44,022 nucleotides of DNA, taken from the NCBI GenBank assembly GCA_003251535.1, contig QKFD01000082.1, positions 1 through 44,022 of the forward strand, read 5' to 3'. Positions 1 through 44,022 of the stretch are shown here, piece after piece. The notes beneath the pieces were generated by a model. The model was not told where the DNA came from. It did not search any database and was given only the letters and a program-made list of their open reading frames with translations. The translations under genes were made by a program, and so were the position numbers. This stretch comes from Chromatiales bacterium. GTDB lineage: Bacteria > Pseudomonadota > Gammaproteobacteria > Thiohalomonadales > Thiohalomonadaceae. The first letter of the stretch is position 1. Each line of letters begins with the position of its first letter.

Positions 1-1063
1 CCGTCTCGTTGCTGCCCACCGCCACCACCGTACCGTCGGTTTTGAGCGCTAGGGTGTGGTACTCCCCCGCAGAGAGGGCGGTGACATCGCTGAGATCGGT
101 CAACACCGGTGTCGGGAAGAGGCTGAGTGTTGCACCCACCGCAAGCTGGCCGAAGAGATTGCTCCCCCAGCCCCACACCCGCCCTGCACTATCGATGGCG
201 AATGCCGAATAGCTCCCGGCGCTGATGGTGGTGATATTTGTCAGCCCGACCACCTGAGTCGGGAGGGCGCTACTATCACTGCCGCCGTTGCCGAGCTGGT
301 TGCTGTTGTTGTTGCCCCAGGCCCAGACACTACCGTCCCCCTTGAGGGCATAAACGGCATCAACCCCAGCGGCGACCCGGACCACACCATTGATGGCCAA
401 CGGCAGCGGCGTGGCGCTATCGCTCGATCTCTCGCCCAACAGCCCATCGGCACTGGAGCCCCAGCCCCAGACGCTGCCATCGATCCCCACCGCAAAGGCG
501 GTAAAACGGGTGGTGGCGATGGCGACAATGGTGGGCAGACCACTGATCCTGCGTGGGGTGGCGCTGTCGATAAGTTCCAGCGAATTGAGCACCCCCCAGC
601 CGTTGCTGCCCCACGCATAGACGGCGCCATCTGCGGTAAGCGCAAGGGAGAAGTATTGACCCGCGGCCAGCTCCGTTACCGCCTCGGTAATACCCACCAC
701 AGGTACCGGCTGCCGACTGGTGAGGTAGTTGCCACTGCCCAGCTGGCCAAAGGTGTTATTGCCGAAGGCCCAGACGCTGCCATCCCCTTTCAGCAGGAGG
801 GTATGGTCAAGACCGGAGGCGCCCCCCACGCCATCGGAGAAGTTAACCGCCTGCGGCAGGGTGGCGTAGCGCTCCTTCTGCAAGCCGAGTTGGCCCCAAT
901 CATTGGCCCCCCAGGCAGAGACGCGGCCATCGTCACCCACGGCAAGGGTGTGGGCCCAGCCGGTTGCCACTGTTGGTTGGACCGCCCCCGCCACCGGAGC
1001 CCCCAGTAACCACCCGAATGCCGCCCACCAGAGCAGGACACGCCAAACCGCGGAATCTCTCAT
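1..1063 (-). CDS. RCC1-repeat exported protein (3' end outside window)
   Basis: The minus strand is open from an ATG at 1063 to the window edge (354 codons, no stop), so the C-terminus is missing. The N-terminus is a signal peptide (MRDSAVW start, hydrophobic WWAAFGWLLGAPVAGA, probable cleavage after AGA). The mature part repeats an RCC1/beta-propeller unit of roughly 50 residues, with recurring elements such as SVWAWGNN, GQLG, VAAGVDAVYALKGDG and YHTLALKTDG. At least six units are visible. RCC1 propellers usually bind proteins; bacterial exported versions are found in surface or periplasmic proteins of mostly unknown partner. It is divergent from the cyclase at 1164 with about 100 bp between the starts. 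Function unknown; family assignment is firm from the repeats. A long open frame on the opposite strand here is only the antisense shadow. Confidence 0.85.
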   Translation of the reverse strand, partial: MRDSAVWRVLLWWAAFGWLLGAPVAGAVQPTVATGWAHTLAVGDDGRVSAWGANDWGQLGLQKERYATLPQAVNFSDGVGGASGLDHTLLLKGDGSVWAFGNNTFGQLGSGNYLTSRQPVPVVGITEAVTELAAGQYFSLALTADGAVYAWGSNGWGVLNSLELIDSATPRRISGLPTIVAIATTRFTAFAVGIDGSVWGWGSSADGLLGERSSDSATPLPLAINGVVRVAAGVDAVYALKGDGSVWAWGNNNSNQLGNGGSDSSALPTQVVGLTNITTISAGSYSAFAIDSAGRVWGWGSNLFGQLAVGATLSLFPTPVLTDLSDVTALSAGEYHTLALKTDGTVVAVGSNET

Positions 1064-1163
1064 CTATTGGCTCCCATCACCTGTGAAAGCCGTATCATAT
1101 CGACCGGTTTACGACCGGCGATACCCAATCTCATTGACTGTCTCCACCGCCCCAGGCACGCCA

Positions 1164-3107
1164 ATGCTGACCCCGACCAAGCAGAGGCACCCCTTTCTCG
1201 CTGCGTTAGTGGTGATGGCCCTGGTCGGGGCGCTGATGGAGAGCGCGTTATGGCAGCGGGTAGAGGCGCGCCTGTTTGACCTGTTGGTGGTCAATCTGCC
1301 CAACCCGGGTCAGTCACTGCCCATTACCATCGTCGCCATCGATGACCTCTCCTTGAAGCAGGTGGAGCAGCGATGGCCGTGGCCTCGCTCCATCCATGCC
1401 CGCCTCATCGACGCCCTGGTGGAGCAGGGGGCGGCGCTGATTGTCTTTGATGTGGTCTTCTCCTACGCCACTGAGCCGGGCCAAGACGCCGCCCTGGCGG
1501 CCAGTATCCGTCACGCTGGCAATGTGATCCTGGCGGCCCAATCGATCCGCGAACAGAGTGATTGGGGCCTGCTCTGGGCGCGCCATGAGCCACTCCCGGA
1601 GCTACAGCAGGGGGCGCGCGGAGTGGGGGTTGCCCATATCGATTTTGAGTCGGATATGGTGGTGCGGCGGGTGCCAGAGCTGCCCGATGCCCTTTGGCGG
1701 GTCACCTATCAACAGCTGCGTCAACTCATCCCTGGGATAGAGCCACAGCCTGAACCGGCGCCGGGGGCGCTGATCAGTTGGCTGGGTAACTATCCTCGCA
1801 TCAGCGCCTCCCAGCTGTTGGATGGCTCCCTGCCGGCACGGCTGTTGGACGGCCAATTGGTCTACATCGGCGCGGTCTCCGCCGCTGCGGTGGAGCTACA
1901 AGAGGGGGATAGACACCTGACCCCCTACTCCAGTTGGGGTCACCATGTGACCACCCCAGGGGTGGAGATCCAGGCCACCCTGTTGGAGAACGCGGTGCGG
2001 GGGCTCTGGCTGCGGCAGCTGCCGGAGATCTGGAGCTGGCTGTTGGTGGCTGTGGTGGGGCTGAGCAGTGCCTGGCTGCTGCCGCGTATGGGCATCGGGC
2101 GTGGGGTGCTGGGCTATCTGCTGCTGACATCGGCCCTGTGGGCGCTCTGCATCTGGCTCTATTGGCGCTACCAGCTCTGGTTGCCAGTGGCCGCCCCCCT
2201 GCTAGTGGCCACCATCGCCATGGTGTTGCGCTTCGGTCTGTCGTTACTGCTGGAGCGACGGCGGGCGCAGGCCATCAAGCGGATGTTCTCCCTCTATGTA
2301 CCACCCCAGGTGGTGGAGCAGCTGGTGGCCAATCTGGAGCAGGCGAGCCTCTCCGGCGAGATGAGGGAACTCTCCATTCTCTTCTCCGACGTGGCCGGCT
2401 TTACGGGTTGGAGCGAGCAGCTCCCCCCCACCGCAGTGGCGCGGCTGGTCAACCTCTACCTAGATGAGATGACCGAGGTGATCTTCGCCCATGGCGGCAC
2501 GGTGGATAAGTATATCGGCGACGCCATCATGGCCTTCTGGAACGCCCCGGTGTCCGATCCCCACCACGCCCGCAACGCCCTCGCCGCCGCCATTGGGATG
2601 CAGGCGGCGATGCCGCGGCTCAACGCCAAGCTGGAGGCGGAGGGGCTGCCGGCCATCGAGGTGCGCATCGGCATCCACAGTGGCGAGGCGGTGGTGGGGA
2701 ATCTCGGGGCGAGCCGCCGCTTCACCTACACCACGGTGGGGGATGCGGTGAATCTGGCGGCCCGTCTGGAGCCGATGAATAAACAGTTCCACACCTACAT
2801 CCTGTGCAGCGATGACACCGCCGCCGGGGCCGCGGGCAGTGCGCCCCTGCGGCCGCTAGATCGCATCCGCGTGCGGGGTCGGGGTCGGCCGGTTACGGTC
2901 TTCACCGTGGCGACCGAGGAGGCGAGTGCCGAGCGCTGTAGCCGTGCCTTCGAGGCCTATCTCGCCCGGCGCTGGGATGAGGCAGAGGCGCTCCTCCAAG
3001 AGCAGTTGCAGCAGGTGCCGGAGGACTATAACGCCAGCCGACTGCTGGAGCGCATCGCCCAGCTGCGGGCCGCCCCACCCCCTGCCGATTGGGATGGGGT
3101 GGCGTAG
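1164..3107 (+). CDS. CHASE2-domain class III adenylate cyclase
   Basis: Membrane sensor that should make cAMP from ATP. Protein of 647 residues: an N-terminal membrane anchor (about 10-28), an extracytoplasmic CHASE2 domain (about 30-280, with TIVAIDD and AALIVFDVVFS), three closely spaced membrane helices (about 288-362), then a class III cyclase domain (about 400-550). Metal-binding aspartates are D409 in LFSDVAGFT and D453 in KYIGDA. K449 and D527 (TTVGDA) are the adenine-selecting pair, and N530 and R534 match the transition-state residues, so ATP rather than GTP is the likely substrate. The C-terminal 60 residues are helical (TPR-like). ATG 1164 was chosen because it leads directly into the anchor; no strong ribosome site is visible and the frame is open upstream. 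It could feed the CRP-type site near 41.1 kb, but that link is inference. Confidence 0.9.
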   Translation: MLTPTKQRHPFLAALVVMALVGALMESALWQRVEARLFDLLVVNLPNPGQSLPITIVAIDDLSLKQVEQRWPWPRSIHARLIDALVEQGAALIVFDVVFSYATEPGQDAALAASIRHAGNVILAAQSIREQSDWGLLWARHEPLPELQQGARGVGVAHIDFESDMVVRRVPELPDALWRVTYQQLRQLIPGIEPQPEPAPGALISWLGNYPRISASQLLDGSLPARLLDGQLVYIGAVSAAAVELQEGDRHLTPYSSWGHHVTTPGVEIQATLLENAVRGLWLRQLPEIWSWLLVAVVGLSSAWLLPRMGIGRGVLGYLLLTSALWALCIWLYWRYQLWLPVAAPLLVATIAMVLRFGLSLLLERRRAQAIKRMFSLYVPPQVVEQLVANLEQASLSGEMRELSILFSDVAGFTGWSEQLPPTAVARLVNLYLDEMTEVIFAHGGTVDKYIGDAIMAFWNAPVSDPHHARNALAAAIGMQAAMPRLNAKLEAEGLPAIEVRIGIHSGEAVVGNLGASRRFTYTTVGDAVNLAARLEPMNKQFHTYILCSDDTAAGAAGSAPLRPLDRIRVRGRGRPVTVFTVATEEASAERCSRAFEAYLARRWDEAEALLQEQLQQVPEDYNASRLLERIAQLRAAPPPADWDGVA

Positions 3108-3116
3108 GCGCTGGCT

Positions 3117-4112
3117 TTAGGCGGTGGTGGGGGTGGTCACCATCGCCTCCACTACGGCGCACCACCCCAGGGCGATATTGCCAAGGTTGTAACCACCGCC
3201 GCCCATGGCCACCAGCCGCCCTTGGGCGTGGCGCTCGGCCAGCTCCAGCAGCCGTTGCGCGACATGGCGGTGGGTAGCGGCGCTGTATTGAAGATGGGTC
3301 AAGGGATCGCCGGCGAGGCCGTCGGCACCGCACTGTAGCAGGATGAACTGCGGTTCGATCTGCTCCAGAAAGGGCTCCACCTGCCGCTCCCAGGCGATGC
3401 TGAAGGTGGTGTCGTCTGCCCCTACGGGGAGTGGCAGGTTGAGCTTGGTCCCCTCCGCCGCCCCCTTGCCCCGCTCCTCCGCCCAGCCGGTGCCGGGGTA
3501 GAGGAATGAGCCATCTTCATGCAGGTCCACCACCAGGAGGTTGGGATCGGCCTCATAGGGGTAGAAGACCCCATCGCCATGGTGGGCGTCGATATCGACA
3601 TAGAGCACCCGCTCTATGCCGTACTCCCGCCGCAGCAGCTCGATGGCGAGGGCGCAGTCGTTAAAGACGCAGAAGCCGGCCGACCGATCGGGACGGGCGT
3701 GGTGTAGCCCGGCAATGGGGGTAAAGGCGCGGCGACACCCCCCCGCCATGACTTGGCGGACCGCTGCCAGGGTGGTACCCACCACCGCCGTGGCGTGCTC
3801 GAAGATGCCGGGGAGGGCCGGCGTATCTCCGCCATCCAACAGACCTTGCCCCAGCTGGGAGGCCGCCTTGACGTGGGCCACCATCTCGGCGGTGTGGAAC
3901 CAGCGTAGCTCTGACTCCTGCGCCTGGTGGGTCGCCGGGAGCAGCCGCACCTGCGAGGCGAGGCCAGAGCGCTGAAGCTGCTCAACAAAGGCGGCATGGC
4001 GCCCCTGGCTGAAGGGGTGACTGGCACCAAAACCGTAGGCGGCAATCGCCTCGCCGGTGTAGACGCAGACGCCCTCTACCGCCGTCCCACTCTGTTCACT
4101 ATGGTCTGACAT
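3117..4112 (-). CDS. Histone deacetylase-family (class II HDAC-like) amidohydrolase
   Basis: Zinc-dependent deacetylase of the HDAC/AcuC/acetylpolyamine amidohydrolase superfamily, acting in the cytoplasm on acetyl-lysine or acetylpolyamine-type substrates. In the 331-residue protein the catalytic machinery looks complete: the His pair in GLHHARP (about 137-138), zinc ligands in VDIDAHHGDG (D175, H177) and in CGADGLAGDP (D264), and the glycine-rich MGGGGYNL carrying the catalytic tyrosine. An early YTGEAIAAYGFGASHPF segment is typical of the bacterial branch. Start: ATG 4112 is used; an in-frame GTG at 4136, preceded by GGCGGGAT and almost touching the upstream stop, is the alternative. It lies directly downstream of the CBS gene and is probably cotranscribed. 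The exact substrate cannot be read from the sequence. Confidence 0.9.
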   Translation of the reverse strand: MSDHSEQSGTAVEGVCVYTGEAIAAYGFGASHPFSQGRHAAFVEQLQRSGLASQVRLLPATHQAQESELRWFHTAEMVAHVKAASQLGQGLLDGGDTPALPGIFEHATAVVGTTLAAVRQVMAGGCRRAFTPIAGLHHARPDRSAGFCVFNDCALAIELLRREYGIERVLYVDIDAHHGDGVFYPYEADPNLLVVDLHEDGSFLYPGTGWAEERGKGAAEGTKLNLPLPVGADDTTFSIAWERQVEPFLEQIEPQFILLQCGADGLAGDPLTHLQYSAATHRHVAQRLLELAERHAQGRLVAMGGGGYNLGNIALGWCAVVEAMVTTPTTA

Positions 4113-4139
4113 GGCTGTGCATCCGTCGTCAGTCACTGG

Positions 4140-4553
4140 CTATCCCGCCAGCTCGCCCTGTAGGCAGCGGCTCAGATAGCGGCAGGCGTCGGTGGTGGTG
4201 AAGATCCCCACCAACATCCCCCCCTCTGCCACCAGTACGGAGCCGATATGGCGCTCCGCCATGGTCGATACCACCTCCGCCAATGGGGTCGATGGCTCGA
4301 CGATGTAGGTTTGCAAGGTGCAGACATCCTCGACGGTGAGCTGCTCCGCCCCATCCAGACCCCGGGTAGCGAGTAGGGCGAGGTGGAGATCACGATCAGA
4401 CACCACCCCCACGGGACCCCCCTTATCCACCACCGGCAGATGGCGGAACTGGTGGGCGTGCATGATCCGCTGGGCCTCCGCCACGGTATCGGTGAGACCA
4501 ACCGTGAGGGGGGTGGGGGTCATTACTTGGCCGATGGCGGGTGGTGCAGACAT
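4140..4553 (-). CDS. Tandem CBS-domain protein
   Basis: Small cytoplasmic protein of 137 residues consisting almost entirely of a CBS pair (Bateman module): repeat 1 about 7-65 (VMTPTPLTV to GVVSDRDL), repeat 2 about 73-130 (VEDVCTLQTYIVEP to VGIFTTTDACRYL). Such modules usually bind adenosine nucleotides (AMP, ATP, S-adenosylmethionine) and act as energy or ligand sensors. ATG 4553 is preceded by GGAG at good distance; an upstream in-frame start at 4628 has nothing similar and would add a non-conserved leader. The gene is the first of a two-gene unit with the HDAC-family gene, so a nucleotide-responsive control of the deacetylase is conceivable, but that is inference. Confidence 0.9.
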   Translation of the reverse strand: MSAPPAIGQVMTPTPLTVGLTDTVAEAQRIMHAHQFRHLPVVDKGGPVGVVSDRDLHLALLATRGLDGAEQLTVEDVCTLQTYIVEPSTPLAEVVSTMAERHIGSVLVAEGGMLVGIFTTTDACRYLSRCLQGELAG

Positions 4554-4836
4554 GAAACTCTCCGGCTTGGCTGGGGGGGTTAGGGGGCAGTTTACCCCAG
4601 CCCGCTGCACTCCCCGAAGATGAAACACCGGGCGGCCAAGGGGGGATGAATTAATTTCATAATCTGTTTGGCTCTCAATGGGTTAGCCGACTTGCAGGGA
4701 CTTGGGTGGGTGATAACCAAATGAATTTATTGAATTTTTTCCGAGTCTCGGCGCGGTTGGCGGGGTTTCTTTCCTGGGATATCAATCACGTACAATGGCC
4801 GCCAACTCGTCGCCCAGCCATTCGGAGAAGCCCGCC
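4554..4836. promoter_or_regulatory. Divergent intergenic region with candidate sigma70 promoter
   Basis: AT-richer than its surroundings. A small inverted repeat ATGAA-TTAAT-TTCAT lies at 4646-4660, followed by AT-rich sequence at 4720-4740. A plausible promoter on the plus strand is TTGGCG at 4757-4762, a 17-base spacer and TATCAA at 4780-4785. This gives a transcript start near 4792, almost on the first ATG (4795), which favours the downstream GTG start at 4837. I see no riboswitch consensus although the operon contains metA. Confidence 0.4.
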
Positions 4837-5685
4837 GTGAAGCTCACCGCCGCCCAGTTTCGAGAGTGGTCCCATAAGTGTGTCACCCTGCTCGCCATGT
4901 CAGGGGTGGGCAAGACCCGCCTCTCCAATCTGCTGCGTCAAGGTAACTGGTTCCACTACTCTGCCGACTACCGTATCGGCACTCGTTACCTCGATGAGCC
5001 GATCTTGGACAACATCAAGTTGGAGGCGATGCGGGTGCCGTTCCTGCGGGACCTGCTGCGCTCCGACTCCATCTATATCCGTAATAACATCACGGTGGAT
5101 CACCTCAAGCCGGTCTCCGCCTTCATGGGCAAGGTGGGCGACCCGGAGCTGGGAGGACTCTCGCTGACCGAGTTTAAGCGGCGCCAGGCGCTCCACCACC
5201 AGGCCGAGGTGGCGGCGCTCAAGGATGTGCCGGAGTTCATCAACAAGGCGCAGGTGATCTACGGTTACAAACACTTCGTTAACGATGCCGGCGGTTCGGT
5301 CTGCGAGCTGGACGATGAAGAGGTGCTCCGGGTGCTGGATGAGCACACCGTGATCCTCTATATCAAGGCCTCAGAGAAGGATGAGCAGGCACTCATCCGG
5401 CGGGCGGAGGCGGACCCCAAGCCGCTCTACTACCGTGAGGCGTTCCTCGACGCCCAGCTGGAGATCTACATGGCGGAGCGGGGACTTGAGTATGTCGCCC
5501 TCATCGATCCAGATGACTTTGTGCGGTGGGTCTTCCCTCGTCTCTTCTACTCTCGGATCCCGCGCTATGAGGCGATTGCCGAGCGCTATGGCTATACCAT
5601 CACCACGGATGAGCTCTCCCAGGTGAAGAACGAAAATGACTTTCTGGCCCTGGTGGAACGGGCCATTGAACGCAGCAACCCATAA
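4837..5685 (+). CDS. P-loop ATPase of the metA-linked family
   Basis: Cytoplasmic nucleotide-binding protein of about 282 residues with a clear Walker A in MSGVGKTRLSNLL close to the N-terminus. The rest is soluble mixed alpha/beta, ending in a run of charged helices (DELSQVKNENDFLALVE). GTG 4837 is preferred because GGAGAAG sits just upstream and the candidate promoter ends almost on the alternative ATG at 4795, which would add 14 poorly conserved residues. The gene ends 12 bp before metA and is surely cotranscribed with it. A similar ATPase beside metA is, to my recollection, a recurring arrangement in proteobacteria, but I know of no established function. It may be a kinase-like or assembly factor related to homoserine acylation or a shikimate-kinase-like fold; the sequence alone does not decide. 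Confidence 0.8.
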   Translation: MKLTAAQFREWSHKCVTLLAMSGVGKTRLSNLLRQGNWFHYSADYRIGTRYLDEPILDNIKLEAMRVPFLRDLLRSDSIYIRNNITVDHLKPVSAFMGKVGDPELGGLSLTEFKRRQALHHQAEVAALKDVPEFINKAQVIYGYKHFVNDAGGSVCELDDEEVLRVLDEHTVILYIKASEKDEQALIRRAEADPKPLYYREAFLDAQLEIYMAERGLEYVALIDPDDFVRWVFPRLFYSRIPRYEAIAERYGYTITTDELSQVKNENDFLALVERAIERSNP

Positions 5686-5697
5686 GGAGAGCAACCC

Positions 5698-6768
5698 ATG
5701 CCCCTGGTGGCCAACTCCGCCCTCCCCGCCTTCGAGCGGCTTCGCAGCGAGGGCCAGACCGTCATCCCCTCCGGGGTGGCGGAGCGGCAAGATATCCGCG
5801 AGCTACACATCGGCCTGCTCAACATGATGCCGGATGCCGCCCTAGAGGCGACCGAGCGGCAGTTCTTCCGCCTCATCGGCGAGAGCAACCAGATCGCCCA
5901 GTTCTACGTCCACCCCTTCACCCTCAAGGAGCTGAAGCGCGGTCCGGAGGGGCAGGCCCATGTTGAGCAGTTCTATGAGAGCTTCGACAAGGTGATGGCG
6001 GAGGGGCTCGATGCCCTCATCATCACCGGCGCCAACGTGCAGGGGGCGGAGCTGTCAGACCAACCCTTCTGGCGGCCGCTGATCGAGGTGATTGATTGGG
6101 CCTGGGAGCACGTCACCTCCACCCTCTGCTCCTGCCTTGCCACCCATGCGGTGATGGAGTTCCGCTACGGCCAGAAGCGCCGCCCGCTCAGCGATAAGCG
6201 CTGGGGGGTTTACTCCCACCGGGTCATGGAGCGCAAACATCCACTAGTGTCAGACGTCAACACCCGCTTCGATGTCCCCCACTCCCGCTTCAACCAGATA
6301 GATCGGGAGCAGTTCGATGCCGCCGGTTGTGGTGTGCTGGTGGAGAGTGAGGTGGCGGGCGTCCACCTGGCGGTGAGTGAGGACCTGTTCCGCTTGGTCT
6401 TTTTCCAGGGCCATCCAGAGTACGACAGCATCAGCCTGCTCAAGGAGTACAAGCGGGAGGTGATGCGCTTTGCCGCCGGTCAGCGGGAGGCGTTTCCCCC
6501 CTTTCCCGAGAGTTATTTCTCCCTCCAGAGCGAGGCCATCCTCGGTGAATACCGCGAGCGTTTGGTGCGGGCGATAGCGGCGGGGGAGCCACTCCCGGAG
6601 ATGCCGGAGAGATTGGTGGCCCGGCAGCTCGACAACACCTGGCACGATACCGCCGAGGCGGTGTTGGACAACTGGGTCGGCCATGTCTATCAGGTGACCC
6701 ATGTCGATCGCAAAATCCCCTTCAAGGACAACATCGATCCCAACAATCCCCTGGGTCTGAGGCGATGA
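5698..6768 (+). CDS. metA: Homoserine O-succinyltransferase
   Basis: First committed step of methionine synthesis: transfer of an acyl group (succinyl, possibly acetyl) from CoA to homoserine, in the cytoplasm. The 356-residue protein has the MetA (class I glutamine amidotransferase-like) fold: LHIGLLNMMPDAALEATERQFFRLI near 36-60, a nucleophile region CSCLATHAVMEFRYG where C146 aligns with the catalytic cysteine, and GHPEYD (H239, E241) completing the catalytic set. It is longer than E. coli MetA (309) through a C-terminal extension ending in DNIDPNNPLGLRR. AAGGAGAG precedes the ATG. It is 12 bp behind the ATPase gene and overlaps the following DUF2288 gene by ATGA, so the three form one unit. 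Acyl donor preference is not decided here. Confidence 0.93.
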   Translation: MPLVANSALPAFERLRSEGQTVIPSGVAERQDIRELHIGLLNMMPDAALEATERQFFRLIGESNQIAQFYVHPFTLKELKRGPEGQAHVEQFYESFDKVMAEGLDALIITGANVQGAELSDQPFWRPLIEVIDWAWEHVTSTLCSCLATHAVMEFRYGQKRRPLSDKRWGVYSHRVMERKHPLVSDVNTRFDVPHSRFNQIDREQFDAAGCGVLVESEVAGVHLAVSEDLFRLVFFQGHPEYDSISLLKEYKREVMRFAAGQREAFPPFPESYFSLQSEAILGEYRERLVRAIAAGEPLPEMPERLVARQLDNTWHDTAEAVLDNWVGHVYQVTHVDRKIPFKDNIDPNNPLGLRR

Positions 6769-7079
6769 CTGAGCTAGAACCGGAACAGCCGCTGGAGCTG
6801 AAACTCAACCAGGAGACCGGCCGCATCACCTGGCTGGAACTCTCCCGCCACTTCGCCCGTGGGGTGGTGGTGACGGTGGCCGCGGAGTTGGATCTCGTCG
6901 AGGTCGCCAGCGGCCTCGCCCGGGATGACAAGCAGGCGTTTGAGGCGTGGATTGCGAGTGGCCGGGTGGCCCGCGCCAGTGATGAAGATGCCAAGGAGTG
7001 GCAGGCGCGTGACCCCGTGTTCTGGGCGGTGGTGGTCTCGCCCTGGGTATTGGTACAGGAGATCGGTAGCGAGAACTGA
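6765..7079 (+). CDS. DUF2288 family protein
   Basis: Small acidic cytoplasmic protein, 104 residues. It contains the DUF2288 signature stretches ITWLELSRHFARG, VVTVAAELDLVEVASGLARDD and DPVFWAVVVSPWVLVQEIG. No catalytic residues or membrane segments are evident and the family has no established function. Translation is coupled to metA through a four-base ATGA overlap. The 78 bases after its stop, up to the membrane protein gene at 7158, contain no convincing promoter or terminator. Confidence 0.85.
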   Translation: MTELEPEQPLELKLNQETGRITWLELSRHFARGVVVTVAAELDLVEVASGLARDDKQAFEAWIASGRVARASDEDAKEWQARDPVFWAVVVSPWVLVQEIGSEN

Positions 7080-7157
7080 GTGGCAACGTATACCGTTCAT
7101 CTATCTATGCTACGGTAACGCCAGCGACATTAGACGGGGGTCACCCGCGAGGGCGCC

Positions 7158-7658
7158 ATGCGACAGCAACGGTGGGCAACGTTCAAGTATCAATATGCGG
7201 GTGCCGGGCCCTCCGTCGGTCCCCTTCGGCGCTGGAGTGGCAGTGCGTTGCTGCTGGGTGCCGGGCTCCTCTTCACCCAGGTGGATCAGTGGGCCGGGGC
7301 GGTGTTAGTGGCCCTGTTACTGGTGGCGGTGGGGCTAGGTCTGCTGTTCCTGCGGCCATCCAAACAGATCCAGCTTGGACAGCGCTTTCTTGTCTGTGGT
7401 CAGGCGTTGATCTACTACGCCAACATCACCCGTCTGGTACTGAGTGAGGGGCAGGGGCGGCTCACACTGCAATCGGTGAACGGCCAGACCCTGGTGATCG
7501 AGCGCACCCACTTCCCCACCAACGCGCGTAAGAGCGAGAAGATTCGCATCAACCAGACGGCCAAGTTCAACCGCATCGCTGGCAAGATCATCGAGCGGGT
7601 GCGCCGGGCATCGCCGAGTGCGGAGCTGGTGGGCGTGACCTCCAGCGGGGCCGCTTGA
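7158..7658 (+). CDS. Two-helix membrane protein of unknown function upstream of radical SAM gene
   Basis: Predicted inner-membrane protein of 166 residues. Residues about 28-43 (GSALLLGAGLLFTQV) and 46-69 (GAVLVALLLVAVGLGLLFL) form a membrane hairpin. The C-terminal 95 residues look like a basic cytoplasmic domain with beta-strand character (RFLVCGQALIYYANITRLVL, GRLTLQSVNGQTLVIERTHF), ending in an amphipathic helix. I do not recognise a named family; the layout recalls small PH-like membrane proteins. It lies 26 bp before the radical SAM gene in the same orientation, so it may belong to that unit, for example as an anchor or export accessory. That role is inference from position only. Confidence 0.7.
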   Translation: MRQQRWATFKYQYAGAGPSVGPLRRWSGSALLLGAGLLFTQVDQWAGAVLVALLLVAVGLGLLFLRPSKQIQLGQRFLVCGQALIYYANITRLVLSEGQGRLTLQSVNGQTLVIERTHFPTNARKSEKIRINQTAKFNRIAGKIIERVRRASPSAELVGVTSSGAA

Positions 7659-7684
7659 GCGGCTGATTTCGAGCCGTCGCACCG

Positions 7685-9493
7685 ATGTCAACGCCCCTCC
7701 CTCCCCCGCTTGAGCGCCACATTCACCTGCTCTATGTGCCGACCTTGGGCTGCAATCTCGGTTGCAGCTACTGCTACCTCGGCGACCAGACCACCCAGGC
7801 GCAGCTGCGCACCGACTCCGATCGGGCCGTAGCCACCCTGCACCACGCCTTGGCGGCGCTGGAGGCGGCAGGGGTGTTGGCGTTCAATGTCTCACTCCAT
7901 GGTGGCGAGCCGACGCTGTTGCCGTCAGCGGTGTTGGACACCCTATTCGGCGAGATCCGCGCCCACTACCTGCGCCACTTCGACGCCATCAGTGCCTTGG
8001 GGCAGAAGAAGAGCGCCCCCCACATCAAGACCAACCTATTCAAGTTCGCCCCGCTCTACCCGCTGTTTGAGCGCCACAAGGTCTCCATCAGCGCCAGCAT
8101 TGATCTACCGCTCGCCCTCCATGCCCGCCACCGTACCCTCCGCGGTGGTGGCTCGTGGATCGAACGCACCCTGGAGAATCTGCGACTGTTGGCGCGTTAT
8201 CCCCACGCCAAAAAGATCTCGGCCACTGTCAGTGCCGAGCATCTGGTGGATATCCCCGCCTTCATTGCCGACATCTGGTTCATCCACCGCGAGATCGGTT
8301 TTGACATGAACCAGTTCAATATCATGTTTGCCTTTGCCGCGCAGCGGGGAGGGGCGGGGAACGGTCTTACCCCGGCGGGTGAGGCGTTACAGCTCGCCCT
8401 CTACACCGCGCTCAATGAGGCCTTTCGCGGCACCGAGTTGGAGGAGGGGCTGCGGCGCAACTGGTTTGATGAGTTCAAGCCCTCCTACTGCACCAACGCC
8501 CAAAACTGCGGCGAACGTTTCTACCTGCTCCAGAGCGATGGGTCGGTCTACTCCTGTGTGCGCGGCCAGGGGTTGCCGGAGTTCTACTACGGCAACATTT
8601 TCAACGACTCCATCGATACCATCCTGGGCAACGGCGCCCGCAAGATCAGCGAGGCCCATCAGCGCTATGGCTTTGATCCCGCCTGTCAGGAGTGCTGCTA
8701 TCTCCCCATCTGCCGTACCGGCTGTCCGGTGGTGAAACAGCAGCATGGGCAGGGGCGCTCCTACACCTGTAAGTTGCAGCAGGCGATCTATGTCGATCAA
8801 CCGCGCTCCTACCCCGCCGCGACGCCGCAGGCGCAGCAGGCCTATGCCCGCCACTACGGCCGCGAGGTCCACCCCCACCTCGCCTTTACCCAGCAAGAAG
8901 AGGTGTCTGATCCAGGGTTACGCTTGCCCCACGAGCTGGGCGAGGAGCGCAACACCCTGCGGGCGCTGATTGAGACCGATCCCATCCTCCAGCAGCTCTA
9001 CAGCCCAGCGGCATTTCTGTTGGAGATAGGCGATGAACAGGTGGCGCTCACCTCCCAATTGCTCAAGACGGGGAGTACCTGGTACACCCTCACGCCACAA
9101 GATCGGCTGGTGCTCCATGGGCGTTGGGAGCTGTTTGAGGCGAACTGTGCAGAGCCGGTGCGCAACACCCTCCATCTACAGCTGCTGCGTGATACGCCGG
9201 TGGTCTATGGCGATGAGAAGCGCACCAAACAGGCCCATCTCTTCACCTACCAGATCTTCCGCGACGCCCTCCTGCCGAGCAGTCTGCGCGGGCCGGACTA
9301 CTGGATGGCGGACCTCGGTGAGCTGTTGCGGATCCATCGCCATCTCTATCAACCCCAGGTGTTGAACAACCTCTTTTTCACCACCGGCTATCTGCGTGAG
9401 TACCACTACCAAAAGCAGAAACTCAACGCCTTTTACCATCTACAGGCGATCAATCTACCGTTCCAAAATGTGGAATTCTTCTACCTGTCCTAA
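7685..9493 (+). CDS. Radical SAM/SPASM maturase with large C-terminal extension
   Basis: Predicted iron-sulfur enzyme that cleaves S-adenosylmethionine and modifies a peptide or protein. In the 602-residue protein the SAM cluster motif is C23-x3-C27-x2-C30 (CNLGCSYC), followed by the GGEP motif at 73-76. A canonical SPASM domain binds two auxiliary clusters: C275-x10-G-x4-C291, then C334-x2-C337-x5-C343-x3-C347 and C362, the pattern known from anaerobic sulfatase-maturing enzymes and RiPP maturases. About 240 residues follow (roughly 365-602) that I cannot assign; they are neither a further cluster motif nor a clear precursor-recognition domain. No sulfatase gene is visible nearby. The immediate downstream gene (18 bp) encodes a protein with an 11-asparagine tail, the obvious candidate substrate. 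Family certain, reaction unknown. Confidence 0.92.
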   Translation: MSTPLPPPLERHIHLLYVPTLGCNLGCSYCYLGDQTTQAQLRTDSDRAVATLHHALAALEAAGVLAFNVSLHGGEPTLLPSAVLDTLFGEIRAHYLRHFDAISALGQKKSAPHIKTNLFKFAPLYPLFERHKVSISASIDLPLALHARHRTLRGGGSWIERTLENLRLLARYPHAKKISATVSAEHLVDIPAFIADIWFIHREIGFDMNQFNIMFAFAAQRGGAGNGLTPAGEALQLALYTALNEAFRGTELEEGLRRNWFDEFKPSYCTNAQNCGERFYLLQSDGSVYSCVRGQGLPEFYYGNIFNDSIDTILGNGARKISEAHQRYGFDPACQECCYLPICRTGCPVVKQQHGQGRSYTCKLQQAIYVDQPRSYPAATPQAQQAYARHYGREVHPHLAFTQQEEVSDPGLRLPHELGEERNTLRALIETDPILQQLYSPAAFLLEIGDEQVALTSQLLKTGSTWYTLTPQDRLVLHGRWELFEANCAEPVRNTLHLQLLRDTPVVYGDEKRTKQAHLFTYQIFRDALLPSSLRGPDYWMADLGELLRIHRHLYQPQVLNNLFFTTGYLREYHYQKQKLNAFYHLQAINLPFQNVEFFYLS

Positions 9494-9511
9494 CTGCGGA
9501 GGGCACGTCCC

Positions 9512-9916
9512 ATGGCCGTACAACCGCTGATGCAGACCGCTTTCACCGTGGAGCGGTTTTTGGATGCCGCTCGGATCGACGATGGGCGTCAGCGTACCCA
9601 GATGGAGGAGTGGTTGACCCAATGGCTGGCCGCCACCCGTGGGGGCTATGCCGTCTATCATCGCGGTAACGTCTACTGCTACGAGCAGGGGGGGGCCGTG
9701 GCCCGCAGCTTCTCCATGGCCGCGCAGCGGCAACAGCCCATCTGGTGTGACGGTAAAAAGCTGTCGTTGCTGGATGAGCAGGCCTATCTCGAACGTGGGG
9801 CACTGGTGATGTTGGGAACCGCAGGACTACTAGGGAGCGGCGCCTCACGGGCCGAGTATGGGGTGGAGGTCAGCAGTAATAACAACAATAATAACAATAA
9901 CAACAACAACGGTTGA
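9512..9916 (+). CDS. Small protein with C-terminal Asn11 tail; candidate substrate of the radical SAM enzyme
   Basis: Protein of 134 residues. Residues 1-110 form a compact, apparently folded part (FTVERFLDAARIDD, then YAVYHRGNVYCYE and IWCDGKKLSLLDEQ) with two cysteines (C56, C79). A glycine-rich stretch GTAGLLGSG follows at about 102-110. The end is EVSS, eleven consecutive asparagines (123-133) and a final glycine. Codons of the run are four AAT and seven AAC in irregular order. GGAGG precedes the ATG, and it lies 18 bp behind the SPASM gene, so coupled expression is likely. I recognise no family. A leader-like folded part plus a low-complexity tail next to a maturase suggests a RiPP-like or post-translationally modified protein, but a plain polar tail on an accessory subunit is possible. 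Confidence 0.75.
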   Translation: MAVQPLMQTAFTVERFLDAARIDDGRQRTQMEEWLTQWLAATRGGYAVYHRGNVYCYEQGGAVARSFSMAAQRQQPIWCDGKKLSLLDEQAYLERGALVMLGTAGLLGSGASRAEYGVEVSSNNNNNNNNNNNG

Positions 9917-9928
9917 GCAGGCGAACGC

Positions 9929-12313
9929 TTAGCCGGCCGCCGGTTGGCGCACCGGCGTGGTGCCTGCCGCGTCAGCGCGCAGCCCAATGTTGACCCGCTC
10001 CAGGGCGGTGAAGAGCTGGAGCGGGGTGACTGGTTTGGCGAGGAAGTCATCCATCCCTGCCGCCCGACACGCCTGCACATCCTCATCGGAGCTATTGGCG
10101 GTGAGGGCGATGATGGGTAGGTGGTGGCCAGGACTGTGGCGCTCCTGGGCTCGCCAGCAGCGGGTCGCCTCCAGGCCGTCAGTTCCGGGCATTCGTACAT
10201 CCATCAACACCACGTCAAACGGCTCGGCCGTCAGCAGTGCCAGGGCCTGCGAGCCGTTCTCCGCGTGGACCACCTCAAAGCCGGCGCGGGAGAGGAAGGT
10301 GGTGATCACCTTGGCGTTAACCTGATCATCCTCCGCCACCAGTACCCGCATCCCTGGCAGTGGCTCGGCGCTCTCCCCCAGGGGCAGGAGCGGCAGCTCC
10401 TTGCGTTGCAGCTGGGCGATGCAGCTGGCGAGGGCGGCGCGGGTCACCGGTTTTACCAGGTGCTGGTCGTAGAGATCGGTCTCGTTGTGGGTGGTGAGAT
10501 AGCGCAGGTGAACCAGCAGCGGATGGGTGGGGCCGAAGCGGGTACGGAGCAGCTGGGCCAGATTGTCGCGGGAGGGATCGGGGCCATTCTCCGCTAGGAA
10601 GATGAGCGCCGGCGGCTCCCCCTGGGGGGGCGCGTTGACCACCTCCACCGGGCTCATGGAGATGGCCCGTACCCCCATGGCCCGAGCGGCGTCGATGAGG
10701 GCAACGCGCGCCTCAGGGTCCGCCTCCACCACCCAGGCGAGGTGGGTCATTGGGGGAGGATAGGTCGGTTCAGTCCCCTCCCACGGCAGCTCAAACCAGA
10801 AGAGGGTGCCACCCCCTGTACCGCTGTCGAGGCCGATGCGTCCCCCCATCAGCAGCACTAATTCACGGGCGATGGTGGTGCCCAGACCACTCCCTCCAAA
10901 ACGCCGTCGATTGGAGGGATCGCCCTGGGTAAAGCTGTCAAAGATCACCGCCTGCTTCTCCGGCGGGATCCCGGGGCCGGTGTCGATCACCTCAAACCGC
11001 CCCAGGGGCGCCTTGGGGTCGTTGATGAACTGGGCGCGGATTACCACCCGCCCCCGCTCGGTGAACTTGATGGCATTGCCCACTAGATTGAGCAGCACCT
11101 GTCGTAGTCGCGCTGGGTCCCCCTTCACCTGCTCCGGTAGCTCGGGGGCGATGTGGCACACCAGCTCCAGCCCCTTTTCGTGGGCGGTGGTGGCGAGGAG
11201 TAGCGCCACATCCTCCAGCACCGTGATCGGCGAGAATTGCTCCTGCACCAGCACCAGGCGGCCCGCCTCGATGCGGGAGAAGTCGAGGATGTCATCGAGC
11301 AGGGTGCGCAGGGTGCGGGCCGACAGCTCCAGATGGTAGAGGTAGTCGCGCTGAACGGCGTCGAGTTGCGACTCTCGCAGCAGCGCCAACAGCCCGAGGA
11401 TGCCGCTGAGAGGGGTACGGATCTCGTGGCTCATGGTGGCAAGAAAGACGCTCTTGGCACGGCTCGCCTCCTCTGCCCGCGCCCGCTGGCGGCGGAGATC
11501 CCGGTTGGCCGCCTCCAGCTCCTCCAAGGTCTGGCGCAGGCGCGCGGTCGCCTCATCGATGCGCTGCTGCATCTGGTCCCGATTGCTGCGCAGGGCGTCG
11601 ATCATCTGATTGAGCCCCTGCTGAAGCCGCAGCAGCTCCCCTTGGCCATCCTCTGCGGTGCGGTGGGTCAGCTCGCCGCTGGTGACCCGGGCCACGGTGT
11701 TGGCCACGGCCTCGATGGGTTCAGCGATCCGGCCACCGGTGAAGACCGCCACCCAGGCGATGAAGAAGGTGACCACCAGGGTGATGGCCACCGTCTCCAA
11801 GATGGTGGAGCTGCGCAGCGCCAACATCTCCCCTTTGGAGAGGCGCAGGATCACCGTGCCGATGGGTTCGCCCCGATGGAGCCGCTGGGTCTGCTCAAAG
11901 TCATCCACCGGCAGTAGGGTGCGGCGGATGGTGGCACAGAAGGTCAGCTCCTCCGGCGTCTCATTGCAGCGGCTCACCTCCGCCTGAGGGGTGAGCCAGG
12001 CGGATTGGATGGTCAGCGGTCCCTGATTGAGCAACACCTGACCATCCCGATCCAGGATGGCCAGACCGCTGACATGGCGGGCCGCCAGGGCGCTACGGGC
12101 GAGCTGGGCCAGCAGCTCGGTGTGGCCGGTGGCCACCGGATACTCACTGGCGGGGGCGAGCTGGGTGGCGAGGGTGTAACCATGGTCGGCCAGACCGCGG
12201 GAGAGGGATTCCAGCTGATTGCTGACAAAGTAGAGGTAGAGCGTCACGGCCACCAGCAGGGCTGGCAGGAGCGCCAGCAGCAACATGCGGTGGCGGATAG
12301 TGAGGCTATTCAC
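9929..12313 (-). CDS. Hybrid sensor histidine kinase (HAMP-HisKA-HATPase-REC)
   Basis: Inner-membrane sensor kinase, about 794 residues. Order: N-terminal helix, a periplasmic domain of about 150 residues (RHVSGLAILDRDGQVLLNQG), second helix about 172-192, HAMP, coiled coil, HisKA with H296 in MSHEIRTPL, HATPase (NLVGNAIKFTERG, DTGPGIP, GGSGLG), a degenerate receiver (AWVVEADPEARVALID, lacking an obvious acceptor), and a complete C-terminal receiver with D705 in LMDVRMPG and KPVT. No Hpt domain is seen, so phosphotransfer must go to another protein. BarA-like architecture. Start GTG 12313 is chosen: it follows AGCAGG and overlaps the preceding gene's stop by 8 bases; ATG 12361 lies inside that gene. 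Third gene of the TonB receptor operon, so it probably reads the ligand bound by the two upstream products. Confidence 0.9.
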   Translation of the reverse strand: MNSLTIRHRMLLLALLPALLVAVTLYLYFVSNQLESLSRGLADHGYTLATQLAPASEYPVATGHTELLAQLARSALAARHVSGLAILDRDGQVLLNQGPLTIQSAWLTPQAEVSRCNETPEELTFCATIRRTLLPVDDFEQTQRLHRGEPIGTVILRLSKGEMLALRSSTILETVAITLVVTFFIAWVAVFTGGRIAEPIEAVANTVARVTSGELTHRTAEDGQGELLRLQQGLNQMIDALRSNRDQMQQRIDEATARLRQTLEELEAANRDLRRQRARAEEASRAKSVFLATMSHEIRTPLSGILGLLALLRESQLDAVQRDYLYHLELSARTLRTLLDDILDFSRIEAGRLVLVQEQFSPITVLEDVALLLATTAHEKGLELVCHIAPELPEQVKGDPARLRQVLLNLVGNAIKFTERGRVVIRAQFINDPKAPLGRFEVIDTGPGIPPEKQAVIFDSFTQGDPSNRRRFGGSGLGTTIARELVLLMGGRIGLDSGTGGGTLFWFELPWEGTEPTYPPPMTHLAWVVEADPEARVALIDAARAMGVRAISMSPVEVVNAPPQGEPPALIFLAENGPDPSRDNLAQLLRTRFGPTHPLLVHLRYLTTHNETDLYDQHLVKPVTRAALASCIAQLQRKELPLLPLGESAEPLPGMRVLVAEDDQVNAKVITTFLSRAGFEVVHAENGSQALALLTAEPFDVVLMDVRMPGTDGLEATRCWRAQERHSPGHHLPIIALTANSSDEDVQACRAAGMDDFLAKPVTPLQLFTALERVNIGLRADAAGTTPVRQPAAG

Positions 12314-13214
12314 CCTGCTGACGCTCCGCGGCCTTGAGGTCGTGGGCCAGGGTCTCCTCACTGGCGAGGCTGATGCCGAGCGAGCGGGCTACCTGGTAGT
12401 TGGCGGCAATGGAGAAGCGGCTAGGGTGCGTGGGGGGGGGCAGGGTCTCTGTACGGCCCGTCAGCAGAGGGGCCACCATCTCCGCCGCCTGCGCCCCCAG
12501 CTGGGCGGGGGTGGAGTAGACCGCTGCCAGCGCCCCCGCCTTCACGAACGCCTGGGAGTAGCCGATGATCGGGGCGTTGCGTAGATAGGCGCCCAGAATC
12601 AGAGTCTTGGCCGATTTGGCCGAGACTACCGTGGGATCGGGCAGGGTGAGCAGCGTGTGGCCGCCACTGGCCAAGCGGGCCACGGCCCCATCCAGCTGGG
12701 CGATATCGTCGATCTCCTCCGTGGTCAGCGCCAGACCGGCCGCCGTGGTGGCGCTCTGCAACTCACTGAGCTGCTGGCGCGACCACGGACCAAGCAGCGC
12801 CCCAACAGGGCGCTCCGGCAAGGTGATGGCGATAAATTGCACGATACGTTTCACCGGCTGGTCGATGTAGAGCGCCGATACCCGCTCCCGCTGGGCAGGA
12901 TAGAGACGCAGAAAGGTGGCCTGACTGATAAGGGTGTGGAGCGTTACCCCGTGGGCGGCATAACGCTGTGCCGCCTCGGTACCCACCGTTACCGTCACTG
13001 TGGCCTCTCCCTCCGTGGGCCACTCCTTGTCAAACCGCAGCTCGGCGGTGATCCCCAAGGCCTGTAGGCGGCTCTCCAAGGCGGCCACCAGCTCCTGGTG
13101 GTGGGGATTGTCCGGTTCGCCCACCACCGCCAAGGTCGCGGCCCCCACCGGCTGGGCGGTAAGGAGCGTCCATAGTACCCAGAGACATGTCAGTGGGCCC
13201 CCTCTCCTTCTCAT
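12306..13214 (-). CDS. Periplasmic ABC-type substrate-binding protein (PF04392-like)
   Basis: Exported 302-residue protein with a signal peptide (basic start, hydrophobic LTCLWVLWTLLTAQPVGAA, cleavage near residue 25). The mature part has the two-lobed type I binding fold of the ABC_sub_bind (PF04392) family: TLAVVGEPDNPHHQELVAAL, VGALLGPWSRQQL, GHTLLTLPDPTVV, the hinge-like PIIGYSQAFVKAGALAAVYS and the C-terminal IAANYQVARSLGISL. No permease or ATPase gene is adjacent, so it probably works as a sensory binding protein for the hybrid kinase encoded immediately downstream (8-base overlap) rather than in transport. The TonB-dependent receptor gene is 32 bp upstream. Ligand unknown; relatives have been linked to amino acids and other small molecules. 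Confidence 0.85.
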   Translation of the reverse strand: MRRRGGPLTCLWVLWTLLTAQPVGAATLAVVGEPDNPHHQELVAALESRLQALGITAELRFDKEWPTEGEATVTVTVGTEAAQRYAAHGVTLHTLISQATFLRLYPAQRERVSALYIDQPVKRIVQFIAITLPERPVGALLGPWSRQQLSELQSATTAAGLALTTEEIDDIAQLDGAVARLASGGHTLLTLPDPTVVSAKSAKTLILGAYLRNAPIIGYSQAFVKAGALAAVYSTPAQLGAQAAEMVAPLLTGRTETLPPPTHPSRFSIAANYQVARSLGISLASEETLAHDLKAAERQQGE

Positions 13215-13246
13215 GCCTCCAGCGCTTCCCTCTTATCCTGCGGCGA

Positions 13247-15310
13247 TCAGAATTCGAGCCCGAGTCTAAGGTAGGCTGCTCGCTCCTGATAGACCCAATT
13301 GCGAAAGTCGAAATACTCCCCCAGCAGATTGCGCAGGGTCAGCCCAAGCTCACTGCGCGTGCTCCCCTCATGGAGCTGGAAGGCGAGATCGAGATCCACC
13401 GCGGTGTAGCCCCCGGTGGGGTCACCCGGCCCGATGAACTGCATATCGGTGACGTGGTAGAGCCCCAAACTACTGCGAAACTGCTCGGTGAAACGGTTGC
13501 TGGCCAGCAGGCTGAGGGTGGTGAAGGGGACGCTATCGTCGGTATTGCGCCACTCTCGACCGTCGGCGCTGTCCTCAACATTGATCTCATCCAACACCCG
13601 TCCACTGGAGCGGGCGTGGGAGATAGCAAAGGAGATGAGGGTATCGCGGCTGGGTTCAAGGCGCAGCTGTGCCTCCACCCCCTCGGTGCGGGCCGATCCG
13701 GCATTGGTGATGATCCAGGCTCGCTGGTTGTAGGGGTCGGCGTAGGCGTTGTCCTCCACCACGGTGATGGCATCGGTGATGCGCTCGGAGAAGAGTTTCA
13801 GCTCATAGCTGACCCGGCGCCCCTCCAGGCTCCCCCCCAAGGCCAACTCCACGGCGTCGATCCGCTCCGGATCGGGGATGGTGGGGCTGACATAGAGGAT
13901 GTCGAGGGCGTTGCCATCCTCCAGGCGGGCGGCGTAGTTGGCCTTGGCCTCAAACAGTGCCGGGGTGCGATAGGCGCGGGTGAAGCTGGTGCGGACGAAG
14001 TGATCCGGGGCAAAGCGGTAGTTGATGGCGGCCCGGGGGGAGAAGCGGGTATCGGTGATATCGCTCTTCTCCGCCATGGCGCCGATGTTGATCACCCAAC
14101 GCTCAGCCGGGGTGAGTTCGTGGTTCATGAAGAGCCGGTAGAGATCGCTCTTCTCCCAGGCGCTGGTCCCGAAATAGCCCGCGCCACGGATGCGATCACG
14201 GCGTGCCTCCGCCCCCCACACCACGCGCCAGCCGGGATGGGGGCTGAGGTGGTGCTCCAGCTCTAGGTTGGTCCGCTCATACTCGACATTGTTATCCACC
14301 ACCACCGACTGATCCGGCAGGCCGATCAAGAGCGGGACGGCGGCGCTGGGGACCCCTAGCAGCTCCGAGAGGGCGGGCGATAAGAAGCGGTCCTGCATCC
14401 GATTGTGGGTGCGGTAGAGGTTGAGCTTCACCTCCTCCTCGGAACTCATCACATGCTGCCAGCGCAGCTGCTGGTGATCGTAATCGACGTCGCGGCCGCG
14501 GGTGGGATCGAGGGGATCATCATCACTTCCCCGTTGGCGATCACCACTGCCAAAACCGACATCGAGGGTAAGGTAGTCGTTGATCCCCGCCCGCCAGTCG
14601 GCCCGGGCGTTGATAAAGCCGGTCCGTTGGTCATCATTGACCTCTCGCGTCTCGGCGCCCGGGCTGAGATCGGAGAAGCCGCGATCATCATTCATAAAAC
14701 CGGAGAGGCGTAGGGCGAAATCGCCCTTCACCACGCCATGACGCAGGTAGACCCGATCATCGGAGTTCTCACCATGGCGCAGGGTGAGGTGATTACCCGG
14801 CTGTTCGGTGGGATCTCGGGTGATGATATTGATCACGCCGAGGAAGGCGTTGGCCCCGTAGGTGACCCCATTGGGGCCGCGGGTCACCTCAATCCGCCCG
14901 ATATCCTCCAGTGCCACCGGCAGGTCCTGCCAGTCAACGCCGCCGGTGGCGGGGTTGTAGACCGAGCGACCATCCACCAACACCTGCATCCGGCGGGCGA
15001 AGTTATCGGAGTTGCCATGGTAGGTGACGGTGGTACGCACCCCTTCGCCGTTGTCGTGGCCCACCTGGAAACCGGCCACCAGGCGCAGCAGATCGGGCAC
15101 ATCGCGTGCACCACTGGCGGTGATGAGGTTGCGGTCTATGACGGTGACCGAGGCCGGCAGCTCCGCCGGGCGTTGGGGGATGCGGGAGACCGTGAGCACC
15201 ACTGGCAGGTCATCCAGCAGCGCCTCTGCCGGGAGATCAAACTCTGATTCGGCCAATACAGGGGTGGTGGCCGCGAGCAGTAGGGCGGCACCGATATGGT
15301 TTTTCATCAT
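13247..15310 (-). CDS. TonB-dependent outer-membrane receptor
   Basis: Outer-membrane beta-barrel of about 687 residues for energised uptake of a siderophore, corrinoid or similar ligand. Signal peptide MMKNHIGAALLLAATTPVLAES; then the plug domain (about 45-150: VLTVSRIPQRPAELPASVTVID, ARDVPDLLRLVAGFQVG, IEVTRGPNGVTYGANAFLGVINIITR) and the barrel, ending in phenylalanine (YLRLGLEF) as usual for BAM-inserted proteins. The ATG pair at 15305-15310 was chosen because it begins the signal peptide; the frame extends upstream to 15358 without conservation. It is the first gene of an operon with the binding protein and hybrid kinase. The plug sequence is of the BtuB/CirA/colicin-receptor type; substrate is not determined, and no cobalamin riboswitch box is visible upstream. 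Confidence 0.92.
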   Translation of the reverse strand: MMKNHIGAALLLAATTPVLAESEFDLPAEALLDDLPVVLTVSRIPQRPAELPASVTVIDRNLITASGARDVPDLLRLVAGFQVGHDNGEGVRTTVTYHGNSDNFARRMQVLVDGRSVYNPATGGVDWQDLPVALEDIGRIEVTRGPNGVTYGANAFLGVINIITRDPTEQPGNHLTLRHGENSDDRVYLRHGVVKGDFALRLSGFMNDDRGFSDLSPGAETREVNDDQRTGFINARADWRAGINDYLTLDVGFGSGDRQRGSDDDPLDPTRGRDVDYDHQQLRWQHVMSSEEEVKLNLYRTHNRMQDRFLSPALSELLGVPSAAVPLLIGLPDQSVVVDNNVEYERTNLELEHHLSPHPGWRVVWGAEARRDRIRGAGYFGTSAWEKSDLYRLFMNHELTPAERWVINIGAMAEKSDITDTRFSPRAAINYRFAPDHFVRTSFTRAYRTPALFEAKANYAARLEDGNALDILYVSPTIPDPERIDAVELALGGSLEGRRVSYELKLFSERITDAITVVEDNAYADPYNQRAWIITNAGSARTEGVEAQLRLEPSRDTLISFAISHARSSGRVLDEINVEDSADGREWRNTDDSVPFTTLSLLASNRFTEQFRSSLGLYHVTDMQFIGPGDPTGGYTAVDLDLAFQLHEGSTRSELGLTLRNLLGEYFDFRNWVYQERAAYLRLGLEF

Positions 15311-15541
15311 GGGGCAGTAGTCCACCGAGGCTGGCGACGGCAGCGTTGCATCTTGCACCCGTAAAGGCCTCCGGGCCGGTTGTGCCGCCTTCGTTAACTT
15401 ATCACAGCCTTAGCGGTCTGGCGGTTAGACGACGGTGCGTGGAGGCCAAGAGATCAGTGAGGTAACCGTACTGCACGTAATTGGCGGCTCGCCCTGGGCG
15501 GGGGCTGATATTATGGTGCCTCTTCCCTGCGCGCCCTGCCC

Positions 15542-15937
15542 ATGGACAGCCCAACGGATATCGCTACCAGCAAGTGCCGGCTCTGCACCGGCTCCAAGTG
15601 TTGCACCTACGTCACCCAGGCCCTCGATACCCCCCGGGCCATGGTGGAGTTTGACCTGCTGCTATGGCAGGTCTCCCACGAAGGGGTGGTGGCTTACAAA
15701 GATGAAGATGGTTGGTTTCTACTGTTCGAGAGCCGCTGCTGCCATCTGCTGCCGGGGGGTCAGTGCGGCATTTACGAACAGCGCCCCGCCATCTGCCGTG
15801 ATCACGCCAATGACTTCTGCGAATACGACGCCCCGGCAGAGGAGGGGTTCGAACTCTACTTCCCCGACTACGAGAGCCTGGATGCCTACTGCCGCAAACG
15901 GTTCCGGCGCTGGGACCGCCGTTGGCAGCGGCGCTGA
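15542..15937 (+). CDS. YkgJ-family cysteine cluster protein
   Basis: Cytoplasmic 131-residue protein of the YkgJ (CxxCxxxxCC, zinc/iron-sulfur binding) family. Cysteines lie in CRLCTGSKCC at the N-terminus, then in ESRCCHLL, GQCGIYEQRPAICRDH and NDFCEYD, the typical arrangement GxCxxYxxRPxxCRxF/H. The C-terminus is aromatic and basic. The family is often described as a putative metal-binding or zinc chelator with unknown role. It is divergent from the TonB receptor gene and convergent with yrfG (8 bp between stops). The 230 bp upstream hold no feature I can name with confidence. Confidence 0.88.
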   Translation: MDSPTDIATSKCRLCTGSKCCTYVTQALDTPRAMVEFDLLLWQVSHEGVVAYKDEDGWFLLFESRCCHLLPGGQCGIYEQRPAICRDHANDFCEYDAPAEEGFELYFPDYESLDAYCRKRFRRWDRRWQRR

Positions 15938-15945
15938 GGTGCCCT

Positions 15946-16602
15946 TCAGCGCTGGGGCATGATCTCCTCAAAGCTCTCTATGGTGGCGAACCCCTCCACC
16001 TGGCGGAGCGGGCCGCGGGAGTCAGGGCGGGTGATCGCCACCAGCTGGGCGATACCATAGCGGCGCGCCGACTCCAGCACCGGCACGCTGTCATCCACCA
16101 GTAGGGTGCGTTCGGGATCGAACGGCTCGATGGCATGGAGGTGGGACCACAGCTCTGGCCGCTCTTTGGGGATGCGGAAGGTGTGGGTGCAGATGAGACG
16201 GTCGAAGTGGCCCCCTAGCTGGGTGCGGCTCATCTTCAACTCCAGGCTCTTCATGTGGGCATTGGTGACGAGCACCATCCGCTTGCCCAGGGTCCGTACC
16301 GCATCCAGGAAATCGGTGACATGGGGGTGGACGGCGATCAGGTGATCTACCTCCTCCTTCAAGAGCGCCACATCCATCCCCAGCTCACGGCTCCAGTAGT
16401 CGAGGCAGTACCAATCCATACTCCCCTCCACCGCCTTCATGCGCGGAAACAGCTCCGCCTTGGCGGCGTCGATGTCGATGCGGTGCAGCTCGGCGTAGCG
16501 CTGGGGGACGTGCTCGGTCCAGAAGTAGTTGTCAAAATTGAGATCGAGCAGGGTGCCGTCCATATCCAGGAAGACGCTGTCGATGGTGGACCAATCAAGC
16601 AT
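15946..16602 (-). CDS. yrfG: GMP/IMP nucleotidase (HAD superfamily, YrfG-like)
   Basis: Cytoplasmic HAD-type phosphatase of 218 residues that dephosphorylates purine mononucleotides. HAD motif I is FLDMDGTLLDL near the N-terminus, followed by NFDNYFW and WYCLDYWSRELG, which match E. coli YrfG closely. Motif II is in VLVTNAH, motif III lysine in FRIPKERPELW, motif IV in TLLVDDSVPVL. ATG 16602 was chosen because GAGG stands about eight bases upstream and E. coli YrfG begins at the equivalent place; an upstream ATG at 16614 and a longer open frame are less likely. It is divergent from nudE, as in the conserved yrfG-nudE-cysQ neighbourhood of other gammaproteobacteria. Confidence 0.92.
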   Translation of the reverse strand: MLDWSTIDSVFLDMDGTLLDLNFDNYFWTEHVPQRYAELHRIDIDAAKAELFPRMKAVEGSMDWYCLDYWSRELGMDVALLKEEVDHLIAVHPHVTDFLDAVRTLGKRMVLVTNAHMKSLELKMSRTQLGGHFDRLICTHTFRIPKERPELWSHLHAIEPFDPERTLLVDDSVPVLESARRYGIAQLVAITRPDSRGPLRQVEGFATIESFEEIMPQR

Positions 16603-16805
16603 GGGTAACCTCATTCGGCGGCTGGAGCGGCCTATACTATTCGGCTGATAGGGCGAGCCTGAACATCCTAGCGGCCCCGGGTAGTGGTTGCCACCGCAGT
16701 GCCCTATTTTCCGCCCCCACCGGGGTCGCCCGGTGCGATGGGCGCGTGTCTTCGTTGCAAACTCGGGTATTATCAGCCGCTGCTTATCTCTCATCAGACC
16801 CCTTC

Positions 16806-17363
16806 ATGCCACCCAAACCGCAGATCATCGCCACCCGCACCCTTGCGCAAACCCGCATTTTTCATATTGAGGGGGTGGATCTGCGGTTTGCCAACGGCGC
16901 TGAGGCCAGCTATGAGCGGCTGGTCGGGCCGGAGCCTGGGGCGGTGCTGGTGATACCGATGATGGACGACGACACGGTGCTGCTGGTGCGCGAATATGCC
17001 GCCGGCGAGGAGCGCTACGAACTGGGGCTACCCAAGGGGCGGATCGAGCCGGGGGAGGACCCGCTCCAGGCGGGTAACCGCGAACTCAAAGAGGAGGTGG
17101 GCTACGGTGCCCGCCGCCTCATCCCGCTCACCACCCTCAGCCTCTCCCCCGCTTACGTCAAACACTCCACCCACCTGGTGCTGGCCTGCGATCTCTACCC
17201 CGACCGTCTACAAGGGGATGAGCCGGAGCCGATCGAGGTGGTGCCATGGCGTCTAGCGGACCTCTCCACCCTCGTCCAGCGCCCTGATTGCACCGAGGCG
17301 CGCACCATCGCTGCCCTGTTCCTAGCACGAGACTACTTTGCCCATGGCCGCCAATCTGCCTGA
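16806..17363 (+). CDS. nudE: ADP compounds hydrolase NudE
   Basis: Nudix hydrolase acting on ADP-ribose, NADH, Ap3A and related nucleotides in the cytoplasm. The 185-residue protein carries a full Nudix box, G-x5-E-x7-REL-x-EE-x-G-Y, starting at GRIEPGED, preceded by LLVREYAAGEERYELGLPKG and followed by LYPDRLQGDEPEPIEVV, all characteristic of NudE. ATG 16806 matches the family start; the frame is open further upstream without conservation. Its 3' end overlaps cysQ by about 20 bases, so the two are translationally coupled. Divergent from yrfG. Confidence 0.94.
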   Translation: MPPKPQIIATRTLAQTRIFHIEGVDLRFANGAEASYERLVGPEPGAVLVIPMMDDDTVLLVREYAAGEERYELGLPKGRIEPGEDPLQAGNRELKEEVGYGARRLIPLTTLSLSPAYVKHSTHLVLACDLYPDRLQGDEPEPIEVVPWRLADLSTLVQRPDCTEARTIAALFLARDYFAHGRQSA

Positions 17364-18153
17364 TTACTGCTGTCTACTGGAGCCTGCCATCGCCATCGCC
17401 AAACAGGCGGGACGGCGCATCATGGAGATCTACGAAGGGGGGTTTAATGTCGAGGAGAAGGACGACATGACCCCGCTCACCGAGGCCGATATGGCGGCCC
17501 ACACCACCATCGAAGAGGGCCTACAGGCCCTCACCCCGCAGCTACCGGTATTGACCGAAGAGTCCGCCAAGATCCCCTTTGAGGAGCGGGCCACTTGGAG
17601 CCGCTACTGGCTGGTAGACCCGCTGGACGGCACCCGCGAGTTCATCAAGCGCAACGGCGAGTTCACCGTCAACATCGCCCTGGTGGATCAGCGTGAGGCG
17701 GTGTTAGGGGTGGTCTACGCGCCGGTGTTGGGGGTCTACTACTACGCCTGCCGCGGTATGGGTGCCTTCAAAAAGGAGGCGATGGAGGAGGCCCACCCGA
17801 TCCACACCCGGCGGCCACTGCCGGAGGGGCGGGTGACGGTGGCCGGCAGCCGCTCCCATCGGGGTGACTCCCTGGAGCGGTTTCTGGCCAACCTGGGGGA
17901 GCACGACCTCATCTCCATGGGCAGCGCCCTCAAGTCGTGCCTGGTGGCGGAGGGCAAGGCCGATATCTACCCTCGCCTCGGTCCTACCTCCGAGTGGGAT
18001 ACCGCCGCCGCCCAGTGCGTGGTGGAGGAGGCGGGGGGACGCATCACCGACACCGCCATGCGGCCGTTGCAGTACAACACCAAAGAGTCGCTGCTCAACC
18101 CCCACTTCTTCGCCTTCGGCGATCCCGACTGCGACTGGTCGCGTTACCTCTAG
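17344..18153 (+). CDS. cysQ: 3'(2'),5'-bisphosphate nucleotidase CysQ
   Basis: Lithium-sensitive magnesium phosphatase that converts PAP (and PAPS) to AMP, recycling the by-product of sulfate activation. In 269 residues the inositol-monophosphatase-type motifs are intact: TEADMAAH and LTEESAK (metal ligands), DPLDGTREFI (motif A), TVNIALV, and the C-terminal WDTAAAQCVVEEAGG (motif B). Start ATG 17344 lies inside the end of nudE; a TTG at 17338 is the only close alternative. It ends 23 bp from the convergent cupin gene. The conserved nudE-cysQ pairing supports a joint role in nucleotide clean-up. Confidence 0.94.
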   Translation: MAANLPDYCCLLEPAIAIAKQAGRRIMEIYEGGFNVEEKDDMTPLTEADMAAHTTIEEGLQALTPQLPVLTEESAKIPFEERATWSRYWLVDPLDGTREFIKRNGEFTVNIALVDQREAVLGVVYAPVLGVYYYACRGMGAFKKEAMEEAHPIHTRRPLPEGRVTVAGSRSHRGDSLERFLANLGEHDLISMGSALKSCLVAEGKADIYPRLGPTSEWDTAAAQCVVEEAGGRITDTAMRPLQYNTKESLLNPHFFAFGDPDCDWSRYL

Positions 18154-18176
18154 TCCAGCGGAGGGTAGGTAGCGCG

Positions 18177-18506
18177 TCAGCCGCCGGCGTAGAACAGCGC
18201 CAGCCACACCGTGGTGGTACTGGGATCGGTCCAGGCCACCCGGTGGCGGCGGTGGGCCGGCAGGGTGAATAGGTCCCCCGCCACCAACCGCACCCGCTCC
18301 TCTGGATCGGCCAGCTCCAACTCGGCCGCCCCTGCGATCACCACCACCGTCTCCTCCTCCGCCTGGTCATACCAGAAACCTGGGGGAGAGCTATGGCCGC
18401 GGGAGAGGATCCGTTCGATCCGAACCCCAGATCCCTGCCGCAGGGTCTCAAACAGCTCCTCTGGGGTCCCGGCGGGGAGTTCGGCGAGTAGGGGGATGGG
18501 GTCCAT
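18177..18506 (-). CDS. Cupin-domain protein
   Basis: Small single-cupin protein of 109 residues. The double-stranded beta-helix motif is visible in SSPPGFWYDQAEEETVVVIAGAAELEL (cupin motif 1, with the metal-ligand region partly altered) and RVRLVAGDLFTLPAHRRHRVAWTD (cupin motif 2, with the AHRRHRV histidine). Similar short cupins are annotated as cupin domain-containing or phosphoribosylaminoimidazole-carboxylase-like proteins of unknown role. AAGGAG precedes the ATG. It is convergent with cysQ; upstream lies the REP-like repeat region. Confidence 0.85.
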   Translation of the reverse strand: MDPIPLLAELPAGTPEELFETLRQGSGVRIERILSRGHSSPPGFWYDQAEEETVVVIAGAAELELADPEERVRLVAGDLFTLPAHRRHRVAWTDPSTTTVWLALFYAGG

Positions 18507-18572
18507 GGGGAGGCTCCTTGCGGTCGAGCTGGGGCACTACCCAGCCCTCTACCTGATGAGTGGTTGGCGCGA

Positions 18573-18602
18573 GGTCGGGTTAGCGGAGCGTAACCCGACA
18601 AT
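18573..18602 (+). repeat. REP-like palindrome, copy 1
   Basis: An imperfect palindrome GTCGGGTTA-GCGGAGCG-TAACCCGAC. The motif GTCGGGTTAGCGGAGCGTAA resembles a widespread intergenic palindrome of proteobacteria that is associated in other genomes with REP-associated tyrosine transposases. A second copy in opposite orientation lies about 100 bp downstream. Confidence 0.75.
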
Positions 18603-18700
18603 CTCCATCTCGGCACCCCCCCCCACAGGTACAGCAGTGGAATAACCACATCGAGCGGTACCCATAGGCCAGTGGAATGCGGTGGTGCTCCTGCGGAGGG

Positions 18701-18734
18701 ATTGTCGGGTTACGCTCCGCTAACGCCGACCTAC
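18701..18734 (-). repeat. REP-like palindrome, copy 2 (inverted relative to copy 1)
   Basis: Reverse-oriented copy of the element at 18573, with one change in the distal arm (TAACGCCGAC instead of TAACCCGAC) and a GTAGG-type outer end. The pair encloses about 98 bp without a reading frame of note, an arrangement like a REP doublet (REPIN/BIME). The surrounding 18507-18829 gap contains no other gene I can support. Confidence 0.75.
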
Positions 18735-18829
18735 AGCGGATAGCTCTTTCCCAGACACCCATCTGAATTTTTCAGGCCCCAGATCGGATGGGCCGAGCGG
18801 TCGGCTAGATTCCGACTATATTGCTCACC

Positions 18830-19159
18830 ATGAGCCTCGTCACCAATCTTGAAGCGCTGCTGGCCGCTGGCCAGGATAACCCGATGCTGCGCTATGGCCT
18901 TGCCAGCGCTTACCTGCAACAGGGGGATCCCGAGCGGGCGCTGGAGCACCTGGAGCAGGCGCTACGTTACCAACCGGACTACTCCGCTGCCTGGAAACTC
19001 TACGGCAAGGTGCTGACCGATCTGGGCCGCGCCTCAGATGCCATTTTGGCCTACGAGGATGGCATCGCCGTAGCCGAACAGCGGGGGGATATGCAGGCGG
19101 TGAAGGAGATGCGGGTCTTTCTCCGCCGGCTACGGCGCGAGGCAGGGCTCGAACCGTAG
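18830..19159 (+). CDS. Short TPR-repeat protein
   Basis: Cytoplasmic protein of 109 residues consisting of about two to three tetratricopeptide units: PMLRYGLASAYLQQGDPERALEHLEQAL, then PDYSAAWKLYGKVLTDLGRASDAILAYEDGI and a third helix pair ending in RRLRREAG. The G-A-Y-x(2)-G and A-x(3)-Y/L positions of the TPR consensus are present. It likely acts as a small protein-interaction adaptor; similar short TPR proteins are common and uncharacterised in gammaproteobacteria. ATG 18830 chosen; a TATATT element at 18817 lies very close to it, and I see no strong ribosome site. Confidence 0.85.
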   Translation: MSLVTNLEALLAAGQDNPMLRYGLASAYLQQGDPERALEHLEQALRYQPDYSAAWKLYGKVLTDLGRASDAILAYEDGIAVAEQRGDMQAVKEMRVFLRRLRREAGLEP

Positions 19160-19173
19160 CCGGCGTAACAGAC

Positions 19174-19413
19174 TCAGCGGTGTCGGCGTGATCGCCGTAA
19201 ACGCAGCGCCGGGCGTCCCAGCAGGGCGGCGGCGGAGGCAGTAACAAGCAAGAACAGGATGGAGCCGCCGGTGAGTAACCACTGGAACTGCTCCGTGGTG
19301 ATGTGCGCCCCAATACGAGCCAGGGGGGGTTCGCCGAATAGCGGGGTGGCCAGAGCTACTGCCAGCAAGAGGGCGCCGGCAAAGTAGACCACCGCTTCGA
19401 CCAGTTTGAGCAT
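19174..19413 (-). CDS. Small two-helix membrane protein
   Basis: Protein of 79 residues with two predicted membrane helices (about 3-24, VEAVVYFAGALLLAVALATPLF, given here only by its ends at VEAVV and ATPLF; and 45-67, LLTGGSILFLLVTASAAALLG), and a strongly basic C-terminus (RLRRSRRHR) expected to stay in the cytoplasm. GGAGTATAAGGA precedes the ATG. No family recognised. It is convergent with the TPR gene and lies downstream of the chemoreceptor gene, but has its own good -10 element. Confidence 0.7.
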   Translation of the reverse strand: MLKLVEAVVYFAGALLLAVALATPLFGEPPLARIGAHITTEQFQWLLTGGSILFLLVTASAAALLGRPALRLRRSRRHR

Positions 19414-19454
19414 TCCTTATACTCCTAGAGGTCTGGGTGTGTGATACGCCGCCC

Positions 19455-19485
19455 ATTATACCTACAGCGGGTGACTTGCATCACA
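19455..19485 (-). promoter_or_regulatory. Promoter with TATAAT -10 box and overlapping dyad, upstream of the small membrane protein
   Basis: On the minus strand there is a perfect TATAAT at 19460-19455. Upstream lies a dyad, GTGA-N6-TCAC within 19470-19485, that resembles a CRP-type site with one mismatch and also covers the chemoreceptor stop codon. No good -35 hexamer is found at normal spacing, suggesting activator help. The dyad centre would be near -30, unusual for CRP, so the regulator is uncertain. Confidence 0.4.
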
Positions 19486-21667
19486 GTCGATAGGTGCGTA
19501 CCCGTTCACTCAGCTGGTCAGCGATGGCCCGCAGCCGCTCCACGGCGTCGTTGGTCTGGCGGGTAGTGGCGAGGAAATGGTGGGTAACGGCGTTGATATC
19601 AGCCATTGCTGCGGCGATCTGATCAATCCCGATGCTCTCCTGGCGTACCGCCGCAACGATCTGCTGACTGGCACTGGCGGTGTCATTAATGAGCGCCCCC
19701 AGGGTACGCACCACCTCTCCGGTGCGTTCACTGCCCCGCAGTCCCGCCTCTACCCCCTTCAACCCCTCCTCCATCACCATTACGGCCCTATCGGTGGCGC
19801 TGCGGATATCGAGCAAGATGCGCTGCACCTGGGCGGTGGAGTGCTGTGACTGCTCTGCCAACCCCTTGACCTCGCTCGCCACCACGGCAAAGCCGCGACC
19901 CGCCTCCCCCGCCTTGGCCGCCTCAATGGCGGCGTTGAGGGCCAGCAGGCGCGACTGGCGCGCCAACCCCTCCACCACCGCGATGATCTCCCCCACCTGC
20001 TGGCTCTGGCGCGAGAGGGCGAGGATGGTCTCGGCGATCGCCTCCACCTTGGTGCCGATGGAGCGGATGGCGGTGCCGTTCTGCTCCACCGCCGCCAGGC
20101 CATGCTCCCCCTCATGGCGCATCCGTTCGGCACTACTGCCGAGTCCGGCGGCCTTCTCCCGGGTCTGGGTGGCGGTCACCCGGATCTGCTCTAGGGTGGT
20201 GGTGGTCTCATTGACCGAGGCCGCCTGCTGGGAGGCGCCGCTCGACTGCGCCCCCACCGCGGCGCGGAGCGAGTCCAGCTCCTCAAGGATGGCGCCACTG
20301 CCGGCCCGAATCTCCGTGGCGGTGGCGGCCAGGCCGGCGGTCATGCCGTTCAGGTGACCGGCCAACTCGGCCATCAGCCCCTGCTCGCCTAGATCAATCG
20401 TCCGGCGCAGATCACCCGCCGCCACCGCCTCGGCAAAGAGGGCGATCTGGGCCACCCGCTGCTCCAGTTGGTCGGCATCGGCCCGCTCCCGTTGCCGCTG
20501 CTGCTCGGTCTGCTCAGCGGCGCCCTCCAGCTGTTTTGCCATATGGTTGGCGCCCCGGGCGATGGTGCCCAGCTCATCGCCGGTGAGTACCCGGGCCCGC
20601 CGCTCCAGCTGGCCGTTGGCGAGGGCCGCTAGGGTGGTGGTCACCTCATGGGTCTGCTCCCGCATCCGTTGGGTGACAGTGACGATAAGCCACAGCGCAA
20701 GCAGCCCGAGTAGGAAGGAGGTGGTGGAGAAGAGGAAGAGGGAGCGGTAGGCCTCCCGCTCCATGCTGCCGGCGACGGTGGATAGCTCCCCCGCCATCTG
20801 CCGCTCCACCCCGTGCAGGGCATCGATGGCGCAGGCCGACTCCTGCGCCCAGGCGGCGGCTTCATCGCCGCCCTGCCCATGGGCGGCCAGCTGGCGCAGA
20901 TGGATGGTCTGCGCCACGCACGGCAGCGCCATGGCGTGCTCAAAGGCCAGTAGGGTAGGGCCGTCGGCGTAGGCCTGGAAGTGTTGTAGAAAGAGGTTGC
21001 GGGCGGTCTCTACCGCGATCAGCCGCTCCGCATCGGTGCCGCTGGCGGGGTTGGTGCCGGCCAGCAGCTGGGCCACCAGTACCCGCTCCTGATCGGCATA
21101 TTCGCGGGCAAATAACAGGCTGTAGTAGGCAAACAGACGAGAGGCGATCTCCACATCGGAGGTGGCGCGGAGAAAGTGGCGCGAGAGGCCAAGTAGGGCG
21201 AGGTTGAGATCGGTGAGCCGATCGCGCATCGCCTCGGTGGCCCCTCCCCCATCGAGCTGTTGGCGGGCCTGGGCCAGGCTGGCTAGGAGGGATTCGGTCT
21301 CCTCCAGGGCGCCCTGACTCAGCAGGCCACCCTTAACCGCCACCTCCAGCGGGCGCGCCAGTGCCCGCCGCGTCTCATCGACGGCTTGGCGCTGATCGGT
21401 CAGGGCATGGGCCGTGGGGGGGAGCACGCTGTACTCCCGCTCTTTGGCGGTGGCGCGGACAAAATCGGAGAGGCTGGCGGAGAGGGTCACCACCGCTTGG
21501 ACCCGCTGCATCTCGCCGATCAGCCGCCAACCCTTGGCCAGCATCTCCAGATTGAAGTAACCGAGTCCAAGGAATGGCAGCGCCAGGATCAGCCAAAATT
21601 TGCGTGCCAGCGATATACGGTGGATGGGGCCAGACAGACCCCGACTGATGCGGTGGTGTTCCCCCAT
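19481..21667 (-). CDS. Methyl-accepting chemotaxis protein with NIT-type sensor domain
   Basis: Membrane chemoreceptor, 728 residues. Order: first helix about 25-45 (FWLILALPFLGLGYFNLEML), a periplasmic all-helical domain about 50-310 that fits the nitrate/nitrite-sensing NIT family (ATAKEREYS near its start, FAREYADQERVLVAQLL later), second helix about 312-330, HAMP, and a second HAMP-like segment around 400-450. The C-terminal signalling domain has its hairpin tip at EGLARQSRLLALNAAIEAA and the conserved GRGFAVVASEVKGLAEQS. There is no C-terminal pentapeptide for CheR docking. It should pass ligand state to CheA/CheW, which are not in the window. The bacteriohemerythrin gene follows 40 bp away upstream in the same direction. 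Confidence 0.92.
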   Translation of the reverse strand: MGEHHRISRGLSGPIHRISLARKFWLILALPFLGLGYFNLEMLAKGWRLIGEMQRVQAVVTLSASLSDFVRATAKEREYSVLPPTAHALTDQRQAVDETRRALARPLEVAVKGGLLSQGALEETESLLASLAQARQQLDGGGATEAMRDRLTDLNLALLGLSRHFLRATSDVEIASRLFAYYSLLFAREYADQERVLVAQLLAGTNPASGTDAERLIAVETARNLFLQHFQAYADGPTLLAFEHAMALPCVAQTIHLRQLAAHGQGGDEAAAWAQESACAIDALHGVERQMAGELSTVAGSMEREAYRSLFLFSTTSFLLGLLALWLIVTVTQRMREQTHEVTTTLAALANGQLERRARVLTGDELGTIARGANHMAKQLEGAAEQTEQQRQRERADADQLEQRVAQIALFAEAVAAGDLRRTIDLGEQGLMAELAGHLNGMTAGLAATATEIRAGSGAILEELDSLRAAVGAQSSGASQQAASVNETTTTLEQIRVTATQTREKAAGLGSSAERMRHEGEHGLAAVEQNGTAIRSIGTKVEAIAETILALSRQSQQVGEIIAVVEGLARQSRLLALNAAIEAAKAGEAGRGFAVVASEVKGLAEQSQHSTAQVQRILLDIRSATDRAVMVMEEGLKGVEAGLRGSERTGEVVRTLGALINDTASASQQIVAAVRQESIGIDQIAAAMADINAVTHHFLATTRQTNDAVERLRAIADQLSERVRTYRL

Positions 21668-21707
21668 CTCTCCCCTCTAGCGGCAGTGGGATAAAAGGTT
21701 GCTGGCC

Positions 21708-22103
21708 TCAGTCGAGATCGACGGCCAGGCCACTCTTCTTTATGTATACCGCTGTTGCCATATCCATGGTGTCGCGGTGCAGCAGGAACCAGGCGGGCAG
21801 CTGCTCGCGGATCCAGGCGTCGGCAAAGGGGCGGGGGCGGTGACGCATCTGGCGCATCTCCCCGAGGACCCGGCGATGCTCGCCGCGGTGTTCGCTAATG
21901 GCAGGGAAGCGGCTCTGCTCCATCAGCTCCTCCTCCCGGGCGAAGTGCGCCTCTGTGTGCTGGATTAGCTCATCAAACAGCGCCCCCCGCTCCGCCGTTC
22001 CAGCCTCTCCCAAGCGGTTGAGCAGTTCGACAAACTCGCGGTGGGTGCGATCCATCTCCGGCACGCCAACGGCGAGCGCCTCACTCCAGTCAATGAGCGC
22101 CAT
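21708..22103 (-). CDS. Bacteriohemerythrin
   Basis: Cytoplasmic di-iron oxygen-binding four-helix protein, 131 residues. Iron ligands match the family: H21 in MDRTHREF, H49/H53 and E57 in HTEAHFAREEEL, H72 and H76 in EHRGEH, and H109 with D114 in LLHRDTMD. The WSEALAVGVPEMDRTH start is typical for bacteriohemerythrins. These proteins bind oxygen (or NO) for supply, storage or sensing and are often found with chemoreceptors; here it lies directly upstream of the NIT chemoreceptor gene on the same strand, so aerotaxis-related use is possible. Confidence 0.94.
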   Translation of the reverse strand: MALIDWSEALAVGVPEMDRTHREFVELLNRLGEAGTAERGALFDELIQHTEAHFAREEELMEQSRFPAISEHRGEHRRVLGEMRQMRHRPRPFADAWIREQLPAWFLLHRDTMDMATAVYIKKSGLAVDLD

Positions 22104-22360
22104 GGCCTCTCCTCAGAAAAGGCTAATAATCGCAGGCCGGCAGGGGCAGACGCAACGGCAGGCCCGCTGACCCGGCTCCGCGAGGAGTGAGATAGGCGCG
22201 GCGATCCCCAACCTCCCGGGAGCGGCCGTGGCTATGGCAGGGGCGGTGGTCTGCCCAGCAGGGGAGGCGCTTGACGCTTCGTCAACCCACGTCGCCGCCC
22301 ACCTGACAACTTCAACAGTGTGCCCGCACGCCCAACGACGCACAATGGAGACAACCGCTC
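22104..22360. promoter_or_regulatory. Intergenic region with TTGACG-CTT-CGTCAA dyad
   Basis: Between the hemerythrin gene and the unrecognised gene at 22361. A perfect 6-3-6 inverted repeat lies at 22271-22285 and could be an operator. No further gene is convincing here; an open minus-strand frame at 22113-22343 has atypical composition and no ribosome site. Confidence 0.3.
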
Positions 22361-22750
22361 ATGCAGGGGGCAATCACCGTGGAGATATATGTCAAGATTT
22401 CATTTGGTGCCGCATCCAATGAAAGACAAACTGCGATCTTTGATCTGCTGACTCTATTTCATCCCACCGCTCCTTATCGAGAACTCTCCGATGACCAGAA
22501 AATGGTGCTCTTGGCGGAGGGTCTATCCAGATTGACGGGGCAGGCGGAGGTATTGAAACCGTTTGCAACGGTGAATGGCGATCATCTCTCTAGTCTTGAG
22601 GATGCGGTGCTCTCCAATCCACGCGGTCGGTCGGAACTGTTTTATCTCATTGGTCATGAGGGTCGGCTATTCGCCCAGGAGATGAAGGCGCTTATCCAGT
22701 TGGCCGGTGGCCAGAATGTGCGCTCTAGCCTCCAGATGGATGAGGCGTAG
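22361..22750 (+). CDS. Hypothetical protein, possibly paired with the next gene
   Basis: Soluble protein of 129 residues; no signal peptide, membrane segment or catalytic motif. Readable stretches are VEIYVKISFGAASNERQ, PYRELSDDQKMVLLAEGLSRL and RSELFYLIGHEGRLFAQEMK. I recognise no family. GGAGAC stands before ATG 22361; a GTG at 22379 is possible. The local DNA is less GC-biased at third positions than the flanking genes, which may indicate relatively recent acquisition. The next gene starts 67 bp downstream in the same direction. Confidence 0.65.
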   Translation: MQGAITVEIYVKISFGAASNERQTAIFDLLTLFHPTAPYRELSDDQKMVLLAEGLSRLTGQAEVLKPFATVNGDHLSSLEDAVLSNPRGRSELFYLIGHEGRLFAQEMKALIQLAGGQNVRSSLQMDEA

Positions 22751-22817
22751 CTAGAGAGCAAAACGGACGGCGCACCCAGGTGGGCCGTTGAATCCCTAAG
22801 GCAACAGGCAATCCGTC

Positions 22818-23693
22818 ATGAGCGAAGATAGATTAACCGTTGAGTTTACCTCGGAAAAGGTGCGTAGCCCCGAGGGGCGGGCTGACTTTGAGGCGATCTA
22901 CCGGACCTACATCGCCGAGGATGAGAGCGGCGAATCCAGCCTCGACTACCGTACAGATAAGGCCTTTTATTATCGCGCCTTCTTCTCTGTTGGCTCAGCG
23001 GTCTTAGAGGCCCTGTTGCGGGATCTGGAGCAAGGAGGCGCCAGAGATCTCGTGGCGGAGATCGCCTATGACCAAACCGGGGAGGCGATCTATTTTGCCC
23101 GGGTGCAGGGCAAGATGGCCGCCTTTGAATCGCGTGAAGCCGTGGAGATGGCGTGGCGGGAGAGCCAGCAGGCGCTGCCCAATCTCAAAATAGAGTATGG
23201 GAAGCCTTCGCGGGAGAACACCCTGTTAATGAGGTTACAGATACCGGCAAAAGGTAAACGGAAAAAATTACAGGATCTGTTTCTCGCGTTACGGGCGGCT
23301 TCAGACGTGGCGGCCTTTAAAAGCGATTTTGCCTCCTTGATCGTCTCTGAACATCACGATGTGGAGTGGTGTCGTTTTAAGTGGAAAAATAGTGCCTCTT
23401 GGCACTCTGTCTGTTCCCCCGCGCTTGCAACGGCGCTGGTGGATGTACAGGTTTTAGATGAGTTCCTACTCTTGGCGTTTGATTTGGACCGTGTGGAGCC
23501 CGGTCCTCGGGCACGTCCGGAGGACTATATTGGGTTTGTTTTTAGCCGGCTGGATGGGGTCAAAAAAGTGTGGGTAAAATATCGGCCCAAACGCGGTCAG
23601 GAACAGTATCTCTATTTTCCCGGCATGGGGGATGAGTCCTATTTTGTGACCTACGCCATTGCCGATGACCACGACTGGCCGCGTCTCTCCTGA
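22818..23693 (+). CDS. Hypothetical protein
   Basis: Soluble 291-residue protein with no recognised family. No signal peptide or membrane helices. The first half is acidic and helical (YRTYIAEDESGESSLDYRTDKAFYY region, SAVLEALLRDLEQGGARDLV); the middle has KIEYGKPSRENTLLMRLQIPAKGKRKKL; the C-terminal third is aromatic (EDYIGFVFSRLDGVKKVWVKY, YLYFPGMGDESYFVTYAIADD). Start ATG 22818 is supported by the AAGGCAACAGG-like sequence upstream. Codon use is less GC-extreme than the neighbours, like the preceding gene, and the two probably form a small accessory unit. It ends 22 bp before the convergent sixA stop. Confidence 0.7.
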   Translation: MSEDRLTVEFTSEKVRSPEGRADFEAIYRTYIAEDESGESSLDYRTDKAFYYRAFFSVGSAVLEALLRDLEQGGARDLVAEIAYDQTGEAIYFARVQGKMAAFESREAVEMAWRESQQALPNLKIEYGKPSRENTLLMRLQIPAKGKRKKLQDLFLALRAASDVAAFKSDFASLIVSEHHDVEWCRFKWKNSASWHSVCSPALATALVDVQVLDEFLLLAFDLDRVEPGPRARPEDYIGFVFSRLDGVKKVWVKYRPKRGQEQYLYFPGMGDESYFVTYAIADDHDWPRLS

Positions 23694-23697
23694 GGCG

Positions 23698-23729
23698 TGC
23701 GGGCCGGGGGCGGTCTTAGAGGGCCCGCA
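23698..23729. terminator. GC-rich hairpin between convergent genes
   Basis: Inverted repeat TGCGGGCC / GGCCCGCA with a 16-base loop, overlapping the end of sixA and just after the stop of the 291-residue gene. No T-tract follows on either strand, so intrinsic termination is only possible, not shown. Confidence 0.3.
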
Positions 23730-24219
23730 GTGCCTTGGGGGGCAGGGCCCACACTAGGCGTCCTGCGCCTGCCTCCACGGAGGCGGCAAAGTGCAGCAGG
23801 CAGGCCCCCCCTTTTTTGAACTCGATGAAATCCCCCTCCCCCGCGAGCAACCAGGCGGCCAACTGGCCCAGATCGGGTTCGTGGCCCACCAGCAGCAGCG
23901 GTCCATCGGCCCGTCGCCTCTCCAGGTAGTCGGCGACCCCCTGTGGGGATTCGCCCGGGGCCAGGGTGGGGAGCTGTTCAGGGGTGAGGTGGTAGCCGGC
24001 TGCGACGATCGCGGCCGTCTGCCGTGCCCGACACAGCGGGCTGCTGGCGATGAGGCCAACCTTGGGTAGCAGCTGCTGTAGGCCGCGGCTGGCCCGCTCC
24101 ATCCGCTGTCGCCCATGCTCCGTCAGCGGGCGCTCCGTATCCGGCAGCCCGCTGTGGGCAAACTGCTCGCGCTCCTCGGCAATGGCGTGGCGCAGCAGAA
24201 CAACTTCCAAGGTCCGCAT
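23716..24219 (-). CDS. sixA: Phosphohistidine phosphatase SixA
   Basis: Histidine-phosphatase-superfamily enzyme of 167 residues that removes phosphate from phosphohistidine in signalling and phosphotransfer proteins. The catalytic start VLLRHAIAEE holds the active histidine, and the later conserved residues are in SSPLCRARQTAAI and LLVGHEPDLGQLAAWLL. It matches the family length. The window contains hybrid and classic kinases that could be targets, though SixA in E. coli acts on the nitrogen PTS. It lies 34 bp downstream of uup on the same strand. Confidence 0.92.
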   Translation of the reverse strand: MRTLEVVLLRHAIAEEREQFAHSGLPDTERPLTEHGRQRMERASRGLQQLLPKVGLIASSPLCRARQTAAIVAAGYHLTPEQLPTLAPGESPQGVADYLERRRADGPLLLVGHEPDLGQLAAWLLAGEGDFIEFKKGGACLLHFAASVEAGAGRLVWALPPKALRAL

Positions 24220-24252
24220 GGTGTTCTCCTTACGACGGTGAGCGCCGGCTGT

Positions 24253-26151
24253 TCAACTATCCAGCGCCTCCCAGCGGGCGTAGGCAGTGGTCAGCTCCGC
24301 CTCGATGGTCGCCAACCGGGCCTGGGTCGTAGCCACCCCATCACCCCCTTGGCGATAGAGTTCCGGGTCACCCAGCTGGGCCTGGAGCTGGGTCTGCTCC
24401 GTCTCCAACTGCTCAATGCGTCCCGGGAGCGCCTCCAGTTCGCGCTGCTCTTTGTAGCTCAGCTTGCGCCCTTTCTTGGCGGCCTCGGCAGGGGCGCTAC
24501 TAGGGGCGGCCGGTGCCGACGGCTTGGCGGGGGCCGTGGGCAGGCTGGGGGTCGGCGGCGGGGGCCGCTGACGTAGCCACTCCTCATAACCCCCCACATA
24601 TTCGGCCACTCGCCCATCGCCCTCGAATACCAGGGTGCTGGTGACGACGTTATCGAGGAAGGCACGATCATGGCTGACCAGCAGTACCGTCCCCTCATAC
24701 TCCACCAGCAGCGACTCCAGCAGCTCCAGCGACTCCACATCGAGGTCGTTGGTGGGCTCATCCAGCACCAGCAGATTGGCCGGGCGGGTGAAGAGCTTGG
24801 CCAGCAGTAGTCGGTTGCGCTCCCCCCCGGAGAGCGCCTTGACCGGGGTGTTGGCCCGTTGCGATGGGAATAGAAAATCGGCGAGGTAGCTCATCACGTG
24901 GCGGCTGTGGCCGTTGACGGTGACCTGATCGGAGCCCTCGCTCACGTTGTCGCGTACGCTCTTCTCTTCATCAAGGGCGGCGCGCAGCTGATCGAAGTAG
25001 GCCACCTCCACCCGCGCCCCTAGTTTGACGCTGCCGTTGCGGGGTGGGATCTCGCCCAGCAGTAGCTTGATGAGGGTGGTTTTGCCCGTGCCGTTGGGGC
25101 CGATGATACCCACCTTGTCACCCCGGATTATGGTGGTGGTGAGGTCGCGCACGATGGGCTGTTCGCCCCAGTCGTAACTGAGATTTTGGGCATCGATGAC
25201 CACTTTGCCGGAGGCCTCGGCGCCGCCAATCTCAAAGCGGGCGCGCCCCATCCGCTCACGCCGATCGGCCCGCTCCCGGCGCATGGCAACGAGTGAGCGT
25301 ACCCGCCCCTCATTGCGGGTCCGCCGCGCCTTGATCCCCTGACGGATCCACACCTCCTCGTCGGCGAGCCGTTTATCGAAGCGGGCGTTCTCCGCCGCTT
25401 CTGCCTCTAGCGCCTGCTGTTTGCGTTCCAGGTACTGGTCGTAGTTACCGGGCCAGGAGCTGAGGCGACCGCGATCTAGCTCAATGATGCGGGTGGCGAG
25501 ACGGCGCAGGAAGGCGCGATCATGGGTAATAAATAGCAGCGCCCCGCCCCACGCCAACAGCCGCTCCTCCAACCAGCGGATGCCATCGATATCCAGGTGG
25601 TTGGTCGGCTCATCCAGCAGTAGCAGATCGGGCTCAGTCACCAAGGCGCGGGCCAGCATGACCCGCCGTTTCATGCCGCCGGAGAGGCCGGCAAAGGGGA
25701 GATCGCCAGTGAGCCCCATGCGCGAGAGCAGCGCCTCCACCCGCTGATCCAGCTCCCAACCGCCGGCCACCTCGATCTCTCGCTGTACCCGATCGAGCCG
25801 ATCTAACAGCCCCTCCTCGCCATTGGCGAGGCGGTGGGTCAGCTCATGGTGCTCCGCCAGCAGCGGCCCCAGCGCCTCAACACCACCCGCCACCACATCG
25901 TAGATGGAGCCGTGGAGAGCCGGCGGCACCTCCTGGGCCAGACGGGCGATACGGATACCCTGCTGCAACACCAGCTCGCCGTCGTCGGCCCGCAGCTCTC
26001 CCACTACCAGTTTGAGCAGGGTCGATTTGCCGGTGCCGTTGCGTCCCACCAGACAGAGCCGTTCGCCCTTGTCGATGGCCAGTTGGACGTGATCGAGTAG
26101 CGGGGGTCCGCCAAAGGCGAGGCTCACCTCGCGCAGGGTGATGAGGGGCAT
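24253..26151 (-). CDS. uup: ABC-F ATPase Uup
   Basis: Cytoplasmic ABC-F protein of 632 residues with two ATPase domains and no membrane segments. Walker A motifs are GRNGTGKST (about 36-44) and GPNGTGKTT (about 350); signature motifs LSGGMKRRV and LSGGERNRL; Walker B LLLDEPTNHLD and LVLDEPTNDLD. The inter-domain linker is charged (the P-site tRNA-interaction motif region). The C-terminus is a Pro/Ala-rich hinge followed by a coiled coil (LSYKEQRELEALPGRIEQLE), the DNA-binding Uup tail. The MPLITLREVSLAFGGPPLLD start is diagnostic of Uup. It is linked to ribosome function and to suppression of transposon precise excision. Same strand as and just upstream of sixA. Confidence 0.95.
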   Translation of the reverse strand: MPLITLREVSLAFGGPPLLDHVQLAIDKGERLCLVGRNGTGKSTLLKLVVGELRADDGELVLQQGIRIARLAQEVPPALHGSIYDVVAGGVEALGPLLAEHHELTHRLANGEEGLLDRLDRVQREIEVAGGWELDQRVEALLSRMGLTGDLPFAGLSGGMKRRVMLARALVTEPDLLLLDEPTNHLDIDGIRWLEERLLAWGGALLFITHDRAFLRRLATRIIELDRGRLSSWPGNYDQYLERKQQALEAEAAENARFDKRLADEEVWIRQGIKARRTRNEGRVRSLVAMRRERADRRERMGRARFEIGGAEASGKVVIDAQNLSYDWGEQPIVRDLTTTIIRGDKVGIIGPNGTGKTTLIKLLLGEIPPRNGSVKLGARVEVAYFDQLRAALDEEKSVRDNVSEGSDQVTVNGHSRHVMSYLADFLFPSQRANTPVKALSGGERNRLLLAKLFTRPANLLVLDEPTNDLDVESLELLESLLVEYEGTVLLVSHDRAFLDNVVTSTLVFEGDGRVAEYVGGYEEWLRQRPPPPTPSLPTAPAKPSAPAAPSSAPAEAAKKGRKLSYKEQRELEALPGRIEQLETEQTQLQAQLGDPELYRQGGDGVATTQARLATIEAELTTAYARWEALDS

Positions 26152-26185
26152 GACTGCAATCCGTGGGTGGAGACGATGGGCCGAG

Positions 26186-26203
26186 CGGGAGATCTCTCTC
26201 CCG
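26186..26203 (-). terminator. Small hairpin downstream of the first GGDEF-EAL gene
   Basis: CGGGAGA-TCTC-TCTCCCG, a perfect 7-bp stem with a 4-base loop, between the stop of the GGDEF-EAL gene (26220) and the start of uup. No T-run follows, so its role in termination is uncertain. Confidence 0.3.
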
Positions 26204-26219
26204 ACGCTGGGGTGGCAGC

Positions 26220-28283
26220 TTAGTCGCTGCCGTGGCGCTTGGAAAGGAGGGCGGCGATCCCCTCCGGGGTGAGGGGACGGCTAAAGAGGAAGCCCTGGGC
26301 GTCACGGCACTGGTTCTTTCGCAGGAAGGCGAGCTGCTCCTGCTCCTCTACCCCCTCGGCCACCACCTTGAGGTGGAGACTCTCGGCCAGGGCGATGATG
26401 GCGCGGGAGATGGCCTGATCGTCGTCGTCATAGGCGAGTCCGGAGACAAAGCTGCGGTCGATCTTCACTGCGTCCACCGGTAGCCGCTTGAGGTAGGCAA
26501 GGCTGGTGTAGCCGCGACCAAAATCATCGATGGCGATGGCGACCCCCAGTTGGCGGAGCCGGCCCAGGGTCTCCGCCGCCAGATGGGGATTTTGCATCAC
26601 CGCCGTCTCGGTCAGCTCCAAGGTCAGCCGGCTCGACTCAAAACCGCTCATCGCCAGGACCGCCTCTACCCGATCGGCAAAATCGGGCTGACGCAGTTGG
26701 CGGGCCGACAGATTGACCGCAATGTGGAGTGGCGGCAGCCCCGCCTGGCGCCAGATTTGGCCTTGGTGACACGCCTGCTGTAGCACCCACTCACCGATGG
26801 AGTCGATGAGACCACTCTCTTCCGCCAGTGGGATGAAGTCGTCTGGTCCCAACAAGCCTCGCTCCGGGTGGCGCCAGCGGATCAATGCCTCCACACCGAT
26901 GATGCGCGTACTATCCACATCCACCTGCGGTTGATACTCCACTACCAGCTCGTTGCGCTCCAGGGCACGGCGCAGGTCATTCTCCAGGTGGAACTGGCGA
27001 CTCACCTGATCGCGGCCGCCGGTGCGGTAGAACTGGTAGGTGTTGCGACCCGCCTCCTTGGCGCGGTACATGGCGAGATCGGCCGCCTTTAGCAGGGCGT
27101 CGGCATCGGCGCCATGGCTAGGGAAGAGGCCGATGCCGATGCTGGGGCTGACAAATAGCTCCTGACCGCAGAGGGTGAAGGGTACCGCCATCACCTCCCG
27201 CACCTTCTCCACCACGGCGATCACCCCCTGCTCCCCCTTCACATCCCGCAGCAACAGGGTGAACTCATCCCCCCCGAGACGAGAGACGGTATCGGAGTGG
27301 CGCACGCAGGCGCGCAGGCGCCGCGCCACCTCGATGAGGAGTTGGTCACCGGCGGCGTGGCCGAGGGTGTCATTGATCAGCTTGAAGCGGTCGAGGTCAA
27401 CAAACAGCACCGCCAGCTGGCTGGCGTTACGGGTGGCCCAGCTGAGTGCCTGCTCCAGGTGTTGGCGGAACAGGCCGCGGTTGGGCAGCTCGGTGAGCGG
27501 GTCGTAGTGGGCGAGTCGCTCCAGCCGCTCCTCGTTGCGCTTAGTCAGGGTGATGTCGGAGAACATGCCGACGTAGTAGAGCACCTGGCCATCATCGGCC
27601 CGCATGGCGCTGATGGAGAGCCACTCGGGGAATAGCTCGCCCCCCTTGCGGCGGTTCCACACCTCCCCCTGCCAACGCCCCTCCTGGAGCAGCTGGGCCC
27701 ACATGGTGCGGTAGAACTCCTCATCATGGCGGCCGGACTTGAGCACGGCTGGGCGGTGGCCCACCACCTCGTCGCGCTCATACTCGGTCAGGTGGCAGAA
27801 GGTGGCGTTGACGTCGAGGATCACCCCTCGTGGGTCGGTGATGATGACCGCCTCGGCGGCGTTTTCAAACAGGCCGGCGGTGAGGCGGGAGGCGGCGGAG
27901 AGGTTCTGCTTGAGGTGTGCCTCCAGGTCCAGCAGGGCCCGCCGCACCTCAGTAAGGGCGGCGATGAAGGCGCTGTAGTTGCCGGTCTCCAGTGCCTGCC
28001 CAGCGGCTACGGTGGCCACCAGTGCCTGGGCCTTCGGCATCAGCTGCTGCTCCGCCTGGAGCAGGGCGTGGACCTGGGCCAGGCAGCGGAGCTGATCGCA
28101 CAGGGCCTCTGGCTCAAACCAGCGCTCGGCGGCAAAGGCTGCCGCCCCTGCGGGGGTGGTACCGCATAGAAGTAACTCGTAACAGCGATCGCTCCAGGCG
28201 AGATGGCGTTCAACCAGCTGGGAGAGGGACTCCATGCAGCTGTGCATCTCGTCGAAGGCGAGCTCCTTCAGCAGGTAGCTCAT
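26220..28283 (-). CDS. PAS-GGDEF-EAL cyclic-di-GMP protein with N-terminal helical (CZB-like) domain
   Basis: Cytoplasmic protein of 687 residues that can make and/or degrade c-di-GMP. Residues 1-140 are all-helical; they resemble a CZB zinc-binding domain but lack its cysteine motif and final histidine, so it is degenerate or a different four-helix domain. A PAS domain follows (about 142-260, LFENAAEAVIITDPRGVILDVNATFC), then GGDEF (intact GGDEF, with an inhibitory I-site RHSD five residues before it), then EAL (EALIRWRHP, LTLELTETAVM, IDDFGRGYTSL, KIDRSFV), which keeps the main metal-binding residues. Both activities could be present. AAAGGA precedes the ATG, and TATACT at 28322-28327 could be its -10 box. 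It precedes uup on the same strand. Confidence 0.9.
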   Translation of the reverse strand: MSYLLKELAFDEMHSCMESLSQLVERHLAWSDRCYELLLCGTTPAGAAAFAAERWFEPEALCDQLRCLAQVHALLQAEQQLMPKAQALVATVAAGQALETGNYSAFIAALTEVRRALLDLEAHLKQNLSAASRLTAGLFENAAEAVIITDPRGVILDVNATFCHLTEYERDEVVGHRPAVLKSGRHDEEFYRTMWAQLLQEGRWQGEVWNRRKGGELFPEWLSISAMRADDGQVLYYVGMFSDITLTKRNEERLERLAHYDPLTELPNRGLFRQHLEQALSWATRNASQLAVLFVDLDRFKLINDTLGHAAGDQLLIEVARRLRACVRHSDTVSRLGGDEFTLLLRDVKGEQGVIAVVEKVREVMAVPFTLCGQELFVSPSIGIGLFPSHGADADALLKAADLAMYRAKEAGRNTYQFYRTGGRDQVSRQFHLENDLRRALERNELVVEYQPQVDVDSTRIIGVEALIRWRHPERGLLGPDDFIPLAEESGLIDSIGEWVLQQACHQGQIWRQAGLPPLHIAVNLSARQLRQPDFADRVEAVLAMSGFESSRLTLELTETAVMQNPHLAAETLGRLRQLGVAIAIDDFGRGYTSLAYLKRLPVDAVKIDRSFVSGLAYDDDDQAISRAIIALAESLHLKVVAEGVEEQEQLAFLRKNQCRDAQGFLFSRPLTPEGIAALLSKRHGSD

Positions 28284-28375
28284 CGCGATGTCCTTTCGAG
28301 CCCGGAAAAATGACGTCCCAGTATATTCCCCTACGTTCTGTCCGCCAGCTCCCTATTGGCTCAGCGTGGAAGGGG

Positions 28376-28945
28376 TCACAACGATCGGCACCGCAGCAGC
28401 GCCATGGCGGCGTTGATGCGCTTCAGCTGCTCGTCGCTCCCCCCTCGATCAGGGTGGTAGCGCATGGCGAGCTGGCGGTAGCGGTGACGGATGGCGGTGT
28501 CATCCACGGGATCACTCAGCCCCAGCGTGGTGAGCGCCCCTGCCCGCCCCTCGCGGGCGTGGGCCAGAGAGAAGAAACGGTCCAGCAGGGCCTGCACCTC
28601 GGCGGCAGTGGTGGTGGCCAGATGCCCCTCATGCAAATAGTAGGATAGCAGTGGATCGGCCGCGGTGAGGGCGGCGGTACCAGGGGTATAGGGGTGTAGC
28701 TGGATCTCCAGGGCGGTGATGGTGAGATCACCCAAACGGGCCGTCAGGAGGCCACAGCGGAGGCGGTGGAGGTGGTGAAACAGGAGGAAGTGGGCGCGGA
28801 ACAGCCCCAGCGTATCGCTCAGCCGGTGTTCGGCCAACCAACCCTCCGCCTGGAGTTGGCGGAGCAGGGTGTATTCAGTCACGCCGCCGGGCTGTTCGCG
28901 CAACAGCTGGAGTAGCCGGAGTTCGAGAGGGTGCTCGGTGGGCAT
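28376..28945 (-). CDS. DnaJ-related co-chaperone protein
   Basis: Protein of 189 residues. Residues 1-115 match the N-terminal region of the DnaJ-related family (PF12339-like: LLQLLREQPGGVTEYTLLRQLQAEGW, FRAHFLLFHHLHRLR, LHPYTPGTAALTAADPLLSYYL). The C-terminus (about 130-189) is a J domain with the HPD tripeptide in RQLAMRYHPDRGGSDEQLKRINAA, which stimulates DnaK ATPase. No Gly/Phe or zinc-finger domain. Such proteins are typical of gammaproteobacteria; client unknown. A strong hairpin separates it from the upstream repeat-protein gene. Confidence 0.92.
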   Translation of the reverse strand: MPTEHPLELRLLQLLREQPGGVTEYTLLRQLQAEGWLAEHRLSDTLGLFRAHFLLFHHLHRLRCGLLTARLGDLTITALEIQLHPYTPGTAALTAADPLLSYYLHEGHLATTTAAEVQALLDRFFSLAHAREGRAGALTTLGLSDPVDDTAIRHRYRQLAMRYHPDRGGSDEQLKRINAAMALLRCRSL

Positions 28946-28951
28946 GGTAGA

Positions 28952-28976
28952 GCCGACCGGCGCGAGGCCGGTCGGC
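28952..28976 (-). terminator. Strong hairpin between repeat-protein gene and DnaJ-related gene
   Basis: Perfect 10-bp stem GCCGACCGGC / GCCGGTCGGC with a 5-base loop (GCGAG), in the 41-bp gap after the repeat-protein stop and before the DnaJ-related start. It lacks a T-tract, so it may attenuate readthrough or stabilise the upstream mRNA end instead of ending transcription outright. Confidence 0.5.
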
Positions 28977-28986
28977 GGGTGATGGC

Positions 28987-30048
28987 TTACGGATAGAAGG
29001 GTGAGGTCCCCGGGGGCAGCTGCCGGTTGTAGTAGTAACCGGGCGGCGGCGCGTACTGGTACTGGGGTGGATAGTAGTAGCCCGGCGGGGCATAACCAGC
29101 CGGAGGTTGCTGGCGACCATCTGCCGCCCAGAAGTTGCTGTTTTCGTTGGCTACTGGGGCCTCAGGGGCGGAGGGCGGCAGGGCCGGGGCCGGTGGTGCC
29201 CAGAATGAGCCCGCTGCCGGTGGCACGGAGGCCGGGGTCGCAGGGGCCGCGCCCTGGGGCGGTGCCGGTGGGGCAAACCGCTCCATGCCATGGTCGGCCG
29301 ACATCGGCGCAGAGGGCATCATCGGGTGGGCCATCATTGGATGAGCCATCATCGGTGCCGGGGCAGCGGCCGGTTCAGCCGCGGCGGCAGGTGCCGGAGC
29401 AGCGGCCGGTTCAGCCGCGGCGGCAGGTGCCGGGGCAGCGGCCGGTTCAGCCGCGGCGGCAGGTGCCGGAGCAGCGGCCGGTTCAGCAGCGACAGCGGGT
29501 GCCGGAGCAGCGGCCGGTTCGGCAGCGGCGGCAGGTGCCGGGGCAGCGGCCGGTTCGGCAGCGGCGGCAGGTGCCGGGGCAGCGGCCGGTTCGGCAGCGG
29601 CGGCAGGTGCCGGAGCAGCGGCCGGTTCGGCAGCGGCGGCAGGTGCCGGAGCAGCGGCCGGTTCAGCCACGACAGCGGGTGCCGGAGCAGTGGCCGGTTC
29701 AGCCGCGGCGGCAGGTGCCGGGGCAGCGGTGGTGGTATCAGGTACGGCTGGGGTGTGGGCGAAGGAGGGCGGGAGATCGGTCTTCAGTGGCCCGTGCCCC
29801 TCCTTCGGCACAACCTTGGGTGCCGGCACGATGACTGGGGCGGCTACCTTGTGGATCGTGGGGGGGTGAACAGGGGGGCGTTTGGCCACCCACAGCTCGT
29901 AGGAGAAGAAGACGGCAACTGCGGCGACGCCGGCGGTAACAACGAGTTTATAGATCCCGCTTCCGCCGCCTTGGGCGGGGGCGGAGTGGTGTTCGGAGGG
30001 CGGGGTGGCTCCCTCAGGAGCGGAGGCGGGGGTTTCGGCTTCCGTCAT
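28987..30048 (-). CDS. Bitopic membrane protein with Ala/Pro/Glu 12-residue repeats
   Basis: Protein of about 353 residues: a short acidic cytoplasmic N-terminus, one membrane helix (about 33-50, KLVVTAGVAAVAVFFSYEL), and a long extracytoplasmic Ala/Pro-rich part. From about residue 117 to 233 the unit EPAAAPAPAAAA repeats with period 12 (nine near-complete copies plus ends). Then come MMAHP repeats and a Tyr/Pro-rich C-terminus (PPGYYYPPQYQYAPPPGYYY). Such an extended, rod-like, proline-rich arm suggests reach through the periplasm or envelope (TonB-like spacer) or a surface role; there is no TonB C-terminal domain or LPxTG. Start 30048 preferred (AAGGA nine bases before); 30057 lies on top of that site. 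Function unknown. Confidence 0.8.
   Translation of the reverse strand: MTEAETPASAPEGATPPSEHHSAPAQGGGSGIYKLVVTAGVAAVAVFFSYELWVAKRPPVHPPTIHKVAAPVIVPAPKVVPKEGHGPLKTDLPPSFAHTPAVPDTTTAAPAPAAAAEPATAPAPAVVAEPAAAPAPAAAAEPAAAPAPAAAAEPAAAPAPAAAAEPAAAPAPAAAAEPAAAPAPAVAAEPAAAPAPAAAAEPAAAPAPAAAAEPAAAPAPAAAAEPAAAPAPMMAHPMMAHPMMPSAPMSADHGMERFAPPAPPQGAAPATPASVPPAAGSFWAPPAPALPPSAPEAPVANENSNFWAADGRQQPPAGYAPPGYYYPPQYQYAPPPGYYYNRQLPPGTSPFYP
29350..29724 (-). repeat. 36-bp tandem repeat inside the repeat-protein gene
   Basis: About ten head-to-tail copies of a 36-bp unit coding for EPAAAPAPAAAA. Copies differ slightly (GCG/GCT/GTC changes giving V or T variants), including a higher-order mix of ACAGCGGGT and GCGGCAGGT variants. 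Copy number is likely to vary between strains by slippage or recombination without breaking the frame, since 36 is a multiple of three. Confidence 0.9.
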
Positions 30049-30144
30049 CGGTGACATCCTTCATTATCGATTTGTGGTTGGGATCGGGGCCCGATGGTCC
30101 CGACGTGGGTGAAATCGCGCCCGTCATGTATACCTGCGGATGGG

Positions 30145-30168
30145 TGGGATCCGCTGCGACGGATCCCA
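30145..30168. repeat. Perfect inverted repeat between two minus-strand genes
   Basis: TGGGATCCG-CTGCGA-CGGATCCCA, 9-bp arms and 6-base loop, between the small membrane peptide gene (stop 30215) and the repeat protein gene (start 30048). It could be an operator or a weak terminator of the small gene; no T-tract is present. Confidence 0.4.
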
Positions 30169-30214
30169 TCGAACCGACACCGTACACCACCGTTCGTGAC
30201 ACCGGTAGCGGGCC

Positions 30215-30334
30215 TCAGGAGCTGAAAAGAAGTACCCCCACAATGGCGAGGGCCAGCAGCGCTATGGAGAACCGCAGGACAAAGCGGAACCGGCAATTGA
30301 GCGTACCAGCACATTGTCTTACTTTTTCGAACAT
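30215..30334 (-). CDS. Small single-helix membrane peptide (39 residues)
   Basis: A short frame with a good ribosome site (GGAGGGG about nine bases before ATG 30334). The peptide begins MFEKVRQCAGTLNCRF, is basic at the N-terminus, has one predicted membrane helix (VLRFSIALLALAIVGVLLF) and ends in SS. Two cysteines (C8, C14) lie before the helix. It would insert as a bitopic inner-membrane peptide with the N-terminus inside. No family recognised. It is the only gene I can support in the 30049-30422 gap and may be cotranscribed with the repeat membrane protein downstream. Confidence 0.55.
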   Translation of the reverse strand: MFEKVRQCAGTLNCRFRFVLRFSIALLALAIVGVLLFSS

Positions 30335-30422
30335 GGATTTGCCCCTCCACTGAGAGGGTTTACATTGCGAGCGGCGCCCACCGAGCGCCGACGGATAGTT
30401 GCTGAAACTTGAGGAAAATTAC

Positions 30423-31223
30423 ATGAAGAACTTGCGTCTATTGTTCACCCTCCTTTTCACCCTCGCAAGTCTGCCCGTACAGGCCGATGTTGCGGTGTTA
30501 ATCCATGGCTATCTAGGGAGTCCGAACTCCTGGGTGGCCAGCGGGGTGCTGCCTACTCTGGAGGCGCGTGGTTGGCGCTTCGCTGGGGTGCTACCGGGGC
30601 CGGTGGCCGCCCAGGGCCCGGGTCGCTGGGTCTATAGCGTGGCCCTCCCCTCTCTGGCGCCGCTACCGGTGCAGGCGACGGAGCTGGCCGGCGCGTTGCG
30701 GGTCATTGCCGAACGCCACCCGCAGGAGCCTCTTATCCTGGTGGGTCACTCCGCTGGTGGGGTGGTTGCCCGCTTGGCGCTGGTGACGGGGGCGGCCCCC
30801 CATGCCCGGCAGCTCATCACCATCGCTGCGCCCCATCTGGGGACGGTACGGGCCGCTCAGGCGCTGGATGCGGTGGATATCCCCTTCCCGGTCTCCGTGG
30901 TGCCAGACCTATTTGGCCCGCCGGAGTATCAGCTGCTGCGTGACTCCCGTCCCCTCTACGTTGACCTGCTGCCTGCCTACCCGGGTAGCCTGCTCGATTG
31001 GCTGAACCATCAGCCCCATCCGGCCATCGACTACGTGGCGGTGGTGCGCATGGCGCCGTTCACCCTTGGTGATGAGCTAGTCCCCGCCTTCAGCCAGGAT
31101 CTGGCGCGGGTGCCGGCCCTTCACGGTCAGGTGCAGACGGTAGTGGTGGGGGGCGGTCACTCCCTCAATCCGGCCGACGGCCCCCTCATTGCCGATCTGC
31201 TAGAGCGCAACGCGGCCCCGTAG
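30423..31223 (+). CDS. Exported lipase-like alpha/beta hydrolase
   Basis: Serine hydrolase of 266 residues with a signal peptide (MKNLRLLFTLLFTLASLPVQA, cleavage before DVAV). The alpha/beta-hydrolase fold shows the oxyanion HGYLGSPNSW, the nucleophile elbow LVGHSAGGVVARLAL (GHSAGG serine), and a histidine near the C-terminus in VVGGGHSLNP. Most like triacylglycerol lipase/PGAP1-type esterases acting in the periplasm or outside. GAGGAAAA precedes the ATG; earlier in-frame ATG at 30399 would spoil the signal peptide. Convergent with the large sensor gene, with four bases between stops. Substrate unknown. Confidence 0.88.
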   Translation: MKNLRLLFTLLFTLASLPVQADVAVLIHGYLGSPNSWVASGVLPTLEARGWRFAGVLPGPVAAQGPGRWVYSVALPSLAPLPVQATELAGALRVIAERHPQEPLILVGHSAGGVVARLALVTGAAPHARQLITIAAPHLGTVRAAQALDAVDIPFPVSVVPDLFGPPEYQLLRDSRPLYVDLLPAYPGSLLDWLNHQPHPAIDYVAVVRMAPFTLGDELVPAFSQDLARVPALHGQVQTVVVGGGHSLNPADGPLIADLLERNAAP

Positions 31224-31227
31224 GGAG

Positions 31228-34200
31228 TTAGTTGATGGTCCGGTGAGAGGCGCATGGTCCCCTCTCACTGGGCCATCCCGGCCCTCCCCGCTCCTCGACG
31301 GGGTGTTCAATCAGTGCCTCCAACCGCTGGGTGAGGTCGTCGCTGGCCTCGCGGAGTTGCGGGAGCAGCACCTCGGCGGCCGCCTCATCGCCGTTGCGGG
31401 CCCGCTCGATGATGGCGGCCCCCAGGCGATGGACCGCTTCATGGAGGGGGCCGATCGCCTGATACTCCAGCAGGGAGCCGTAGCGCGTCGCCCCTGCGCC
31501 TCGGTACCAGCGGCCAAAGCCGCACTGCTCGGGGTCGCTCTCCAAGGCGCTCTCCCCGACCGGCTGCGCGATGGCATTCACCAGCCGTGCTACCCACTTA
31601 CGGTGGCTCTTGGCCGCCACCAGGAGCGGCAGATTGTCGCGGGGGTGGCGGCGCCCGGTGAGGGTAGTCCACTCCGCCGCTGCTTGCCACTCGTCCAGCC
31701 AGATGGGGAGCGCCGCCGCCGGCATCGGCCGTGCGATGCCATAGCCCTGGCAGAGGTTGCAGCCGAGCAGGAGTAGCAGGGTGCCGTGCTCCAGGCTCTC
31801 GACCCCCTCGGCCACGGCGGGGCGGTTGAACACCTCCGCCAGGCGCACCACGCTCTCAACGATGCCGAAGTCGTTGGGATCTTCCAGCATGTTGCGGACA
31901 AAGCTCTGGTCGATCTTGATGAAGTCCACCGGCAGCGCCCGCAGGTAGGAGAGGGAGGAGTAGCCGGTACCAAAGTCGTCCAGGGCGAAGCGCACCCCCA
32001 GCCGGTGGCAGGCGGTGATGGTGGCGGCGGCCTGCCCCAGATCGCTGAGCGCCGCTGTCTCTAAGATCTCCAGTTCCAGCAGGTGGGGAGGGACCCGCGG
32101 GTGGCGCCCCAGCAGGGTGGTGAGGCGGTGGGTAAACTCGGGGTGAAGCAGGTGGTTAGCACTGATGTTGACGCTGATGGCGAGCCGGATCCCGAGCGCC
32201 AACCACCGCTCTTGCTGATAGAGCGCCTCCTCCAGCACCCACTCGCCGAGCGGGATCTCCAGATCGCGCCCCTCCAGATGGCCAAGAAACTCTCCCGGTG
32301 GCAGTAGCCCCGCCTGGGGGTGGGACCAGCGGATGAGCGCCTCTGCCCCCACCACCTCACCGTTGGAGAGATCGGTGCGCGGTTGGTAGTGGAGGAGAAA
32401 CTCCTGCTCCTCCAGCGCCTGCTGGAGCCGCAGCAGACGGTGGCGGTGGGCGCGCAGTTGGCGATCCTGTTCCGGATCAAATAGGTGGTAGCGGTTGCGG
32501 CCCTCCTCTTTGGCCTTATACATCGCCTGATCGGCGTGGCGTAACAGGGCGTCGGCATCGGCCTCATCAGGGGGGCAGAGGGTGACGCCGATGCTGGCGG
32601 AGAGGGTGATCGTCTCGCCATCGATGGCCACCGGTTTGGCCACCTCGGCCAAGACCCGCTCCAAGACGGCATAACTCTCCCCGGTATGGTCGAGATCGAC
32701 GATCAGCAAGATGAACTCGTCGCCCCCTAAGCGTGCCAGGGTATCGTCCCCCCGCAGGCTGTGACTCAGGCGATGGGCTATCTCCACCAGCAGGCGGTCA
32801 CCACGGGTGTGGCCGAGGTGGTCGTTGATCGGTTTAAAGCCATCGAGATCGAGGTAGCAGACCGCCAGGGTACGGCCGGTGCGCCGATGCTGGCTGATGG
32901 CACGATGGAGGCGATCGGCAAGGAGCCGACGGTTGGGGAGCCCGGTGAGGGGGTCGTAGTGGGCGATGCGATCCAGCTCTTGCTGGTGGTGCTTGAGCTG
33001 GCTGATATCGGTGAAGGTGGCGATATAGTGCAGGAGCCGACCTTGCGGGTCATGGACCGTGGAGATGGCCAGCATTTCCGCGTAAATCTCCCCGCTTTTG
33101 CGCCGATTCCAGATCTCCCCGCGCCAAAAGCCATGCTGCTCAAGGGAGCGCCAAAGCTCGCGGTAGAACTCCGGCGGGTGGTAGCCGGAGGCCAATAGGC
33201 GCGGTGTCTGGCCGATCGCCTCCTCCCGCTCAAAGCCGGTGATGCGGGTGAAGGCGGGATTGATGTCGATGATCACGTTGTCGGCATCGGTTACCGCAAT
33301 CCCTTCGTAGCTGTTGGCAAAGACGCTGGCAGCGAGCCGCCGCTCCGCTTCCGCCTGCTTGCGGAGACTGATGTCGCGGGTGATAGCGAGGTGGACCACC
33401 CGGCCCTGGTCCCGCATCGGCACGGCGTGGGTCTCCAGCCAGCGCCGCCGCCCCCGTAGCCCCAGCGTCTCGTACTCCAGTTCACCCGGCTCACCGGCGA
33501 GTACCCGCTGATGCAGGGCGAGGTAGGCCTGCTGGTACTCCGGGGCCACAAAGTCGAGGGCGGCCATCCCCAGCACTTGGGTGGGCGAGTCGGCCTCTAG
33601 GATGGTGAGGCCGGCGGCGTTCATCTGGATCACGCGCCCCTGTTCATCCAGCAGTTTGACGCACTCTGGATCGGTATCGACGATGGTCCGCAGCCGGTTT
33701 TCACTCTCGGCAAGGCGCACCTCAAAGGCCCGCCGCTCGGTGATGTCGCGGGCGGTGGCGTAGATCTCCCCTTGCTGGTAGTCATGCACGGTGCGCCAGG
33801 AGAACCAGCGCACGCCGCCGTCTTTGCATAGGTAGCGGTTCTCAAAGCGACGGATCCCGCTGCTCCCCTGGGGTTGCAGCATCGCCGTTAGCGTCGCTTG
33901 GCGGTGCTCCGGATGGACCCGCTCGATGAGCGGGGTAGCGCGTAGCTCCTGCTCGCTGTAGCCCAATAGCTCCACCAAGGCGGGGTTGACCGTCTGCGGG
34001 CGGCCGGCGGGGTCGATGATGCACATGGGATCGGGGGCGGTGGTAAAGAGCCGAAAGTACTGCTCCCGTTCCAGCTCCGCCCGTTTGCGGGCGGTGATGT
34101 CGGTAAAGGTGCGGACAAACCCCCCTTCGGCAATGGGGTGGTGGGTCAAGAGGCACCAGCGCTGCTCCTCGCCCAGCGGGTGGGAGAACTCCACCTGATA

Positions 34201-35250
34201 GGGATCGGGCCGCGCCAAGGCGCGGATGGTGCGCTGCAATAACTCATCCCCCTGCTCGTGCCGCTCGGCCCAGAGGGTGAGTAGGTCATGAAAGTGGTTG
34301 CCAGGCTGGCAGCGTTCCGGCGGTAGATCGAGCAGTGCCGGCAGGGCGGAGTTGGCGGCCCGGATGCGGTGGTTGTGATCGACGATCACCATCCCTTGGG
34401 GGGCGCTGTCGAGCAGGTTGCGCAGCTCTCGTTCTCGCTCCTTGAGCCGCGCCTCGGCGTGTTTGCGATCGGTGATGTCACGGTGGGCCCCCACCATGCG
34501 CAGCGGTTGATCGCTCGCGTCGCGCGTTACGGCTACGCCGCGGGCACGAAACCAACGCCACTGCCCAGACCGATTGCGCAGCCGAAACTCCGCCTCAAAG
34601 TGGTGGCTGCGGTGGCTCTGGTAGTCCTGCAACGCCTGGCGTAGTTGGGGGCGAGAGTCGGGGTGGAGGTGGCGTAGCCACCAGCGGCGGTTGAAGGGCT
34701 GCTCCCCCGGGTGGTAGCCAAGCAGCCGTTGCCACTCTTCGTCCAACCGCACCGTAGTGGTGGCCAGATCCCAGTCCCACAGACCTTGATCGGATCCGCT
34801 CAAGGCCAGCTGCTGTAAGGTCAGCAGCTCCTGTAGCCGCTGTTCCAGGTGGTGGCGTTGCTCTATCTCCTGTCGCTGATGGGCGATGGCGAAGCTCAAC
34901 TCCTGGGTGCGGAGCTGGACCAGTCGGCGCAGGGAGCGTTGCCAGAGCCAGGCGGCCGCGGCCGTTAGCGTTAAGGTGGCCAGAATCGCCAGCGCCAGGC
35001 GGCCGAGGTGCTCGGGGTAGTTGGGTGAGATGATGGCGGCCACCACCGGTGGAGGGGAGGCTAGCGTGGTTGAGACAGGTGGCAACAGGGCAGTGGCGGG
35101 TCGGGCCGTGTGACCGATGGCCATCCTGCCCTCCTCCCTCGCATGGGGCAGCGCGCCGCCGCGTGGGGCGGCAAACAGTGGCGGGGCGCAGGTGAGACAG
35201 AGCAGCAGTGGCAGGAAGAGCAACGGAGGGCTGGCGGGGAGGCGGCGCAT
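31228..35250 (-). CDS. Multi-PAS GGDEF-EAL sensor with C-terminal CZB domain
   Basis: Large inner-membrane c-di-GMP enzyme of 1340 residues. Order: signal-like start, a short periplasmic loop, membrane helix about 82-104 (LGRLALAILATLTLTAAAAWLW), coiled coil, five PAS domains from about 130 to 760 (first with WDWDLATTTVRLDEEW, last with FANSYEGIAVTDADNVIIDI), GGDEF about 770-935 (GGDEF near 842, I-site RGDD five residues earlier), EAL about 945-1190 (EALIRWSHP near 970, LELEILETAAL, DDFGTGYSSL, KIDQSFV). The end, about 1205-1300, is a CZB domain with the zinc set H (SHRKW), C (CGFGRWY), H and H (PLHEAVH). CZB domains bind zinc and report zinc or hypochlorous acid stress, as in E. coli DgcZ. 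Rare placement after EAL. Convergent with the lipase gene. Confidence 0.93.
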   Translation of the reverse strand: MRRLPASPPLLFLPLLLCLTCAPPLFAAPRGGALPHAREEGRMAIGHTARPATALLPPVSTTLASPPPVVAAIISPNYPEHLGRLALAILATLTLTAAAAWLWQRSLRRLVQLRTQELSFAIAHQRQEIEQRHHLEQRLQELLTLQQLALSGSDQGLWDWDLATTTVRLDEEWQRLLGYHPGEQPFNRRWWLRHLHPDSRPQLRQALQDYQSHRSHHFEAEFRLRNRSGQWRWFRARGVAVTRDASDQPLRMVGAHRDITDRKHAEARLKERERELRNLLDSAPQGMVIVDHNHRIRAANSALPALLDLPPERCQPGNHFHDLLTLWAERHEQGDELLQRTIRALARPDPYQVEFSHPLGEEQRWCLLTHHPIAEGGFVRTFTDITARKRAELEREQYFRLFTTAPDPMCIIDPAGRPQTVNPALVELLGYSEQELRATPLIERVHPEHRQATLTAMLQPQGSSGIRRFENRYLCKDGGVRWFSWRTVHDYQQGEIYATARDITERRAFEVRLAESENRLRTIVDTDPECVKLLDEQGRVIQMNAAGLTILEADSPTQVLGMAALDFVAPEYQQAYLALHQRVLAGEPGELEYETLGLRGRRRWLETHAVPMRDQGRVVHLAITRDISLRKQAEAERRLAASVFANSYEGIAVTDADNVIIDINPAFTRITGFEREEAIGQTPRLLASGYHPPEFYRELWRSLEQHGFWRGEIWNRRKSGEIYAEMLAISTVHDPQGRLLHYIATFTDISQLKHHQQELDRIAHYDPLTGLPNRRLLADRLHRAISQHRRTGRTLAVCYLDLDGFKPINDHLGHTRGDRLLVEIAHRLSHSLRGDDTLARLGGDEFILLIVDLDHTGESYAVLERVLAEVAKPVAIDGETITLSASIGVTLCPPDEADADALLRHADQAMYKAKEEGRNRYHLFDPEQDRQLRAHRHRLLRLQQALEEQEFLLHYQPRTDLSNGEVVGAEALIRWSHPQAGLLPPGEFLGHLEGRDLEIPLGEWVLEEALYQQERWLALGIRLAISVNISANHLLHPEFTHRLTTLLGRHPRVPPHLLELEILETAALSDLGQAAATITACHRLGVRFALDDFGTGYSSLSYLRALPVDFIKIDQSFVRNMLEDPNDFGIVESVVRLAEVFNRPAVAEGVESLEHGTLLLLLGCNLCQGYGIARPMPAAALPIWLDEWQAAAEWTTLTGRRHPRDNLPLLVAAKSHRKWVARLVNAIAQPVGESALESDPEQCGFGRWYRGAGATRYGSLLEYQAIGPLHEAVHRLGAAIIERARNGDEAAAEVLLPQLREASDDLTQRLEALIEHPVEERGGPGWPSERGPCASHRTIN

Positions 35251-35506
35251 ACGCTCTTCTCATGCCGTCGTCGGGGCGGGGTTCGCGCATTCTATACACT
35301 GATTTAGGAAGCGGATACCAATGTGGCAGGGGCGCGGACACAAATAAATTGTGCGATCGATGGTCTGTCTTGAGGTGGGCGGAAGATCCCCTGACAAACT
35401 CCTTACAAATCCCTTGCACCCCCCTGACCGCCAAACCCGCTGTCTCCCCTACAGTGGCCTCACGGTGCGGGGGCAGTGGGTCCCCGTCCTCGTGGGAGAG
35501 GCACAG
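35251..35506. promoter_or_regulatory. Divergent promoter region upstream of the VWA operon
   Basis: AT-rich centre (ACACAAATAAATTGTG near 35340). On the VWA side, heptamers TGACAAA (35392), TTACAAA (35403) and TTGCACC (35414) recur every 11 bp, about one helical turn. That spacing is typical of direct-repeat sites for OmpR/PhoB-type regulators, and such a regulator is encoded at the end of this operon. Autoregulation is inference. Confidence 0.4.
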
Positions 35507-36853
35507 ATGAATACCAATAATGTTGTCCGCGCCCTGCGGCGGGGTGCTGCCCTGCTGGCCCTGGCGCTTGGTGCCGCCACTACGGCGGCGGCGGGACAGG
35601 TGGAGTTGAAACTCGATCTCGGCCAAGAGGCGCTGCTGGCGGGGGAGTCACATAAGCTATTTATCAAGGTGGGGCTGACTGGGTTACCGCTGCCACCACG
35701 CAGCGGGCGGCCCCCCATTAATGTCGCCCTGGTCCTGGACCGCTCCGGTTCCATGCAGGGGGAGAAGTTGGAACATGCGCGCCGGGCCGCCCTACTCGCC
35801 CTCGACTATCTGGGACCAGACGATATCGTCTCCGTGGTCGCCTATGACCACACAGTGGAGGTGCTGGTCCCCGCCACCCGCCTAAGTGATCGGCAGCAGG
35901 TGGCCGACGCCATCCGCGCCATCGAGGCGGGGGGGAATACCGCGCTATTTGCCGGGGTGAGCAAGGGGGCGGCGGAGCTGCGCAAATTTGCCGACCGTAA
36001 GCGCATCGATCGCATGGTGCTGCTCTCCGATGGGTTAGCCAACGTCGGTCCCAGCACGCCGGCGGAGCTGGGTCGCCTCGGGCGGCAGCTGGGAGGTGAG
36101 GGGATGAGTGTGACTACCATCGGCCTTGGCCTCGGCTACAACGAGGACCTCATGGTGCGCCTGGCGGGTGCCAGCGACGGCAACCACGTCTTTGCCGAGC
36201 GGCCGAATGAGCTGGCCGGGGTGTTCCGCAGTGAGTTTGGTGAACTGAGCACCGTGGTGGCGCAGCAGGTGGTGATCACTTTGCACTGTCGGGATGGGGT
36301 GCGACCGCTACGGGTGCTGGGGCGGGAGGCGGAGATCGTCGGCCAGCAGGTGACGGCGCAGATCAATCAGCTCTATGCCGAGCAGGAGAAGTATCTGCTG
36401 CTGGAGGTGGAGGTGGCTCCGGGTCGAGCGGACCAGGAGCGCCCCATCGCCGAGGTGAAGTTGCAATATGACGACCTCGGTAGCCATCGCACCGAGCGGC
36501 TTCAGCAGCAGGCCAGCCTGCGCTATACCGCCTCGCCCGCGGTGGCGAATGAGTCGGTACAGCGCGAGGTGGCCATCTCCGCCACGGAGCAGCTGGGGGC
36601 CAAGCTGGATGAGGATGCTATCGAGCTGAAGGACAAGGGGGATGTGGCTGGGGCACAGGCGCTATTCCGGCAGAAGTCAGAGCTATTGGAGCAGGAGGCC
36701 GAGCGCTACGACGCCCCCAAGCTGCGGGAGCAGAGTGAAAAGGCGCGGGCCGCGGAGCAGGCGGTGGCGGCACCGGCGGTGGAGTGGGAGCGTAAGCGCA
36801 AGGAGGTGCGCGAGGAGCAGTTCTCCACCCAGAAACAGCAGTCCTGGCGCTAG
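35507..36853 (+). CDS. Exported VWA-domain protein
   Basis: Protein of 448 residues with a signal peptide (basic start, then GAALLALALGAATTAAAG). A von Willebrand type A domain spans about 70-250 with an intact metal-ion adhesion site: D78-x-S80-x-S82 in LVLDRSGSM, T145 in GGNTALFAG and D175 in LLSDGLANVG. Beyond it lies a beta-rich region and a C-terminal helical/coiled-coil tail (LDEDAIELKDKGDVAGAQALF, ending in KQQSWR) with no sortase or membrane anchor signal. VWA proteins mediate Mg-dependent protein binding. ATG 35507 follows GGGAGAGG. First gene of an operon with a histidine kinase and a response regulator; it may be the envelope partner sensed by, or controlled by, that pair. Confidence 0.9.
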   Translation: MNTNNVVRALRRGAALLALALGAATTAAAGQVELKLDLGQEALLAGESHKLFIKVGLTGLPLPPRSGRPPINVALVLDRSGSMQGEKLEHARRAALLALDYLGPDDIVSVVAYDHTVEVLVPATRLSDRQQVADAIRAIEAGGNTALFAGVSKGAAELRKFADRKRIDRMVLLSDGLANVGPSTPAELGRLGRQLGGEGMSVTTIGLGLGYNEDLMVRLAGASDGNHVFAERPNELAGVFRSEFGELSTVVAQQVVITLHCRDGVRPLRVLGREAEIVGQQVTAQINQLYAEQEKYLLLEVEVAPGRADQERPIAEVKLQYDDLGSHRTERLQQQASLRYTASPAVANESVQREVAISATEQLGAKLDEDAIELKDKGDVAGAQALFRQKSELLEQEAERYDAPKLREQSEKARAAEQAVAAPAVEWERKRKEVREEQFSTQKQQSWR

Positions 36854-36872
36854 GCCGGCAGGATGGCGCCAA

Positions 36873-36894
36873 GGGGAGGGGGATCCCCCTCCCC
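36873..36894 (+). repeat. 22-bp perfect palindrome between VWA and kinase genes
   Basis: GGGGAGGGGG joined by AT to CCCCCTCCCC, self-complementary across 22 bp, in the 84-bp gap after the VWA stop and before the kinase start. In RNA it would form a very stable hairpin. There is no T-tract, so partial termination or mRNA stabilisation that lowers kinase/regulator expression relative to the VWA protein is the likely effect. Confidence 0.75.
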
Positions 36895-36937
36895 ACCTCC
36901 ATTACAATCGACCCTTCGCCTACCACCAGCCCCGGCC

Positions 36938-38476
36938 ATGCCCCAACGGCTCATCATCGCCCTCTTGCTGATCGTCGCCCTCCCGCTGGTGGCGATGGTG
37001 TGGTTGGGCCTGGAGTTGGCGGCGCGGGAGCGGGCCGGGGTGGAGCAGCGGTTGGCAGAGCTGCTCACCTCCCGTCTGGAGGGGAGCGCCGCCACCATTG
37101 AGGCGGTGGTGGCGCAGTGGCAGAGTCGGCTAATGGCGGCCACCGCCGGGGCCGACGGGCTGGATAGCGCCGGGGCGCGGCGGCTGGTGGCAACGGATGG
37201 CGCCATCGATCAACTGCTGCTGTTGACGGCCGCTGGCCAGCTACGGCTGCCCGACCCGGGGCAGGGGCTACTTAGCTTGGCGGAGCAGGCGTTCCTGGAG
37301 CGAACCCGTCCGCTGCGGGAGTCGGGCGCCCTCCACCCCCCCGCCCCAGAGGGGCAGGAGGGGCGCGGGTTGATCGCCCCTGGCTGGCTCAGTTGGCACT
37401 GGGGTGACGGGATGAGCCTCATCTTCTACCGCGGCCTGCCGGGGGGCGAGGTGGTCGCGGCAGAGGTGGATCGGCTGGCGTTGCTGGCCGATATCATCGC
37501 CGCCCTCCCGGATCAGCGTGGGGCCGGCAGTGCTGATCGCATTCGCCTGCTGGATGCCCGGGGCCGCATCCTCTACCAATGGGGAGGCTATGAGCCCCCC
37601 GCCAGCGAACTACCCCGTGCCGAACTGCCGCTCGCCCCACCGCTGGAGAGCTGGCACCTGGCTTACTTCAGCCCCACCCCCATCACGGGGGCCGGCACCC
37701 GTCTGCTCTTCAGCGCCACTCTACTGGTGCTGTTGGTGGGGCTGGGGTTGGCGGCGTTCTATGTGGTGCGTCAACTGAATCAGGCGCTGCGGGAGGCGGC
37801 GCAGCGGGTCAACTTTGTCAACCAGGTCTCCCATGAGCTGAAGACCCCGCTCACCAATATTCGCCTCTACGCCGAGCTGCTCCAGGGTGACCTGGAGGAG
37901 GAGCCGGAGGCGGCGCGCAAGGCGGGGATTATCGTCGCCGAGAGCCAGCGGCTATCTCGCCTGATCGGCAATGTGCTCTCCTTCGCCCGCGGTCAGCGCG
38001 GCACCTTGCGCCTCAACTGGCGGGCGGTGGTGCCGGATGAGTGCCTGCGGGAGGTGCTGGAGCAGTTTGCGCCCGGTTTTGAGCAGGCGGGGATTGCCAT
38101 CCAGGCCGAGCTGGCGGCGCCACAACCGCAACCGCTCGATCCCGATGCCCTCGCCCAGATTGCCGCCAATCTACTGGGCAATGTGGAGAAGTACGCCGCC
38201 GCCGGGGGGCGGGTGGTGGTCACCTCAAGCCAGGCGGGGGCGGGTCTGAGCTTGACGGTGCGCGACTTTGGCCCCGGCATCCCCAAGGGGCAGCGCGAGC
38301 GTATCTTCCGGCCGTTCCACCGCATCCGCTCCGATCTCACCGAGGGGGTGAGCGGCACTGGACTCGGCCTCACCATCGCCCGTGATCTGGCGCGGCTGCA
38401 TGGCGGTGATCTCACCCTGACAGCGGCCGCCCCCGGCGCCCAGTTCACCCTGACGATTCCAAGGCGCGACCCATGA
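36938..38476 (+). CDS. Sensor histidine kinase of the VWA operon
   Basis: Inner-membrane kinase of 512 residues. First helix about 5-25 (LIIALLLIVALPLVAMVWLG), a periplasmic domain of about 230 residues, second helix about 250-270 (LLFSATLLVLLVGLGLAAFYVV), then HisKA with H299 in QVSHELKTPLTNIRLYAELL and a HATPase domain with N (ANLLGNVEKYA), G1 (DFGPGIP) and G2 (GTGLGLTIA). No HAMP is obvious between the second helix and HisKA. ATG 36938 is the start of the anchor; a longer frame would begin inside the palindrome. It overlaps the regulator gene by ATGA, so kinase and regulator are certainly a pair. Confidence 0.92.
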   Translation: MPQRLIIALLLIVALPLVAMVWLGLELAARERAGVEQRLAELLTSRLEGSAATIEAVVAQWQSRLMAATAGADGLDSAGARRLVATDGAIDQLLLLTAAGQLRLPDPGQGLLSLAEQAFLERTRPLRESGALHPPAPEGQEGRGLIAPGWLSWHWGDGMSLIFYRGLPGGEVVAAEVDRLALLADIIAALPDQRGAGSADRIRLLDARGRILYQWGGYEPPASELPRAELPLAPPLESWHLAYFSPTPITGAGTRLLFSATLLVLLVGLGLAAFYVVRQLNQALREAAQRVNFVNQVSHELKTPLTNIRLYAELLQGDLEEEPEAARKAGIIVAESQRLSRLIGNVLSFARGQRGTLRLNWRAVVPDECLREVLEQFAPGFEQAGIAIQAELAAPQPQPLDPDALAQIAANLLGNVEKYAAAGGRVVVTSSQAGAGLSLTVRDFGPGIPKGQRERIFRPFHRIRSDLTEGVSGTGLGLTIARDLARLHGGDLTLTAAAPGAQFTLTIPRRDP

Positions 38477-39156
38477 AAGTGCTGGTGGCAGAAGATGACC
38501 GCATGACCCGCGATGGCCTGGTGGAGATCTTGGCGCGGGAGGGCTACCTCCCGATCCCCGCGGAGGATGGGGAGGCGGCGCTGCGGCTATGGCGCGAAAC
38601 GCAGCCCGATTTTGTCTGCCTGGATATCATGATGCCGGGGATCTCCGGCTACGACCTCTGCCGTCAACTGCGGGCCGAGGACCCGGCGCTCCCCATCGTC
38701 TTCATCAGCGCCAAGTCGGAGGAGATCGACCGGGTGGTGGGGCTGGAGCTGGGGGCCGATGACTTCATCGTCAAGCCGTTCGGGGTGCGCGAGGTGGTGG
38801 CGCGGATCCGCGCCGTCACCCGCCGCTATATGGTGACCCGCGCCCCCCAGGCGGAGGATGGCCCCTTCAGCATGGCCGATCTCACCATCTTCCCCAGTGA
38901 GCTGCGGGCCCGGCGGGGGGATGAGATCTTCGATCTCAGTCTGCGCGAGGTCTGCCTACTGCGTACCCTCCACCGCCAGCGCGGGCGGGTGCTCGATCGC
39001 AACGCGCTGTTTGACGCCTGCTGGGGGCGCAACTACCTCCCCTCCAGCCGCAGCCTCGATCAGCAGATCTCCCAGCTGCGTAAGCGCATTGAGCGGGACC
39101 CCAAGGCGCCGGAGATCATCCGCACCGTCCACGGTGCGGGTTACCGCTTCGAGTGA
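38473..39156 (+). CDS. OmpR/PhoB-family response regulator
   Basis: DNA-binding regulator of 227 residues. Receiver domain 1-120 with acidic pocket E7/D8/D9, phospho-acceptor D51 (VCLDIMMPG), S78 (FISAKS) and the conserved lysine in FIVKPFG. A winged-helix effector domain follows (about 135-227: LRARRGDEIFDLSLREVCLL, LDQQISQLRKRIE, RTVHGAGYRFE). Start ATG overlaps the kinase stop by four bases. It probably binds the 11-bp-spaced heptamers upstream of the VWA gene, since this class recognises direct repeats; this is inference. Confidence 0.95.
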   Translation: MKVLVAEDDRMTRDGLVEILAREGYLPIPAEDGEAALRLWRETQPDFVCLDIMMPGISGYDLCRQLRAEDPALPIVFISAKSEEIDRVVGLELGADDFIVKPFGVREVVARIRAVTRRYMVTRAPQAEDGPFSMADLTIFPSELRARRGDEIFDLSLREVCLLRTLHRQRGRVLDRNALFDACWGRNYLPSSRSLDQQISQLRKRIERDPKAPEIIRTVHGAGYRFE

Positions 39157-39164
39157 GGACCCGG

Positions 39165-40154
39165 CTAGGTCCCTCCCTCGCCCCCTGTGCCCTTGCCCTT
39201 CATGGTATAGGGGGGCGGCTCGCCGTTCGGGCGGGTCTGGAAGATGCGCATCGACCACATATACTGCGCCGGTGCTAGACGGATGGTCTCCTCCAGGGCG
39301 CGATTCATGGCGGCGGCGTCGGCCAGGTCATCGGCGGAGGGGTAGTCCGGGATGGGGGGGAGTAGGCGGGCGGTGTAGCGCCCCTCCTCCGGGTGGTAGA
39401 TGGTGGCGTAGGGGATCACCGCCGCCCCAGCGATGCGGGCCATGCGCCCCATGCCGGTGATGGTGGCGGTGGGCACACCAAAAAAGGGGACGAAGAGCGA
39501 GTTCTGCGCCCCTAGATCCTCATCTGGCAGGTGGTAGACCACATAGCCCTGTTTCAGCGCCTTGAGCAGCGGGCGCACCCCGCTCTCCCGCGGTACCAAT
39601 TGGCCATCAAAGCGCGCCCGACCGTGGGCCACGGCCCAGTCCAGGATGGGGTTACGCAGCCGTTTGAACATCCCCGCCATCAGGATGCGGCGGGTGAGGG
39701 CGGTGGCGCCGAAGTCGAGACCGATGGTGTGGCCGGTCATCAGGATCACCGGTCGGCCGGTCTCCCGCAGCCGCTCCAGATGCTCCAGCCCCTCGATCTG
39801 CACTAGCCGATCTAGGCTGCGCTCCGAGCCCCACCAGAGCAGGCCGTAGTCGAGCATCGACTGCGCCACCAGACGGAAATAGTCCCGCGCCATCGCCTCC
39901 CGCTCCGCCTCCCCCAGCTCGGGGAAACACCAGCGGAGGTTGGTGGCCACAATGGCCCGCCGCTTATGGTTGCGGCGGTAGGCGAGGTGGCCGATGGCGC
40001 GCCCCAGGGTTGAGCGCAGCTGGCGCGGCGCAAAGGTCAGGCACCACAACAGGCCCATACCGAGCCAGGTGGGCCAGTGGCGAGGTGCCAGCCAGGCCAG
40101 TCGGAAGGGAGGTGGATAGTCGGTGGGGCGCGGACGGCGCTCGTTGCCGCTCAT
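39165..40154 (-). CDS. Lipid A acyltransferase (LpxL/HtrB family)
   Basis: Inner-membrane-associated enzyme of 329 residues that adds a secondary acyl chain (for example laurate) to Kdo2-lipid IVA. The catalytic HX4D motif is H142-TIGL-D147; other conserved blocks are ATNLRWCFPELGEAERE, YHLPDEDLGAQNSLFVPFFGVPTAT and PAQYMWSMRIFQTRPNGE. An N-terminal hydrophobic helix (about 28-45) anchors it. Whether it is LpxL, LpxM or LpxP is not settled. It overlaps the kinase-like gene upstream by ATGA, so the two are coupled. Convergent with the regulator gene. Confidence 0.9.
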   Translation of the reverse strand: MSGNERRPRPTDYPPPFRLAWLAPRHWPTWLGMGLLWCLTFAPRQLRSTLGRAIGHLAYRRNHKRRAIVATNLRWCFPELGEAEREAMARDYFRLVAQSMLDYGLLWWGSERSLDRLVQIEGLEHLERLRETGRPVILMTGHTIGLDFGATALTRRILMAGMFKRLRNPILDWAVAHGRARFDGQLVPRESGVRPLLKALKQGYVVYHLPDEDLGAQNSLFVPFFGVPTATITGMGRMARIAGAAVIPYATIYHPEEGRYTARLLPPIPDYPSADDLADAAAMNRALEETIRLAPAQYMWSMRIFQTRPNGEPPPYTMKGKGTGGEGGT

Positions 40155-41035
40155 GAGTGCAGCTCCGCCAGCAACCGCTCCATCATCCGCAGCGCCTGGC
40201 TGCCATAGCCACCCCCAAACAGATTGAGGTGGTTGAGGATGTGGTAGAGGTTATATAGCTCCTTGCGGATCGGGTAACCGGGATCGAGGGGCCACGCCTC
40301 CTGATAGGCGGCGTAGAAGCGGGGACCGAAGCCGCCGAACAGCTCGGTCATCGCCAGATCGGCCTCCCGGTCGCCGTAGTAGACCGCCGGATCAAAGATC
40401 ACCGGCTCCCCCCCGGCGCTGATCGCATAGTTGCCAGACCAGAGATCGCCGTGCAGCAGCGAGGGTTGGGGCCGGTGGTCGCTCAATAGCGCCGGTAGGG
40501 CCGCCCGCAGCGCTTCGCCCCGCTGTTGCAGCGCCCCGCGGTGGCCGTGGCGGGCCGCCAGATCGAGCTGGAAACCGAGCCGATGCTCACCCCAGAAGGT
40601 GGCCCAATCGGTCTCCTCCCCATTGGGTTGCGGGGTGGCGCCAATGGTGTTGTCGCGGTGCCAACCGAAGTGTGGGCGGGTGGTGCGGTGGAGTGCCGCT
40701 AAACCGCGCCCTAGCGCCTCCAGGCCCCCATGGCCGGAGAGGTCGAGCAGCTCCAACACCAAGAACGCCTGACCGGCCACTTCACCGTGGCCGATGGGGG
40801 TCGGCACCCGCAGCGTGGCGCTGGCGGCCAGCTCAGCCAACCCCTCGGCCTCCGCGGCAAACATCGCGCCGAGGCGCGCCTCGTTGAGTTTGACGAAGTA
40901 GGCGCGGCCGTCTCGGCCTGGGAGGCGGTAGGCGGCGTTGATGCAGCCGCCCCCCAGGCTCTGTGGTGGTAAGGGATCAAACGGGGTGCCGGTGGCGCTG
41001 CTGATGGTGGCGGCGATCTGGGTCCAGAGGGGCAT
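40151..41035 (-). CDS. Fructosamine kinase-family protein
   Basis: Cytoplasmic kinase of 294 residues in the fructosamine/ketosamine-3-kinase family (APH-like fold), proposed to phosphorylate ketoamines on glycated proteins. Motifs: SLGGGCINAAYRL (nucleotide-binding loop), YFVKLNEA (lysine), LLHGDLWSGNYA (catalytic loop) and VIFDPAVYYGDREADLAM (metal-binding aspartate). E. coli YniA is the nearest familiar relative. It precedes the LpxL-like gene with ATGA overlap. A gene upstream (41174) is divergent. Confidence 0.92.
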   Translation of the reverse strand: MPLWTQIAATISSATGTPFDPLPPQSLGGGCINAAYRLPGRDGRAYFVKLNEARLGAMFAAEAEGLAELAASATLRVPTPIGHGEVAGQAFLVLELLDLSGHGGLEALGRGLAALHRTTRPHFGWHRDNTIGATPQPNGEETDWATFWGEHRLGFQLDLAARHGHRGALQQRGEALRAALPALLSDHRPQPSLLHGDLWSGNYAISAGGEPVIFDPAVYYGDREADLAMTELFGGFGPRFYAAYQEAWPLDPGYPIRKELYNLYHILNHLNLFGGGYGSQALRMMERLLAELHS

Positions 41036-41105
41036 GGCAGCTCATGTTGGCAGGCGAGAGGGCGATTCTACCTCTCTACCCCCCTAACGGGGGCTGTGAG
41101 TCGGT

Positions 41106-41145
41106 TGTGAGGCAGGTCACATTTTGGGGTCCGGTTCGGTATCAT
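41106..41145 (+). promoter_or_regulatory. CRP-type operator and class II promoter
   Basis: TGTGA-GGCAGG-TCACA at 41106-41121 matches the CRP half-sites perfectly. A TATCAT -10 box follows at 41140-41145, giving a start near 41152-41155. The operator centre (41113.5) then lies about -39 to -42, as in class II CRP-activated promoters, where it replaces the -35 box. It would drive the pyridoxamine oxidase-like and HDOD genes. Confidence 0.7.
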
Positions 41146-41173
41146 GACCCTTTAAGCCTGCCTGTTCACACCG

Positions 41174-41725
41174 ATGGCCAAACTGCTCTCCCACATCGAT
41201 CCGGCGCTGGCCGAGTGGCTCATCGCTCAGCCGCTCTTTTTTGTTGCCAGCGCCCCGCTGGCGGCCGATGGTCATGTCAATCTCTCCCCCCGTGGACTCG
41301 ATAGCTTTCGGGTCTTGGGGGGGCATGAGGTGGTCTGGCTAGATCGCTTCGGCTCCGGTAACGAGACCGCTGCCCACCTGCTGGAGAACGGTCGTATCAC
41401 CTTGATGTTCTGCGCCTTTGAGGGGGAGCCGCGCATCATCCGCCTCTATGGGCGCGGCACGGTGCTGCTGCCGCAGAGTGCCGAATTTGCCCTCCTGCGC
41501 CCCCTCTTCCCCGCTCAGCCCGAGCCCGTGCGGCAGATCGTGCGGGTGGCGGTGGAGCGGATCCAAAGCTCCTGCGGCTTCGGGGTGCCGCAGATGACGC
41601 TGGATGCCCAGCGCGATGAGCTATTGGCATGGCATCGGCGCAAGGGTGACGAGGGGTTGGAGCGCTACCACCGGGAGAAGAACAGCCACAGCATCGATGG
41701 CCTGCCGGCCCCGCTACCCAAGTGA
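41174..41725 (+). CDS. Pyridoxamine 5'-phosphate oxidase-related protein
   Basis: Cytoplasmic FMN-binding split-barrel protein of 183 residues. The family signature is in GHVNLSPRGLDSFRVL, VVWLDRFGSGNETAAHLLENGRI and LMFCAFEGEPRIIRLYGRG, followed by SSCGFGVPQM and REKNSHSIDGLP. These belong to the pyridoxamine oxidase-related group (often DUF-type, flavin or heme-binding redox proteins), not the biosynthetic PdxH. The likely cofactor is FMN or F420; the reaction is unknown. No strong ribosome site is visible, and a CRP-type promoter lies just upstream. It overlaps the HDOD gene by GTGA. Confidence 0.88.
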   Translation: MAKLLSHIDPALAEWLIAQPLFFVASAPLAADGHVNLSPRGLDSFRVLGGHEVVWLDRFGSGNETAAHLLENGRITLMFCAFEGEPRIIRLYGRGTVLLPQSAEFALLRPLFPAQPEPVRQIVRVAVERIQSSCGFGVPQMTLDAQRDELLAWHRRKGDEGLERYHREKNSHSIDGLPAPLPK

Positions 41726-43206
41726 ACGCGCCGCGTAGAAGCGGCGCCGCCGCCCTGACCGAATGGACTCGGCGCATTGCCGAAGATGAGATGCCCATCT
41801 TCAGCCGCACCGTCCAGCGCATCGTCAGCCTGGCGGAGCAGGATGATATCTCCAGCGCCCAGCTGGCCCAGGTCATCTTGGAGGATGCCTCCATGACCGC
41901 CCGGGTGCTGAAGCTGGCCAACACCATCATCTATAACCCCCGCACCCAGCGCATCAGTACCGTCTCCCGGGCGGTGGTGGTGCTCGGTTTCAATGTGGTG
42001 CGCAACCTCTGCCTCTCCATTGCCCTGGTGGATGCCCTGGTGCAGGGGATGCCGCAGGAGCGACTGATCCAGGAGTTGGCCCGGGCGCTCCACGCCGCGG
42101 TCCAGGCGCGTCACATCGCCGTGGTGCGGCGGGATGACTCGCCGGAGGAGGTGTTCATCGCCACGCTGCTCTACCACTTGGGCGAGCTGGCGTTTTGGTG
42201 TTTCGGCGGTCAGCGTGCCGAGGAGCTGGATAGTGCCCTGCGGCAGGAGGGGGTCGCGCCGGAGCAGGCGCAGGAGCAGGTGCTCGGTTTCCGTTTGCAA
42301 CAGCTCACCGAGTCGTTGGCGCGGGAGTGGAATCTCAACGAGCTGCTGAACGCGGTGGTCAAAAACCCCGGCCGGTTGGGGGATCGGGGGCGCAACATCA
42401 CCCTCGCCTACCAGCTGGCCACCGCTGCCGAACGCGGTTGGCGGGATGAGGGGGTGCAGGAGGTGATCCGGCTCATTGCCCAGCTCATCAAAGAGAGCGA
42501 GATCGACACCCGCGCACTGCTCCACAACAACGCCCATGAGGCGCAGCGGATGGCCGGTTTCTATGGCGCAGCCATCGCCGCTGAGGTGATCCCGGTACCC
42601 GGCAGCTTGCTAGGGGAGGAGGAGGGTGCAGGGGGCGAGGGGGAGCCGGGGGTGGACCCCGAGACCTGCCCCAAGCCGGACAGTATGCTGCAACTGCGTA
42701 TCCTGCGTGAGCTGGCCCAGGTCTTGGAAGGTAAGCCAAACCTCAACCTGGTGATGGAGCTGGTGATGGAGGGGATCTACCGCGGGGTGGGGATGGATCG
42801 CACCCTCTTTGCCCTGGTTACCCCCGATCGGCGTGGGCTACGGGCCAAGTTTATGCTGGGGCAGGGCCAAGAGGCGCTCCTCTCCCGCTTCCACTTTGCC
42901 CGCCATCCAGAACACACCAATGTGCTATTTCAGGCCCTCGATCGGCAGGAACCGCTCTGGGTCGATACCGGTCGCCACCCTGAACTGCGCCCCTTGGTGA
43001 CCCCGGGGCTGGTGGAGGTCCTGGGGCGCAAGCCATTCCTCTTGGGGCCTATCATGGTCAACAACCTCTCCATCGGCCTGTTTGTTGCTGATCGCACCCT
43101 CTCCGGTCGCGCCATCGACGACGAGGCCTTTGAGGCGTTCCGCTACTTTGTCCTCCAGGCCAATATGGGGCTTGGCTATGCCGCCTCGCGCCGCAAGCAG
43201 AAGTGA
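41722..43206 (+). CDS. HDOD-domain signalling protein with C-terminal GAF-like domain
   Basis: Cytoplasmic protein of 494 residues. The HDOD domain covers about 20-220 (MPIFSRTVQRIVSLAEQDD, SSAQLAQVILEDASMTARVLKLANT, VSRAVVVLGFNVVRNLCLSIALVDAL); the HD metal residues are absent, as in all HDOD proteins. After a Gly/Glu linker (about 290-310) comes a helical segment and a GAF-like domain (about 335-490: VMEGIYRGVGMDRTLFALVT, FLLGPIMVNNLSIGLFVADR). HDOD proteins link nucleotide signals, chemotaxis and gene expression. Start GTG 41722 overlaps the preceding stop by four bases. Expression is presumably under the CRP-type promoter upstream. Confidence 0.88.
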   Translation: MNAPRRSGAAALTEWTRRIAEDEMPIFSRTVQRIVSLAEQDDISSAQLAQVILEDASMTARVLKLANTIIYNPRTQRISTVSRAVVVLGFNVVRNLCLSIALVDALVQGMPQERLIQELARALHAAVQARHIAVVRRDDSPEEVFIATLLYHLGELAFWCFGGQRAEELDSALRQEGVAPEQAQEQVLGFRLQQLTESLAREWNLNELLNAVVKNPGRLGDRGRNITLAYQLATAAERGWRDEGVQEVIRLIAQLIKESEIDTRALLHNNAHEAQRMAGFYGAAIAAEVIPVPGSLLGEEEGAGGEGEPGVDPETCPKPDSMLQLRILRELAQVLEGKPNLNLVMELVMEGIYRGVGMDRTLFALVTPDRRGLRAKFMLGQGQEALLSRFHFARHPEHTNVLFQALDRQEPLWVDTGRHPELRPLVTPGLVEVLGRKPFLLGPIMVNNLSIGLFVADRTLSGRAIDDEAFEAFRYFVLQANMGLGYAASRRKQK

Positions 43207-43446
43207 GTCGTCATGGGGTTATGCACATAACGCTGGCATCTTGACCGGGTGGGTGGTTGCCTGCTTAAGGTCATCTTAATGAGTATGTAACTCATTGATA
43301 CTCATCCCTCTTCAGCGCTTAGACAACGGCTCATCAAGGGGGGCTAGAGGCCTGATTTTGCCCCTGTTTTGCCCTTCTCCCAAAAGGACTCACAGAGTTA
43401 TCCACAACCTCGCCAGCCGCTGGTTGGTCGGCAACAGGGGCCAGTG
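43207..43446. other. Intergenic patch with two DnaA-box matches and a dyad
   Basis: Contains TTATGCACA at 43219-43227 (inside the dyad GTTATG-CA-CATAAC) and TTATCCACA at 43398-43406, both fitting the DnaA box TTATNCACA. An inverted repeat ATGAGTAT / ATACTCAT spans 43279-43305 in an AT-rich stretch. A few such matches are expected by chance in 44 kb, and no replication genes adjoin, so an origin is not claimed. Confidence 0.3.
43338..43370 (+). terminator. Weak candidate terminator after the HDOD gene
   Basis: GGGGC pairs with GCCCC across a 15-base loop and is followed by TGTTTT. The stem is short, so confidence is low; the position, about 130 bp after the HDOD stop, is reasonable. Confidence 0.3.
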
Positions 43447-43578
43447 ATGATCATAAGCGGCGAGTGTGCGGCCGATATCGAGGCCATTGCCCGGGTGGGC
43501 CAGGCGGCCTTCGCGGATCACCCCTTTAGCCGACAAATGGAGTCGTTCATCGTTCTTGGATTTACGGCTACTGATTGA
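43447..43578 (+). pseudogene. Truncated GNAT N-acetyltransferase (N-terminal fragment)
   Basis: The 43-residue frame MIISGECAADIEAIARVG, then AFADHPFSRQMESFIV, resembles the first quarter of YhbS-type GNAT acetyltransferases (IRPE...DIEAIAxLTEAAFAxHPxSxQTExxIV). It then diverges and stops. Typical family members are about 160-175 residues and contain the acetyl-CoA loop QxxGxG, which is absent here in all frames I could follow. So this is probably a decayed remnant. It lies in a gene-poor patch next to a nuclease gene of the mobile Rpn type. Confidence 0.5.
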
Positions 43579-43649
43579 GCCTGGGGCGCCATGGGGCGAA
43601 AAGAGGTACGCAGTCAGCAAGGTTGAATGGCAACGGCGAGGGTGCGGTG

Positions 43650-44022
43650 TTAGAGAGACGACATAGGCCTAAACACGTTTACCAAGTCAGGGGCCTCTAG
43701 AGTCGCCTCCGCCCACATCTCCAGCTCCGTGGTTGAGGCGCTAGCGAGCCGTTCATCAACCCACGCTGGTAGCGCTGGCCCAAAGCGCCGTTGTAGTAGA
43801 CGGCGCAATAGCTGGCGCTCACCCTCTGCTCTCCCTTGCTCCCTCCCCTGTTCGAGCCCTTGCTCTAACCCCTGCTCAATGCCTTGTTCTATTCCTTGCT
43901 CGATTCCCTGTTGGATCCCTTGGCGCAGCCCCTCCTGCTTCCACTCGGCAGTCCAGCGCTTGACCCGTTCAGCCAGCATGGTGTGCATCTCCTGTAGCTC
44001 ATAGGTTTGGCTCAGCTCCAGC
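43650..44022 (-). CDS. Rpn-family nuclease/putative transposase, C-terminal part with DUF4351 (5' end outside window)
   Basis: The minus-strand frame is open to the window edge, so the N-terminal PD-(D/E)xK nuclease domain is missing. Visible: YELQEMHTMLAERVKRWTAEW, a helical segment of IEQG/LEQG tetrapeptide repeats (WKQEGLRQGIQQGIEQG and on), and a DUF4351-like end (LLRRLLQRRFGPALPAWVDERLASASTTELEMWAE). This architecture is typical of Rpn (recombination-promoting nuclease, formerly YhgA-like transposase) proteins, which are common in many copies and vary by repeat number. An ATG at 43988 is internal to the family and not the true start. Stop TAA at 43650. Confidence 0.85.
   Translation of the reverse strand, partial: LELSQTYELQEMHTMLAERVKRWTAEWKQEGLRQGIQQGIEQGIEQGIEQGLEQGLEQGREQGRAEGERQLLRRLLQRRFGPALPAWVDERLASASTTELEMWAEATLEAPDLVNVFRPMSSL

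Follow-up and report, generated by a model that had tools for sequence, protein, structure and literature searches.

A radical SAM/SPASM enzyme coupled to proteins ending in asparagine runs: a candidate protein-tail modification system

In the 44,022-nucleotide stretch of Chromatiales DNA analysed here (the window), we found a cassette of three forward-strand genes for a membrane protein, a SPASM radical SAM enzyme, and a 134-residue protein with an asparagine (Asn) tail, hereafter the carrier. The coupling of the enzyme to the Asn-tailed protein, proposed in the original prediction, looks real from the way the two genes are distributed across genomes. We consider it likely that the cassette serves a dedicated protein-tail modification, in which the enzyme would modify runs of Asn in exposed C-terminal tails while the proteins stay whole, probably by oxidative Cβ radical chemistry.

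Results

A conserved three-gene cassette

The cassette and its parts are as follows.

7158–7658 (+): gene 1, 166 residues, with a hydrophobic (membrane) segment at the N-terminus and a C-terminal part that is conserved (open reading frame; segment judged by eye).
7685–9493 (+): gene 2, radical SAM/SPASM enzyme, 602 residues (open reading frame, Pfam, NCBIfam).
7751–7774 (+): CX3CX2C radical SAM cluster motif of the enzyme (C23, C27, C30), in 19/19 aligned sequences.
8489–8770 (+): SPASM region of the enzyme, eight cysteines with room for two auxiliary clusters, in 19/19 aligned sequences.
8921–9490 (+): C-terminal domain particular to this enzyme family, about 190 residues and highly conserved, for example NAFYHxQxxNLPF (alignment of 14).
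9512–9916 (+): gene 3, 134-residue carrier with the Asn tail, the proposed substrate (open reading frame; alignment of 16).
9512–9826 (+): predicted folded α/β domain of the carrier, residues 1–105 (AlphaFold2).
9875–9913 (+): C-terminal tail S-N11-G, with the stop codon directly after it; S-N(9-17)-G in 16/16 intact homologues.

The list of open reading frames bears out the coordinates, strand, and 18-base gap between genes 2 and 3 that had been given earlier. The product of gene 1 matched no Pfam family above cut-off. A gene 1 homologue lies upstream of the enzyme gene in all 14 cassettes with enough sequence on that side, and at one locus (L037) a second gene 1 paralogue sits between that homologue and the enzyme gene.

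A peptide natural product, with the Asn tail released from the carrier and exported as a small-molecule product, is one way to read this arrangement, since an enzyme beside a small partner protein resembles RiPP loci and many SPASM enzymes serve RiPPs. However, Pfam found no protease or exporter among the ten window proteins scanned (4143–15358), although unlinked ones are possible. Furthermore, distant cassettes share just the three genes, bar a CBS protein and some loosely clustered signalling proteins (mechanical gene calls), and the partner in the phages described below is a structural fibre protein. We regard a peptide product as distinctly improbable.

The asparagine tail is conserved

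The window's carrier terminates in S-S-N11-G, and its tail is the only run of at least five AAY codons on either strand of the window. A serine, 9 to 17 Asn, and a glycine flush with the stop codon end every one of the 16 intact carrier homologues (the window's included), one of which is only 30% identical to the window's carrier. The serine before the run is encoded by AGY in 13 homologues and by TCG in three, and the glycine after it by GGC, GGT, or GGG; both framing residues are kept across codon changes. None of the 16 tails contains an aromatic residue or histidine.

The window's run consists of four AAT and seven AAC codons, mixed and non-periodic. Across the family, Asn codons are more mixed than shuffling predicts: the summed length of the longest same-codon runs was 51, whereas shuffling gave 68.4 ± 5.0 (p = 5e-5). 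The share of AAT did not differ between tails and enzyme genes (64/175 versus 92/312, p = 0.13) and taken by itself says nothing about the origin of the run. A chance or microsatellite origin was rejected on the codon mixing, the 16/16 conservation, and the serine and glycine codon changes, and the earlier reading of the run as something other than a fresh microsatellite thus stood up. The length of the tail does shift fast, the closely related L017 and L041 having 9 and 15 Asn, respectively, as would be expected of a low-complexity tail that is neutral or born of slippage and has nothing to do with the enzyme. Such a tail would nevertheless have to be present in all 16 intact members, including the one at 30% identity, always flush with G-stop, be mixed in its codons, be absent where the enzyme is absent, and be paralleled in phages (see below), and we consider this explanation extremely improbable.

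As for the rest of the carrier, AlphaFold2 on the carrier alone predicted a folded domain and a disordered tail, as the original prediction had supposed of a folded carrier, with block means of 75 to 95 for residues 1–100 and below 50 for residues 109–129. The window's carrier had no match at E 0.1 in Pfam or NCBIfam, Foldseek of the model against PDB and viral libraries returned nothing with E < 0.1, and VIA-align gave Z ≤ 4.0 over 56 residues to mixed, unrelated folds. A plasmid search with residues 1–123 found no match. Polycomb EED (PDB and Pfam matches) was discarded as a candidate; its matches fall at the carrier's tail end and look like low-complexity hits. The remaining Pfam matches occurred in one or two members each (E 0.04 to 0.13).

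Enzyme and tail occur together

All 16 intact tailed carriers adjoin the enzyme, which is full-length in 14 cases and truncated in two, where the contig or locus ends. The hosts of the chromosomal cassette are Rhodocyclaceae, Chitinibacteraceae, and the window's organism. In the family sample of a Rhodocyclaceae relative, enzyme and carrier were both present in 10/249 genomes; an 11th genome with the enzyme (G362) has a contig that ends before the carrier's place, and the 11th with a carrier is G361. In the Chitinibacteraceae sample, searches with the enzyme and with the carrier picked out the same 3/43 genomes. Counts are not independent, as many of the sequences are close relatives. The co-occurrence expected at the outset was hence observed in two family samples. 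The opposite case, a carrier homologue lacking both a radical SAM neighbour and a tail, does exist in the literal sense, in one of 17 homologues (G361), while the other 16 are to the contrary. G361 is not among the family's enzyme matches, and neither the enzyme nor an Asn run was found within the 9 kb examined there. Because enzyme and tail are missing together, G361 supports the coupling.

A phage branch associated with tail-fibre tips

A sister branch of the enzyme, in a tree drawn without an outgroup, occurs in Campylobacter-type phages, where it lies within the tail-fibre module. The tail-fibre protein upstream of the enzyme has an Asn run at its C-terminus (NNNNY, NNNNN, GNNF, or GNNS) in 14 of the 15 enzyme-bearing records, these runs being as short as two Asn. 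The remaining viral or plasmid record, L061, has the enzyme family with no Asn-run end nearby. By contrast, an Asn-run fibre tip is absent from all 19 contigs that carry the same fibre domain but yielded no enzyme; four of these have less than 2.5 kb downstream. Two further fibre loci truncated by contig ends (L089 and L090) were dropped, as were two weak enzyme matches that stop short of the C-terminal domain (L082 and L083). Among 152 distinct, mechanically called genes at the phage loci, 12 have NN within their final four residues, and fibres account for 11 of the 12. On two phage contigs (L065 and L066) the enzyme gene is broken into frames and the GNNF/GNNS ending is still kept. In 12 of the 14 tips a Y or F comes after, not before, the Asn.

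A protein of about 210 residues lies between the phage fibre and the enzyme; the carrier profile did not match it. Scanning viral sequences with the profile of the chromosomal enzymes returned no relatives.

The enzyme falls outside named maturase families

From its motifs, the enzyme is a member of the radical SAM/SPASM superfamily. It passed the TIGR04085 SPASM model (44.4 bits, cut-off 27), and its Pfam matches to PF04055 (3.8e-6) and to SPASM PF13186 (6.9e-4) were both just under gathering. The canonical cysteines listed in the original prediction were confirmed: eleven are present, with the SPASM set at C269, C275, C291, C334, C337, C343, C347, and C362, and all are kept in 19/19 aligned sequences, among them the window's, five Campylobacter-type phage enzymes, and L061 (6/15 phage-side records were taken in; the cut enzyme of L049 was excluded). 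The C-terminal domain had no Pfam match in the window's protein and a single one (E 0.074) in 1/14 members, and its best PDB match had E 0.34. It was found in 1/144 genomes searched, the window's own, and also in the phage relatives. The structure model of the enzyme was poor (mean pLDDT 53, with four sequences in the alignment).

Judged by profile scores, the enzyme is a SPASM protein that falls short of the cut-off of every named maturase family, and the named RiPP and sulfatase maturases were rejected as assignments, all NCBIfam cut-offs for them being above its scores. The nearest is the anaerobic sulfatase maturase (anSME, TIGR03942; PDB 4k36–4k39), which has a radical SAM core and a full SPASM region, with the same eight cysteines according to PMC5682303. 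It gave the best NCBIfam score and the only PDB sequence matches with E < 0.001. However, that score is 74 bits against a cut-off of 349.45, the cassette has no sulfatase, and the enzyme carries the extra conserved 190-residue C-terminal domain. The possibility of a known maturase serving a distant sulfatase, raised at the outset, thus failed on the family score, while the sulfatase side gave a mixed result: PF00884 proteins occur in 10/16 cassette genomes (the window's own has six hits), where a distant sulfatase substrate may exist, and none was found at E ≤ 1e-10 in the other 6/16, most of which are of unstated completeness. PF00884 covers non-sulfatase enzymes too.

The likeness to anSME raises the question of whether the invariant serine before the run is the target, oxidized as in sulfatase maturases, with the Asn run as a handle or spacer. 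Retention of this serine in 16/16 tails across AGY and TCG codons would fit, as would the anSME matches. Nevertheless, the score lies far under the family cut-off, and the residue before the run in phage fibres is T, S, C, or G, hence a serine is not general. We think it improbable that the serine is the target.

Profiles of cyclophane-forming SPASM maturases (the triceptide 3-CyFEs GrrM/OscB, XyeB, and AmcB; DynA) matched weakly in 12 or 13 of the 13 members. The window's enzyme scored far under their cut-offs (bits/cut-off: GrrM/OscB 55/310, XyeB 36/450, AmcB 56/425, YhhB 61/445). The folded domain of the carrier, about 105 residues long, sets it apart from their substrates, and the scanned neighbourhood again differs in having no protease or exporter. 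Triceptides have an aromatic residue or histidine two positions before the cross-linked residue, whereas S-N(9-17)-G has neither in any of the 16 tails. The known Asn Cβ cross-links to aromatic rings are hence inapplicable as they stand.

The His-Xaa-Ser system has a substrate with C-terminal repeats and two enzymes, versus one here. It resembles the cassette in pairing a SPASM enzyme with a dedicated partner whose C-terminal part is repetitive, and differs in that our enzyme scores 56 bits against the HxsB cut-off of 370 (TIGR03978) and the run is homopolymeric Asn, not H-x-S. As a defence system the cassette was rejected for lack of a convincing PADLOC match: the enzyme core gave only weak viperin matches (best 1.1e-5, residues 22–83), and the other two proteins had none at E 0.1. 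According to PMC2853527, Campylobacter phages CP220 and CPt10 have 11 and 12 radical SAM genes, and a module with five of them is read as interchangeable and metabolic; the family described here differs in lying within the tail-fibre module, a comparison with the CP220 enzymes made by description only. A search of open-access literature by title or abstract, with subscription papers mostly outside it, returned no paper describing such a system.

Discussion

Taken as a whole, the gene pairing strongly suggests that the Asn tail is the enzyme's substrate. In radical SAM enzymes, the CX3CX2C cluster is where a 5'-deoxyadenosyl radical is formed. We propose that the folded domain of the carrier docks on the enzyme, probably helped by the enzyme's C-terminal domain, and thereby offers the disordered S-N(n)-G tail. 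The radical would then remove hydrogen from the Asn of the run, most likely at Cβ, residue after residue, and the electron would be taken up by the two auxiliary SPASM clusters, so that the product would be an oxidized Asn, either unsaturated or cross-linked. We hold Cβ oxidation with moderate confidence, by analogy with XncB, OscB, dynobactin, and a Cys-Asn ranthipeptide, for which PMC11002830 describes SPASM enzymes attacking Asn Cβ. The loose tail length (9 to 17) points to selection for a repeated, polymer-like property, not one defined peptide.

Epimerization of Asn, in which the Cα hydrogen is removed and returned, might instead give a tail of mixed L- and D-Asn, perhaps a β-helix as in proteusins. 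A simple repeated residue fits an iterative epimerase, and PMC5682303 reports radical SAM enzymes that epimerize as many as eighteen residues in polytheonamides, as well as a C-terminal auxiliary cluster in YydG. Epimerization is redox-neutral, however, whereas the eight SPASM cysteines are all kept, and no peptide epimerase was among the best 25 NCBIfam matches. We consider it rather unlikely.

On the oxidative, whole-protein reading, the modified carrier would stay intact, and the conserved gene order hints, weakly, that the product of gene 1 probably holds it at the membrane. The phage relatives of the enzyme would likewise modify the Asn-run tip of the tail fibre.

On balance, we lean towards an undescribed radical SAM class that recognizes C-terminal Asn runs and yields an oxidized or self-cross-linked tail, residue by residue, serving both a chromosomal membrane cassette and the receptor-facing fibre tip of Campylobacter-type phages. 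To our knowledge, the SPASM substrates known so far are defined peptides or enzyme active sites. A variable-length homopolymer on an apparently whole protein would bring a substrate logic new to the superfamily, and the Asn chemistry may be new as well. Both branches are small and genetically simple. The phage case, if true, would be radical SAM modification of the virion's host-binding protein, and, as this branch is tied to tail-fibre tips, an enzyme-made modification could shape host recognition by phages.

An asparagine-tailed carrier is encoded next to a radical SAM/SPASM enzyme

The cassette comprises three genes in one direction, found at the positions originally predicted and with the predicted 18-base gap between the enzyme and carrier genes:

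Upstream: homoserine O-succinyltransferase and a DUF2288 protein, ordinary neighbours (Pfam/NCBIfam scan)
7158-7658, + strand: gene 1, membrane protein
7685-9493, + strand: gene 2, radical SAM/SPASM enzyme
9512-9916, + strand: gene 3, carrier, 134 residues
9929-15358, - strand: BarA-like hybrid histidine kinase, ABC-type substrate-binding protein and TonB(-dependent) receptor

The downstream trio, ordinary as well, shares one direction; it may form a sensory/uptake unit and seems to have no connection with the cassette. As read from the sequence, the carrier ends in S-S-N11-G, its Asn residues encoded by four AAT and seven AAC codons in irregular order; this is the sole stretch of at least five AAY codons on either strand of the window. 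The ten window proteins scanned likewise included no protease or exporter, in line with the first reading. That reading also had a folded carrier with an Asn tail, and an AlphaFold2 model built on four sequences (mean pLDDT 79) predicts that residues 1-105 fold as an alpha/beta domain and that the tail, starting at about residue 109, is disordered. No solved or viral fold stood out when the model was compared with known structures, which is no proof of a new fold. Between domain and tail (window 9803-9847), we noted a hydrophobic Gly/Ala-rich stretch that recurs in many carriers, reads LVMLGAAGLILTMPGSGAA in locus L032, is shorter in the window, and in some carriers resembles a signal-peptidase site by eye. 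The diverged carrier of locus L049 lacks this stretch, so it is not general.

Next, we considered the family of the enzyme. The CX3CX2C motif and the SPASM cysteines had been correctly recognised: eight SPASM cysteines are present, and all eleven cluster cysteines are retained in 19/19 aligned sequences. Pfam radical-SAM and SPASM matches fell slightly below gathering scores, the NCBIfam SPASM domain model scored above its cut-off, and many NCBIfam SPASM families matched weakly, with no maturase family near its cut-off. The original prediction had weighed its reading against that of a known sulfatase maturase with a distant sulfatase. The best NCBIfam match is indeed a sulfatase maturase (followed by TIGR04083 and DynA), and the PDB sequence matches with E below 0.001 are sulfatase-maturating enzymes only (4k36, 4k37). 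In the sulfatase maturase anSME, too, the SPASM arrangement has eight cysteines and two auxiliary clusters, according to the available text of PMC5682303. Nevertheless, that best match reached 74 of 349 bits, which speaks against a sulfatase maturase. PF00884 (sulfatase-family) proteins were matched in 10/16 cassette genomes, with six matches in the window's own, but in the other six none was found at E <= 1e-10; a sulfatase is therefore unlikely to be the general partner of the enzyme, and is a possible distant target where PF00884 proteins exist. The final 190 residues of the enzyme form a strongly conserved domain with no convincing match in Pfam or PDB; among 144 genomes searched, it occurred in the window's own only.

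The Asn tail is conserved with the enzyme

When one genome per species was scanned with the 134-residue protein, the Asn run being included among the patterns, at least three carrier relatives were found: two in Rhodocyclaceae and one in Chitinilyticum aquatile DSM 21506. All three have the order membrane protein, enzyme, carrier, as in the window, and tails of S-N12-G, S-N10-G and S-N9-G. In profile searches of overlapping genome sets, the carrier was found in 11/249 genomes of the family of the Rhodocyclaceae relative, 3/43 of the Chitinilyticum family, 3/399 of the order and 2/369 of the window's class, and a single-sequence search of 144 relatives, also overlapping, matched the window's own genome only. 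The cassette is therefore rare and scattered. In an enzyme tree built with no outgroup, an unresolved fork joins the window copy to those of the Rhodocyclaceae family sample; transfer of the cassette between lineages is possible.

Consistent with the expected co-occurrence, the enzyme adjoins the carrier in 16/16 cassettes (14 full-length, two truncated at a contig or locus end), and gene 1 lies upstream in all 14 that extend that far, with a second gene-1 paralogue interposed in L037. At L037:5394-6523, the two gene-1 type proteins stand in tandem, the second being divergent. The same 3/43 Chitinilyticum-family genomes carry both enzyme and carrier, and ten of the 11 enzyme genomes in the 249-genome family sample (E <= 1e-60) are carrier genomes. 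The remaining enzyme genome, G362, has gene 1 and the enzyme start, its contig stopping partway through the enzyme gene. The remaining carrier genome, G361, is the kind of case set against the original prediction, a carrier homologue lacking both tail and enzyme: it has gene 1 and a 125-residue homologue with no Asn tail, is not among the enzyme matches, and shows in its 9-kb stretch neither an enzyme match nor four or more consecutive AAY codons, whereas all 16 intact carriers have both. This locus (L040:2123-3081) is an instance of natural loss, and the joint absence of tail and enzyme supports their coupling. By mechanical gene calls, other genes are common only to close relatives, save signalling proteins that cluster loosely in seven loci and a CBS protein shared by two.

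The predicted tails in homologues were found throughout: S-N(9-17)-G-stop ends 16/16 intact carriers, the window's included, and L049 (genome G905) keeps an S-N(n)-G end at 30% identity to the window's carrier. The Ser codon ahead of the run is AGY in 13 carriers and TCG in three, and the Gly codon after it GGC, GGT or GGG; both are therefore maintained as residues. The run had been held not to be a fresh microsatellite, and same-codon runs are in fact shorter than chance (longest-run sum 51 vs 68.4 +/- 5.0, p 5e-5; 20,000 shuffles within each tail, the rows being related). The AAT share is not unusual (64/175 in tails vs 92/312 in enzyme genes of 13 loci, p 0.13). Length changes fast: of the closely related L017 and L041, one has 9 Asn and the other 15.

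A phage branch of the enzyme lies beside Asn-tipped tail fibres

The C-terminal domain profile matched six viral contigs, and a Campylobacter coli record from a plasmid collection gave an enzyme match (34% identity over 97%) inside a phage tail module. Further scans brought the enzyme-bearing records to 15, namely 13 IMG/VR contigs, NZ_CP082878.1 and Campylobacter phage CAM-P21; we call the group Campylobacter-type, a host being named only for the latter two. Such prophages are Mu-like. In seven IMG/VR contigs, the enzyme shares 90-100% identity with that of C. coli. The CAM-P21 genome report is listed with an expression of concern, and the CAM-P21 record is not relied on alone.

In 14/15 records, about 0.6 kb separates the enzyme from a tail-fibre gene on its upstream side; where the interval was read, one gene of about 210 codons stands between them. 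These fibres end in NNNNY (9), NNNNN (1), GNNF (3) or GNNS (1), and the domains ahead of the tip vary between phages. By mechanical calls, NN fell within the last four residues of 12/152 distinct genes in these stretches, 11 of the 12 being these fibres. As a control, we took 28 loci on contigs sharing the fibre N-terminal domain and dropped two that were truncated. The enzyme occurred in seven, all already among the 14, and 7/7 had an Asn-run end, compared with 0/19 loci with no enzyme in the available stretch (at least 2.5 kb downstream in 15 of the 19). Many control loci are near-identical, 11/19 sharing one tip, so few independent events underlie these counts. The Asn tip is also missing from three named records that have no enzyme in the available stretch: two Helicobacter prophages and one prophage segment of Campylobacter jejuni.

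In L065 (4796-6588) and L066 (4795-6552), the enzyme gene is split into separate frames and the fibre still ends in GNNF or GNNS; intact enzyme copies are present in other phages. The exception among the 15, metagenome contig L061 (3519-4037 and 4756-6576), sits on a long tree branch and carries the enzyme, but nothing nearby ends in an Asn run. Its fibre position is taken by a protein of 172 residues whose C-terminal part, CALCASCSGCPC, is rich in cysteine, perhaps another type of target. Separately, a gene lies closely 3' of the enzyme at L062:5830-6171, L063:7059-7433, L064:6567-6935 and L067:9736-10122; it is annotated DUF1353 in L067, and the other three proteins are similar by eye.

A likely substrate and its modification

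Since the chromosomal carrier and the phage fibre are unlike proteins that share an exposed Asn run at the C-terminus and an enzyme family, the run is likely the substrate of the enzyme. The full SPASM clusters point to oxidative chemistry. SPASM enzymes act on Asn C-beta in triceptides (XncB, OscB), dynobactin and a Cys-Asn ranthipeptide (available text of PMC11002830). However, those products require an aromatic or cysteine partner and S-N(n)-G tails contain neither, so a different product is expected, either unsaturated Asn or adjacent Asn residues joined to one another. Epimerisation of Asn residues and oxidation of Ser by the enzyme remain as rivals to such Asn oxidation. Because a fibre must stay whole and the scanned window proteins include no protease or exporter, we read the outcome as protein modification, not a released peptide.

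No account of such an enzyme-Asn-tail system was found among the open-access papers searched. Campylobacter phages CP220 and CPt10 carry 11 and 12 radical SAM proteins, and a module with five was interpreted as metabolic in the available text of PMC2853527. Pairing of a SPASM enzyme with its own dedicated partner is a known kind of system; what looks new is the logic of the substrate and the use in phages.
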